Source of the DNA: Thermoanaerobacterales bacterium
GTDB taxonomy: Bacteria > Bacillota > Desulfotomaculia > Desulfotomaculales > JASEER01
Length of the DNA stretch: 45,599 nt
Reading direction: 5' to 3'
NCBI GenBank assembly: GCA_030019475.1
Contig: JASEER010000019.1
Location: forward strand, 1 to 45,599
Position 1 is the first letter of the stretch. Each line of letters begins with the position of its first letter. A program made the position numbers and the translations under genes. The notes under the pieces are model-generated. The model saw only the letters and a list, made by a program, of their open reading frames with translations, ran no database searches and was not told the origin of the DNA. This document shows, in pieces, positions 1-45,599 of the stretch.

Positions 1-387
1 TTATGGGTCGCTGCTGCTTATGTCTGGCCGGTGGTTGTTCCAATGTCTTGGCCTTCTCGTGAAGTGAACCTGCTCATTGAAGTTGCTCTGATCATTGGAA
101 TGTACGTTATGCTAGCTGTGCTCGTACTTAGGTCAAGTCGTAAGATCCTTGTCTATTTTCTAGGTCTGGTGATGAATGGGTTGCTGTGTTTTGCAGCGTT
201 TTTGGCATTCGCCATCACCGACACAGGGGGGGCCTGTATAAACCCCATGGTGCTCTTGTGGATACTTAGCACACTGCTTTCCTCGATAGTGTACACCATA
301 ATTGTCTGTGCCTTTCTGGCTGTGGCGAACTACATGAATAAGAGGAAACTCGCGAGAGAGCTTACATCCGAAGACAAACGTGACTGA
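1..387 (+). CDS. Small integral membrane protein, 5' end outside window
   Basis: The reading frame is open from the first base of the window to the TGA at 385-387. A GTG at 31 is the first start codon inside the window, but the codons before it are also hydrophobic, so the true start probably lies upstream. The visible part has three or four hydrophobic segments, a short basic cytoplasmic stretch (NKRKLARE) and a charged C-terminus, which is the layout of a small polytopic membrane protein. No family was recognised and no enzymatic motif is visible. A second reading frame starts at a GTG (380) overlapping its stop, suggesting a two-gene unit. That second gene has been cut by an IS end. Base composition is more A+T-rich than the biosynthetic operons further right. 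Confidence 0.55.
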   Translation, partial: LWVAAAYVWPVVVPMSWPSREVNLLIEVALIIGMYVMLAVLVLRSSRKILVYFLGLVMNGLLCFAAFLAFAITDTGGACINPMVLLWILSTLLSSIVYTIIVCAFLAVANYMNKRKLARELTSEDKRD

Positions 388-493
388 GCAATCAAAGATT
401 GACCACCAGATCCAGATGGCTGAAGAGGAGATGCTTAAAGCAAGAACAATGAGGTGGACCCCATTGTCAAGACACATTTTTGACGAAGTTTAA
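380..493 (+). pseudogene. Gene start truncated by IS3-like element end
   Basis: A GTG at 380 overlaps the stop of the preceding membrane gene and opens a frame of 25 hydrophilic codons (beginning MTEQSKIDHQ) up to base 454. From 455 the frame runs into the terminal inverted repeat of an IS element (TGGACCCCATTG...) and stops at TAA 491-493 after about a dozen IS-encoded codons. The native part is therefore most likely the N-terminus of a gene whose remainder was displaced by the insertion. The native residues are charged and helix-prone, but too few to assign a family. The overlap with the upstream stop suggests translational coupling. Confidence 0.45.
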
Positions 494-716
494 GGTGGGT
501 TTCCTCCTTCCCTAGTGGTTAATCATGGTAGTTATCCTGATTTGAGATGCTTCGTCAACTCCCATTGATGGGGATGCCTGGAAGACTTGGCTTGATCCCT
601 TTGGCTGTCTCAAAGTACACTTCGGCCGGAGTCTGGTAGTCCAGCGCCTGATGTACGCGTCGGTGATTGTAGAAGTCCAAGTAGTTGCTAATGCCCAGGC
701 GCGCCTCTTGCGGCCC
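455..716 (-). mobile_element. IS3-family element remnant (one terminal repeat plus transposase 3' end)
   Basis: Bases 455-502 form a terminal repeat starting TGGACCCCATTGTCAAGACA. A 44/48 identical copy in inverted orientation lies at 15515-15562, which shows it is a mobile-element end. Inside it, on the minus strand, is the C-terminal coding part of an OrfB-type integrase-core transposase. The element is cut at about 716, where an unrelated 41-bp sequence (repeated at 1055-1095) begins. The other end and most of the transposase are missing, so this copy is dead. Confidence 0.7.
555..716 (-). pseudogene. IS3-family transposase OrfB, C-terminal fragment
   Basis: The minus-strand frame encodes YLDFYNHRRVHQALDYQTP followed by AEVYF, the classic C-terminal signature of IS3/IS150-type OrfB integrases (Y-x-FYN-x-R-x-HQAL-x-Y-x-TPAEVY). 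Only about 50 of roughly 280 residues remain; the DDE catalytic core is absent. Upstream, the frame continues into a segment starting MVSYVERVQVVDT that comes from the 41-bp repeat and is not transposase. The IS terminal repeat lies downstream, as expected for the right end of such an element. Confidence 0.75.
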
Positions 717-757
717 AGTATCCACCACCTGGACTCTCTCCACGTAGGAAACCATCG
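717..757. repeat. 41-bp direct repeat, copy 1
   Basis: This 41-bp stretch recurs at 1055-1095 with one mismatch (C/T at its 26th base). On the minus strand each copy begins with an ATG and reads MVSYVERVQVVDT or MVSYMERVQVVDT, with a GGAGGT-like site about 20 bases upstream of the ATG in both. The two copies look like duplicated 5' ends of the same gene. Here the copy joins the transposase remnant. Confidence 0.85.
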
Positions 758-798
758 TTGCACGTAAGTAACCTCCCAAAAAGGAACAGCCTAAGATG

Positions 799-1044
799 CT
801 ACCTCCGCAGAGTGATCCGGACCAGCAGCCTTAAAGCGTAACCAAGGACTCCACCAAGTAGTGCTGGAAAGAGGAATACGAATACCAATTCCTCTACTAC
901 AGGATCGATGTCCAGCCTCTCCTGGAAGTTATCAAATATATAGCTCTCCCAATAAAACGGGGCGATCAAGTAGATTTTTTCCCACCAAGGGATGTAAACA
1001 AAGGGCGAAATCAGAGCGACGATGGTGGAAACAAAGCTGTACAA
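799..1044 (-). CDS. Small hydrophobic membrane protein (possibly truncated at its 5' end)
   Basis: The minus-strand frame encodes two hydrophobic segments separated by a loop with acidic residues (DNFQERLDIDPVVEE), ending in a basic tail (RLLVRITLRR). The chosen TTG start at 1044 follows an AGGAGG site. The same frame also extends upstream through the 41-bp repeat to an ATG at 1101, giving a chimeric N-terminus. It is unclear whether the protein is intact, about 81 residues, or a remnant joined to the repeat during rearrangement. No family was recognised. Neighbours are an IS remnant and a broken surface-protein gene. Confidence 0.4.
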   Translation of the reverse strand: MYSFVSTIVALISPFVYIPWWEKIYLIAPFYWESYIFDNFQERLDIDPVVEELVFVFLFPALLGGVLGYALRLLVRITLRR

Positions 1045-1054
1045 AACTCCTCCT

Positions 1055-1095
1055 AGTATCCACCACCTGGACTCTCTCCATGTAGGAAACCATCG
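1055..1095. repeat. 41-bp direct repeat, copy 2
   Basis: Second copy of the 717-757 sequence with a single difference. Similarity continues weakly beyond the repeat toward a shared CACGT...ACCTCC block (a minus-strand GGAGGT). It joins the 5' side of the small membrane protein gene. Confidence 0.85.
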
Positions 1096-1180
1096 ACTCA
1101 CGTGACAAGACCTCCGAATCCACGAGTATTACTGCTTATACATTATAGTGAGCAGTATATTCCGAAAACGTCAATAGTGT

Positions 1181-1207
1181 AGGGGGTGGCCAGCGCGGCC
1201 ACCCCCT
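1181..1207. terminator. GC-rich hairpin, likely terminator
   Basis: Perfect 11-bp inverted repeat (AGGGGGTGGCC / GGCCACCCCCT) with a 5-base loop, ten bases downstream of the vWA pseudogene stop (minus strand). A short T-run follows on the plus strand (TTTA); none is clear on the minus strand, so the direction is uncertain. Confidence 0.5.
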
Positions 1208-1216
1208 TTAGAATTA

Positions 1217-2053
1217 TCAATGAGTAGAATCGTACAGTTGTCCGTCGTCAACACAAACAGTGTTCTCTCCCTGGTCGTGTGGAACATACACAAGTACTGA
1301 CCCGAAAGACTCGCCGCCTTTCCCGTCGGTCGCAACGAACGTGATCTTGTACACTCGTCCGTTGCCGTCTCCTGAACGCTCCGCTCGGACTGAAGCCTTG
1401 TCCGTTCCTACCCCAGCCCCATCCGGCCTGGTGTTTCCCGAACCTTTGTCATCCACCGGCTCATCCTGAGTAATGCCGGTTATGGTTACTGTTACCGGAT
1501 CACCGTCAGGGTCGACAACATTAAGGATGTTGATGTCCACCATCTTGTGATTGGCGGGCCAAAGCCTGGAGATGCTGGGTGTGGCTCCGGTGCAGTCGGG
1601 CGGTCTGTTATCCGTGGGCGGATTTGTTATTGCCCCAATGGCATCCTGAATCGCTTGCACCACTTCACTGGCGGTAGCGGCTGAAAAAACGTGACCCTCC
1701 GTTCGCTGGGCCAAGCGAGAGAAGGACTCGTAAGTTTCAGAGTCATTGCCGATGACAATACTATAGATGATTGCCGGGTCAACAGATTCGGCCGTTGCTA
1801 CCACTGAGTCCTCGGTATAGCCGGTAAACGGCTCGGGAGCGTGAGGCGGCGCGTCACCCATTAGGATGACTATCTTTTCGACCCCATCTCTCCAGGACCC
1901 GAGGTTCTCAGTAAGGATTGCTCTTGTGAGTGCTGAATAAACCGATTCTTTCCAGTCCGCCCCACCGGATGCCGACAAACTGTTCAATGCGGAAATAATG
2001 GTGGTCTTGTTCGTTGAGAAGGGAAGAACGGCGCGATACGTATAGTCAGACGA
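1217..2053 (-). pseudogene. von Willebrand factor A domain surface protein, 5'-truncated
   Basis: The open frame runs from just after a stop codon at 2054-2056 to the stop at 1217. It opens inside a vWA domain: a strand reading YRAVLPFSTNK, then LNSLSASGGADW and the strand VEKIVILMGDAPPH are typical of the second half of the fold. The N-terminal MIDAS motif DxSxS and any signal peptide are missing, and no plausible start with a ribosome site exists. A TTG at 1987 falls inside the domain. After the vWA part comes an Ig-like or cadherin-like module (WPANHKMVDI, VVDPDGDPVTVTITGI, YKITFVATDGKGG), common in secreted proteins. The frame probably encoded a large cell-surface or secreted protein. The break at about 2054 lies just beyond the end of the cyd operon, so this is a deletion or rearrangement edge. 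Confidence 0.65.
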
Positions 2054-2093
2054 TCAGGTTCCTGAGGGCGCACAGGAAGTCCTCCGAAGCCCA

Positions 2094-2120
2094 GCCGGGG
2101 CGGGGTAAACCCGCGCCGGC
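2094..2120 (-). terminator. GC-rich hairpin after cydC
   Basis: An 11-bp stem with one mismatch (GCCGGGGCGGG / CCCGCGCCGGC) and a GTAAA loop lies 30 bases after the cydC stop. It could end the cyd transcript. No T-run follows it on the minus strand, so the call is weak. Confidence 0.3.
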
Positions 2121-2149
2121 ACGGCTGCGCCCATACGCGCGTCGGGCGG

Positions 2150-3874
2150 TTAAAACCGGGTCTGCAGCTCCCACATTTGCCGGTAGAGGCCGCCTTGGCG
2201 GAGGAGTTCCTCGTGCCGTCCCCGCTCGACGACCCGGCCCCTGTCGAGCACCAGGATCTCGTCCGCCAGGTTCAGGCCCGCCAGCCGGTGGGTGATCAGG
2301 AGCGTGGTCCGCCCGGCCGTCAGGCGGCGGACGGTCTCCATCACCTCCCGCTCGGTCACCGCGTCCAGGGAGGCGGTGGGCTCGTCGAGCAGGAGAACGG
2401 GCGCGTCCTTCAGTATGGCCCGCGCGATCGCCAGGCGCTGGCGCTGGCCCCCCGAAAGCTTCAGGCCCCTGTCGCCCACACAGGTGTCGTAGCCCAGCGG
2501 AAGGCCTTCAATGAAGTCGTGGATCCGGGCGGCCCGGGTCGCCGCGACGATCTCCTCTTCACCGGCCCCCGGCCGGGCGATCAGGAGGTTTTCCCGGATG
2601 GTGGCGTTAAAGAGGTAGGTCTGTTGGGTGACCACGCTGATCAGGCTCCGCAGGTCCTCCGGGTCGTAAGCCTTCAGTTCATGTCCACCGAGCCGGACCG
2701 ATCCCTCTTCATAATCCCAAAAACGCAGCAGGATCCTGACCAGGGTGCTCTTGCCGGCCCCGCTGGGGCCGACAATGGCCAGCGCGCGCCCCTGCGGTAG
2801 AGCGAAACAGAGCCCGTCAATGATCCACGGTTCGTCCCCGCCGTAACGGAAGCGAAGGTTGTCGACGCGGATGTCGAACCTTAAGGGCCCGGGCGCGGGG
2901 GAGGGGGGAGCCGCGACCGCGGGGACGGCGTCGGTTACGGCGAACAGTCTTTTGGCCGCCGCCAGGCTTGACTCCAGGTGATGGAAGACCAGCGGCAGGG
3001 ACTGGACGGCCTCAAAGCTGCTTGCGGCCGCAAGGGCAAGCATGGCCAGGTGGACGCCCTCGATCCGGCCGTCTGCCACCAGAGGGATCGCCAGTACCAG
3101 GACGGTCCACATCGCCAGGTGCGTCAGCAGGCCGACCAGGGCACCGGAAAGACTTCCCAAAGCGGCCGCCCGCCCCTGAAGCGCCACCAGGCTCCCGCTC
3201 AGCCGGTCAACCTGCTCCTGTTGCCGCCCGGCCTGGTTGAAGGCAATGATCTCGGGCATACCCTGGACGGTGTCCACCAGGCGGGCGATCAGCGCCGCCC
3301 GGGTTTCCACCGCCCGCCGGCCCAGCCCCCGGCCCAGGGCCGTAATGCCCAGGGGCGCCGCCACCCCCGCGGCCACAAAGAAGCCCAGCAGGGCCACGGC
3401 CAGGCGCAGGTCAAACCAGGCCAGGAAAAGGAAGGTCCCCAGCAGAACCATCAGGGCCACCAGGGGAGGCGCCAGGACCCGCAGGTAGAACTGCTCCAGC
3501 GTTTCCACGTCCGCCACGATGCGGCCGGCCAGGTCACCGCTCCGCAGATCGACCAGCCGGGCCGGCGCCAGGGGTTCCAGCGCCCGGTAAAACCGGACGC
3601 GCAGCCGGCTGAGCACCCGGAAGGTGGCGTCGTGGGAGACGTAGCGTTCCAGGTAACGAAACACGGCCCGGGAAATGCCGAAAAAGCGTACCCCGACGAT
3701 GGCCTGCATCAGGTCCAGCACGGGGGGATGCAGCGCCGCGCCGGCGATGAGGAAGGCGGAGGTGGCCATCAGCCCGATGCCGCTGCCCACGGTCAGAAAG
3801 CCCAGCAAGGTCGCCAGGAGCATAGCCTTCCAGTGGGGGGCGATCAAGCCGAGCAGGCGAAGGAAGACTTTCAT
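2150..3874 (-). CDS. cydC: Cytochrome bd biogenesis ABC transporter, CydC subunit
   Basis: This is one half of the heterodimeric ABC exporter CydDC, which is needed to assemble cytochrome bd; in model bacteria it exports glutathione/cysteine or handles haem. It is 574 residues, the normal size. Residues 1-300 form the six-helix membrane domain and include the conserved SAFLIAGAALHP region. The ATPase domain follows, with Walker A GPSGAGKS (369-376), signature LSGGQRQR, Walker B PVLLLDEPTASLD and a switch His in ITHRLAG. The ATG at 3874 was chosen because it overlaps the cydD stop by four bases (ATGA) and the protein then starts like other CydC. The frame continues open further upstream inside cydD, but that part is only shadow. 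It is the last gene of cydABDC. Confidence 0.93.
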   Translation of the reverse strand: MKVFLRLLGLIAPHWKAMLLATLLGFLTVGSGIGLMATSAFLIAGAALHPPVLDLMQAIVGVRFFGISRAVFRYLERYVSHDATFRVLSRLRVRFYRALEPLAPARLVDLRSGDLAGRIVADVETLEQFYLRVLAPPLVALMVLLGTFLFLAWFDLRLAVALLGFFVAAGVAAPLGITALGRGLGRRAVETRAALIARLVDTVQGMPEIIAFNQAGRQQEQVDRLSGSLVALQGRAAALGSLSGALVGLLTHLAMWTVLVLAIPLVADGRIEGVHLAMLALAAASSFEAVQSLPLVFHHLESSLAAAKRLFAVTDAVPAVAAPPSPAPGPLRFDIRVDNLRFRYGGDEPWIIDGLCFALPQGRALAIVGPSGAGKSTLVRILLRFWDYEEGSVRLGGHELKAYDPEDLRSLISVVTQQTYLFNATIRENLLIARPGAGEEEIVAATRAARIHDFIEGLPLGYDTCVGDRGLKLSGGQRQRLAIARAILKDAPVLLLDEPTASLDAVTEREVMETVRRLTAGRTTLLITHRLAGLNLADEILVLDRGRVVERGRHEELLRQGGLYRQMWELQTRF

Positions 3875-5601
3875 GCCGGACCTCCGTATGCCGCGACCAG
3901 GCGGCGGTAAACCCCGTGCTGTTCCATAAGTTCCGCGTGCCGCCCCGCCTCCGCCACCCGGCCCCGGTCGAGGACGAGAATGCGGTCGGCGCGGCGAACG
4001 GTGTTCAGCCGGTGGGCGATGACCAGCACCGTACGGCCTTGTGCCAGCCGTTCCAGCGCTTCGAGGACGCCGCTCTCGGTGGCCGGGTCCAGGCCGGCCG
4101 TCCCCTCGTCCAGGATCAACACGGGGGCGTCTCTCAGGAAAGCCCGGGCGACGGCCAGGCGCTGGGCCTGCCCGCCGCTCAGGCGCAGCCCCCCTTCGCC
4201 GACGGGAGTGTCGTACCCCCGGGGAAGCTCGGCGATGAACCGGTGGGCGCCTGCCTCTTCGGCCGCCTTCCTGACTTCCTCCGCGGAGGCGCCGGGACGG
4301 CCGAGGCGGATATTGTCCGACACCGTGCCGTAGAAGATGTAGGGGTCCTGGGGGACCAGGGCGACGCGGGCGCGCCACTCTTCCGCGGGGATCTCCGAGA
4401 GGGGGAGGCCGTTGACGGTGATGCGGCCGCGGTCGGGCTCGAGAAAGCGCAGCAGCAGGTGCGCCACGGTGCTCTTGCCGGCCCCGCTGGGGCCGACCAG
4501 GGCCACCCGTTCCCCCGGCGAAACGCCAAAGGAAACGCCCTGCAGCGCCGGTCTTGCCCCGCCTTCATAGGCGTAATGCACATCCTGGAAACGGATCTCG
4601 ATACCGCCCTTGGGTACGGGGGCCCCGTTTCCTGCCGCCGCCGTCGGAGGCGCCGGGGTCTCCAGGATGGCGAAGATGCGCCCGGCGGCGCTCACCCCCG
4701 CCATGCCGGCGTGGAACCCGCCGCCGAGGAGCCGCAGGGGCAGGTAGAACTCAGGGGCCAGGAGCAGGATGAAGAAGGCCTCCTCGAAGGGCATCCGGGC
4801 GTACACCAGCCTGATGCCCACCGTGACCGCCACCAGCGCGGTGCTGATGGTAGCCACGAACTCCAGCACCAGGGCCGAGAGGAAGGCCACCCGCAGGATC
4901 CCCAGGGTGGCCCCCCGGAAGTCGTCGCTCACCCGCCCGATGATCTCCGCCTGGGCTTTGCTCCGGCCGAATACCTTGAGGGTGGTGAGGCCCTGGATGA
5001 CGTCCAGGAAGTGCGCGCTCATCCGGCTCAGGGTTTCCCACTGGCGCCGGCTGAGGGCCTCGGCCCACTTGCCGATAAGGACCATAAAGAGCGGAATCAG
5101 GGGCGCGGTAAGAAGCATAATCAGCCCGGAAACAGGGTCTAGGGGGAAGACGAAACCCAGGACGGCGAGCGGGGAGAGGGCGGCCAGGGCGAGCTGGGGC
5201 AGGTAGCGGGAAAAGAAGGCGTCCACGGCCTCGACGCCCTCGCCCAGGACGTTTACCAGTTCGCCGGCCCGCTCCTCCCTGGCGTAGGCAGGCCCGAGGG
5301 CCAGGAGGTGGGCCAAAAGCCGCCGTCGCAGGGAGTGCTTGATCCGGGCCGCGCAGCCGTGGGCCGCGGTTTCGCCCGCCCAGGCCAGCACGGCCCGGAG
5401 GACGATCACCCCGAGCAGGACCGACAGCAGGGGCCGGACGGCCGCCGGGCCCTCTCCCCCGAGGAAAACGCGGTCCACGATGCGCGCCAGGCACCCCGCC
5501 TGCAGGACGGCCAGCAGGCCGTACGCCGTCCCCAGACCGACGGCCAGGGCCAGAAGAAACCGGACCTGCCGCGCCTCCCTCACCAGACGCCTGTCAATCA
5601 T
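3871..5601 (-). CDS. cydD: Cytochrome bd biogenesis ABC transporter, CydD subunit
   Basis: CydD partners CydC in the inner-membrane exporter that supports bd oxidase maturation. The 576-residue protein has an N-terminal six-helix ABC exporter domain with the CydD-type motif LPQLALAALSPLAVL and a C-terminal ATPase domain with Walker A GPSGAGKS, signature LSGGQAQR, Walker B PVLILDEGTAGLD and IAHRLNTV. The D-loop EGTAGLD (rather than EPTASLD) is a mild deviation also seen in CydD proteins. It starts at an ATG 43 bases after cydB and overlaps cydC by four bases, so the two subunits are translationally coupled. Identity as CydD rather than CydC rests on gene order and the LPQL..A..P region. Confidence 0.92.
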   Translation of the reverse strand: MIDRRLVREARQVRFLLALAVGLGTAYGLLAVLQAGCLARIVDRVFLGGEGPAAVRPLLSVLLGVIVLRAVLAWAGETAAHGCAARIKHSLRRRLLAHLLALGPAYAREERAGELVNVLGEGVEAVDAFFSRYLPQLALAALSPLAVLGFVFPLDPVSGLIMLLTAPLIPLFMVLIGKWAEALSRRQWETLSRMSAHFLDVIQGLTTLKVFGRSKAQAEIIGRVSDDFRGATLGILRVAFLSALVLEFVATISTALVAVTVGIRLVYARMPFEEAFFILLLAPEFYLPLRLLGGGFHAGMAGVSAAGRIFAILETPAPPTAAAGNGAPVPKGGIEIRFQDVHYAYEGGARPALQGVSFGVSPGERVALVGPSGAGKSTVAHLLLRFLEPDRGRITVNGLPLSEIPAEEWRARVALVPQDPYIFYGTVSDNIRLGRPGASAEEVRKAAEEAGAHRFIAELPRGYDTPVGEGGLRLSGGQAQRLAVARAFLRDAPVLILDEGTAGLDPATESGVLEALERLAQGRTVLVIAHRLNTVRRADRILVLDRGRVAEAGRHAELMEQHGVYRRLVAAYGGPA

Positions 5602-5644
5602 CCAATCACCGCCGCGTTTCCGTCCCGGCCCCCGCCGGCTCCGC

Positions 5645-6649
5645 TCAGTACTCCAGGTCCCTTACCGTCACCCGCCGGCGGAAGACCCAGTAGGTCCATG
5701 CCTGGTAGGCGAGCACGACGGGAACGAGGGTCAGGGCGACGATGGTCATGACCTTCAGGGTGTAAGGGCTGGACGAGGCGTTGTAGACCGTGAGGCTCCA
5801 TTCCGGGTTGAGGCTCGATACCATCACCCGCGGGAAGAGCCCGGCAAACAGGGCCGCGGTGGCCAGGACGATGGCCAGGCCGTTGGCGGCGAAGGCCTGC
5901 GCGTACCTGCGGCCGCGGACAAACCAGGCCGCCAGGAGCAACGCCGCGGCGGCCGCCCAGAAGACGAACGCGGGGCCCGGCTTGGCCGGGAGGTCGGTCT
6001 GGCCGTAGCTGAGCACGACCAGGAGGAGCAGGCTCGGGACGGCCGCGGCCGCGGCCAGCGAGGCCGCCCGGCGGGCGCGCTCCAGCACGTGGCCCTCGGT
6101 CTTGAGGCTGAGGAACAGGGCTCCGTGGAGCGTGAAGAGCGACAGCGTCGTCAGCCCGCCGACCAGGGTGTAGGGGGACAGGAGGTCCCAGAAGCCGCCC
6201 ACGTACTGCATGGCGGCGTTGACCGGCACTCCCCGGACAAGGTTGGTCAGGGCCACACCCCAGAGCAGGGCGGGCAGCGCGCTTCCCAGGAAGATCATCC
6301 AATCCCAGAACCGGCGCCACCCGGGCTGGTCCGTCTTGCTGCGGAACTCGAAGGCGACTCCGCGCATGATCAGGGCGACGAGAATCAGAAACAGCGCCAG
6401 GTAAAATCCGCTGAAGAGGGTGGCGTACCAGTGGGGAAAGGCGGCGAAGATCGCCCCGCCGGCCGTCAGCAGCCAGACCTCGTTCCCGTCCCAGAACGGG
6501 CCGATCGTGTTGACGGCGACACGCCGTTCAACATCGTTCTTCCCGACGAAGGGCAGCAGGGTACCGACGCCGTAGTCAAAGCCCTCCAGGAAGAAGAAAC
6601 CGGCGAACAGGACGGTGATGAGCAGGAACCAGAGAACATTTAGGTCCAT
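5645..6649 (-). CDS. cydB: Cytochrome bd quinol oxidase subunit II
   Basis: Membrane subunit II of the bd-type quinol oxidase, which pairs with CydA to reduce oxygen with electrons from quinol. The 334-residue length is typical. The N-terminus (LWFLLITVLFAGFFFLEGFD, then YGVGTLLPFVG) and NTIGPFWDGNEVWLLTAGG are hallmark CydB sequences, and eight or nine hydrophobic segments follow. The ATG at 6649 lies behind a GGGAGGTGT site and the gene overlaps the end of cydA by ten bases, so the two subunits are coupled. CydD begins 43 bases downstream. CydX was not recognised; small bd subunits are often hard to see or absent outside proteobacteria. Confidence 0.96.
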   Translation of the reverse strand: MDLNVLWFLLITVLFAGFFFLEGFDYGVGTLLPFVGKNDVERRVAVNTIGPFWDGNEVWLLTAGGAIFAAFPHWYATLFSGFYLALFLILVALIMRGVAFEFRSKTDQPGWRRFWDWMIFLGSALPALLWGVALTNLVRGVPVNAAMQYVGGFWDLLSPYTLVGGLTTLSLFTLHGALFLSLKTEGHVLERARRAASLAAAAAVPSLLLLVVLSYGQTDLPAKPGPAFVFWAAAAALLLAAWFVRGRRYAQAFAANGLAIVLATAALFAGLFPRVMVSSLNPEWSLTVYNASSSPYTLKVMTIVALTLVPVVLAYQAWTYWVFRRRVTVRDLEY

Positions 6650-8025
6650 AACGACACCTCCCTCGGGGCGCCCGGCGGTACGGGCGTCGTCTCAGCCTCG
6701 GGACCCTGCTTGACGAACCTGGCGAGGAGGTACACGTCCACCACCGCCAGGACCCCGTAGATCAAAGTGAAGGAGAGCAGGGTGGCGAGAACGGCGCCGG
6801 CGGAAACCGACGGGGAAACGGCCTCCTGCACCCGCTGCAGCCCGTAGACGATCCAGGGCTGGCGGCCGACCTCGGCCATGAACCAGCCGGCGGTGTTGGC
6901 GATATAGGGAACGGGGATGCTCCACAGCAGAGCCTTCAGCACCCAGGTCCTGGCCTCCAGCCGGCCCTTGCGCCACAGGTACAGGCTGTACAGGGTGATG
7001 AAGGCCATCCACAGCCCGCAGAGGACCATCAGGCGGAAACTCCAGTAGACGGAGGTCACCGGCGGGATGTAGTTGCCGGGCCCGTAACGCGACTCGAACC
7101 CGGCCTGCAGTTCTTTGATGCCTTTGACCTCGCCGCTGAGGGAGTTGTGGGCGAGAAGACTCCCGAAGGCCGGGATCTGGATCTCAAAGGGGTTGGCTTG
7201 CTGTTTTTCGTCAATCAGCGCCACCGGGCTGAAGGGCGCCGGATCCGCGCTCTCCCAGAGCGCCTCCGCCGCAGCCATCTTCATCGGCTGGGAGTGGACA
7301 AGGTGCTGCCCCTGGAAGTGCCCGATAACGCCGACCAGGAGGACGGCGGCCACGCCCACCGTCAGGCCGAGCCGGAAAGAGCGGCGGAAAACGTCGGGGT
7401 GGCTCTTCCGCAACAGGTGGTAAGCGCTGATGCCCATCATGAAGAAGGCGGCGGTGATGAAACCGGCCAGGACGGTGTGCGGGAACTGGTACCACACGTG
7501 GGGATTCCCCAGCAGGGCGAAGAAGTCGGTCATTTCCGCCCGGCCGTTACGGATGGCGTAACCCACGGGTTCCTGCATAAAGGAATTGGCCACCAGGATC
7601 CAGAAGGCCGAAAGGTTGGAAGCGAAAGCCACGAGCCAGATCGTCGCGGCGTGCAAAGCTTTGGGCAGTTTATCCCATCCGAAGATCCATATGCCCAGAA
7701 AAGTGGATTCAAGGAAAAAAGCGGCCAGGGCCTCGATCGCCAGTGGGGCTCCGAAGACGTCACCGACGAAGCGTGAGTATTCGGACCAGTTCATGCCGAA
7801 GTGGAACTCCTGTACGATTCCGGTGACGACGCCCATGGCGAAGTTGATCAGAAAGAGCTTCCCCCAGAAGCGGGCCATCTTCTTATAGACTTCGTCCCCG
7901 GTCCGCACGTAGATGGTCTCCATAACGGCGACCAGGACCGAGAGCCCCAGGGTCAGCGGAACGAACAGAAAGTGGTAGCTCGAGGTTACCGCGAACTGCA
8001 ACCGCGCCAGCAGGAGCGCTTCCAC
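6640..8025 (-). CDS. cydA: Cytochrome bd quinol oxidase subunit I
   Basis: Subunit I carries haems b558, b595 and d and the quinol site of the bd oxidase in the cytoplasmic membrane. The 461-residue protein keeps the expected ligands: His18 (SSYHFLF) and His183 (FPHTVLAG), and the acidic pair Glu98/Glu106 near the high-spin haems. The GRQPW motif in the C-terminal half is present. The periplasmic Q-loop, including VKGIKELQ, is of the short type usual in Gram-positive and many anaerobic bacteria. The start ATG at 8025 gives the standard MEALLLARLQF opening. It is the first gene of cydABDC, with a promoter at 8200-8228 and a dyad in the leader. In an otherwise anaerobic-looking gene set it probably scavenges or respires traces of oxygen. 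Confidence 0.96.
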   Translation of the reverse strand: MEALLLARLQFAVTSSYHFLFVPLTLGLSVLVAVMETIYVRTGDEVYKKMARFWGKLFLINFAMGVVTGIVQEFHFGMNWSEYSRFVGDVFGAPLAIEALAAFFLESTFLGIWIFGWDKLPKALHAATIWLVAFASNLSAFWILVANSFMQEPVGYAIRNGRAEMTDFFALLGNPHVWYQFPHTVLAGFITAAFFMMGISAYHLLRKSHPDVFRRSFRLGLTVGVAAVLLVGVIGHFQGQHLVHSQPMKMAAAEALWESADPAPFSPVALIDEKQQANPFEIQIPAFGSLLAHNSLSGEVKGIKELQAGFESRYGPGNYIPPVTSVYWSFRLMVLCGLWMAFITLYSLYLWRKGRLEARTWVLKALLWSIPVPYIANTAGWFMAEVGRQPWIVYGLQRVQEAVSPSVSAGAVLATLLSFTLIYGVLAVVDVYLLARFVKQGPEAETTPVPPGAPREVSLWT

Positions 8026-8166
8026 AGTCTCTCCCCTCCCTTAACCTTTTTCGTCGTGTTTGTGTCGCTTTCTCCCCGGCCTGTAGAAGAACTATCCCTC
8101 CTTCCACGCGGTGATGGCGTTGCTGCAGAAATAGCAGTATCTTTAGAGAGAAAAGACGTTTATAAT

Positions 8167-8185
8167 GTATACTATCAGAGTATAC
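8167..8185. promoter_or_regulatory. Dyad operator in the cydA/rrf2 divergent region
   Basis: Perfect 7-bp inverted repeat GTATACT-ATCAG-AGTATAC. It lies a few bases downstream of the expected cydA transcription start and overlaps a TATAAT-like hexamer (8161-8166) reading toward the Rrf2 gene. Its size fits an operator for a dimeric winged-helix protein, and the adjacent Rrf2 protein is the obvious candidate. That link is inferred. Confidence 0.6.
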
Positions 8186-8199
8186 TTTTGTTGTGTTTT

Positions 8200-8228
8200 A
8201 ATATATTCCAAGCGGCTCTCAATGTCAA
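8200..8228 (-). promoter_or_regulatory. Sigma-A promoter of cydABDC
   Basis: On the minus strand TTGACA (8228-8223), a 17-base spacer and TATATT (8205-8200) form a near-consensus vegetative promoter aimed at cydA. It leaves a leader of about 165 bases that contains the 8167-8185 dyad. Confidence 0.8.
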
Positions 8229-8266
8229 TAGTGCAGGGGAGTTTTCCCAGAGGGGTGGAGGAAGGA

Positions 8267-8764
8267 ATGATACTGAACCGGGCCACCGACTACGCCTTCC
8301 GGGCGGTCCTGTACCTGTCGCTGTTACCTGCGGGGCAGGTGGTGGAGGGCAAAACAATCAGTGAAGACGAACGTATACCGATGCGTTTTGTGCTTAAAAT
8401 CCTGCGCACCCTTAGTCAGGCCGGCATTGTGCGGTCCCACCGGGGAGTGAAGGGCGGTTACTCCCTGGCGCGGCCGCCGGCCGAGATAACCATGCTGGAT
8501 GTCATCGAAGCGATGGAGGGCCCGGTAAGGCTTAACCGTTGCCTGATATCCCCCGAGGAGTGCAACAAGAGGTTTACCTCCAAATGCCCCGTTCACCGGG
8601 CCCTTTACGCCGCGCAGCAGGCCTTGAGGGATCAGTTCCGGCGCTACAACTTTGAGATGCTGGCCGCGCCGCTGCGGCAACCCGGCGCCCCCGCCGCGCC
8701 GCCGTCCGGTTCCCCGCCGGACAAGCTGCCTACCGGATCCGGTCCCTCGGCAGGGCGGCCTTGA
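8267..8764 (+). CDS. Rrf2-family transcriptional regulator, probable Fe-S sensor
   Basis: A 165-residue DNA-binding protein of the Rrf2 family (IscR, NsrR, CymR relatives). The winged helix-turn-helix is near the N-terminus (RATDYAFRAVLYLSLL, then IPMRFVLKILRTLSQAGIV and the wing SHRGVKGGYSLARP). Three cysteines follow in C-x6-C-x7-C spacing (RCLISPEECNKRFTSKC), the arrangement that binds a [2Fe-2S] or [4Fe-4S] cluster in this family. The ATG at 8267 was chosen because a GGAGGAAGG site precedes it and the protein then begins at the family norm. The proline-rich tail after about residue 135 is low-complexity. It is divergent from cydABDC and its last 35 bases overlap the 3' end of trpA tail-to-tail. 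It likely senses oxygen, NO or redox state and controls cyd. Confidence 0.9.
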   Translation: MILNRATDYAFRAVLYLSLLPAGQVVEGKTISEDERIPMRFVLKILRTLSQAGIVRSHRGVKGGYSLARPPAEITMLDVIEAMEGPVRLNRCLISPEECNKRFTSKCPVHRALYAAQQALRDQFRRYNFEMLAAPLRQPGAPAAPPSGSPPDKLPTGSGPSAGRP

Positions 8765-9530
8765 GTTCCCGCGTTAGACCGGCCACGCGGGCTGTCATGT
8801 CCGGCCCGCCCCCGGCCACCTCCCGGACGATGGCCGTGCCCACCACGATCCCGTCGGCCAGGGTCCCGACCTCCGCGGCCTGGGCCGGCGTGGCGACCCC
8901 GAAGCCGACCACGACAGGCACGGAACAGGCCTGCCTCGCCCTGGCGGCGAGTCCGCGGACCTCTTCAGGCCGCTGCCGCGCCCCGGTAACCCCTGTCACC
9001 GCGACACAATACAGGAAACCGCGCGCCGATGCGGCTATGCGCCGCAGACGGGCTGGTGTCGAGGTGGGAGCGGCCAGGGGAATGAGGGCCAGTCCTTCCC
9101 GGTCGGCCGCGGCCAGGAGCGGGCCGGCTTCCTCGACGGGCAGGTCCGGGACGATCAGCCCGTCGGCGCCGGCGGCGGCCGCCTCCCGGGCGAAACGGTC
9201 AAGGCCGGACTGGTAGATGGGGTTGTAGTAGCTCATCAGGACCAGCGGCAGCTCGACATCCTCCCGCAGAGCGCGTACCGTTTCCAGAATGCCGCGCAGG
9301 GTCACGCCCCCGTCCAGGGCCCGCTGGGAAGCCTGCTGGATCACGGGACCGTCGGCGACCGGCTCGGAGAACGGGACCCCGAGTTCAATGATGTCCGCTC
9401 CCGCCCCGGCCATGGCCCGCACCAGGGCGGCGGTGGTTTCCAGGTCGGGGTCCCCGGCGGTGATGAACGTGATCAGCGCCTTCTCGCCCCGTTCCCGAAG
9501 CCCGTTGAATGTTGCTTCAATACGGCGCAT
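8730..9530 (-). CDS. trpA: Tryptophan synthase alpha subunit
   Basis: Cleaves indole-3-glycerol phosphate to indole and glyceraldehyde 3-phosphate; indole is channelled to TrpB. The 266-residue TIM barrel shows the catalytic Glu in ELGVPFSEPVADGP and the Asp of VADGP. In other bacteria the first motif reads ELGIPFSDP. Phosphate-binding loops GFGVATPAQA and the loop-6 region VTGVTGAR are present. It starts at an ATG 36 bases after trpB. It is the last gene of trpEGDCFBA and its 3' end overlaps the convergent Rrf2 gene by 35 bases, leaving no room for a conventional terminator between them. Confidence 0.96.
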   Translation of the reverse strand: MRRIEATFNGLRERGEKALITFITAGDPDLETTAALVRAMAGAGADIIELGVPFSEPVADGPVIQQASQRALDGGVTLRGILETVRALREDVELPLVLMSYYNPIYQSGLDRFAREAAAAGADGLIVPDLPVEEAGPLLAAADREGLALIPLAAPTSTPARLRRIAASARGFLYCVAVTGVTGARQRPEEVRGLAARARQACSVPVVVGFGVATPAQAAEVGTLADGIVVGTAIVREVAGGGPDMTARVAGLTRELKAALPRDRIR

Positions 9531-9566
9531 CCTAAACCCTCCGTATCAGGTCATGTGCTCTGTGCC

Positions 9567-10763
9567 TTACGGTTTACTTCCCGCGTCCGTTGAGATCACC
9601 CGACGGACGGTCTCAACGTCTTTGTCGCCCCGGCCGGAGAGGTTGACCAGGATCACCTTGTCCGGGTCGAGTTCGGCGGCCAGACGGACGGCCTCCGCCA
9701 GGGCGTGGGCGCTCTCCAGGGCGGGGATGATCCCTTCGGTGCGGCTCAAGAGACTGAAGGCTTTGAGGGCCTCGGCGTCGGTCGCCGAGGTGTAGGTCAC
9801 GCGGCCCGTGTCCTTCAGGTAGCTGTGCTCCGGCCCCACGCCGGGGTAGTCCAGGCCGGCCGAGATGGAGTGGGCGATGAGGATTTGCCCGTCCCCGTCC
9901 TGAAGTGCGTAGCTCAGGGAGCCGTGGAGCACCCCCGGCCGGCCGGCGGCGAGGGTCGCCGCGTGCGCCCCCGTGTCCAGCCCGTGCCCGGCGGCCTCGA
10001 CGCCCACCAGCCGCACGTCGTCGTCCAGGAAGGCGGAGAAGACGCCCATGGCGTTGCTCCCGCCCCCGACGCAGGCCATGACGTAATCCGGCAGGCGCCC
10101 GAGGGCGGCGAGGGACTGCTCCCGCGCTTCCCGCCCGATGACGGCCTGGAAGTCGCGGACGATCATCGGGTAAGGGTGTGGGCCGGCGACCGAGCCGATC
10201 AGGTAGTGGGTGTCCCGGACGGTGGCCACCCAGTCGCGCAGGGCCTCGTTCATGGCGTCCTTCAGGGTGCGGCTGCCGGTGGTCACCGGGATGACGCGGG
10301 CGCCGAGGAGTTCCATGCGGAAGACGTTGAGGGCCTGCCGGCGCATGTCCTCCTCGCCCATGAAAATGTCGCAGGCCATGTCGAAGAGGGCCGCCGTGGT
10401 GGCCGTGGCCACCCCGTGCTGACCGGCGCCGGTCTCGGCGATCAGGCGGCGCTTGCCCATGCGCCGGGCGAGCAGGGCCTGCCCGATGGTGTTGTTGATC
10501 TTGTGCGCCCCGGTGTGGTTCAGGTCCTCCCGTTTGAGGTAGATCCGGGCGCCGCCGACGTGCCCGGTCAGGTGGCGGGCGTAATAGAACGGGCTCGGGC
10601 GCCCTATGTACTCTCTCCCGTAGTGTTCGATCTCGGCCGCAAAGGCCGGGTCGTTGCGGGCTTCCTTGTAGGCCGCCTCCAGCTCTTCCAGGGCGGGCAT
10701 CAGGGTCTCGGGGACGAACCGGCCCCCGTAAGGGCCGTAGTAGCCGCGCTCATTAGGGAGCAT
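9567..10763 (-). CDS. trpB: Tryptophan synthase beta subunit
   Basis: PLP enzyme that condenses indole with serine to give tryptophan. At 398 residues it is a standard TrpB1. The PLP lysine is Lys88 in [10 protein letters not shown]; the catalytic Glu lies in AETGAGQHG, and the phosphate-binding loop is [10 protein letters not shown]. The COMM-domain region and the C-terminal SGRGDKD motif are intact. Its ATG immediately follows the trpF stop codon (TAA-ATG), so the genes are coupled. Confidence 0.97.
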
Positions 10764-11375
10764 TTAACACGTCCCTCCTTTAGCGTTGCGGATAAAGGCC
10801 CGGATTTGGTCGTGATCTTTGGCGCCGCCGGTTTCCACCCCCGAGGATACGTCCACGGCCCAGGGGCGGACGGCGGCGATGGCCGCGGCGACGTTCTGCG
10901 GCGTCAGGCCCCCGGCCAGAATCAAAGGGCGGCGCCAGTGCAGATCCCGGAGCTTCTCCCAGTCCAGGGCGTGTCCCGTGCCCCCCGCCCGGCCGGGGAC
11001 GAAGGCGTCCACCAGGACGGCCTGAACATTGTAGCGTTGAATGCCGGCCAGGTCCTCCGGGCCGCGGAAACGCAGAGCTTTAATAACCGGGCGGTCGAAC
11101 GAGGCGCAGTAGTCCGGGGGCTCGTCGCCGTGGAACTGGAGCGCCTGCAGGCGGCAGCGGGCGGCGACGGCCCGCACCGTTTCCGCGGGGGCGTTGACGA
11201 AGACGCCGACCGTGCAGACGAAGGGGGGCAACCCGGCGATAATCGCCCGGGCCGCCTCCGGCTCGATATAGCGAGGGCTGGGGGCAAAGACGAACCCCAG
11301 CGCGTCGGCGCCGGCTTCCACGGCGGCCCGCGCCGAGGCCTCGTCCCGCAGGCCGCAGATCTTCACCCGGACCAT
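10764..11375 (-). CDS. trpF: Phosphoribosylanthranilate isomerase
   Basis: Converts N-(5'-phosphoribosyl)anthranilate to the 1-deoxyribulose form by an Amadori rearrangement. The 203-residue protein has the N-terminal VKICGLRDE with the general-base Cys7, the general-acid Asp in AVLVDAFVPG, and the phosphate-binding motifs LAGGLTPQNV and DVSSGVETGGAKD. It is a stand-alone enzyme, not fused to TrpC as in enterobacteria. Its ATG lies three bases after the trpC stop. Confidence 0.97.
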   Translation of the reverse strand: MVRVKICGLRDEASARAAVEAGADALGFVFAPSPRYIEPEAARAIIAGLPPFVCTVGVFVNAPAETVRAVAARCRLQALQFHGDEPPDYCASFDRPVIKALRFRGPEDLAGIQRYNVQAVLVDAFVPGRAGGTGHALDWEKLRDLHWRRPLILAGGLTPQNVAAAIAAVRPWAVDVSSGVETGGAKDHDQIRAFIRNAKGGTC

Positions 11376-11378
11376 CCT

Positions 11379-12155
11379 TTATGCCTCCATCCCGCTAAGC
11401 TTGCGAACAGCGGCCGCGATGTCCGGGGAGGCCATCAGGGCCTGCCCGACCAGGACGGCGTCCGCGCCTGCGCGGGCGGCCGCCAGTGCCTGCTCCCGCG
11501 TGGCGATCCCGCTGGCGGCGACCAGGGTGATGTCCCGGGGAACCAGGGGGGCGAGGCGGGGGAAGGTTCCGGGGTCGCACCGCATTGTCTTCAGGTTGCG
11601 GTTGTTGACGGCCAGCAGTGTCGCCCCTACGTCCAAGGCCTGCGACAGTTCCCGCTCATCGTGGACCTCGACCAGGGCCTCTATTTCCAGGGAGCGCGCC
11701 ACTTCCAGCAGTTCGCGCAGGCCGCCGGCGTCCAGGGCGGCGACGATGAGCAGGACCGCGTCCGCTCCCAGAGCCCGGGACTCGTAGACCTGGTAGGGAC
11801 TGATGATGAAATCCTTCCGCAGGACGGGCAGGCCGGCGGCTTCACTGACGGCAGGCAGGTGGCTCGGGTGCCCCCGGAAAAAGGGCGTGTCGGTCAGCAC
11901 CGATACAGCCGCCGCACCGTTTTCCTCGTAGATGCGCGCCACGGCCGCGGGGTCGCCCACGGGGCGGATCGACCCCGCGGAAGGGGATGCCCATTTGATC
12001 TCGGCGATCAGCGCCGGAGCGGGTCTTTGCCGCAAGGCGGCGGCAAAGGGCCGGGGCGGGCGCGGGCGCTTTTGCTGCAACAGATTCTCCAGGGGATGAC
12101 TGATTTCCCTTTCGGCGACCTCGAGCCGCTTATGCGCCAGGATTTCCGCAAGCAC
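11379..12155 (-). CDS. trpC: Indole-3-glycerol phosphate synthase
   Basis: Closes the indole ring: CdRP to indole-3-glycerol phosphate. The (beta-alpha)8 barrel contains the catalytic lysines and acids in ALIAEIKWASPSAG, FFRGHPSHLP, LRKDFIISPYQVYES and LLAVNNRNLKT, with the phosphate loop AASGIATREQ. The start was set at a GTG (12155) preceded by GGGAGGG. The frame continues open upstream through trpD but that part has no TrpC similarity. The resulting 258 residues match the usual length. It overlaps the 3' end of trpD by 26 bases. Trp in EIKWASPS replaces the more common EIKKASPS (second Lys), a position worth a check. Confidence 0.93.
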   Translation of the reverse strand: MLAEILAHKRLEVAEREISHPLENLLQQKRPRPPRPFAAALRQRPAPALIAEIKWASPSAGSIRPVGDPAAVARIYEENGAAAVSVLTDTPFFRGHPSHLPAVSEAAGLPVLRKDFIISPYQVYESRALGADAVLLIVAALDAGGLRELLEVARSLEIEALVEVHDERELSQALDVGATLLAVNNRNLKTMRCDPGTFPRLAPLVPRDITLVAASGIATREQALAAARAGADAVLVGQALMASPDIAAAVRKLSGMEA

Positions 12156-13170
12156 CTTGAAGCCCTCCCGTGAAAGCGATAAACTCCTCCATCTTGGCCA
12201 TCGCGGCTCCGCTGTCAATGGCCCCGGCGGCCAGGCCGACGGCGTGCGCCAGGTCCTCCGCGGCGCCGGCCGCCAGCAGGGCCAGGGCGGCGTTAAAGAC
12301 CACGGTGTCGCGCCGCGGTCCGGTTTCTCCGGCCAGGACGCGGCGCGTGATCGCGGCGTTGGCGGCCGGGTCCCCGCCCACGAGCGCTTCCAGCGGAGCC
12401 GGGGCGAAGCCCAGTTCGGCCGGGTCAATGACGCGGTACGCCACTTCGTCCCCTACGACCTCCCAGACCTGGGCCGGGCCCACGGAGGAGACTTCGTCAA
12501 GCCCCCCGGCCCCATGTACCACAAAGGCGTGATCGGTGCCGAGGCGGGCCAGGACCTGGGCGACCAGGGCCGCCGCTTCAGGGCTGTAAACGCCGAGGAC
12601 CTGCGCCTGGGGGCAGGCGGGGTTGGTCAACGGGCCCAAAATGTTGAAAACGGTGCGGATACCGATTTCCCGCCGGGGCCCGGCGGCATGGCGCATGGCA
12701 TGGTGCAGGCGGGGGGCGAACAAAAACGCCAGCCCGACCTCGTCGAGACAACGTCCCAGTTCCCGGGCGTCCAGCTCCAGGTCGGCGCCCAGGGCGCGCA
12801 GGAGGTCGGCGCTCCCGCAGCGGCTGGAGACCGAGACGTTGCCGTGCTTCGCCACGGGAACCCCCGCCGCCGCCACGACAAAGGCGGCTGTGGTGGAAAT
12901 GTTGAAGGTGTGCCGGCCGTCGCCCCCGGTGCCGCAGGTGTCGACGACGAAGGGACGGCCGGTGTGGACGGGGGTGGCGTGGCGGCGCATTGACCGGGCA
13001 AACCCGGCCACCTCGTCCGGGGTTTCCCCTTTTAAACGCAGGGCGGCGAGCAGGGCGCCCACCTGGGCCGCCGTGGCCTCCCCGGACATGATCTGGGTCA
13101 TCACCTCCTCGGCCTCCTGCTGGCTGAGGTCCTCACCGGCGATAATCCTGGCTATGGCTTCCTTGATCAT
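12130..13170 (-). CDS. trpD: Anthranilate phosphoribosyltransferase
   Basis: Transfers phosphoribose from PRPP to anthranilate. The 346-residue protein has the PRPP-binding glycine-rich motif [18 protein letters not shown], the [15 protein letters not shown] segment that binds substrate and Mg, and [10 protein letters not shown]. The ATG at 13170 was preferred because a GGGAGGAG site lies before it and the protein then begins MIKEAIARI; an ATG 21 bases upstream is in frame but lies within that site. It overlaps the end of trpG by 38 bases and the start of trpC by 26 bases. Confidence 0.95.
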
Positions 13171-13759
13171 CTCGTCTCCTCCCATCTCCACTGTGCAAGA
13201 AGTTATTCAGAAGCTGTTTGCCGCCCTCGGTAAGAATGGACTCCGGGTGGAACTGGACCCCTTCAACGGCGAACTCCCGGTGTCTCAAGCCCATGATCAG
13301 CCCGTCGGGGGCGCGGGCGCTGACTTCCAGGCAGGCCGGCAGGGAAGACTCCTCCACGACGAGCGAATGGTAGCGGGTTGCCGTAAACGGGTTCGACAGG
13401 CCGTGAAACACGGTGCGGCCGTCGTGCGAAATCAACGAGGTCTTGCCATGGGCCGGGGCCGGGGCGCGCACGACCCGTCCCCCGAAGGCCTGCCCGATCG
13501 CCTGGTGGCCGAGGCACACGCCCAGGATCGGAACCCGCCCGGCCATCTTGCGGATCAAGTCGAGGCAGATGCCCGCCGTCGACGGAGAGCCCGGGCCCGG
13601 GGAGAGGACGATGCGGGACGGCGCCAGCTTCCTGACCTCGGCGAGGTCGAGGCTGTCGTTGCGCCGGACGACGACCTCCGCCCCCAGGCCGCGGATGTAG
13701 TCGACCAGGTTGTAGGTAAAAGAATCGTAGTTGTCGATCATCAGCAGCACGGGGTTCAT
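13133..13759 (-). CDS. trpG: Anthranilate synthase component II (glutamine amidotransferase)
   Basis: Class I glutamine amidotransferase that supplies ammonia to TrpE. It begins [12 protein letters not shown] after four residues, typical of TrpG/PabA. The oxyanion loop is SPGPGSP and the catalytic triad is Cys in [12 protein letters not shown], with His and Glu in [10 protein letters not shown]. The ATG at 13759 lies four bases after the trpE stop. A longer open frame upstream is shadow of trpE. About 208 residues; the last dozen are polar and overlap the trpD start. No separate pabA was seen, so it may also serve folate synthesis. Confidence 0.95.
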
Positions 13760-13763
13760 CAAC

Positions 13764-15221
13764 TCACTTTCCGATGGCCTGGACCAGGGCGGCGGCCTTG
13801 TGAGAGACCTCCTGGAATTCCCTGTCCGGGTCGGAGTCGGCGACAATGCCGGCCCCGGCCTGGACGTAGGCCGTCCCGTCCTTGATCACCAGCGTGCGGA
13901 TGGCGATGCAGGTGTCGAGGTCGCCGGAGAGGCTCAAGTAGCCCACCGCTCCGGCATAGATACCCCGCCTTTCCGGTTCCAGTTCTTCAATGATCTCCAT
14001 GGCCCTGATCTTCGGCGCCCCGCTGACCGTGCCGGCCGGGAAGGCCGCCGCCAGGGCATCGAGGGCGTCGAAACCGGGCGCCAGTTGCCCCTCCACCTCG
14101 GAGGTGATGTGCATGACGTGGGAGTAGTACTCCACTTCCATTAACTGATTGACGCGCACCGAACCCGGAAGGCAAACGCGGGCCAGGTCGTTGCGGCCCA
14201 GGTCGACCAGCATCACGTGCTCCGCGCGTTCCTTGGGATCGGCCAGGAGTTCGGCGGCGAGGGCCGCGTCCTCGGCGGCGTCCCGCCCGCGCGGCCGCGT
14301 GCCGGCGATGGGCCTGGTGAAGACACGGTCGTTTTCCACCCGGATGAGCATTTCGGGGGAGGCGCCGAGGATGACGTGGTTCCCCGCGTCCAGGTAGAAC
14401 ATGTACGGCGAGGGGTTGAGGCTGCGCAGATGCCGGTACACCGTCAGCGGGGCCTCCCTCAAGGGTGCGGAGACGCGGCGGGAGAGCACGGCCTGCAGGA
14501 TGTCCCCGGCCAGGATGTACTCCTTCGCCCGGCGGACCATCGACGCAAACCGGACGTGGTCTTCTCCGGGTCGCAGGGCGGCCGGAGGCCGTTCCCACGT
14601 CTCGGGCGGTGAAACGCCCACCGGCCGGGCCAGCAGTTCCCGGACGGCGGCAATGTCCCGGCACCCCGCGTCAAATGTTTCCGCCGGATCTCCCTCGACG
14701 GGGGCGTTGTGGACGACCGTCAGGGTATGGCGGAGATGGTCGAAGACCAGGACGGTCCTGGGGAACAGGAAGAAACCGTCTGGCAGGCCGAGGTCGTCGG
14801 GGTTGGCGGCCGGGAGCCGCTCCAGGTAACGCACAAAGTCGTAGGCCAGATAGCCCACGGCGCCGCCGTGAAAGCGCAGCGGCCGGGGGAAGGGGGCGGA
14901 GCGATAACGGGCCATCAACCCGCGCAGGACGTCAAGCGGGTGCCCGTCGAGAGCGGCTGCCTGCCCGTCCTTCCCGCTGAGGACTGACTGTCCGTCCTTG
15001 ATGCGCAACTCCCAGGCGGGATCAAGGCCGATGAAGGAGTAGCGGCCCATCCTTTCGCCGCCCTCGACGCTTTCAAGAAGGAAGGCCACTTTGCGCGTAG
15101 CGGAAAGCTTCTGAAACACCGAGATCGGCGTCTCGGTGTCCACCAGCCATTCCTCTGCCAGGGGAATGATGTTATATGTCCGGGCGAATTCCCGGAACTC
15201 TTCGTACCGGGGATAAATCAA
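13764..15221 (-). CDS. trpE: Anthranilate synthase component I
   Basis: Makes anthranilate from chorismate with ammonia from TrpG, the committed step of tryptophan synthesis. Residues near the N-terminus carry LLESVEGGE, the tryptophan feedback site, and the chorismate-binding domain has [41 protein letters not shown] and the C-terminal [15 protein letters not shown]. The TTG start at 15221 was chosen because it follows the SD GGGAGGGG by eight bases and lies beyond the leader terminator; it gives a 485-residue protein starting [10 protein letters not shown] longer in-frame start at 15314 would run through the terminator hairpin and is unlikely. First gene of trpEGDCFBA, controlled by attenuation in the leader. 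Confidence 0.94.
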
Positions 15222-15239
15222 GGCCTTTACCCCTCCCGC

Positions 15240-15278
15240 AAAAACAAAAAGCCGATACTCAGCATGGCGAGCATCGGC
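15240..15278 (-). terminator. trp leader attenuator (intrinsic terminator)
   Basis: On the minus strand GCCGATGCTC and GAGTATCGGC form a 10-bp stem with one G-U pair and an 8-base loop, followed directly by TTTTTGTTTTT. It sits between the leader and the trpE ribosome site, so read-through must be regulated for the operon to be expressed. Confidence 0.88.
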
Positions 15279-15291
15279 CCAGGTGACAGCC

Positions 15292-15355
15292 TTACTCCGC
15301 TCCGCTAAGCTCAATCCTCGTTCCCCCTGGGGGAACCCCTCATCTCGTCTGGCTA
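15292..15355 (-). promoter_or_regulatory. Candidate TRAP-binding (G/T)AG repeat array in trp leader
   Basis: Reading toward trpE, triplets occur as TAG, GAG-2-GAG, then a small perfect hairpin (GTTCCCCC-A-GGGGGAAC), then GAG-4-GAG-2-TAG-2-GAG-2-GAG, where the digits are spacer lengths. TRAP in Bacillus binds about eleven GAG/TAG triplets spaced by two or three bases just upstream of the trp attenuator. The position and spacing fit, although the array is shorter and interrupted. No tryptophan-rich leader peptide and no T-box motif were found. Confidence 0.5.
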
Positions 15356-15376
15356 AACCTATTTAGTTGCCAGAAA

Positions 15377-15405
15377 CAGTAACATGCCGGACAAGGGGTT
15401 GTCAA
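15377..15405 (-). promoter_or_regulatory. Probable trp operon promoter
   Basis: Minus-strand TTGACA (15405-15400) with a weak -10 (TTACTG or TACTGT) 17-18 bases on. The -35 lies in a GGGGTTG-T-CAACCCC dyad (15395-15409), a possible operator. The -10 is poor, so the call is moderate. Confidence 0.45.
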
Positions 15406-15484
15406 CCCCATCAGTACTGTAAATATGCAGGCTGATTTGTCCGTTAACGGGCCGCGGCGGGATTAATTCTATAAGAATGCGGCA

Positions 15485-15514
15485 ATCCGAACGCCGCCCA
15501 ACGGCGTCTATATA
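15485..15514. repeat. 30-bp hairpin repeat, copy 1
   Basis: A 30-bp sequence containing ACGCCG-CCCAA-CGGCGT recurs at 16278-16307 with one mismatch. Copy 1 abuts the IS-end fragment exactly (15514/15515). Confidence 0.85.
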
Positions 15515-15562
15515 AAACCCACCTTAAACTCGATCAAAAATGTGTCCTGACAATGGGGTCCA
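15515..15562. mobile_element. Solo IS3-like terminal repeat
   Basis: These 48 bases match the terminal repeat at 455-502 in inverted orientation at 44 of 48 positions. There is no transposase beside it: the side where the element body should be is occupied by the 30-bp hairpin repeat. It is a scar left by deletion or by a miniature derivative, lying just upstream of the small gene at 15614. Confidence 0.8.
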
Positions 15563-15613
15563 TCTCAGTTTTGTTTACTCTAAAAAGGTGGTAACCCAGA
15601 AAGGATGACTTGC

Positions 15614-16102
15614 ATGAAAAGAGTTATTGCCGGAGTAGCCCTGGTTTGTATCGTCTTTGCCGGAGGTTACTGGACGGGTAGAGCTGTGGTTCCGCCAAAA
15701 GAGAGAATCGTGGTGGAAATACCCCAGAAAGAACCAGAGAACTTACAATCATTGTTGTCTGAGACGCTTCCAGAAATTGATCGCCGCATTACCGAGAACT
15801 ATGGTCAGGATGTAGGTGATTTCTGTGCCTGGGCCGAAGCAATGCATCAGGAGTTTGTCAATTACCACCAGGTTTTCCGCAAGATGTTTCCCCAGGACGT
15901 AATTGAGACTGATCCTCTTCTTAGAGAAATCGATGAGGCTTACATGAAATTAATTGATGTTACTAGGCTTACCTATCTTGGCAATGGCCGCTACGGGACA
16001 AACAAAGAGTTGAAACCTCAGTGCACTGTAATTAGAAACACCCTGAATGACGCGTTAAACAAGCTGGCCAACCCGGACCTTGCAGCGAAATATGATCGTT
16101 AG
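15614..16102 (+). CDS. Hypothetical membrane-anchored protein
   Basis: About 162 residues: an N-terminal signal-anchor (MKRVIAGVALVCIVFAGGYW), then a hydrophilic, largely helical extracytoplasmic region rich in Glu, Asp and Asn, with two cysteines. Nothing in it matches a family I know. The ATG at 15614 is preferred over the in-frame ATG at 15605, because AGAAAGG sits at proper distance only from the former. Codon use is A+T-richer than the flanking operons. The frame ends at TAG (16100-16102) and remains open for 23 more codons to TAA at 16172-16174, so the protein may have lost its C-terminus by a nonsense change. An IS-end fragment lies just upstream, where the promoter would be. Confidence 0.6.
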   Translation: MKRVIAGVALVCIVFAGGYWTGRAVVPPKERIVVEIPQKEPENLQSLLSETLPEIDRRITENYGQDVGDFCAWAEAMHQEFVNYHQVFRKMFPQDVIETDPLLREIDEAYMKLIDVTRLTYLGNGRYGTNKELKPQCTVIRNTLNDALNKLANPDLAAKYDR

Positions 16103-16277
16103 AAGGAGTTGCCGGCTAAGTACCAGCGAGGTATGCTGGCTGCCGTGACCAGAGTGGAGGGGTTATACAACTAAGCTTCTCCCTTGACTGCCGGATGCGA
16201 TTGGGCTGCATCCGTGCCAGATACGGGTAATGGTTTCGATGGGGCGCCGGCTCCCAAAACCTGCACTTTTGGCCACT

Positions 16278-16307
16278 ATCCGAACGCCGCCCAACGGCGT
16301 CTACATA
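16278..16307. repeat. 30-bp hairpin repeat, copy 2
   Basis: Second copy of the 15485-15514 sequence, one base different, with the ACGCCG / CGGCGT stem intact. It lies 36 bases before the next gene. Confidence 0.85.
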
Positions 16308-16343
16308 TTAGAATTTGAGGGAGAGTGAGAGGGGGAAGGTGAG

Positions 16344-17216
16344 ATGTTCTCCCGGCTTGGACGTCAATTAAAATGGGCGGCGCTGCTTGCGGCCCTGATC
16401 CTGGCGCTTGCCGGACCGGGGAGCGGCATGGCCAGTTATATAGCCTTGACCGACGAGCAGGCTTTTCACTCGGCCGATATCGTGGCCAGGGGAATGTTTG
16501 TGGAAAGATCCGCACCCAAGTCAATCGCTTTTATGGTCGACGGAAAGCGCAAGGAGGCCGTGGTCCGGGACTACACTTTCAGAGCGTCGGAAGTCTACAA
16601 GGGTAAAATCGCCCTCACGGGAGATACGGTAACAGTACGCTGCCTGGATCCCACAAGCCCGTTACAGGTGGCGGCCGAACAGTTCCACCCCGAATTGAAC
16701 CGGGAAATGGTCGTGCTTCTTTGCCCGTCGATGTTCACGGAACGGGGTGAACGGGGCGTTTATATGTTTCTGGGAGGTCCCGCGGGCGTTTACGGGATCA
16801 ACGAAAGCCTGGTCGAGAATGTCCGGTGGAGCGAACCAAAACCGGCGGGAGACTTTATCAGTCAACTGACCGCCTGGTCCAACCGGGTCCCGGCGCACCC
16901 GCGTACGTCCTCGGGGGACAATGCCTTACTAACCCTGTTGTTTTGGCCGGCGATCACTCTCTCATTAATCCTGGCCGGAGCCGGCATCGTTTGGCGGCGG
17001 CCGGTCCTGCTCATCACCGGAGCGGTATTGTCCCTGCCCTTCTCGTATTACCTGTTCATGACCCCGCGTTTCCACCTCATTGGCCCTCTCCTGCCCCTCT
17101 GCCTGTTGGGCGGAGCCCTGGCGGTCCACCGGCGGAGACCCTGGCCGGCCTGGCTGTTATTGGCGGCGGTGGCGGGCTTCTTCGGATGGCTGGGAGCGCT
17201 CGTATTGGGGCAGTGA
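16344..17216 (+). CDS. Secreted/membrane protein with extracytoplasmic domain and C-terminal helices
   Basis: A 290-residue protein of unknown function. A signal peptide (AALLAALILALAGPGSGMAS) is followed by about 170 extracytoplasmic residues. Within them, SADIVARGMFVERSA and YTFRASEVYKGKI resemble the repeated pattern of secreted beta-barrel domains of the NTR/TIMP-like sort, but this is only an impression. The C-terminal 90 residues form three or four hydrophobic helices with short basic loops. The ATG at 16344 follows GGGGGAAGGTGAG. The next gene, a zinc-ribbon membrane protein, starts 39 bases later, so the two may form a small operon. Confidence 0.7.
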   Translation: MFSRLGRQLKWAALLAALILALAGPGSGMASYIALTDEQAFHSADIVARGMFVERSAPKSIAFMVDGKRKEAVVRDYTFRASEVYKGKIALTGDTVTVRCLDPTSPLQVAAEQFHPELNREMVVLLCPSMFTERGERGVYMFLGGPAGVYGINESLVENVRWSEPKPAGDFISQLTAWSNRVPAHPRTSSGDNALLTLLFWPAITLSLILAGAGIVWRRPVLLITGAVLSLPFSYYLFMTPRFHLIGPLLPLCLLGGALAVHRRRPWPAWLLLAAVAGFFGWLGALVLGQ

Positions 17217-17255
17217 ATCAGCTCTGTCGGGAATGGCGCGAGAGGATGTTTTCGA

Positions 17256-17507
17256 ATGGATGTGCCGGAAGAACTCTGTCCCTACTGCGGGGGCCCGGTG
17301 ACCGAAAACGGCATCTGCAGGGAGTGCGGGAGCCGCGGCAACCCTAACGCGCAGATTTACGACCCGATCGAGGGTGCCTGGCAGCAGGGCCGCGCTCTGC
17401 GCCGGCTTGGGCGGTTCGGCAAGGTTGTAGCCGCCGTCTTTCTGCTCGAGATCCTATATCTGATCATCACTTCGTTAGTAGAGGTGATACAAGCCGTTCG
17501 GGCATAG
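17256..17507 (+). CDS. Zinc-ribbon single-pass membrane protein
   Basis: An 83-residue protein with an N-terminal zinc ribbon (CPYCGGPVTENGICRECGS: two CxxC pairs) and a C-terminal hydrophobic helix (VVAAVFLLEILYLIITSLV). Such proteins are common in Firmicutes and usually have no known function; the ribbon would lie in the cytoplasm at the membrane. The ATG at 17256 follows GAGAGGA. It lies directly downstream of the 290-residue membrane protein. Confidence 0.7.
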   Translation: MDVPEELCPYCGGPVTENGICRECGSRGNPNAQIYDPIEGAWQQGRALRRLGRFGKVVAAVFLLEILYLIITSLVEVIQAVRA

Positions 17508-17601
17508 GTCACAGGCAGGATCGAGAGGCGTTCGTACCGTCCGGGAGAGAGTTGTTTTTAAGGTCCTCGGTTATTCCACGCCGCTACTGCACTTCACGGC
17601 T

Positions 17602-17727
17602 ATGCTGTTTGTGTACCGGGGGCGGAAACGGTTGGGGGTATTGGCGCTGTTACCTTATCTGGCGGTAGTACTATACTTCGGGGCGGCGGTGATTGCGGAA
17701 TCGCTCGGGTACTACCCAGGCAGGTAG
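17602..17727 (+). CDS. Possible small hydrophobic protein or gene remnant
   Basis: The frame from ATG 17602 to TAG 17725-17727 encodes about 41 residues (MLFVYRGRKRLGVLALLPYL onwards) with one hydrophobic helix. The frame is open upstream to about 17506 without a start that has a ribosome site, and those residues are also plausible protein. It may be the end of a decayed membrane-protein gene. Function unknown. Confidence 0.3.
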   Translation: MLFVYRGRKRLGVLALLPYLAVVLYFGAAVIAESLGYYPGR

Positions 17728-17752
17728 AAGCTCAAAGCATTAGGCATTAAAG

Positions 17753-17781
17753 AAGGGTCAGCCCTTGGGGGGCTAACCCTT
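17753..17781. terminator. Hairpin at end of the 52-residue gene
   Basis: A 12-bp stem with one mismatch (AAGGGTCAGCCC / GGGCTAACCCTT) and a 5-base loop. It spans the stop codon of the minus-strand small gene and could serve as a terminator in either direction. The T-run is weak. Confidence 0.45.
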
Positions 17782-17931
17782 GAACTCGACGTTGGTACCG
17801 GCGCGCTCGGCGATCTCGTCCGGGTTCTGCCCGGTGGTGATCTCCTCGCCGCCCCGGGCCGGCGTTCCGATCACGCTTTCAAAGGCCGTGGTCCGCGGCC
17901 TTTCTGCTTTCTTGTCATTCTTCTTAGGCAT
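17773..17931 (-). CDS. Small conserved-looking hydrophilic protein, 52 aa
   Basis: Encodes a 52-residue, strongly charged protein starting MPKKNDKKAERPRTTAFESV and containing GQNPDEIAERAGTNVEFKG at its end. The ATG at 17931 is preceded by AAAGGAGGTGG, close to a perfect ribosome site, which strongly supports translation. The frame is open further upstream but without a ribosome site. It has no hydrophobic segment and no cysteines, and is probably a soluble or disordered cytoplasmic protein. Strong translation of a small basic protein is reminiscent of spore or stress proteins, but the sequence does not show a SASP motif. Function unknown. Confidence 0.6.
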   Translation of the reverse strand: MPKKNDKKAERPRTTAFESVIGTPARGGEEITTGQNPDEIAERAGTNVEFKG

Positions 17932-18087
17932 TCGCCCACCTCCTTTCGGCTTTAGCTTGCCTGGAACAGTCTGCCCTATGAGTGGCAATGCCTGGGCGGG
18001 ACTGGTAAATTTCAGGGCGCGGGGATAGAATACTGTTATGGAAACTGTAATTAAGGTGTCCGAATTCGTCGGAAGGAGGCGGGGGCC

Positions 18088-19491
18088 ATGGGTATTGTTT
18101 TCTGTGGCGTGGTGCCGCACCCCCCGATTATGGTCCCGGAGGTCGGCAGGGGCGAAGCCGGGAAGGTCCGGGCCACCCAGGACGCCCTGCGGGAATTAGG
18201 GCGCCGGATCAAGGAGAGCGGTGCCGAAACCCTGGTGATCATCAGCCCCCACGGGCCGGTCTTCAGCGACGCCGTGGGGCTCATCATTACTCCGCGGTCC
18301 GGTGGTGACCTGGGCCGCTTCGGGGCACCCGAAGCGGCGGTGGACCGGACGACCGACCTAGAGCTGGCCGAGGCTATCGGGCGGGAGGCCCGTGCCCTCG
18401 ACCTGCATATCGTGGCCATCGACGAGGGCCTGGCCCGGCGTTACCGCGACCTTTCCACGGAGCTTGACCACGGGTTCGTGGCGCCTCTTTACTGGCTGGA
18501 GCGGGGCGGGGCGGATCTCCCCCTCCTGGCGGTCGGGATGTCGCTCATGCCGCGGGACCGGCTGTACGCCTTCGGCGTCGCCGTGCGGCGGGCGGCGGAG
18601 AGGCTGGGCCGGAAGGCGGCCCTGGTGGCCAGCGGGGACCTGTCCCACCGCCTGACGCCCGATGCCCCGGCCGGGTTCCACGAGCGGGGCAAGGAGTTCG
18701 ACGCCACGGTGGTCGAGATCTTCCGGACGGGGGAGATTGAGCGCTTGCTGGCCCTCGACGAGGTGTTGGCCGAATGCGCCGGGGAGTGCGGCCTGCGCTC
18801 GATGATTATGATGCTCGGCGCCCTGGACGGCCACCGCTTTGCCAGCGAGGTGCTCTCCTACGAGGGACCGTTCGGCGTAGGCTATATGGTGGCCGCGCTC
18901 CAACCCGGGGAGCCGGACGAGGAGCGGCGGTTGCTGGACCGCCTGATCACCCAACGGAGGAAGGCGGTGGAGGCGCGGCGGGAAGGGGAGAGCTACATTG
19001 TCCGCCTGGCGCGCCGGAGCCTGGAGAACTACCTGCGCGGAGAGGCGCCGCCCGACCCGGGGGAGATCCCGCCCGAATTCCGCCGTCCGGCCGGGGCTTT
19101 CGTTTCGCTGAAGAAGGACGGGCAGTTGCGCGGCTGCATCGGGACCATCGCCCCGACGCGCCCCACGGCGGCCGAGGAGGTCATGGAGAACGCCGTCTCG
19201 GCCGGGACGCGCGACCCGCGCTTCTTCCCGGTGGAGATCGATGAGCTGGACGAGATCGTTTATTCCGTCGACATTCTGGGCGAACCGGAGCCGGTGGACA
19301 GCCTGGACCAGCTTGACCCCAAGCGCTACGGCGTCATCGTCCGCGCGCGGGGCCGCTCGGGGCTCCTGCTCCCGGACCTGGAGGGCATCGACACGGCTGA
19401 GCAACAGGTAGCCATCGCCCGGCAAAAGGCCGGCCTTTCACCGGACGAACCGGTGAAGCTGGAACGTTTTGAGGTCAAGCGCTACCGGTAG
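18088..19491 (+). CDS. amrA: AmmeMemoRadiSam system protein A (MEMO-like + AMMECR1 fusion)
   Basis: A 467-residue fusion. Residues 1-270 are a MEMO/extradiol dioxygenase-like domain with candidate metal ligands in VVPHPPIMVPE, IISPHGPVF, LDHGFVAPLYW and SGDLSHRLTPDAP. Residues 280-467 are an AMMECR1 domain with the invariant GQLRGCIGTIAP and DPRFFPVEIDELDEIVYSVD. The radical SAM partner follows 11 bases later, completing the three-part AmmeMemoRadiSam set in two genes. The set is widespread in archaea and anaerobes and its reaction is not established as far as I know. The ATG at 18088 follows GGAAGGAGG. A role in modification of a small molecule or macromolecule is inferred from the radical SAM pairing. 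Confidence 0.9.
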   Translation: MGIVFCGVVPHPPIMVPEVGRGEAGKVRATQDALRELGRRIKESGAETLVIISPHGPVFSDAVGLIITPRSGGDLGRFGAPEAAVDRTTDLELAEAIGREARALDLHIVAIDEGLARRYRDLSTELDHGFVAPLYWLERGGADLPLLAVGMSLMPRDRLYAFGVAVRRAAERLGRKAALVASGDLSHRLTPDAPAGFHERGKEFDATVVEIFRTGEIERLLALDEVLAECAGECGLRSMIMMLGALDGHRFASEVLSYEGPFGVGYMVAALQPGEPDEERRLLDRLITQRRKAVEARREGESYIVRLARRSLENYLRGEAPPDPGEIPPEFRRPAGAFVSLKKDGQLRGCIGTIAPTRPTAAEEVMENAVSAGTRDPRFFPVEIDELDEIVYSVDILGEPEPVDSLDQLDPKRYGVIVRARGRSGLLLPDLEGIDTAEQQVAIARQKAGLSPDEPVKLERFEVKRYR

Positions 19492-19502
19492 GGGGTATCG
19501 CA

Positions 19503-20522
19503 GTGGTCCGTGAAGCAGCTTATTACGAGGTCCGCGAGAAAGGTAAAGTCGCCTGCCTGCTCTGCCCGAACCGCTGCGTCATCGCCCCGGGGAAGGCCGG
19601 CATCTGCCGCGTGCGGTTTAACCGGGACGGACGGTTGGAGGCAAGGAACTACGGGGAGGTCACCTCCCTGGCGATGGACCCGATTGAGAAGAAGCCCCTC
19701 TATCAGTTCTACCCGGGGCACTGGATCCTCTCCCTCGGCACCTGGGGGTGCAACCTGCACTGCCGCTTCTGCCAGAACTGGGAGATCGCGCACGGCGAGC
19801 CGGAGTCCGTCGCCGTGGCGCCGGAGCGGGTGGTGGACATGGCCCTGGCCGAGCGGGACAGGCACTGCATCGGCCTGGCCTTCACTTACTCGGAGCCCTC
19901 GGTGTGGTACGAGTTCGTGCGGGACACGGCCGTGCTGGCCCGCGAGAAGGGCCTGGTGAACGTCCTGGTGACCAACGGCTTTCTCGAGGAGGAGCCGCTC
20001 AAAGAACTCCTGCCCTACGTCGATGCCATGAACATCGACGTTAAGGCCTTCACCGACGAATACTACCGCCGGACCTGCCGGGGCTTCCTGAAGCCGGTCC
20101 TGCGGACCGTGGAACTGGCCGCCCCGCGCTGCCACGTGGAACTGACCACCCTCCTGGTGACCGGCCTGAACGACAGCCCCGAGGAGATCACCCGCCTCGT
20201 CGACTGGGTGGCGGGCGTCGACCGGAACATCCCGCTGCACTTTTCACGGTACTTCCCAAACTATCGCTTAAACCTCCCCGCGACGCCGCCGGAGACCATG
20301 CGCCGCGCCTGGACGATCGCCCGCGAGAGGCTGTCCTACGTCTATCTGGGCAACATGCGGGACGGGGAGGCGGAAAGCACTTACTGCCCACAATGCGGGA
20401 AGGCTGTCATCGAGCGGGACGGCTACCTGGTGCACGCCGTCCACCTGACGGAGGATAACCGGTGCGCTTTCTGCGGCTTCGCCGTGCACGTCACGGGAAA
20501 AGCACGGGTAAAGACACTCTAA
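19503..20522 (+). CDS. amrS: AmmeMemoRadiSam system radical SAM enzyme
   Basis: A 339-residue radical SAM protein of the pyruvate-formate-lyase-activase-like branch. The [4Fe-4S] cluster cysteines are Cys83, Cys87 and Cys90 in WGCNLHCRFCQNW. Extra cysteines occur at the N-terminus (C18, C21, C25, C35 in ACLLCPNRC...GIC), a typical feature of AmrS. The C-terminus has two CxxC pairs (YCPQCG, CAFCG) that may bind zinc or a further cluster. The start is GTG at 19503 behind TAGGGGGTAT. It is paired with the MEMO/AMMECR1 fusion and precedes the arg operon, from which it is separated by a promoter. Confidence 0.92.
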   Translation: MVREAAYYEVREKGKVACLLCPNRCVIAPGKAGICRVRFNRDGRLEARNYGEVTSLAMDPIEKKPLYQFYPGHWILSLGTWGCNLHCRFCQNWEIAHGEPESVAVAPERVVDMALAERDRHCIGLAFTYSEPSVWYEFVRDTAVLAREKGLVNVLVTNGFLEEEPLKELLPYVDAMNIDVKAFTDEYYRRTCRGFLKPVLRTVELAAPRCHVELTTLLVTGLNDSPEEITRLVDWVAGVDRNIPLHFSRYFPNYRLNLPATPPETMRRAWTIARERLSYVYLGNMRDGEAESTYCPQCGKAVIERDGYLVHAVHLTEDNRCAFCGFAVHVTGKARVKTL

Positions 20523-20529
20523 AAGGGTA

Positions 20530-20558
20530 TTGCATTATTATACATACATTCGTATAAT
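20530..20558 (+). promoter_or_regulatory. argC promoter with embedded dyad (candidate ArgR site)
   Basis: TTGCAT (20530-20535), 17-base spacer, TATAAT (20553-20558). The spacer and -10 carry the perfect inverted repeat ATTATAC-ATACATTC-GTATAAT (20537-20558). Its A+T-rich makeup and position suit repression by ArgR, but no regulator gene is in the window. Confidence 0.7.
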
Positions 20559-20590
20559 TATAAACAGTTTTTCCGTGGGGGCGATGCCGG

Positions 20591-21637
20591 ATGTCCATTA
20601 TCAAGGCCGGGGTCATCGGGGCCACGGGCTACGCCGGGGCCGAACTGGTACGGCTGTTGGCGCGCCATCCCGCCGTCCGCCTGGCCGCCCTGACCTCGCG
20701 CAGCTACGCCGAACGGCCTTTATCCGCCGTCTACCCGCACCTGTACGGCCACGTGGACGAGGTTTTGCGGGAGTTCGACCCGGACGAACTAGTCAGCGAG
20801 TGCGACGTCGTCTTCACCGCCCTGCCGCACGGGCATGCGATGGAAGTGGGCCGCAAGGTGCTCGACCGGGGCAAGAAACTGGTCGACATCGGGGCCGATT
20901 TCCGCCTGGCCGACGTGGCGGTCTACGAAGAATGGTACCGGGTGACCCATACCGCGCCCGAGATCTTGCCGCGGGTTGTTTACGGCCTGCCCGAACTCAA
21001 CCGCGAACATATCGCCGGCGCCCCGGTGGTGGCCAACCCGGGCTGCTACCCGACGGCCTCCATCCTGGCTCTGGCCCCGGCCCTGAAGGCCGGGCTGGCC
21101 GACCCGGCGAGCATCATCATCGACGCCAAGTCCGGGGTCTCCGGGGCCGGCCGCGGCCTTTCGCTGCGCACCCACTTCGCCGAGTGCAACGAGAACTTCC
21201 AGGCCTACGGCGTCCCCGGACACCGGCATACGCCGGAGATCGAGCAGGAACTGTCGCGCCTGGCGGGGCGGCCGGTGCGGGTCTCGTTCACCCCCCACCT
21301 GGCGCCCATGAACCGGGGCATCCTGGCCACCGTGTACTTCAGCCTTTCCCGCCCGGTGACCGCCGACGAGTTGCACGCCGTTTACCGGGAGTTTTACTCC
21401 GAAGAGCCTTTCGTCCGCGTCCTGCCGCCGGGCACGCTGCCGCAGACCAAGGCCGTCGCGGGCTCGAACCACTGCGACCTGAACGTCGTCGCCGATGCCC
21501 GCACCGGGCGGGCGGTGGTGCTGTCGGCCATCGACAACCTGGTCAAGGGGGCGGCGGGGCAGGCGGTGCAGAATATGAATATTATGTTCGGCCGGCCGGA
21601 GGGCGAGGGGCTGGCGGGCCCGGGGCTGTATCCGTAG
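20591..21637 (+). CDS. argC: N-acetyl-gamma-glutamyl-phosphate reductase
   Basis: NADPH-dependent reduction of N-acetylglutamyl phosphate to the semialdehyde. The 348-residue protein has an N-terminal Rossmann motif (AGVIGATGYAGAELVRLL), the catalytic Cys in VANPGCYPTAS, and the substrate loop SGVSGAGRG; the C-terminal GSNHCDLNV region is intact. It opens the argCJBDFGH operon. The ATG at 20591 gives the family-typical MSIIKAGVIG. The 141 bases before argJ hold a small GGGAGC/GCTCCC hairpin and no gene. Confidence 0.97.
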   Translation: MSIIKAGVIGATGYAGAELVRLLARHPAVRLAALTSRSYAERPLSAVYPHLYGHVDEVLREFDPDELVSECDVVFTALPHGHAMEVGRKVLDRGKKLVDIGADFRLADVAVYEEWYRVTHTAPEILPRVVYGLPELNREHIAGAPVVANPGCYPTASILALAPALKAGLADPASIIIDAKSGVSGAGRGLSLRTHFAECNENFQAYGVPGHRHTPEIEQELSRLAGRPVRVSFTPHLAPMNRGILATVYFSLSRPVTADELHAVYREFYSEEPFVRVLPPGTLPQTKAVAGSNHCDLNVVADARTGRAVVLSAIDNLVKGAAGQAVQNMNIMFGRPEGEGLAGPGLYP

Positions 21638-21778
21638 GAAGCGCGGCCAACGGGTTGAAGATGCCGGAATCGGGACCGGGGGCGGGGGACTTCAGCCTGA
21701 GCGGCTTGCGGAACGTAAGGGGGAGCCCTGTGCTCCCGGGAGTAAGGTGTAGGCTATTTCATCTGGGAGGCTTTTGAC

Positions 21779-22987
21779 TTGACCGCATTAACCTTCAAAG
21801 AAGAAGGGGTTACCGCGCCGCGGGGGTTCCTGGCCTGCGGCCTGCACGTCGGCTTAAAGAAACATAAGAAGGACCTGGCCCTCATCTACTCCGAGGCCCC
21901 CTGCAGCGTGGCCGGTGTCTTCACCACCAACCGCGTCAAGGCCGCCCCCCTGAAGGTGACCATGCCCCGCGTCGCCGCGGGGCGCGCACAGGCCGTGATC
22001 GTCAACAGCGGCAACGCCAACGCCTGCAACGGTCCCGCCGGCGAGGACGACGCCCGCCGGATGGGGCGGCTGGCGGCCGAAGCCCTGGGTATCCCGGAGG
22101 AGATGGTCCTGGTCAGCTCGACCGGGGTCATCGGCCAGCGGCTGCCGGTGGAGAAGATCGCGGCCGGCTTGCCGGATGCCAAGCGGCTTCTCGGGCCGGA
22201 CGAGGGCGCCGCCGCCGCCGAGGCCATTATGACCACCGACCTTGTGCCCAAGAAGGCCTCCGTAACGATTAACGTCGGGGGACGGCCGGTAACCGTCGGG
22301 GGCATGGCCAAGGGCTCGGGGATGATCCACCCCAACATGGCTACCATGCTGGCCTTCATCACCACCGACGCCGCCATCGGCCCGGCGGCGTTGCAGGCCG
22401 CCCTGAAGACGGCCGTCGACTGTTCCTTCCATATGATAAGCGTCGACGGCGACACGAGTACCAATGATATGGCCGTGGTTATGGCCAACGGCCTGGCCGG
22501 AAATACCGCGCTCGAACCGGGGCAGCCGGAGTTCGCCCTGTTCTGCGAGGCGCTGACCGGGGTTTGCGTGCGCCTGGCGAAGATGATCGCGCGCGACGGG
22601 GAGGGGGCGACGACTCTCATCGAGGTGCGCGTCCGCGGCGCCCGGACCGAGGCCGACGCCCGGCTGGCGGCGCGGGCCATTGCCGCCTCCAGCCTGGTCA
22701 AGGCCGCCGTCTTCGGGCGGGACGCGAACTGGGGACGTATCATTTGCGCCGCCGGTTACTCCGGGGCCGCCTTCGACCCCGAGCGCTTCGCCGTCTGGCT
22801 CGGCGACCTGCAGGTTGCGGCCGGCGGCCGGGGACTGGACTTCGATGAGGCCCGCGCCACGGCGATCCTGTCCGGTGACCCGGTGGTGATCACCGTGGAC
22901 CTGGGACAGGGCGGCGGAGAGGCCACCGCCTGGGGCTGTGACCTTTCCTACGATTATGTTAAGATAAATGCGGCGTACAGGACATAA
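21779..22987 (+). CDS. argJ: Bifunctional ornithine acetyltransferase / N-acetylglutamate synthase
   Basis: Recycles the acetyl group from N-acetylornithine to glutamate, and can also acetylate glutamate from acetyl-CoA if bifunctional. The 402-residue proenzyme self-cleaves before the nucleophile Thr189 in GMIHPNMATML, which is intact. Other conserved parts are GVFTTNRVKAAP, VNSGNANAC, LVSSTGVIG and GRDANWGRI. A TTG start at 21779 was taken, eight bases after GGGAGG. Presence of ArgJ explains why no argE is needed; no separate argA is seen here. It is followed by a 74-base gap with a long hairpin. Confidence 0.96.
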   Translation: MTALTFKEEGVTAPRGFLACGLHVGLKKHKKDLALIYSEAPCSVAGVFTTNRVKAAPLKVTMPRVAAGRAQAVIVNSGNANACNGPAGEDDARRMGRLAAEALGIPEEMVLVSSTGVIGQRLPVEKIAAGLPDAKRLLGPDEGAAAAEAIMTTDLVPKKASVTINVGGRPVTVGGMAKGSGMIHPNMATMLAFITTDAAIGPAALQAALKTAVDCSFHMISVDGDTSTNDMAVVMANGLAGNTALEPGQPEFALFCEALTGVCVRLAKMIARDGEGATTLIEVRVRGARTEADARLAARAIAASSLVKAAVFGRDANWGRIICAAGYSGAAFDPERFAVWLGDLQVAAGGRGLDFDEARATAILSGDPVVITVDLGQGGGEATAWGCDLSYDYVKINAAYRT

Positions 22988-22994
22988 GATTTGG

Positions 22995-23033
22995 AACTGG
23001 AACTTAGAAACTATCAATTTCTAATTTCCAGTT
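22995..23033. repeat. Long A+T-rich hairpin between argJ and argB
   Basis: A 16-bp stem with one mismatch (AACTGGAACTTAGAAA / TTTCTAATTTCCAGTT) and a 7-base loop. Its composition differs sharply from the flanking genes, suggesting a dispersed palindromic element or an RNA stability/processing site. There is no T-run, so it is not an obvious terminator. Confidence 0.7.
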
Positions 23034-23061
23034 AACTGATACTAGCAAGGAGAGGTACCGA

Positions 23062-23964
23062 TTGGTTATCACCGCTATTGAGAAAGCAGGTATTCTTGTC
23101 GAGGCCCTGCCATACATTAAGCACTTCCACGGCCGGATCGTGGTCATCAAGTACGGCGGTCATGCCATGCTGAACGGCGCCCTGAAGGAGGCCGTGATGA
23201 CCGACGTCGTGCTGATGAAGTACGTCGGGATGCACCCGGTGATCGTCCATGGCGGCGGGCCCGAGATCACGGCCGTGCTGCGGAGAATGGGGAAGGAGTC
23301 GACCTTCGTCAACGGCCTGCGCGTGACCGACCGCGAGACCATGGAGATCGTGGAGATGGTCCTGGTCGGCAAGATCAACAAGGAGATCGTGGCCATGGTG
23401 AACCGCTTCGGCGGGCGGGCCATCGGCCTGTGCGGCAAGGACGCCAACCTGATCGAGGCCGCGAAGAAGCGGGTCCAGGTTGAGCGGGACGGCGTGACCG
23501 AGGACGTCGACATCGGCTTCGTCGGCGAAGTCGCGCGCGTCAACGCCGACCTTGTGGCCTCGGTCCTGCGGGAGGGGTACATCCCGGTGGTCGCCCCGAC
23601 CGCCGTCGGTCCCGACGGGGCCAGCTACAACATCAACGCCGACAGCGTTGCCGGGGAACTGGCCGTCGCCCTGGGGGCCGAGAAGCTGGTCATCCTGACC
23701 GACGTCGAGGGGATCATGGCCGACCGCGACGACCCGGGCACCCTGATCTCGACCGTCAAGGTGGCGGAGGTGCCCGATCTCATCGCCCGCGGCGTTATCT
23801 CGGGCGGCATGGTGCCGAAGGTGGAGTGCTGCGTGAGCGCCCTGCGCGGCGGCGTCAGGCGCACGCACATTCTCGACGGCCGCGTGCCGCACTCGATCCT
23901 GCTGGAGATTTTCACCGACCAGGGCATCGGGACGATGGTAGTGATGCCCGAAAGGGAGAAGTAA
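23062..23964 (+). CDS. argB: Acetylglutamate kinase
   Basis: Phosphorylates N-acetylglutamate with ATP. The 300-residue amino-acid-kinase fold shows [20 protein letters not shown], and LTDVEGI with the Lys in the C-terminal [11 protein letters not shown] segment. The N-terminal helix ([19 protein letters not shown]) suggests the hexameric, arginine-inhibited type, consistent with feedback control at this step. Start is TTG at 23062 behind AAGGAGAGG. It is four bases from argD. Confidence 0.96.
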
Positions 23965-23968
23965 ACCG

Positions 23969-25180
23969 ATGCGTCAAAACGAAATCATCGCCTTTGCGGA
24001 CCGCTATTTAATGCGCACCTACGGGCGGCTGCCCATCGTCGTGGTGCGTGGCGACGGGGTCTGGGTCTGGGACGCCGAGGGGAAGAAGTACCTCGATTTC
24101 GTGGCCGGGATCGCCGTGAACGCCGTCGGCCATTGCAACCCGCGCGTTGTCGAGGCCGTGATCGACCAGGCGCGGCGGCTGATGCATTGCAGCAACCTGT
24201 ACTACATCGAGCCCCAGATGCGCCTGGCGCGCATGCTCGTCGACAACTCGGCCTTCGACCGGGCCTTTTTCTGCAACAGCGGGGCCGAGGCCGTCGAGGG
24301 GGCCATCAAGCTGGCCCGCAAGTACGCCCGCTCGCAGGGCGGGGAGGACCGCTACGAGATCATCGCCGCCCATAACTCCTTCCACGGACGCACCCTCGGT
24401 GCCCTGACGGCGACCGGGCAGGTGAAGTACCACAAGGGATTCGAGCCCCTGGCGGCGGGCTTCAAACACGTCCCCTTCAACGACCTGGAGGCCATGGACG
24501 CGGCGATCAATGAACGCACCTGCGCCGTTCTCCTGGAGCCCATCCAGGGCGAGGGCGGCATCAACGTCCCGAGCAAGGACTACCTCCAGGGCGTTCGCCG
24601 CCTCTGCGACGCGCGGGGCGCCCTGCTCATCCTGGACGAGGTTCAGACCGGCATGGGCCGCACCGGGCGCCTGTTCGCCCACGAACACTACGGGGTCGTG
24701 CCTGATATCATAGCCCTGGCCAAGGCCCTCGGGGGAGGCTTCCCGATCGGGGCCATCCTCGCCCGGGAGCCGGTGGCGTCAGCCTTCACCCCCGGCGACC
24801 ACGCCTCGACTTTCGGCGGCAACCCCCTGGCCTGCGCGGCCGGTATCGCCACGTTGAAGCTCCTCCTTGGAGAGGACTACATCGGCCACGCCGCCCGCGT
24901 GGGCCAGTACTTCAAGGCGCGGCTGGCCGACCTGATGGGACGCTACCCCTTCATCCACGACGTGCGCGGCCGCGGCCTGATGCTCGGGATGGAACTGACC
25001 GTCCCCGGCGGCGACATCGTCACCCGCTGCCGGGACGAGGGCCTGCTGATCAACTGTATCGGCCAGAAAGTGTTGCGCTTCGTGCCGCCGCTCATCGTCA
25101 CCCTGGAGGACATCGACGGGGCCCTGATCATCCTGACGCGGGTCCTGGACGAGGTGAAAAAGGAGGCGGAGAAGGCGTGA
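23969..25180 (+). CDS. argD: Acetylornithine aminotransferase
   Basis: PLP enzyme that transaminates N-acetylglutamate semialdehyde to N-acetylornithine, with glutamate as donor. At 403 residues it has the standard fold: FFCNSGAEAVEGAIKLARKY for PLP phosphate, FHGRTLGAL, LDEVQTGMGRTG with the Asp that binds the pyridine nitrogen, and the PLP lysine in IALAKALGGGFPIGA. It could double as succinyldiaminopimelate aminotransferase. The stop overlaps the argF GTG start by four bases. Confidence 0.96.
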   Translation: MRQNEIIAFADRYLMRTYGRLPIVVVRGDGVWVWDAEGKKYLDFVAGIAVNAVGHCNPRVVEAVIDQARRLMHCSNLYYIEPQMRLARMLVDNSAFDRAFFCNSGAEAVEGAIKLARKYARSQGGEDRYEIIAAHNSFHGRTLGALTATGQVKYHKGFEPLAAGFKHVPFNDLEAMDAAINERTCAVLLEPIQGEGGINVPSKDYLQGVRRLCDARGALLILDEVQTGMGRTGRLFAHEHYGVVPDIIALAKALGGGFPIGAILAREPVASAFTPGDHASTFGGNPLACAAGIATLKLLLGEDYIGHAARVGQYFKARLADLMGRYPFIHDVRGRGLMLGMELTVPGGDIVTRCRDEGLLINCIGQKVLRFVPPLIVTLEDIDGALIILTRVLDEVKKEAEKA

Positions 25181-26109
25181 GCAGCCTGAAAGGGCGGGAT
25201 CTCCTTTCCCTAAGGGACCTGACGGCGGCCGAGCTGACTGCGGTCCTGGATCTGGCGGCCGACCTCAAGGCCCGCCAGCGGGTGGGGCAGCCGCACCAAC
25301 TTTGCGCCGGGAAGACCCTCGGCATGATCTTCCAGAAGTCGTCCACCCGCACCAGGGTTTCCTTTGAGGTAGGAATGTACCAGCTCGGCGGGCACGCTTT
25401 GTACCTGAACGCCCAGGACATGCAACTGGGCCGGGGGGAGACGGTGGCCGACACGGCGCGTGTCCTCTCCCGCTTCGTGGACGCGATCATGATCCGCACC
25501 TTCGCCCAGGCCGAGGTCGAGGAGCTGGCGCGTTACGCCGACGTCCCGGTGATCAACGGCCTGACCGATTGGGAGCACCCTTGCCAGATCCTGGCCGACC
25601 TGCTCACCATCCGCGAACATAAGGGGGCCCTTGAAGGCCTCAAGCTGGCCTGGGTGGGTGACGGGAACAACGTCTGCCACAGCCTGCTCCTGGGCGGGGC
25701 GATGACGGGGATGCGGGTCGCCGTGGCCACGCCCCCGGGCTACGCCCCGGCGGGGGCGGTCGTGACCACCGCGCGGGAACTGGCCGCCGCCCACGGGGGC
25801 GCCGTCGAGCTTACCGCGGATCCCGCGGAGGCCGTGCGGGAGGCCGACGTCCTCGTCACCGACACCTGGGCCTCCATGGGCCGGGAGGCCGAGCACGACG
25901 CTCGGGCGCGGGTCTTCGCCCCCTATCAGGTGAACGAGTTCCTGGTCTCCCTGGCCCGGCCGGACTTCATCTTCTTGCACTGCCTGCCCGCCCACCGGGG
26001 CGAGGAGGTCACCGATGCCGTCATCGACGGCCCGCACAGCGTCGTCTGGGACGAGGCCGAGAACCGCCTCCACGCCCAGAAGGCCCTGCTGGCCTCAGTT
26101 TTAAGTTAG
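25177..26109 (+). CDS. argF: Ornithine carbamoyltransferase
   Basis: Makes citrulline from ornithine and carbamoyl phosphate. Carbamoyl-phosphate motif KSSTRTRVSFE, HPCQILADLLT, and the ornithine-binding HCLPAHRGEE are all intact in 310 residues. The DTWASMG segment fits ornithine rather than aspartate transcarbamylase. Start GTG (25177) overlaps the argD stop (GTGA). Its TAG stop lies within a 14-bp palindrome (26099-26131). Confidence 0.97.
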   Translation: MSSLKGRDLLSLRDLTAAELTAVLDLAADLKARQRVGQPHQLCAGKTLGMIFQKSSTRTRVSFEVGMYQLGGHALYLNAQDMQLGRGETVADTARVLSRFVDAIMIRTFAQAEVEELARYADVPVINGLTDWEHPCQILADLLTIREHKGALEGLKLAWVGDGNNVCHSLLLGGAMTGMRVAVATPPGYAPAGAVVTTARELAAAHGGAVELTADPAEAVREADVLVTDTWASMGREAEHDARARVFAPYQVNEFLVSLARPDFIFLHCLPAHRGEEVTDAVIDGPHSVVWDEAENRLHAQKALLASVLS

Positions 26110-26172
26110 GGGTCAGGCCCCTAACTTAAAAAGCAGGGTGTTTTAAGTAAAGTGCCTGACCCCTAACTAAAA
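26099..26172. repeat. Nested palindromic (REP-like) element between argF and argG
   Basis: TTTTAAGTTAGGGG-TCAGG-CCCCTAACTTAAAA is a perfect 14-bp hairpin starting inside the argF end. A further inverted copy of its left half (GCCTGACCCCTAACTAAAA, 26154-26172) lies 22 bases on, so two alternative hairpins can form. The GGGGTCAGGC / GTGCCTGACCCC core resembles palindromes dispersed in many genomes. Confidence 0.75.
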
Positions 26173-26194
26173 TTGGGAGGAAGGGAGAGAGCAC

Positions 26195-27415
26195 GTGACC
26201 GCGTCCTTACCTAAAGTCGTCCTGGCCTATTCCGGCGGCCTGGACACATCGATCATCATCCCCTGGCTGAAGGAGAACTACGGCTACGAGGTCATCGCCG
26301 TGACGGCCGACCTGGGTCAGGGCGAGGAGGTCGCCCCCGTCCGGGAGAAGGCCCTGGCCAGCGGGGCGAGCAAGGTCTATATCGAGGACGTGCGGCGGGA
26401 GTTCATCGAGGATTACCTCTGGCCGCTGCTGCGCTCCGGCGCCGTCTACGAGGGCAAGTACCTGCTGGGGACCTCGGTCGCCCGGCCGCTGATCGCCCGG
26501 AAACTGGTCGAGGTCGCCGGGGCCGAGGGGGCCGTCGCCGTCGCCCATGGGGCGACCGGCAAGGGCAACGACCAGGTCCGCTTTGAACTAACCGTCAAGG
26601 CCCTGAACCCCGACCTGAAGATCATCGCCCCCTGGCGGGAGTGGGACATCCGTTCCCGCGAGGACGCCATGGCTTACGCCGCCGCCCGCGGCATCCCCGT
26701 CCCGGTGACCAGGGAGCGGCCCTACAGCATGGACCGCAACATCTGGCACCTCTCGCACGAGGGCGGCGCACTGGAGGATCCGGGCCACGAGCCGCCGGAC
26801 GACGTCTACGTCCTGTGCGTGCCGCCCGAGAAGGCGCCCGATGTGCCGGCCTACGTCGAGCTGGAGTTTGAGCGGGGCGTGCCCGTAAAGCTTGACGGGC
26901 AGGAGCTGGACCCGGTGGCGCTGCTGGAGCGCCTGAATGAGTTGGGCGGGGCCAACGGCATCGGCATCGTGGACATGGTCGAGAACCGCCTGGTGGGGAT
27001 GAAGTCCCGCGGCGTCTACGAGACCCCGGGCGGGACGATACTCGTGGCCGCGCACCGCGAGTTGGAACTGCTGACCCTGGACCGGGCGACTTTGCACTTC
27101 AAGGACTCCGTTGCCGTCCGGTACGCCGAGCTGGTCTACGACGGCCTGTGGTTCACGCCCCTGCGCGAGGCCCTGCAGGCCTTCGTGGACAAGACCCAGG
27201 AGACCGTCACCGGCCGGGTGCGGATGAAGCTTTACAAGGGCAACTGCGTGCCGGCGGGCGCCTGGTCGCCCTACTCCCTGTACCGCCAGGACTTTGCTAC
27301 CTTTGAGGAGGACGAGGTCTACAACCAGAAGGACGCCGAGGGGTTCATCAACCTCTTCGGCCTGCCGCTCAAAGTACGGGCCCTGATGCTCCGGGAAAGC
27401 AAGGTGGGTAAGTAG
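26195..27415 (+). CDS. argG: Argininosuccinate synthase
   Basis: ATP-dependent joining of citrulline and aspartate. The PP-loop motif AYSGGLDTS opens the 406-residue protein; [29 protein letters not shown] and the N-type IWHLSHEGG follow as expected. Start GTG at 26195 behind GGGAGGAAGGGAGAG. It is separated from argF by the REP-like element and from argH by one base, so argGH may be read both as part of the operon and as a subunit affected by that element. Confidence 0.97.
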
Positions 27416-27416
27416 A

Positions 27417-28802
<1,386 letters not shown>

Positions 28803-28873
28803 TTTGATAGTACAAAGTTTAGGGTCATAAATCAAAGGAACTATTTGAATAGTATAGCAACCACGCGCCTATA

Positions 28874-28916
28874 CCGTCAGAGAGGCCCAGAAACGGTTGG
28901 GGACAGGCTCTGACGG
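28874..28916. other. Inverted repeat upstream of the aldehyde:ferredoxin oxidoreductase gene
   Basis: CCGTCAGAG and CTCTGACGG form a perfect 9-bp stem around a 25-base interior that includes GGTTGGGGACAGGC. It could be a structured leader or a palindromic repeat related to the REP-like type; the sequence alone does not decide. Confidence 0.4.
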
Positions 28917-28930
28917 CTGGTCTGGATTAA

Positions 28931-28965
28931 GAAAACCCTTCATACTTCGATATAGAAGGGTTTTC
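28931..28965 (+). terminator. Hairpin terminator after argH
   Basis: GAAAACCCTTC and GAAGGGTTTTC pair perfectly over 11 bp. A T-rich stretch (CTGCTTTTA) follows. It lies 130 bases after argH and 35 bases before the next gene's start. Confidence 0.65.
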
Positions 28966-28999
28966 CTGCTTTTAGGAGCAAGAAAGGAGGCGGTCACAG

Positions 29000-30748
29000 G
29001 TGTCCAGACTGTTGCGGGTAAACATGGGGGACCTCAGTGTACGATGGGAGGATAAGCCTGCCGACTATGCCCTGCTGGGCGGGCGGGCGCTGACCTCGCG
29101 TCTGGTGTACGACGAGGTGCCGTCCACGGCCCAAGCGCTGGGACCGAACAACAAGCTGGTGTTCGCCCCGGGCTTACTGACCGGCACGCACGCCCCATCT
29201 TCCGGGCGGCTCTCGGTGGGGGCCAAGTCCCCCCTTACCGGGGGCATCAAGGAGTCCAACGCCGGCGGCATCACGGCGCAGAAACTGGCCAGCCTCGGAG
29301 TGGCCGCCATCATCGTTGAGGGACGGCCCGCTCCCGGTACCTGGCGCGTGCTGGTCGTGGATGCGAAAGGCGCGCGGTTGGAGCCGGCCGACGGGCTTAA
29401 CGGGCTCGGCTGCTACGAGCTGAACGAACGGCTGTGGGCGAAGTACGGAGACGGCTGTGGGATCATCTGCATCGGCCCGGCCGGCGAACAACTGATGGCG
29501 CTGGCCGGTGTTTCGACCAACGACAGCGAGAATCACCCCGGGCGTTACGCGGGCCGCGGCGGACTGGGCGCCGTGATGGGCTCCAAGGGCCTGAAGGCGA
29601 TTGTCATCCGTTCCGCCGAGACCTTCGGCGTCAAAGTGGCCGACGCGGAGAAGTTCAAGGACGCCCAGCACCGCCTGGCCAAGGCCCTCACCACCCACCC
29701 GGTGTCGGCCCAGACCCTGCCCACCTACGGGACGGCCGCCCTGATTAACGTGCTGAACGAAGCCGGCGGCCTGCCGACCCGCAACTTCAGCTCCGGACGC
29801 TTCGAGGGCGCGGCCGGGATCAGCGGCGAGACCATGGCGGATACCATCAAGGCCCGCGGCGGGAAGGGCAAGACGGGCCACGCGTGCCACCCGGGCTGTG
29901 TTATCCGCTGCTCCAACATCTACCCGGACGAGAAGGGCGAGGTGCTTTGCGCCCCGATTGAGTACGAGAGCGACTGGGCGCTGGGGGCGAACATGGGCAT
30001 CGACAACCTGGACTACGTCGCCATGCTCAACCGCCTTTGCAACGACGTCGGCCTGGATACCATTGAGACCGGCGTCACCTTCGGCGTGCTGATGGAGGCC
30101 GGGGTGCTGCCTTTCGGCGACGGGCCGGGAGCCATCGCCATGCTTGATAAGGATGTCCGCCGCGCCACCCCGCTGGGGCGGATCATCGGCGCCGGGTCGG
30201 CCGTGGCCGGCCGGGTTTTCGGCGTCACCCGCGTCCCGACGGTCAAGGGCCAGGGGATGCCGGCCTACGACCCGCGGGCCGTCAAGGGCATGGGCGTCAC
30301 CTACGCCACCACCCCGATGGGCGCGGATCACACCGCGGGCTACGCCACGGCGGCCAATATCCTCAAGGTCGGCGGGTACGTCGACCCGTTGAAGCCCGAG
30401 GGCCAGGTGCCACTCTCCCGCGACCTGCAGGTGGCGACGGCCTTCGTGGACGGCACCGGCCTGTGCCTCTTCACGGCCTTCGCCCTCTTGGATATGCCGG
30501 ACGCCCTGGCGGCGGTCTGCGACCTGGTGGCCGCGAAGGAAGGGGTCGCTTTCAGCGCCGTGGACGCCGTGGCTTACGGGCAGAAGGTCCTCGCCTGGGA
30601 GCGGGCCTTCAACCGTGCGGCGGGCTTCGCCCAGGCGGATGACCGCCTGCCGGAGTTCATGTCCAGCGAACCGCTGCCGCCGCACAATACCGTCTTCGAC
30701 GTGCCGGAGGCCGAACTGGACGAAACCTTCAAGCCCTTCGAGGGGTAG
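29000..30748 (+). CDS. Aldehyde:ferredoxin oxidoreductase family protein (tungsten enzyme)
   Basis: A 582-residue member of the AOR family, which oxidises aldehydes to acids with ferredoxin using a tungsten or molybdenum bis-pterin and one [4Fe-4S] cluster. The cluster ligands are C296, C300 and C304 (ACHPGCVIRC) and C489 (GTGLCLF). The N-terminal domain has LLGGRALTSRLVYDEVP and APGLLTGTHAPSSGR, with the pterin-binding AGRGGLGAVMGSKGLKAI. The GTG at 29000 is nine bases after AAAGGAGG. MoaD-like and MoeB-like genes follow in the same direction, probably supplying sulfur for the pterin. Physiological substrate is not deducible. Low-potential reduction of organic acids is also possible in anaerobes. 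Confidence 0.93.
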   Translation: MSRLLRVNMGDLSVRWEDKPADYALLGGRALTSRLVYDEVPSTAQALGPNNKLVFAPGLLTGTHAPSSGRLSVGAKSPLTGGIKESNAGGITAQKLASLGVAAIIVEGRPAPGTWRVLVVDAKGARLEPADGLNGLGCYELNERLWAKYGDGCGIICIGPAGEQLMALAGVSTNDSENHPGRYAGRGGLGAVMGSKGLKAIVIRSAETFGVKVADAEKFKDAQHRLAKALTTHPVSAQTLPTYGTAALINVLNEAGGLPTRNFSSGRFEGAAGISGETMADTIKARGGKGKTGHACHPGCVIRCSNIYPDEKGEVLCAPIEYESDWALGANMGIDNLDYVAMLNRLCNDVGLDTIETGVTFGVLMEAGVLPFGDGPGAIAMLDKDVRRATPLGRIIGAGSAVAGRVFGVTRVPTVKGQGMPAYDPRAVKGMGVTYATTPMGADHTAGYATAANILKVGGYVDPLKPEGQVPLSRDLQVATAFVDGTGLCLFTAFALLDMPDALAAVCDLVAAKEGVAFSAVDAVAYGQKVLAWERAFNRAAGFAQADDRLPEFMSSEPLPPHNTVFDVPEAELDETFKPFEG

Positions 30749-30791
30749 GATAAGAAGGGACCCTTAGTAATCGCGGAAAGGAGGCCGGCCC

Positions 30792-31031
30792 GTGAGGATC
30801 GAGCTTCGTGTCTTTGCCACCCTCACCAAGTACCGCCCGGACCTGGCCGGAGGCGAGCCCCTGAAAATTGAGGTGCCCGACGGGAGCACCGTGGAGGATG
30901 TCCTGGCGGGCATCGGCGTGCCCACGCGGGAGGTCAAGGTGGTCATGGTCAATGGGCAGCAGGCCGACCTGCGCTGGCCCCTGCGCGACGGCGACAGGGT
31001 CGGCGCCTTCCCGCCGGTGGCCGGGGGATGA
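30792..31031 (+). CDS. MoaD/ThiS-family sulfur carrier protein
   Basis: A 79-residue ubiquitin-like protein ending in the required Gly-Gly (PPVAGG), where thiocarboxylate is formed. Beta-grasp features include IELRVFATLTKYRPDL at the start and VVMVNGQQAD; the C-terminal DGDRVGAFPPVAGG is typical of MoaD. It starts at GTG 30792 behind AAAGGAGG. Its stop overlaps the MoeB-like ATG by four bases. The setting beside AOR indicates a carrier dedicated to the tungsten/molybdenum pterin cofactor rather than thiamine. Confidence 0.9.
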   Translation: MRIELRVFATLTKYRPDLAGGEPLKIEVPDGSTVEDVLAGIGVPTREVKVVMVNGQQADLRWPLRDGDRVGAFPPVAGG

Positions 31032-31777
31032 ACGCCGTGCCCCCGCGGGAACGCTACGCGCGACAGTTGATCCTCCCGGGCTGGGGCGACGAGGCCCAGG
31101 AACGCCTCGCCCGGGGACGGGTGCTCGTGGTCGGGGCCGGGGGGCTGGGCTCCCCGGCCCTGACCTACCTGGCCGCGGCCGGGGTCGGAACGCTGGGCAT
31201 CGTCGATCCCGACCGCGTTGAGATCTCCAACCTCCAGCGCCAGGTGATCTATGCCAGCGCCGACCTCGGGCTCTTGAAGTGCCGGGCGGCGGCGCGGCGC
31301 ATCAAGGCGCTCAACCCGGGGATTGCGGTGGGCGAGCACCCGCTGGCCTTGACGGCGGAAAACGCCGATGAGTTGATCAGCGGGTATGACGTCGTGGTCG
31401 ATTGCACCGACAGCCTGTCCGTAAGGTTCGTCATTAATGATGCCTGTCTGCGCCTTAACCGCCCGTGGGTGCACGGGGCGATCTCGGAGTTCTACGGGCA
31501 GGCGACGACCTTCATCCCGGGACGGGGGCCCTGCCTGCGTTGCCTGTACCCCGAGGGCGACACCCCGGCCGCTCTCCCGCGCGGCGTAATGGGGCCGGTG
31601 GTCGGCCTGATCGGTACCATGCAAGCGGGAGAGGTGATGAAGCTCCTGACCGGCCTCGGGCGGCCGCTGGCGGGCCGGATGCTCGTCTGGGAAGCCCTGC
31701 CGGCGCGGTTCACGGAGTTCACGTTGCGCCGCGACCCTTCCTGCCCCGCGTGCGGTCTTATTTCATCCATGACTTGA
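31028..31777 (+). CDS. MoeB/ThiF/HesA-family adenylyltransferase
   Basis: E1-like enzyme that adenylates the C-terminal glycine of a MoaD-type carrier. The 249-residue protein has the ATP-binding GAGGLGSPALTYLAAAGVG, the Mg-Asp in VDPDRVEISNLQRQV, and the DCTDSLSVRF motif. Two cysteine pairs, CLRC and CPAC, form the structural zinc site. There is no rhodanese domain. It overlaps the MoaD-like gene by four bases, so the pair and AOR form one functional unit. Confidence 0.92.
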   Translation: MNAVPPRERYARQLILPGWGDEAQERLARGRVLVVGAGGLGSPALTYLAAAGVGTLGIVDPDRVEISNLQRQVIYASADLGLLKCRAAARRIKALNPGIAVGEHPLALTAENADELISGYDVVVDCTDSLSVRFVINDACLRLNRPWVHGAISEFYGQATTFIPGRGPCLRCLYPEGDTPAALPRGVMGPVVGLIGTMQAGEVMKLLTGLGRPLAGRMLVWEALPARFTEFTLRRDPSCPACGLISSMT

Positions 31778-31900
31778 CGATAAAGGAAATGTCCGATATT
31801 GTCGTAACAGCAGAAATATGCTTACGGCATAAACGGCTCTTAAGTTCGGCGGTTTGTCTGGCAACCGTATCTTAACCTTGTGGAGGTCAAGAGAACAGAC

Positions 31901-32272
31901 ATGACTCCCGATTCGTCACCATCCTTACAGTTTCCGGAACCCGTGCGTCAGGCTGATCTCACCATCCGCCTCTCGGAGTTCGAAATCCCTCCTATGCAAG
32001 ATGTTCTGCTGGTGGGGAGAAGGGCGATCATCGGGCCGGAAGCCATAAGGAGGATGGTGGATGCTCTGTCGCCGGAACAGTATGAAGTCATTCGCACGGA
32101 CCATCGCTTGTTCGAGGCCGTTGTATTGAAGAAGTCCCTTACCAAGCTTATGCCGAAAGACAAACTGTTGGCCATTGTTTTGGAGGAGGGTGAACGCGTG
32201 GCCATGGAGGATACAGTTGTCAAGGCACAAGTGAATATTATCATTAAGGTAAACCGGGCGGTCGATTTGTGA
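31901..32272 (+). CDS. Hypothetical protein coupled to CBS-GGDEF protein
   Basis: A 123-residue soluble protein of unknown family. It has no membrane segment or cysteines and reads as mixed alpha/beta (DVLLVGRRAIIGPEAIRRMV, YEVIRTDHRLFEAVVLKKSL). The end (VNIIIKVNRAVDL) is strongly hydrophobic-beta. The ATG at 31901 lies 13 bases after TGGAGGT, long for a ribosome site; the in-frame GTG at 31880 has no site. Its stop overlaps the ATG of the CBS-GGDEF gene (TGATG), so they are co-translated. A regulatory or sensory partner role is inferred from that coupling. Confidence 0.6.
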   Translation: MTPDSSPSLQFPEPVRQADLTIRLSEFEIPPMQDVLLVGRRAIIGPEAIRRMVDALSPEQYEVIRTDHRLFEAVVLKKSLTKLMPKDKLLAIVLEEGERVAMEDTVVKAQVNIIIKVNRAVDL

Positions 32273-33144
32273 TGTCCAACATCAGTGAAATCATGACCAG
32301 AGAATTGGTGACCGTTACACCGAACGACTGTGTCGGCCGCGTAGTCTCCTTGATGGAACAGTTCAAGATAGGCGGGATGCCGGTTCTGGCGGAAGGACGT
32401 GTTGTCGGTATCGTCACCTCGCGCGACGTCAGGCGTTCGCATCCTAACCGACTGGTGGCCGATGCCATGAACTCGCCGGTGGTGACCGTATTGCCCACCT
32501 GTTCCCTCTGGGAAGCTGATAGAGTCTTGCGACGGTACGGGATTGAACGCCTGGTGGTGGTCGAGAAAGGTTCACTGGTGGGTTTGGTGACAAAGTCCCG
32601 GCTTTCCGCTGAACTGGGCAAACACTTAGACAGCCTGACGGGTTTAAGCCGGGCGGAGTTCATAAAGCGGAAGGCACAGGAACTGGTGGGGGAGGGGAAG
32701 GATGTCACGGTCCTCTTCCTGGACCTTGACGATTTTGGAGCAATTGACAAAGAACTGGGTCACGTACAGGGCGACGAGATTTTGCGCCGGGTGGCGGATA
32801 TACTTAAGAGGATGGTAAGACCGGGTGCGGATTATTTAGGCCGGTATGCCGGGGACGAATTTGCGGTCGTTACCACAAGATCCCTGGATGATGCCGTAAG
32901 CCTGGCCGGGCGGATGGTCAGTGCAATAGGGGAAGAACAATGGCCTCAAGGGGCAAAAGTAACCGGCTCGGCCGGCGTAGCCGGGTGGAAACGAATCAGC
33001 CGGCACAATGGCGGGCGTACGGTGGAGGACCTCATAAACCTGGCCAGCCTTGCCTGTACCAAGGCAAAGAGATGCGGGGAGCCGGTTGTCGTTGCCGGCG
33101 ATGGCCCGGGCTTTCAACCGCAGCCGGGTCTTGTGCCAGGCTGA
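32272..33144 (+). CDS. CBS-pair and GGDEF domain protein
   Basis: A 290-residue signalling protein. Two CBS motifs fill residues 1-120 (ISEIMTRELVTVTPNDCVG, then VADAMNSPVVTVLPTCSLWE) and probably bind an adenosyl ligand. A GGDEF domain follows (DSLTGLSRAEFIKRK, FLDLDDFGAIDKELGH, GRYAGDEFAVV). The active-site motif is AGDEF, a variant found in active diguanylate cyclases. An Arg lies four rather than three residues before the Asp in RPGAD, so the RxxD inhibitory site is not canonical. No transmembrane helix. The start is ATG 32272 overlapping the upstream stop; a GTG three bases earlier is also possible. Likely makes cyclic di-GMP in response to an energy or nucleotide signal. Confidence 0.87.
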   Translation: MSNISEIMTRELVTVTPNDCVGRVVSLMEQFKIGGMPVLAEGRVVGIVTSRDVRRSHPNRLVADAMNSPVVTVLPTCSLWEADRVLRRYGIERLVVVEKGSLVGLVTKSRLSAELGKHLDSLTGLSRAEFIKRKAQELVGEGKDVTVLFLDLDDFGAIDKELGHVQGDEILRRVADILKRMVRPGADYLGRYAGDEFAVVTTRSLDDAVSLAGRMVSAIGEEQWPQGAKVTGSAGVAGWKRISRHNGGRTVEDLINLASLACTKAKRCGEPVVVAGDGPGFQPQPGLVPG

Positions 33145-33185
33145 CAGCTCCCCACATGCAGCCCCTGCGGAAGGCGTGTGTAAAC

Positions 33186-33542
33186 CTAGGGCTTTTGCGG
33201 GCTTGCGCGCAGTTGGGCCGTCGCCAGCCGGCGCGGGCCGGCGTAAAGAGCGAAGGTGTAGATGCCGGGGCGTGGGAAGGTAAAGGATGGGCAGGAGACG
33301 ATCAGCACCCGCTCCGGGGGGTGCGGGGGGCGGCAGATGAAGTGCGGGCTTTCCCCGAGTTCGCCTCCCGGCGGGCGGAAGAAGTAAAAGAGGTTGTAGG
33401 CCCTGTCGGCCGCAAAGCCTCGTACCCGGGCCACGATTTCAAAGTCAACAGGCCCGGCCGGAAAGTCCGGGAACAACAGTTGATCGAACGGAACACCCCT
33501 GGCGGTCCGGAAAAGGATGCCGGCTGTTTCAAGGGTCACCAC
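33186..33542 (-). CDS. Hypothetical protein, DUF6941-like
   Basis: A 118-residue protein. The pattern LLFPDFPAGPVDFEIVARVRG and PGIYTFALYAGPRRLATAQL recalls DUF6941-type small beta-sandwich proteins, but this is by eye. Two GTG codons (33542 and 33539) are the possible starts; the family usually has another dozen residues at the N-terminus, so it may be truncated. A strong hairpin just upstream (33551-33583) argues that it is not transcribed from the flavoprotein gene. No function is known. Confidence 0.5.
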   Translation of the reverse strand: MVTLETAGILFRTARGVPFDQLLFPDFPAGPVDFEIVARVRGFAADRAYNLFYFFRPPGGELGESPHFICRPPHPPERVLIVSCPSFTFPRPGIYTFALYAGPRRLATAQLRASPQKP

Positions 33543-33550
33543 CCAGGATC

Positions 33551-33583
33551 AAACCCTTCTGGTACTTATTACCAGAAGGGTTT
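33551..33583. terminator. Strong bidirectional hairpin
   Basis: AAACCCTTCTGGTA and TACCAGAAGGGTTT pair perfectly over 14 bp with a 5-base loop. It lies between the minus-strand flavoprotein gene and the hypothetical gene and probably ends transcription of the former. TTT closes the stem on either strand. Confidence 0.65.
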
Positions 33584-33650
33584 CTACATACCGGCCTGGT
33601 TTCCTGGAAACAATATCCACCTATTACCGACAGCGTTCGCCGCCGGCCGG

Positions 33651-34994
33651 CTAAAGCTGTTGCGTGGCTGCATTTTCCGCTGCCACCACCAGCGGGTACG
33701 CGGCGGGGGCGGGGGTGAGCAGGGGATGGGTCCCCATCTGGAAGGACGCAATCTGCGTGACTGTCATCCGGTGCAACAGGCAGGCGCTGAGTAGGTTCAC
33801 CAGCTCGCCGGCGCTCTCGTCCCCCACGACCTGCCCGCCCAGCAGGGTCCCGGTGTAACGGTCAAACACCAGCTTGACTCTCATCTCCTGTGTCCCCGGC
33901 AGGGCGCTGGGGTGGTGACCGGGGGCCGAGGCCTCCCCGATCAACAGTTCGTAACCTTTTTCCTGGGCCATCCGTTCGGTCAGGCCGGCGCAGCCGAAGG
34001 CCTTGGTCCCGATCCTGGTGGAGAAAACGCCGACGGTGCCGGGGTTTGTCCGGCGCCGGGCGAAGAGGTTGGCCCCGGCCACCCGGGCCTCCATTCCGGC
34101 CACCGAAGCCAGGCGGATGCGCACGGGGTTCCCGGCGAAGAAGGAGAACTTCTCGGTGCAGTCGCCGCAGGCGAAAACGTCGGGATCCGAAGTCGCCATG
34201 GTCCGGTCGACCAGGATGCCCCCCATCGGCCCGAGCGCCAGGCCGGCCTCCTGCGCCAACGACACTACCGGCCGCACCCCGGTGGTGACCAGCACCACGT
34301 CGGCCGGCAGCCCGGTACCGTCATTCAGCCATGCGCCCCGCACCCAGTCGTCGCCGACAAACTCCGTTACCTTCCTGTCCGTCAGGATGGTTACCCCGAG
34401 AGCGGCGAGTTCCTGCTCCGCTTCGATGCAGATCTCCTCGTCAAAGGAAGTGAAAAGGCAGCAGGGAAGGATCTCCACCACGGTTACCTCCAGGTCCCGG
34501 TGCTTTCGAATTTCCTCGGCCAGCTCGACCCCGACGAAGCCGCCGCCCACGATAACCACCCGCCTGGCTATGTCCAGCGCGGCGAGGACCTCCTGGAGGT
34601 ACGGAAGATCCTTCTTAATCCAGAACACATTTCGCTTATCCATTCCGGGAATGGACGGCAGGACGGGGTCCGAGCCCGTCGCGAGTACCAGGCGGCCGTA
34701 ACCGACGCTTTCCCCCGAGGCCATGTGGACCTCCCGGGCGGCGCGGTCGATGCGGGTCACCTGCCCGATATGCAGGGCAATACCCCGTTTTTCGAGAACG
34801 TAGTCGGGGTTCACGTTCTTCAGGGGATCCTTGAGACCCCCGAACATGTAAGGGATGCCGCACGGGATCAGAGTTCTTTCCTCCTGCCTGATGAGCAGCA
34901 CTTTCTTTTCCGGGTAGTGCCGGCGGGCGGTCGTGGCCGCGGTTACCCCCGCCGTGCCCCCGCCGACGACGATGACGTCAAAGAAACCGTCCAT
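33651..34994 (-). CDS. FAD-dependent pyridine nucleotide-disulfide oxidoreductase (CoA-disulfide reductase / NADH oxidase type)
   Basis: A 447-residue flavoprotein. FAD motif DVIVVGGGTAGVTAA at the N-terminus; active cysteine in LIPCGIPYMFG, like CoA-disulfide reductase and Nox; NAD(P)H motif VVIVGGGFVGVELAEEI; second FAD motif VFACGDCTE; C-terminal dimer domain with GTHPLLTPAP. The ATG at 34994 follows GGGGGGAG; an in-frame ATG nine codons earlier is less likely. Possible reactions are reduction of CoA disulfide or persulfide, or water- or peroxide-forming oxidation of NADH. The substrate cannot be settled from sequence. It is monocistronic. Confidence 0.88.
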   Translation of the reverse strand: MDGFFDVIVVGGGTAGVTAATTARRHYPEKKVLLIRQEERTLIPCGIPYMFGGLKDPLKNVNPDYVLEKRGIALHIGQVTRIDRAAREVHMASGESVGYGRLVLATGSDPVLPSIPGMDKRNVFWIKKDLPYLQEVLAALDIARRVVIVGGGFVGVELAEEIRKHRDLEVTVVEILPCCLFTSFDEEICIEAEQELAALGVTILTDRKVTEFVGDDWVRGAWLNDGTGLPADVVLVTTGVRPVVSLAQEAGLALGPMGGILVDRTMATSDPDVFACGDCTEKFSFFAGNPVRIRLASVAGMEARVAGANLFARRRTNPGTVGVFSTRIGTKAFGCAGLTERMAQEKGYELLIGEASAPGHHPSALPGTQEMRVKLVFDRYTGTLLGGQVVGDESAGELVNLLSACLLHRMTVTQIASFQMGTHPLLTPAPAAYPLVVAAENAATQQL

Positions 34995-35073
34995 CGAGCA
35001 GACTCCCCCCTTCAACTGCATGTGCTTTTATTCACAATGTTTGGCGTATTGTACCACAGAATCGCAATAGGTT

Positions 35074-35184
35074 CTACAGATCGAAATGCTTTTGTACCAA
35101 CCGGGCGAACATCTTCAAGTCTCGGGTCTTGTTCTTTAGGACGCCGAACACGATGTTGGGGTCGATGAAAGACCTGTCGACCAT
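35074..35184 (-). pseudogene. Toxin gene remnant after mntA fragment
   Basis: An AAGGAGG site and ATG (35184) one base after the mntA remnant stop start a 36-codon frame, MVDRSFIDPNIVFGVLKNKT onwards, which ends early at TAG. In MntA loci a HepT toxin follows directly, often opening MVDR; but SFIDPNI also recalls the first strand of a PIN-domain (VapC) toxin (FIDTNI). Either way only the N-terminus remains and the locus is probably dead. Confidence 0.4.
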
Positions 35185-35185
35185 G

Positions 35186-35490
35186 CTAGAGCCTCCTTAA
35201 GGCGGCTTCGGTGAGGAACCTCTCCATCGGGAGAAAGTCCAGGTAAAGGGTGAGCGCCTCGGTCTCGCGCTCAATGCGCCGCCGCGGGTCGTTTTCCACC
35301 ACCAGTCGGCCGGTCCTTAAGATCTGGTGCCGCATTGCGGGGGATGCGCCGTCGAAATCCAGTACCTGAACCGGCCTGCGGACGAGATTACCCAGGGCTA
35401 TCTCCAACTCCAACCCCCGCTCGAAACGCGCCTAGACGTCCCCTGCGCCGGCGGCGTAGATGATGGCCACGTCTGGGATTGCGCGACAGG
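35186..35490 (-). pseudogene. MntA-type nucleotidyltransferase antitoxin, truncated with in-frame stop
   Basis: The minus-strand frame ends with RRPVQVLDFDGASPAMRHQ and ILRTGRLVVENDPRRRIERE, then EALTLYLDF, a typical C-terminus of MntA-family nucleotidyltransferases of MntA-HepT (type VII) toxin-antitoxin systems. Upstream in the same frame AIPDVAIIYAAGAGDV is followed by a TAG at 35432-35434 and then ARFERGLELEIALGNL, which reads as one homologous stretch split by a nonsense codon. The catalytic GSxxxG...D part is missing, replaced at about 35490 by the end of the azlD gene. It is a decayed remnant. Confidence 0.65.
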
Positions 35491-35503
35491 GAGCGCGCCG
35501 GGC

Positions 35504-35821
35504 TTATGGCAAGGTTTCCAGGAGAATCGCCGCCGCCAGGCCGACGGCCACCGTCAGCAGCATGTTGCGGCTGAGGACCGCCGCCGCGAAGCAGGGGACG
35601 GCCGCCAGCAGGTTGGTGTTGGCGGCGTTGAGGGCCACCTGCCCGTCCCGGAGCAGAAGCTCGGGCGCCAGCAGCGCCGACAGGACGGCCACGGGGACGA
35701 AGCGCAGCCAGCGGATGAAGCCCTCCGGGAGGCCGACCCGGGCCAGGAGGGCCAGGGGGAGCATGCGCGGGATGTAGGTCACGGCGGCCATGCCGAGGAT
35801 CACTAAGAGTTTCGTTTCCAC
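35504..35821 (-). CDS. azlD: Branched-chain amino acid exporter small subunit AzlD
   Basis: A 105-residue protein with three or four hydrophobic helices (ILGMAAVTYIPRMLPLALLA, FVPVAVLSALLAPELLL), the AzlD/LIV-E family layout. It starts at GTG 35821 behind GGGGTGGG and overlaps the azlC end by 19 bases, as in other azlCD pairs. With AzlC it exports leucine, isoleucine or valine (and analogues). The long open frame extending upstream over azlC is shadow. Confidence 0.88.
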   Translation of the reverse strand: METKLLVILGMAAVTYIPRMLPLALLARVGLPEGFIRWLRFVPVAVLSALLAPELLLRDGQVALNAANTNLLAAVPCFAAAVLSRNMLLTVAVGLAAAILLETLP

Positions 35822-36531
35822 TTTTCCCACCCCGAGGCGAGCGTGGCCACGAGCAGGGTGGCCACGATGATGTTCCAGTTGCCCGGCAGGAGCAGGGCGC
35901 AGGCGACGGAGAAGGCCGCGGCCAGCAGGGCCGCCGCCGCCAGCAGCCTGTCCCGGACCTGCAGGACGAGCAGCGAAATGAACATCGCCGGGAGGGCGAA
36001 GTCCAGGGGCAGGCGGTCCAAGCCCGGGACCAGGGAACCCCCGGCCGCCCCGATGAAGGAGCCGCTGACCCAGCCTGAGTACGAAGTCAGGTGAGCGCCG
36101 TACATGAAGAAATGGTGGTGCCGCCGGCGGGCATACTCCGTACTGTTCAGGGCGAAGGTCTCGTCCGTGACGCCGGTCGCCAGGAGCGCCAGGCTGGGGA
36201 AACCGAGGCCGCGCAGGAAGGGGGCCAGGGAGGCGCCCATCAGGACGTGGCGCAGGTTGACGAGGAAGGTCGTGAAGATGACCGTCAAGGGGTCCATCCC
36301 TACGGCGAACATTCCCACGGCGATGAACTGTGCCGCCCCGGCGTAGACGAAGAGCGACATGGCCATCGTGTCCAACAGGCTTAAGCCCGCGTCCCGGGCC
36401 AGCACCCCGTAGGCCACCGAGAGGGTCAGGTAGCCGAGGAAGATCGGGACGGCCTGCCGCGCGCCGGCGGAGAATTCGCTCCAGGGACGGGCTGGAGATG
36501 CGCCCGACTCGTATACGGTTACCGAAGACAA
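35803..36531 (-). CDS. azlC: Branched-chain amino acid exporter large subunit AzlC
   Basis: A 242-residue inner-membrane protein with the AzlC signature GYLTLSVAYGVLARDAGLS, YAGAAQFIAVGM and NLRHVLMGASLAP, plus DETFAL. It starts at TTG 36531 eight bases after AAGGAG. It forms a two-gene operon with azlD. The ilv operon lies 6 kb away, so the exporter is probably a safety valve for its products. No Lrp/AsnC-type regulator is adjacent. Confidence 0.93.
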   Translation of the reverse strand: MSSVTVYESGASPARPWSEFSAGARQAVPIFLGYLTLSVAYGVLARDAGLSLLDTMAMSLFVYAGAAQFIAVGMFAVGMDPLTVIFTTFLVNLRHVLMGASLAPFLRGLGFPSLALLATGVTDETFALNSTEYARRRHHHFFMYGAHLTSYSGWVSGSFIGAAGGSLVPGLDRLPLDFALPAMFISLLVLQVRDRLLAAAALLAAAFSVACALLLPGNWNIIVATLLVATLASGWEKWKRNS

Positions 36532-36655
36532 GGTTAAGGCTCCTTAAATGCTTAAATGCATCGAATGAAACATATTTTATCATGGCTCCCGGCTGTTGTG
36601 GGTAGGACATTCGTCTTGGACACCAGCGCAATCCCTCAGCTTATATCGACGTAAT

Positions 36656-36683
36656 TTGACAAAATCCGCAATAATGATACCAT
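36656..36683 (+). promoter_or_regulatory. Possible promoter of the sigma-54 activator gene
   Basis: TTGACA (36656-36661) with TACCAT 16 bases on. The -35 is perfect, the -10 weak. The region is markedly A+T-rich. Confidence 0.4.
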
Positions 36684-36739
36684 TTTAACTAGGGATTAGG
36701 TTAAGGATTAAGTTGATGGACTGAGGGGGGCTTGGTTCG

Positions 36740-38236
36740 GTGGATTTGGCAAAATTCATGGCGAATATCTTTAAGGCGGAAGATATTGCCACACTGTCCG
36801 AACTGGGCCGTCTAGTGGACGACGACTCCGGCCGGCACTGGGACGGCCTTCAAAACGCACTTGATCTTTCGGATCGCAAAATGGACGAAGCCGTACGCTC
36901 CCAACTGGTTGCGTCGATTCTCGGAGCCCTGGAGCTTTCTTACGACGGAATCTGGATCACGGACCGGCATGGCCGCACAATCTATGCCAACCAAGCCAGC
37001 CGCCAGTTCTACGACGCTGCTCCCGAGGAAATTATCGGGCGTAATGTAGATGATCTTATCGCAAAGGGCTATTTCGACGTTTGCGCCTCCCGCGACGCGG
37101 CCAACAAGCGGGCGGTTGTTTCACGCGTCATCCGTAGCAGAACGGGCAGGGAACTGCTGGTTACGGCGAAGCCCGTCCTTAGCGGGACAGGGGATGTGGC
37201 TTACGTCATCTCCAACGTACGGGATATTACACGATGGCAGACCCGGGAGGAGGATGGCGCGGGCGGTGAAGGCTACCCTAACTTTATGAGGCGCTACGGC
37301 ATCGTCTTCACCGAGGACAGCCCGCTGGTCGATGTGGCGAAAGCGGCCTCACGCGTCGCCAAGACCGACTGCACCGTTCTCCTTGAAGGTGAATCCGGGG
37401 TGGGTAAAGAGGTTTTTGCCAGGTTTATCCATCAATGTTCCGCCCGCTGCGACGGGCCTTTTGAAGCGGTAAACTGCGGGGCCATTCCCGAAACCCTGTT
37501 CGAGTCCGAGATGTTCGGCCATCAGAAGGGTGCCTTCACCGGGGCGCTCGTGGCGCGAGCCGGAGCGTTTGAAAGGGCGCAGGGCGGCACACTGTTTCTG
37601 GATGAAGTGTCTGAGATTCCCCTCACCCAGCAGGTTAAACTTCTTAGGGCCATCCAGGAAGGGGAAGTCAGGCGGCTGGGAAGCAAAGCGCCTGTCAAGT
37701 TAAACGTAAGGATTATTGCCGCCACCAACAGGAACCTCGCGGCTTATGTAAAGGACGGCCGGTTCAGGGATGACCTGTATTACCGTTTGAACGTCGTTCC
37801 CTTGTATATTCCTCCTGTCAGAGAGCGGAAAGGCGATATTGCCCTGCTATTGGAAACCATTCTGTCGCAATTCAACCATAAGTACGGATGCAATAAACTC
37901 CTTTCCCCGGATGCTATACAAGCTCTCCTTGCCTATGCATGGCCGGGTAACGTGCGAGAGATGATTAACCTCATCGAAAGACTGGTGATAATAAGCCCGG
38001 GGAACGTGATCAGGCTTGTGGATCTGCCCGAGCATATTAGCCGGCAACCCGGCGGGGTTTCCCGCGAGGGCGGTATTGAATCGCTAAAGGACGCGATGGA
38101 AAATGTGGAAAAGAAAATGCTCCTTTTAGCGCTAAAGCGTTACGGCAGTTCAAGAAAAGCCGCCAAAGCGCTGAAGGTCACCCATTCCACTATTTGCCGC
38201 AAGGCGAAAAAGTACGGTCTGCCGCTCGACCAATAG
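36740..38236 (+). CDS. Sigma-54-dependent transcriptional activator (PAS, AAA+, Fis-type HTH)
   Basis: A 498-residue enhancer-binding protein. A PAS domain fills about residues 55-165 (LELSYDGIWITDRHGRTIY). The AAA+ domain follows with Walker A GESGVGKE (217-224), the sigma-54-contacting GAFTGA loop (264-269), Walker B GGTLFLDEV (282-290), and the arginine-finger region FRDDLYYRLNV. A Fis-type HTH closes it (SSRKAAKALKVTHSTICRKA). There is no receiver domain, so the PAS domain probably senses a small molecule or redox state itself. GTG start at 36740 behind GAGGGGGG. It is convergent with the amidohydrolase/MFS operon, which has a -24/-12 promoter, and is its likely activator. Confidence 0.93.
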   Translation: MDLAKFMANIFKAEDIATLSELGRLVDDDSGRHWDGLQNALDLSDRKMDEAVRSQLVASILGALELSYDGIWITDRHGRTIYANQASRQFYDAAPEEIIGRNVDDLIAKGYFDVCASRDAANKRAVVSRVIRSRTGRELLVTAKPVLSGTGDVAYVISNVRDITRWQTREEDGAGGEGYPNFMRRYGIVFTEDSPLVDVAKAASRVAKTDCTVLLEGESGVGKEVFARFIHQCSARCDGPFEAVNCGAIPETLFESEMFGHQKGAFTGALVARAGAFERAQGGTLFLDEVSEIPLTQQVKLLRAIQEGEVRRLGSKAPVKLNVRIIAATNRNLAAYVKDGRFRDDLYYRLNVVPLYIPPVRERKGDIALLLETILSQFNHKYGCNKLLSPDAIQALLAYAWPGNVREMINLIERLVIISPGNVIRLVDLPEHISRQPGGVSREGGIESLKDAMENVEKKMLLLALKRYGSSRKAAKALKVTHSTICRKAKKYGLPLDQ

Positions 38237-38534
38237 ATCCCTTTACCGGCGATACCTTGTAAACCCCGGTTTTCTTTCGGCAGTGCTGGCAGATGTACTC
38301 CTTTACCTGGCGTTCGACCTCGTTTGTCGAGTGGCAGTGGACACATCGCGCCTGGCACCGGGGCATGCAAAGAGACAGGCCGAAAGCAGCCAACCCCACG
38401 TAGATGAAGTACCACCAGTTCATCAACAACCCCATCAGGACGCCGAAAATCAGGAAGCGCGTGCCCGCCCACCGCAAGAGATGCGTCCTGGGCTGCCGGG
38501 TTTTCATTTCGTAGTAGCACGTTAGATCCTGCAT
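38190..38534 (-). CDS. Small membrane protein with zinc-ribbon cysteines
   Basis: A 114-residue protein with one or two hydrophobic helices (FLIFGVLMGLLMNWWYFIYV, then GLAAFGLSLCM) followed by CxxxC and CxxC pairs (CMPRCQARCVHCHST, CQHC) that could form a zinc ribbon. The ATG at 38534 follows GAGGAGG, a strong site, so translation is likely. Its last 47 bases overlap the sigma-54 activator gene on the other strand. It lies downstream of the amidohydrolase operon but beyond a hairpin, so its link to that operon is unclear. Confidence 0.6.
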   Translation of the reverse strand: MQDLTCYYEMKTRQPRTHLLRWAGTRFLIFGVLMGLLMNWWYFIYVGLAAFGLSLCMPRCQARCVHCHSTNEVERQVKEYICQHCRKKTGVYKVSPVKGSIGRAADRTFSPCGK

Positions 38535-38572
38535 ACTATACCTCCTCGCACAGTAAGGATACGGAAAAGGGG

Positions 38573-38607
38573 GAGAGAAGCCGGCCGCATTGTTGCCGGC
38601 TTCTCTC
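38573..38607 (-). terminator. Terminator-like hairpin after the amidohydrolase operon
   Basis: GAGAGAAGCCGGC and GCCGGCTTCTCTC pair perfectly over 13 bp with a 9-base loop. On the minus strand CCCCCTTTTCC follows. It lies 47 bases after the second amidohydrolase stop. Confidence 0.65.
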
Positions 38608-38653
38608 TTTGGGAGTTCCCAGAGGAGAGAGTCACTGGGATCTCGCTGGCTGG

Positions 38654-39499
38654 CTACTCAAGTTTAAACAGGCGGGCTGCGTTATCCCACAGCACCTTCC
38701 GCAGGACGTCGTCCCTGAACGGCAGCTTGGTGAACTTCTCGACCGTCGGTTTTAACTGCGCGAAGGGGTGCGCGGAGGCGAACAGGACCTTGTCGCCCAG
38801 AATGCTGTTGGCGGCCTCCACAATGAGCTTGGCCCCGGGGAGGAAGTGGTATACCGAGGTCTCGAAGTACACGTTGTCGTGCCTGAAGGCGATGGCGATC
38901 ATTTCGTAGGTGAAGGGCCAGCCCCCGTGGGAGCATACGATCTTCAACGTGGGGAAGTCCGTCGCCACTTCGTCCACCGGCATCGGGGAACCGTAGCTGA
39001 GATAGGTTCCGCCGACCGGCAAGGGGCCGATGGTAATGAACACCGGCACGTCCAGTTCGGCGCACTTCTGGTAGATCGGGTACATCCGGCGGTCATTGGC
39101 GTACATGTTGGCCCCGAACGGGTCCATCGAAACGCCTTTGAGTTTCAGTTCGTTAATGGCCCGCTCCACTTCGGTGACCGCCGCCGGTCCCTTGTTGGGG
39201 TCGATACCGGCCAGGCCGATGATGCGGTCGGGATACCGGTTCATTATCCGGGCGACGTAGTCGTTGGTGACCTTCCAGGCCGAGGTGGACTCAATGTCCC
39301 GCCCGGTGCAGACCACCTTCGAGATGCCGGCTTCGTCCAGGTCGGCGATGAACTCCTCCAGCGTCCCCACGGGCGGCAGCGGGTTCCCCGACTTCTCGAA
39401 CACCTTCTTAATCGCGGCGCCGTCCAGCAGGGAGTGGTACTCGGGCGTGTTGGGCCTCGCCCGGCAGTCCAGGATCTTGTAGTTGCCATTGTTGGACAT
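38654..39499 (-). CDS. Amidohydrolase-fold (Amidohydro_2) protein lacking canonical metal ligands
   Basis: A 281-residue TIM-barrel protein of the Amidohydro_2 type (relatives include decarboxylases and lactonases). Expected family order is visible: N-terminal strand, LIGLAGIDP-like IIGLAGIDPNKGPAA, LKLKGVSMDP, VFITIGP, IVCSHGGWPFTYEM and FASAHPF. But the N-terminal HxH or ExH metal motif is RAR (DCRARP, residues 11-16), the strand-5 His is replaced (FITIGP), and the terminal Asp (normally SDxP) is missing (SAHPF). Only the HGG histidine remains. The same changes appear in its paralogue at 40872. Start ATG 39499 behind AAGGAGGG. Reaction unknown; possibly metal-free catalysis or a binding role. 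Confidence 0.85.
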   Translation of the reverse strand: MSNNGNYKILDCRARPNTPEYHSLLDGAAIKKVFEKSGNPLPPVGTLEEFIADLDEAGISKVVCTGRDIESTSAWKVTNDYVARIMNRYPDRIIGLAGIDPNKGPAAVTEVERAINELKLKGVSMDPFGANMYANDRRMYPIYQKCAELDVPVFITIGPLPVGGTYLSYGSPMPVDEVATDFPTLKIVCSHGGWPFTYEMIAIAFRHDNVYFETSVYHFLPGAKLIVEAANSILGDKVLFASAHPFAQLKPTVEKFTKLPFRDDVLRKVLWDNAARLFKLE

Positions 39500-39545
39500 C
39501 GTTTTTTACCCTCCTTAGAAAAGTTGTTCCGTGAATTACCAAGCG

Positions 39546-40838
39546 CTACTGAACGATCTCCTCCAGCACTTTGCCCTTGGTCTCAGGCGCAAAGGCCAGA
39601 CCTATTAACGCCCACAGCCAGGTCAGGCAGGCCAGGGCGATGGCCATTCCATAGCCGACCTGTACGGCAAGCGCGCCGATGGCCCACGGCCCGCCCACGG
39701 AGATGATGCGGCCGATCTGGGGAGCCAGGGTTGTTCCGGTACCGCGCAGCCTGGTGGGGAAGAGCTCGGGATAGTACACCGTGAACCCGGAATAGATCCC
39801 GAGGGTTCCGAACCCGGCGAGGATGCCGCACAGGTACAGCCAGAAGGGGCTCGGGGCCCACAGCATGTACAGGGGGGTGAATATGGCGCTTAGCAGGATG
39901 TACAGCAGGAAGGTCGGCTTCCGGCCGATGCGGTCCGCGATCGGCCCCCAAACCAGGTAACCGATGCCGGCCCCGATGTTGAAGACCACAAACCAGGTAC
40001 TGCTCTTAACGATGTCAAATCCTCTCTCCTGAACGAGGAACGCGGCGGCGAAGGTCAGGATAGCCCAGCAGACGATCAGTTCGGCCGAGGTCATCGCCGC
40101 ACCGATGGCGACGTGCTTGACGAGCTTGGGCTCCTTGAAGAGCTGGCTGACGGTGTTGGGCACCGCTTCGCCTTGGGCCTTTAGCTCTTCGCGGCGCTGC
40201 TTCTCCCGGGTGAAGCGCGCGGTCTCCTTCACCGTGCGCCGGATGTAGAGCACCAGCAGGGCCGGAACCAGACCCGCCAGGAAAACGGCACGCCACCCCC
40301 AGAGAGGTTCGACGACCATCACTACCAGAGAACCCAGGATGCTGCCCCAGGCCCAGCAGCTCTGCATAACGCTGCCGCACTTGGAGCGGTGTTTCGCGGG
40401 CCACGTTTCGGCGATAAGCGTCGCCGCCACGGCCCACTCGCCGACACACCCGAAACCGGTGAAGAAACGGAAGACCGCGAGTGACTGCCAGCTCCAGGCC
40501 ACGGCGCATAAGCCCGTTGACACGGCGTAGATGCTAATGGTCAGCATCAGGGCGTTCCTCCGGCCGATGTAATCGGCCAGGATGCCACACAGAATCCCGC
40601 CGAACACCTGGCCTAAAAGGAAGATGGTGACCATCAACCCGCCGGTTACGGCGCTGATCCCGAACTCCGCCATGATCTTTGGCAGGACCAAGACGAAGAG
40701 GATGGAATCCATGCCGTCAAAGACGTAACCGGCAACCGCGGTGTACATTATTTTCCACTGGTAGGGCGTAATCTTTTCGGTTTCGCCCTCCAGTTCCGTT
40801 ATGACCGGTGCAGCTACTTGTCCCGTAGTATCAGGCAT
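39546..40838 (-). CDS. MFS transporter, aromatic acid/organic acid symporter-like
   Basis: A 430-residue major facilitator protein with twelve hydrophobic segments. TM1 has FDGMDSILFVLVLP, similar to the DGxD motif of the aromatic acid:proton symporter (AAHS) group. The loop 2-3 signature GILADYIGRRNAL and its repeat GPIADRIGRKPTF are intact, as is the GFGCVGEWAVAATLIAE segment. The ATG at 40838 follows GGAGGTGATC, an ideal ribosome site. It lies between the two amidohydrolase-fold genes in the sigma-54 operon and probably imports their substrate, plausibly an aromatic or other carboxylic acid. Confidence 0.9.
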   Translation of the reverse strand: MPDTTGQVAAPVITELEGETEKITPYQWKIMYTAVAGYVFDGMDSILFVLVLPKIMAEFGISAVTGGLMVTIFLLGQVFGGILCGILADYIGRRNALMLTISIYAVSTGLCAVAWSWQSLAVFRFFTGFGCVGEWAVAATLIAETWPAKHRSKCGSVMQSCWAWGSILGSLVVMVVEPLWGWRAVFLAGLVPALLVLYIRRTVKETARFTREKQRREELKAQGEAVPNTVSQLFKEPKLVKHVAIGAAMTSAELIVCWAILTFAAAFLVQERGFDIVKSSTWFVVFNIGAGIGYLVWGPIADRIGRKPTFLLYILLSAIFTPLYMLWAPSPFWLYLCGILAGFGTLGIYSGFTVYYPELFPTRLRGTGTTLAPQIGRIISVGGPWAIGALAVQVGYGMAIALACLTWLWALIGLAFAPETKGKVLEEIVQ

Positions 40839-40871
40839 AACCCTTGATCACCTCCACTGCCGGATAGCTTA

Positions 40872-41708
40872 TTAGGTAGCCAGGTCGAGTCCAAGCAGTT
40901 GGGCGGCGTTCTCGTACATCACCCTCCGCCGCACCTCATCCTTGAAGGGCAGATTGTCCCAGGTACGCAGGCACTTTCTGAAGTTGACAAACGGGTGTGC
41001 GCTGGCATACAGAAGTTTCTTGTCAATCAGGCCGTCGTTCGCGGCTTTGACATAGAGATCCGAGCCGGGCATGGTTTCGTAGGCCGAGATCTCGAAGTAC
41101 ACGTTACGGTTTCTTAAGGCGACCGTAATCATCTCGGCGACCCAGGGATAGCCGCCGTGGCTCACGATGATCTTCAGTTCGGGGAAGTCGCGGGCCACAA
41201 AGTCGACGTAGCGCGGCGCGACATGGTCGATGACCGCGCCGGGCACAAACGCGCCGGGGCCGGCCGTGATTTCCACCGGTACACCCAGTTCCGTGCATTT
41301 CGCATAAATTGGGTAGTACCTTGCGTCGTTGCAGTACATCTGATGCATGTAGGGGTCAACCGACACGCCGGCCAGGCCCAGTTCGGTAACGGCACGCTGT
41401 ATTTCACGAACGGCGGCCATCCCTTTCCACGGGTCTGCTCCCGCGAATCCAATGAACATATCGGGGTGCTTGTTGACGATCTCCGCGATGTGGTCGTTAG
41501 TGACCTTCCAGCCGTAGGTGGTTTCCAGGTCGCGTCCCTGGACGACCGCCTTGGTGATCCCTTCTTCGCGGAGCGCGACAGCCAGTGTGTCCAGGTCCTC
41601 TGTTTCGGTCCTGAAATCCAGCCACTGCATCATTCCCTTGAAAACCCGGTTCTCCGCCACCGACACCAGTTCCGGAGTCGATGGACGAACTCGAAAGTCG
41701 ATAATCAA
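40872..41708 (-). CDS. Amidohydrolase-fold (Amidohydro_2) protein lacking canonical metal ligands, paralogue
   Basis: A 278-residue paralogue of the protein at 38654, similar along its whole length. It has DFRVRPSTPE at residues 4-13 in place of the HxH motif, VEITAGP on strand 5, IIVSHGGYPWVAEM and YASAHPFVNF. The same three metal-ligand positions are therefore changed as in its partner. Shared sequence includes a conserved RDxExTxxWKVTND segment (RDLETTYGWKVTND here). TTG start at 41708 eight bases after AGAGGT. It is the first gene of the operon and is preceded by the sigma-54 promoter at 41831-41846 with a 112-base leader. The pair may form a heteromer or act on related substrates. Confidence 0.85.
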   Translation of the reverse strand: MIIDFRVRPSTPELVSVAENRVFKGMMQWLDFRTETEDLDTLAVALREEGITKAVVQGRDLETTYGWKVTNDHIAEIVNKHPDMFIGFAGADPWKGMAAVREIQRAVTELGLAGVSVDPYMHQMYCNDARYYPIYAKCTELGVPVEITAGPGAFVPGAVIDHVAPRYVDFVARDFPELKIIVSHGGYPWVAEMITVALRNRNVYFEISAYETMPGSDLYVKAANDGLIDKKLLYASAHPFVNFRKCLRTWDNLPFKDEVRRRVMYENAAQLLGLDLAT

Positions 41709-41830
41709 CTGTTAAGACCTCTTTTCTATCAAGGATTTGTGAACAGGGGAACGATGACATCCACAAAAATGAGGCTGGCCGCATCACCTCCGTCCTGCAT
41801 ATTGCCTCTTGCGCGTCACCTGCATGACAA

Positions 41831-41846
41831 TGCAAGAAATGTGCCA
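41831..41846 (-). promoter_or_regulatory. Sigma-54 (-24/-12) promoter of the amidohydrolase/MFS operon
   Basis: Minus-strand TGGCACATTTCTTGCA matches the consensus TGGCAC-N5-TTGCA, with the GG and GC dinucleotides separated by the required ten bases. The expected start is near 41820. A sigma-54 activator gene lies 3.6 kb away, at the far end of the operon. Confidence 0.88.
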
Positions 41847-41979
41847 GGACGGCGGGTGTCGCCAAAGCCTACTCAAAACTGGTGATGTGCGGGTTCCCTA
41901 CAAAGCCGGGTGGTGCATTATTGTTACATTAGAAACCGGTCGGGCCAGTATTTGCGGGGCTTTGTGCTTTCTGTAACAA

Positions 41980-42017
41980 GTTAGAGCCGTGGTGCGTTAA
42001 CGCACCACGGCTCTAAC
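41980..42017. promoter_or_regulatory. 38-bp perfect palindrome, candidate enhancer site
   Basis: GTTAGAGCCGTGGTGCGTT is followed directly by its exact complement, 19 + 19 bp without a loop. It is centred about 178 bases upstream of the expected sigma-54 start, a normal distance for an activator site. A pair of inverted heptamers (TGTTACA 41922-41928, TGTAACA 41972-41978) lies next to it, 50 bp centre to centre. It could instead be a bidirectional terminator or another element. Confidence 0.55.
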
Positions 42018-42054
42018 AGGCTGACTTGCTCCCGGTCAATTGTGGTAAAAACGC

Positions 42055-42079
42055 TACAGGCCGGAAAAACCGGCCTGTA
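42055..42079. repeat. Hairpin in the 42-kb intergenic region
   Basis: TACAGGCCGG-AAAAA-CCGGCCTGTA, a perfect 10-bp stem. Function unknown. The intergenic region 41709-42272 holds no convincing gene: only the sigma-54 promoter, the palindrome and this hairpin. Confidence 0.6.
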
Positions 42080-42272
42080 CGGGTATTGGTGAACGCTGCA
42101 CGGTCAAGTGTTACGGATAAGTAGTATGACAATCGGCAGTTCCCCAGCAGTCCTTCAATGGTTACTCTTGTCGTTATCATATGGGTTTCGCCGTATGTGG
42201 TCAACTAACTTCGGATAAGGGCTGGCCTAAATTCGGGGCCGCATTGTACGGGCTCTGGTGCAAAAACTGTCC

Positions 42273-42301
42273 TTGACACTGCACGGGGATCTTTGTATAC
42301 T
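42273..42301 (+). promoter_or_regulatory. Sigma-A promoter of the ilv operon
   Basis: TTGACA (42273-42278), a 17-base spacer and TATACT (42296-42301), near-consensus. Transcription should begin close to 42308, at the front of the T-box leader. Confidence 0.82.
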
Positions 42302-42307
42302 TGAAAA

Positions 42308-42615
42308 TAACTTTTTTAGGGCAAAGGCCAGGAAAGGGACCGAGGATCCCGACCGCCGACCGTCGACAGAGAGCCGGGGGGGCTGAAAACCGGTGCGGGG
42401 CGCGGGGTCCGTGATCGCCCTGGAGCCGCCGGCCGAAAGGGTAACCTAGTAGGCTGGGCCGGGTTGGTGACCCGTTATCTAAACCACGCGCTCTCTTTAA
42501 CTAAGACGGCGCGAAAGGGGCCGCGAAGGCGGCAAGCAGGGTGGTACCGCGGGCGGTATGCTGACCTCTCGTCCCTGGCAGATTGTTCAGGCTGCCAGGC
42601 GAGGGGTTTTGTTTA
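42308..42615 (+). promoter_or_regulatory. T-box leader (branched-chain amino acid)
   Basis: The T-box sequence AGGGTGGTACCGCGG is at 42538-42552. Upstream, GAGAGCCGG...GGCTGAAAACCGG has the shape of Stem I. A terminator follows (CCTGGCAG 42574-42581 pairing with CTGCCAGG 42592-42599, then GGGGTTTTGTTT). The system binds uncharged tRNA to allow read-through. A candidate specifier ATC (Ile) is at 42414-42416, but the Stem I fold was not computed, so the specificity is tentative. The downstream ilv genes agree with Ile, Val or Leu. Confidence 0.9.
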
Positions 42616-42655
42616 TCTAGGAAATCTATTTTATTTCAGAAGGGGAGTTGGGCAA

Positions 42656-43540
42656 ATGGGGCTCATCATCTACCTGAACGGGGAATACGTCCCGAAGGAG
42701 CGCGCGGTCGTCTCGGTTTTCGACCACGGGTACCTGTACGGTGACGGCGTCTTTGAAGGTATCCGGGCCTACCATAACCGGGTCTTCAAGTTGCCCGAGC
42801 ACCTGGTCCGCCTGTATGAGTCCGCGCGGTCGATCTTGCTGGAGATCCCGATGAGCATCGACGAGATGCAGGAAGTGGTCCTGGAGACCCTGCGCCGCAA
42901 CAACCTGCGCGACGCCTACATCCGCCTGGTGGTCTCCCGCGGGAAGGGCGACCTGGGCCTCGACCCGAAGAAATGCCCCCGCCCGACGGTGGTCTGCATC
43001 GCCGCGTCGATCCAGCTCTATCCCGAGGAACTTTACACGCAGGGCCTGGAGGTCGTCACCGCGGCCACGCGGCGCAACCTGACCGAGGCCCTGAACCCCC
43101 GCGTGAAGTCCCTCAACTATCTGAACAACATCCTGGCCAAGATCGAGGGCGCGATGGCCGGCTGCGCCGAGGCGCTTATGCTCAACGCCGAAGGCTACGT
43201 CTGCGAGGCCACGGGGGATAACATCTTCATTGTCAGGAACGGCGTGTTGATTACTCCCCCGTCCTTTGTCGGGGTGTTGGAGGGCGTGACGCGGAACACG
43301 GTCATGGACCTGGCCCGTGAGCGGGGCATCCCGGTGGTGGAGCAGGTCTTCGGCCGCCACGACGTCTATACCGCCGACGAGTGCTTCCTCACCGGCACCG
43401 CGGCCGAGCTTATCCCGGTCGTCAAGGTCGACGGGCGGCCGATCGGCTCCGGCAGGCCGGGCGAAATGACCTGGCAACTGATCCGCGCCTTCCGCGAGTT
43501 GACAAAACACGACGGGCCGGTTATCTTCCCTGAGGGGTAA
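42656..43540 (+). CDS. ilvE: Branched-chain amino acid aminotransferase
   Basis: Class IV PLP aminotransferase for the last step to Val, Leu and Ile. Motifs are [18 protein letters not shown], the PLP lysine in [20 protein letters not shown] and [12 protein letters not shown]. The ATG at 42656 after AAGGGGAG was chosen, giving 294 residues (usual length). The frame also runs open upstream through the T-box, but that is not coding. First gene of the ilv operon; ilvD follows 40 bases later. A D-amino-acid aminotransferase could look similar; context favours IlvE. Confidence 0.94.
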
Positions 43541-43580
43541 GATATCCCGGACCCGACTTCATGCGAGGGGAAGGATATCC

Positions 43581-45245
43581 ATGCGTAGCCATGCTGTAAA
43601 GAAGGGGCTGGAGAAGGCCCCGCACCGTTCGCTTTTCAAGGCCCTGGGCTTCACCGAGGCCGAGATGGACTGCCCCATGATCGGGGTGGTCAACGCCGAA
43701 AACGAGATCGTCCCCGGACATATGCACCTGGGCCGGCTGGCCGACGCCGTCAAGGCCGGCGTGCGCATGGCCGGGGGCACGCCGGTCTCCTTCGGCAGCA
43801 TCGCCGTCTGCGACGGCATCGCCATGAACCACGAGGGGATGAAATACTCCCTGGCCAGCCGCGAGCTAATCGCCGACAGCGTGGAGGTCATGGCCCGCGC
43901 CCACGCCTTCGACGGCCTGGTCTTCGTCACGGCCTGCGACAAGATCGTCCCCGGCATGCTTATGGCCGCCGCCCGCCTTGATATCCCCTGCATTTTCGTC
44001 AGCGGCGGGCCGATGCTCGCCGGCCGCTTCCGCGGGGAGCGGGTCTCGCTCACCAACGTCTTCGAGGCCGTCGGCGCGGTACGCGCCGGGCGGATGACCG
44101 AGGAGGACCTGGCCGAACTGGAGGAGACGGCCTGCCCTGGCTGCGGCTCCTGCGCCGGGATGTTCACCGCCAACTCCATGAACTGCCTGACCGAGGCCCT
44201 GGGGATGGCCCTACCGGGCAACGGCACCATCCCGGCCGTCAGCGCCGCCCGCCTGCGCCTGGCCAAGCTGGCGGGGATGCAGGCCGTGCGGCTGGTCGAG
44301 GACGATGTCCGGCCCTCGTCCATCCTCACCCCCGCCGCGTTTGCCAACGCGCTGACGGTCGATATGGCCCTCGGCTGTTCCACCAACACCGTCCTGCACC
44401 TGATGGCCGTCGCCCACGAAGCGCGCATGCCCATTGACCTCGACCTGGTGAACGAGGTCAGCGCGCGGACGCCGAACCTGTGCCGCCTGGCCCCGGCGGG
44501 CCCCTTCTTCGTCGAGGATCTTGATGAGGCCGGAGGCATCCCGGCGGTGATGGCGGAACTCTCCCGGCGGGGACTGATTGACCTCGAGGCGCGCACCGTG
44601 AGCGGAAAGACGGTGGGCGAAAACATCGCCGGCCGGCCGGTCCGCCGGACGGACGTCATCCGCACCGTGGAAGATCCCTTTACGCCCACGGGCGGACTGG
44701 CCGTCCTGCGGGGCAACCTGGCCCCGGACGGCGCGGTGGTCAAGGCCTCGGCCGTGGCGCCCGAGATGCTGGTCCACCGCGGGCCGGCGCGGGTCTTCGA
44801 TTCCGAGGACGAGGCCGTGGCCGCGATCCTCGGCGGGAAGATCAGAAAGGGCGACGTGGTCGTCATCCGCTACGAGGGCCCGAGGGGCGGGCCGGGGATG
44901 CGCGAGATGCTGACCCCGACCTCGGCCATTGCCGGGATGGGCCTGGACCGTGACGTGGCGCTGCTCACGGATGGGCGTTTTTCCGGGGCGACCCGGGGCG
45001 CGTCCATCGGCCATATCTCGCCGGAGGCCGCCGGGGGAGGCCCCCTGGCCGCCGTGCGGGACGGGGATATGATCAGCATTGACATCCCGGCGAAGAAGCT
45101 GGAAGTTGAGATAGACGCCGGTGAAATGGAACGGCGCCTGGCCGCCTGGTCGCCGCCCCCGCCGCAGGTCACCCGCGGCTACCTCGCGCGGTATGCGCGG
45201 CAGGTTGGTTCGGCGGCTACGGGCGCGGTGATAGAGGAAGCATGA
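43581..45245 (+). CDS. ilvD: Dihydroxy-acid dehydratase
   Basis: Fe-S enzyme that converts 2,3-dihydroxy acids to 2-keto acids in Val/Ile synthesis. Motifs in the 554-residue protein: [12 protein letters not shown] and [19 protein letters not shown] for cluster binding, [11 protein letters not shown], and [20 protein letters not shown] in the C-terminal half. The N-terminus starts at ATG 43581. It lies between ilvE and ilvB. Confidence 0.97.
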
Positions 45246-45297
45246 AGGATCATGCGATTCGTATTAAGTTATACCCTGTGGAGAGGAGATACCCACC

Positions 45298-45599
45298 GTG
45301 CTGCTCACAGGAGGACAGATTCTCATCGAGTGCCTTAAAGCCCAGGGAGTCGACACCATCTTCGGCTACCCCGGCGGCGCCGTGCTGCCCATCTACGACG
45401 CCCTCTACGACGCCGACATCCGCCACATCCTGGTCCGCCACGAGCAGGCGGCGGCCCACGCCGCCGACGGCTACGCGCGGGCCAGCGGCCGGCCCGGGGT
45501 CTGCCTGGCGACCTCCGGGCCCGGCGCGACGAACATGGTCTCCGTCATCGCCAACGCGATGATGGACTCGGTGCCCCTGGTGGCCTTCACCGGGCAGGT
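45298..45599 (+). CDS. ilvB: Acetolactate synthase large subunit (3' end outside window)
   Basis: The frame from GTG 45298 runs off the window with 100 codons visible. It shows [33 protein letters not shown], the catalytic Glu in [20 protein letters not shown], and [15 protein letters not shown], all typical of ThDP-dependent acetolactate synthase. GGAGAGGAG lies before the start at suitable distance, 53 bases after the ilvD stop. The rest of the operon (likely ilvN, ilvC and others) would continue to the right. Confidence 0.93.

Follow-up and report, generated by a model that had tools for sequence, protein, structure and literature searches.

Results

Two amidohydrolase-fold genes flank a transporter gene

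The window is the whole stretch of DNA that was analyzed, 45,599 nucleotides from a Thermoanaerobacterales bacterium. The original prediction of two Amidohydro_2 paralogues (AH1 and AH2) around an MFS transporter was matched by open reading frames at the positions below.

36740..38236, + strand: activator of 498 aa with PAS, sigma-54-interaction and HTH parts (PF00158, E = 7e-68; PAS_9; HTH_50)
38190..38534, - strand: protein of 114 aa that has a hydrophobic stretch and ends in a Cys-rich, zinc-ribbon-like part; the operon's final gene
38654..39499, - strand: AH1, RxR-type Amidohydro_2 protein of 281 aa (PF04909, motif and ligand columns, clade)
39546..40838, - strand: MFS transporter of 430 aa (MFS_1, E = 4e-49)
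40872..41708, - strand: AH2, RxR-type Amidohydro_2 protein of 278 aa with a TTG start (PF04909, AF2 model, Foldseek, tree)
41831..41846, - strand: sigma-54 promoter TGGCACATTTCTTGCA, exact consensus, ~120 nt upstream of the AH2 start
41980..42017, no strand: perfect 38-bp palindrome GTTAGAGCCGTGGTGCGTT/AACGCACCACGGCTCTAAC, ~135-170 bp upstream of the sigma-54 promoter

The 114-aa protein has a homologue (35% identical) immediately 3' of the AH1 orthologue in genome G059, and its zinc-ribbon matches in a profile search are weak and under the cut-off. The MFS protein is 72% identical to the G059 copy and 29% identical to the MFS adjoining RxR-SorAB in Methylobacterium bullatum. An Rfam scan at the gathering threshold returned no match.

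A dedicated sigma-54 switch had been proposed, and an exact -24/-12 promoter does stand in front of AH2 (41846-41831). TGGCACATTTCTTGCA is the sole match in the window at up to one mismatch, a tolerance at which 1.2 are expected, and exact sigma-54 sites also occur near the AH2 homologues of loci L029 and L045. The palindrome is a candidate activator site. The window activator is 46% identical to the regulator of the G059 locus and 40-42% identical to regulators at IslA loci. Its assignment as an IslR orthologue was rejected because 40-42% is a generic level of identity, whereas the IslA-locus regulators share 62-65% among themselves.

Arginines replace the metal site

Metal-dependent Amidohydro_2 enzymes bind metal through an HxH motif, a strand-5 His and a strand-8 Asp. 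AH1 and AH2 are 49% identical and both match PF04909 (132.7 bits, E = 3e-38 and 140.8 bits, E = 1e-40, respectively; curated cut-off, 26.4). The D-x-R-x-R-P start, missing strand-5 His, SAHPF and retained HGG His reported earlier are present in both proteins. AH1 reads D11-C-R13-A-R15-P-N-T-P-E, ITIGP, SHGG and SAHPF, and AH2 reads D-F-R-V-R-P-S-T-P-E, ITAGP, SHGG and SAHPF. The alignment finds no H-x-H, strand-5 His or strand-8 Asp in either one; the metal-ligand positions of AH1 are R13, R15, T156 and A243, and the AH2 equivalents are likewise substituted.

An alignment of 112 homologues (34 RxR, 38 HxH and 40 other proteins) was used to compare these positions. All four ligand positions are lost in 34/34 RxR proteins and kept in 38/38 HxH proteins, an all-or-none exchange that agrees with the claim of a non-random replacement. 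RxR proteins have T/M/S/Q at strand 5, never His, and A/S/G/V/C at strand 8, never Asp (34/34); the strand-5 His and strand-8 Asp are present in 38/38 HxH proteins. The ligands have therefore been replaced, and the alternative that HxH is merely shifted with ligands supplied from elsewhere does not hold. Both groups retain the catalytic-type His191 without exception. A third arginine, R67, occurs in 33/34 RxR proteins where HxH proteins mostly have V/I/W/T, and it joins the RxR motif in the arginine-rich site that had been suggested. A D/E at position 126 is a further addition in RxR proteins. The pocket residues R13, R15, R67, D100 and H191 are near-invariant across diverse phyla.

AH1 and AH2 belong to separate branches of one clade

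The RxR proteins form one clade in the tree (support 99) that includes BB4693 of Bordetella bronchiseptica, which confirms a distinct subfamily. AH1 and AH2 both fall within it and carry its marks (D-x-R-x-R-P, R67, His191 and a non-Asp strand 8). AH2 is sister to all 23 members of the IslA-cluster RxR subclade (support 99) and AH1 lies outside that subclade in another one. A recent tandem duplication of AH1/AH2 was rejected on the basis of these separate positions.

AH1 is 72% identical to its G059 copy, and the AH1-MFS order is conserved there, which upholds the MFS gene as a partner. Conservation of the two RxR genes as a pair is not general: among the other genomes seen, two RxR genes surround an MFS gene in G059 alone, and its second RxR copy is a third, distant type.

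The AF2 model of AH2 (pLDDT 94.9) has the TIM-barrel fold of the superfamily. Its best Foldseek match is 3irs (TM 0.82), followed by decarboxylases at a TM of about 0.7, and its fold neighbors are decarboxylases and LigJ hydratase.

The AH2 clade accompanies sulfite-lyases

In 398 genomes of the phylum, an AH2-clade gene was found in 10 and an IslA-like glycyl radical enzyme (GRE; at least 1300 bits) in 10, with both in 9 (p = 1.6e-16). The two genes are at most 10 kb apart in most co-carrying genomes, and the best PDB matches of these GREs are 5ymr (IseG) and 7kq3 (IslA). An association with every sulfolyase-like GRE was rejected, since no amidohydrolase lies near the divergent enzymes of G015 and the second copy in G431 (about 860-940 bits to 5ymr). 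Genes for IslA, SsuD, SfnG or SorA lie within 27/40 RxR loci compared to 0/75 loci of non-RxR relatives; because AH1/AH2 were the starting points for collecting the 40 loci, relatives are over-represented among them and the independent lines number about three. dsrA is present in 11/12 RxR genomes of the phylum compared to 55/398 overall.

A C-terminal linker and amphipathic helix occur in 10/10 AH2 relatives with shell genes nearby and in 1/28 otherwise. The AF2 model of a tailed relative shows the barrel, a disordered linker (278-287) and a helix (287-304). The aldehyde dehydrogenase of the shell-gene loci has an N-terminal peptide near-identical to this tail. The tail looks like an encapsulation peptide, and AH2 relatives are probably packaged with the sulfite-lyase enzymes in some bacteria. 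Neither AH1 nor AH2 extends beyond the barrel into such a terminal helix, and the window genome (G000) has no PF00936 match for shell genes.

A separate RxR subclade lies in SsuD/SfnG/MsuE clusters of Azospirillum, Methylocystis and Aliarcobacter, and in M. bullatum in the order MFS-AH-SorA-SorB-YeiH. This subclade is rare, as it was found in 1/385 alphaproteobacterial genomes. The SsuD, SfnG and MsuE pathways and the sulfite dehydrogenase SorAB all produce or consume sulfite. BB4693-type RxR proteins adjoin other transporters. Support for the sulfite link is good for the AH2 clade and weaker for AH1. Judged from gene context, the best explanation is that the AH2-containing branch is functionally part of pathways that free sulfite from small sulfonates. 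Because the relatives of one of the pair nearly always adjoin enzymes that detach sulfite from small sulfonates, RxR genes appear to mark a step of bacterial sulfur metabolism.

Genome G000 contains dsrAB and aprA. No sulfolyase GRE was detected with NF048011 in this 95.7% complete assembly. A C-S lyase is missing from the locus, and what connects the locus itself with sulfonates is therefore only homology plus dsrAB. Genomes G059 and G398 have dsrA with no aprA over the cut-off and therefore probably reduce sulfite and not sulfate.

Discussion

AH1 and AH2 are best viewed as intact enzymes, probably free of metal, from the monophyletic RxR branch of Amidohydro_2. In place of the metal site, R13, R15, R67 and H191 (AH1 numbering) probably make up a pocket that accepts a small sulfonate or another strong anion. 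The transporter, AH1 and AH2 genes would run from the sigma-54 promoter; the MFS protein would import a compound that AH1 and AH2 then process, and the resulting sulfite would be consumed by the cell's DsrAB pathway. Our tentative preference, possible but short of probable, is that both proteins serve sulfite-yielding sulfonate catabolism, most likely by cleaving alpha-hydroxysulfonates. In this reaction, a general base would convert the aldehyde-bisulfite adduct to aldehyde and sulfite while the arginines hold the sulfite. Such adducts arise whenever IslA or SsuD set free both products together, and their cleavage, if it occurs, would solve the mutual trapping of co-produced sulfite and aldehyde. 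A limited literature search found no paper on a bacterial enzyme for hydroxymethanesulfonate or on the RxR motif, which is weak evidence. A more detailed version is unlikely: a metal-free, arginine-based class of the amidohydrolase fold that cleaves alpha-hydroxysulfonates, acting as a helper to isethionate and alkanesulfonate desulfonation, within microcompartments in some bacteria, and, in the window organism with its transporter and DsrAB but no glycyl radical lyase, as the sulfite-releasing step of sulfonate respiration itself.

The substrate was originally predicted to be carboxylated, the transporter being of the aromatic-acid type. The closest NCBIfam model of the MFS protein is indeed aromatic acid/H+ symport (TIGR00895), at 230 bits against a cut-off of 418. 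The neighbors of AH1-subclade genes in Caballeronia code for enolase-superfamily, FAH and alpha/beta hydrolase proteins, a Rhizobiales MAG likewise has an enolase-superfamily neighbor, and flavin oxidoreductases lie alongside the AH1-type gene in G059; these neighbors look like carboxylate metabolism. Together with the decarboxylase and LigJ fold neighbors, they fit an operon that handles an aromatic or short-chain acid imported by the MFS protein, with RxR proteins as metal-free hydrolases, lactonases, hydratases or decarboxylases and a sulfonate link confined to the IslA and SsuD subclades. We consider this somewhat unlikely. AH2 itself branches as sister of the IslA clade, G059 and G398 probably reduce sulfite but not sulfate, and M. 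bullatum has an MFS-RxR pair together with SorAB for sulfite oxidation. The sub-threshold transporter score and the sulfonate/sulfite context of AH2 leave the carboxylate prediction unsupported.

Purified IslA (IseG) yields acetaldehyde and sulfite in vitro without an RxR protein (PMC6453916), which makes the RxR step dispensable under those conditions. The available parts of the IslA reconstitution papers (PMC6453916, PMC6386719) mention no RxR protein, and every metal ligand is lost, as would be expected of a non-catalytic pseudoenzyme, a sensor, buffer or scaffold with sulfite, sulfonate or aldehyde as its ligand. The near-invariant pocket makes such a role quite unlikely, and the fact that different subclades travel with different pathways is a better fit for an enzyme.

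RxR proteins could also act one step earlier, as metal-free hydrolases that free a small sulfonate from a conjugate such as an N-acyltaurine or acyl isethionate. The fold class fits, the arginines suit a sulfonate-bearing leaving group, and the company of different C-S cleaving enzymes would be accounted for. It is nevertheless distinctly improbable that they do, because the hydrolytic metal-bound water of the fold is gone, the tail would place the proteins inside the compartment with IslA and aldehyde dehydrogenase after TRAP-transporter uptake of isethionate, and MFS-AH-SorAB of M. bullatum is left unexplained. Decay of ordinary amidohydrolases, for which ligand loss is the sole argument, is refuted, since the identical replacement recurs in Bacillota, Desulfobacterota, Pseudomonadota and Campylobacterota, where the frames are intact and the operons conserved.

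Comparison with known systems

The locus was first put forward as the best candidate for an undescribed system in the window. A solved member does exist, the uncharacterized TIM-barrel protein BB4693 (PDB 3irs, 3k4w), and none of the sources found gives a function. Like AH1/AH2, BB4693 has the D-x-R-x-R-P start, no strand-5 His, a replaced SDxP motif (TAYP) and the HG histidine; it belongs to a different RxR subclade from AH2 (about 29% identical). ACMSD, gamma-resorcylate decarboxylase, LigW and LigJ hydratase share the fold, PF04909 and the active-site His, but they have the metal site whose ligands AH1/AH2 lack.

Gut and sediment bacteria that respire isethionate and taurine produce H2S. 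Descriptions of the gene clusters for this extend as far as the shell proteins, and the amidohydrolase-like gene there is still without a role. The literature found on IslA clusters offers only the 'hypothetical protein, predicted amidohydrolase function' HMPREF0179_00649, with no function, which closes the IslAB microcompartment cluster in Bilophila wadsworthia (PMC8667426). By position and description it resembles the amidohydrolase-family genes in the IslAB and shell clusters of L042-L046; its cluster has IslA and shell genes, whereas the window has neither. IslAB/IseGH (PMC6386719, PMC6453916) is encoded with the AH2 clade and shares sigma-54-type regulators and a sulfite-reducing host with the window locus, but it is a glycyl radical system and the window genome has no such enzyme. 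There are bacteria with dsr that have RxR genes and a transporter but not the known C-S lyase. The RxR family now has a sequence signature, a metal site abandoned in one concerted exchange, and is tied to sulfite-releasing reactions in unrelated bacteria.

The metal site is exchanged as a unit

The sequence motifs that the original prediction quoted for AH1 and AH2, the two amidohydrolase-fold proteins flanking an MFS transporter gene, are exact, and the two proteins are 49% identical. Alignment of 112 homologues distinguishes the proteins with D-x-R-x-R-P (RxR) from those with the usual D-x-H-x-H metal motif (HxH). In 34/34 RxR proteins the strand-5 His position is T, M, S or Q and the strand-8 Asp position is A, S, G, V or C; both ligands are kept in 38/38 HxH proteins. 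A third arginine (R67, AH1 numbering) is present in 33/34 RxR proteins at a position that is mostly V, I, W or T in HxH proteins, and H191, the His of HGG, is invariant in both groups. The ligand columns are replaced with no shifted motif and the exchange is all-or-none, so the loss is concerted as predicted and reflects neither decay nor displacement of HxH. RxR proteins have anion-friendly residues and one conserved His where the metal site was. Lacking the HxH pair does not by itself set them apart, because other ligand-poor groups exist in Amidohydro_2, such as D-x-W-x-Q proteins that keep the TD/TN motif. Further ligand-poor subfamilies, with D-x-W for D-x-H and a strand-5 Gln, occur at loci L073 and L074 (Jordarchaeum and Freyarchaeota MAGs), L035, L068, and L105, and these D-x-W proteins form tandem pairs in two archaeal MAGs.

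A quick IQ-TREE phylogeny with SH-aLRT places the RxR proteins in one clade (support 99) with BB4693 (PDB 3irs, entered as residues 5-279) inside, which bears out a distinct, well-bounded subfamily. The sister group of AH2 consists of 23 proteins, almost all of them from sulfite- or sulfate-reducing types of Bacillota and Desulfobacterota. AH1 clusters with a protein of genome G059 (72% identity) and, at a deeper level, with proteins from plasmids and Rhizobiales. The two window proteins therefore lie in different RxR groups, and recent duplication is ruled out. Conservation as a pair did not hold up, as the arrangement of two RxR genes flanking this MFS gene recurs only in G059.

Organization of the window operon

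The genes and control elements are:
36740-38236, plus strand, sigma-54 activator
38190-38534, minus strand, Cys-rich protein of 114 aa
38654-39499, minus strand, AH1 (Amidohydro_2)
39546-40838, minus strand, MFS transporter, between AH2 and AH1
40872-41708, minus strand, AH2 (Amidohydro_2)
41846-41831, exact sigma-54 promoter TGGCACATTTCTTGCA, upstream of AH2
41980-42017, perfect 38-bp palindrome, candidate activator site
42055-42079, minus strand, strong terminator-like hairpin with a T-rich tail, upstream of the palindrome and promoter

The promoter is the sole match with at most one mismatch in the whole window, and exact sigma-54 sites also lie upstream of the AH2 homologues at loci L029 and L045. 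The hairpin is placed as if insulating the AH2-MFS-AH1 operon. Orthology of the activator to IslR was not demonstrable. The window genome contains dsrAB and aprA (sulfite/sulfate reduction); neither a sulfolyase glycyl radical enzyme (GRE) nor a microcompartment shell protein was found in it. Elsewhere in the window, a T-box leader (RF00230; 42321-42579, plus strand), which scores 53.5 bits (E = 7e-11) against a gathering score of 93 and was seen only below the default Rfam threshold, precedes branched-chain aminotransferase-like and dihydroxy-acid dehydratase-like genes.

The AH2 clade accompanies IslA-type lyases

AH2 homologues neighbor GRE and activase genes. These GREs match the sulfopropanediol/isethionate-type lyase model at ~1580 bits (cut-off 1000), and their best solved matches are the lyases 5ymr and 7kq3. 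The same loci encode TRAP or MFS transporters, a DsrE-like protein, TauE-type permeases, and sigma-54 activators. An even sample of 398 genomes across the phylum contains 10 with an AH2-clade gene, 10 with a GRE like the isethionate sulfite-lyase IslA (at least 1300 bits), and 9 with both (p = 1.6e-16). The exceptions are the window genome (AH2, no GRE) and G408 (GRE, no amidohydrolase); no amidohydrolase was found near the more divergent GREs of G015 and the second copy of G431. Several IslA clusters also encode a conserved 113-115 aa protein, DsrE-like by sequence (L033, 10268-10615; L029, 16275-16616), that has no NCBIfam match.

Ten AH2-clade proteins carry 34-56 additional C-terminal residues comprising an amphipathic helix preceded by a loose linker (for example, DLVGEIVREVMARLGR and MEKMIIESVIRELAKRGM). 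AlphaFold2 modeled one as a barrel followed by residues 278-287 as an unstructured linker and 287-304 as a helix. Shell-protein genes occur at 10/10 tailed loci vs 1/28 tailless RxR loci (p = 2e-8); at the latter (L155, genome G374) the RxR gene (9159-9995) is beside shell genes and the IslA gene is on another contig. The aldehyde dehydrogenases at two tailed loci have a near-identical N-terminal peptide, QIESIVREVLQQL or DIESIVSEVLKKL. From these terminal peptides we infer that the tailed proteins would be packaged with IslA and aldehyde dehydrogenase.

Other RxR proteins near sulfite chemistry

A separate RxR subclade adjoins ssuD, sfnG, msuE, and sulfonate ABC genes in Azospirillum-type (two records), Methylocystis (three), and Aliarcobacter loci, and is also found in the gene row MFS-AH-SorA-SorB-YeiH in Methylobacterium bullatum, with SorA and SorB above curated cut-offs. 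The latter (L124, 3292-8676) is a compact plasmid-borne transporter-to-sulfite-oxidation set without a known C-S lyase. IslA, SsuD, SfnG or SorA is encoded at 27/40 RxR loci vs 0/75 loci of non-RxR relatives, a count from biased sampling that represents about three independent lines. Within the phylum, dsrA is present in 11/12 RxR genomes vs 55/398 overall (p = 1.5e-9). RxR proteins are thus associated with reactions making or consuming sulfite. G059 and G398 have dsrA with aprA not above cut-off, and so are probably capable of sulfite but not sulfate reduction. Their RxR genes lie with Old-Yellow-Enzyme-type (BaiCD-like) flavoproteins, MFS or TRAP transporters, and sigma-54 activators (L028, 2711-14212; L147, 9423-18062), which may amount to another route to sulfite that uses no GRE. 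Members of the AH1 subclade and of the BB4693 group are also found next to genes for enolase-superfamily proteins, FAH, flavin oxidoreductases, and tripartite transporters; these neighborhoods look like carboxylate catabolism, which counts against the sulfonate link.

Discussion

The RxR link to sulfite-releasing sulfonate metabolism is a stronger finding than the metal-site loss. A sulfite/sulfonate role is probable for the AH2 clade, and its extension to the window operon is slightly favored. SsuD and MsuD-type enzymes release aldehyde and sulfite together, and the two combine spontaneously into α-hydroxysulfonates. IslA likewise releases both (PMC6453916). To split the adduct, an enzyme would only have to take off the hydroxyl proton and accommodate the departing sulfite. 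H191 or an adjacent residue could serve as the base and R13, R15, and R67 as the sulfite site, with no metal needed. Adduct cleavage is nonetheless a tentative and rather unlikely assignment. In the window and M. bullatum, where transporter and RxR protein accompany a pathway that uses sulfite and a C-S lyase is missing, the RxR protein itself could be the sulfite-releasing step.

The last gene of the Bilophila IslAB cluster is described only as a 'hypothetical protein, predicted amidohydrolase function' in PMC8667426. Searches of PMC6386719, PMC6453916, PMC4207490, PMC8217296, and PMC6325248 yielded no role for an amidohydrolase-like protein at isethionate clusters, and the RxR-sulfonate link was not found in the literature searched beyond a one-line annotation. 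The nearest solved relative of AH1 and AH2, by both sequence and fold, is BB4693, labeled uncharacterized by its own depositors. RxR proteins belong to a known fold family and stand for an as yet unassigned step of a pathway that matters both medically and ecologically.
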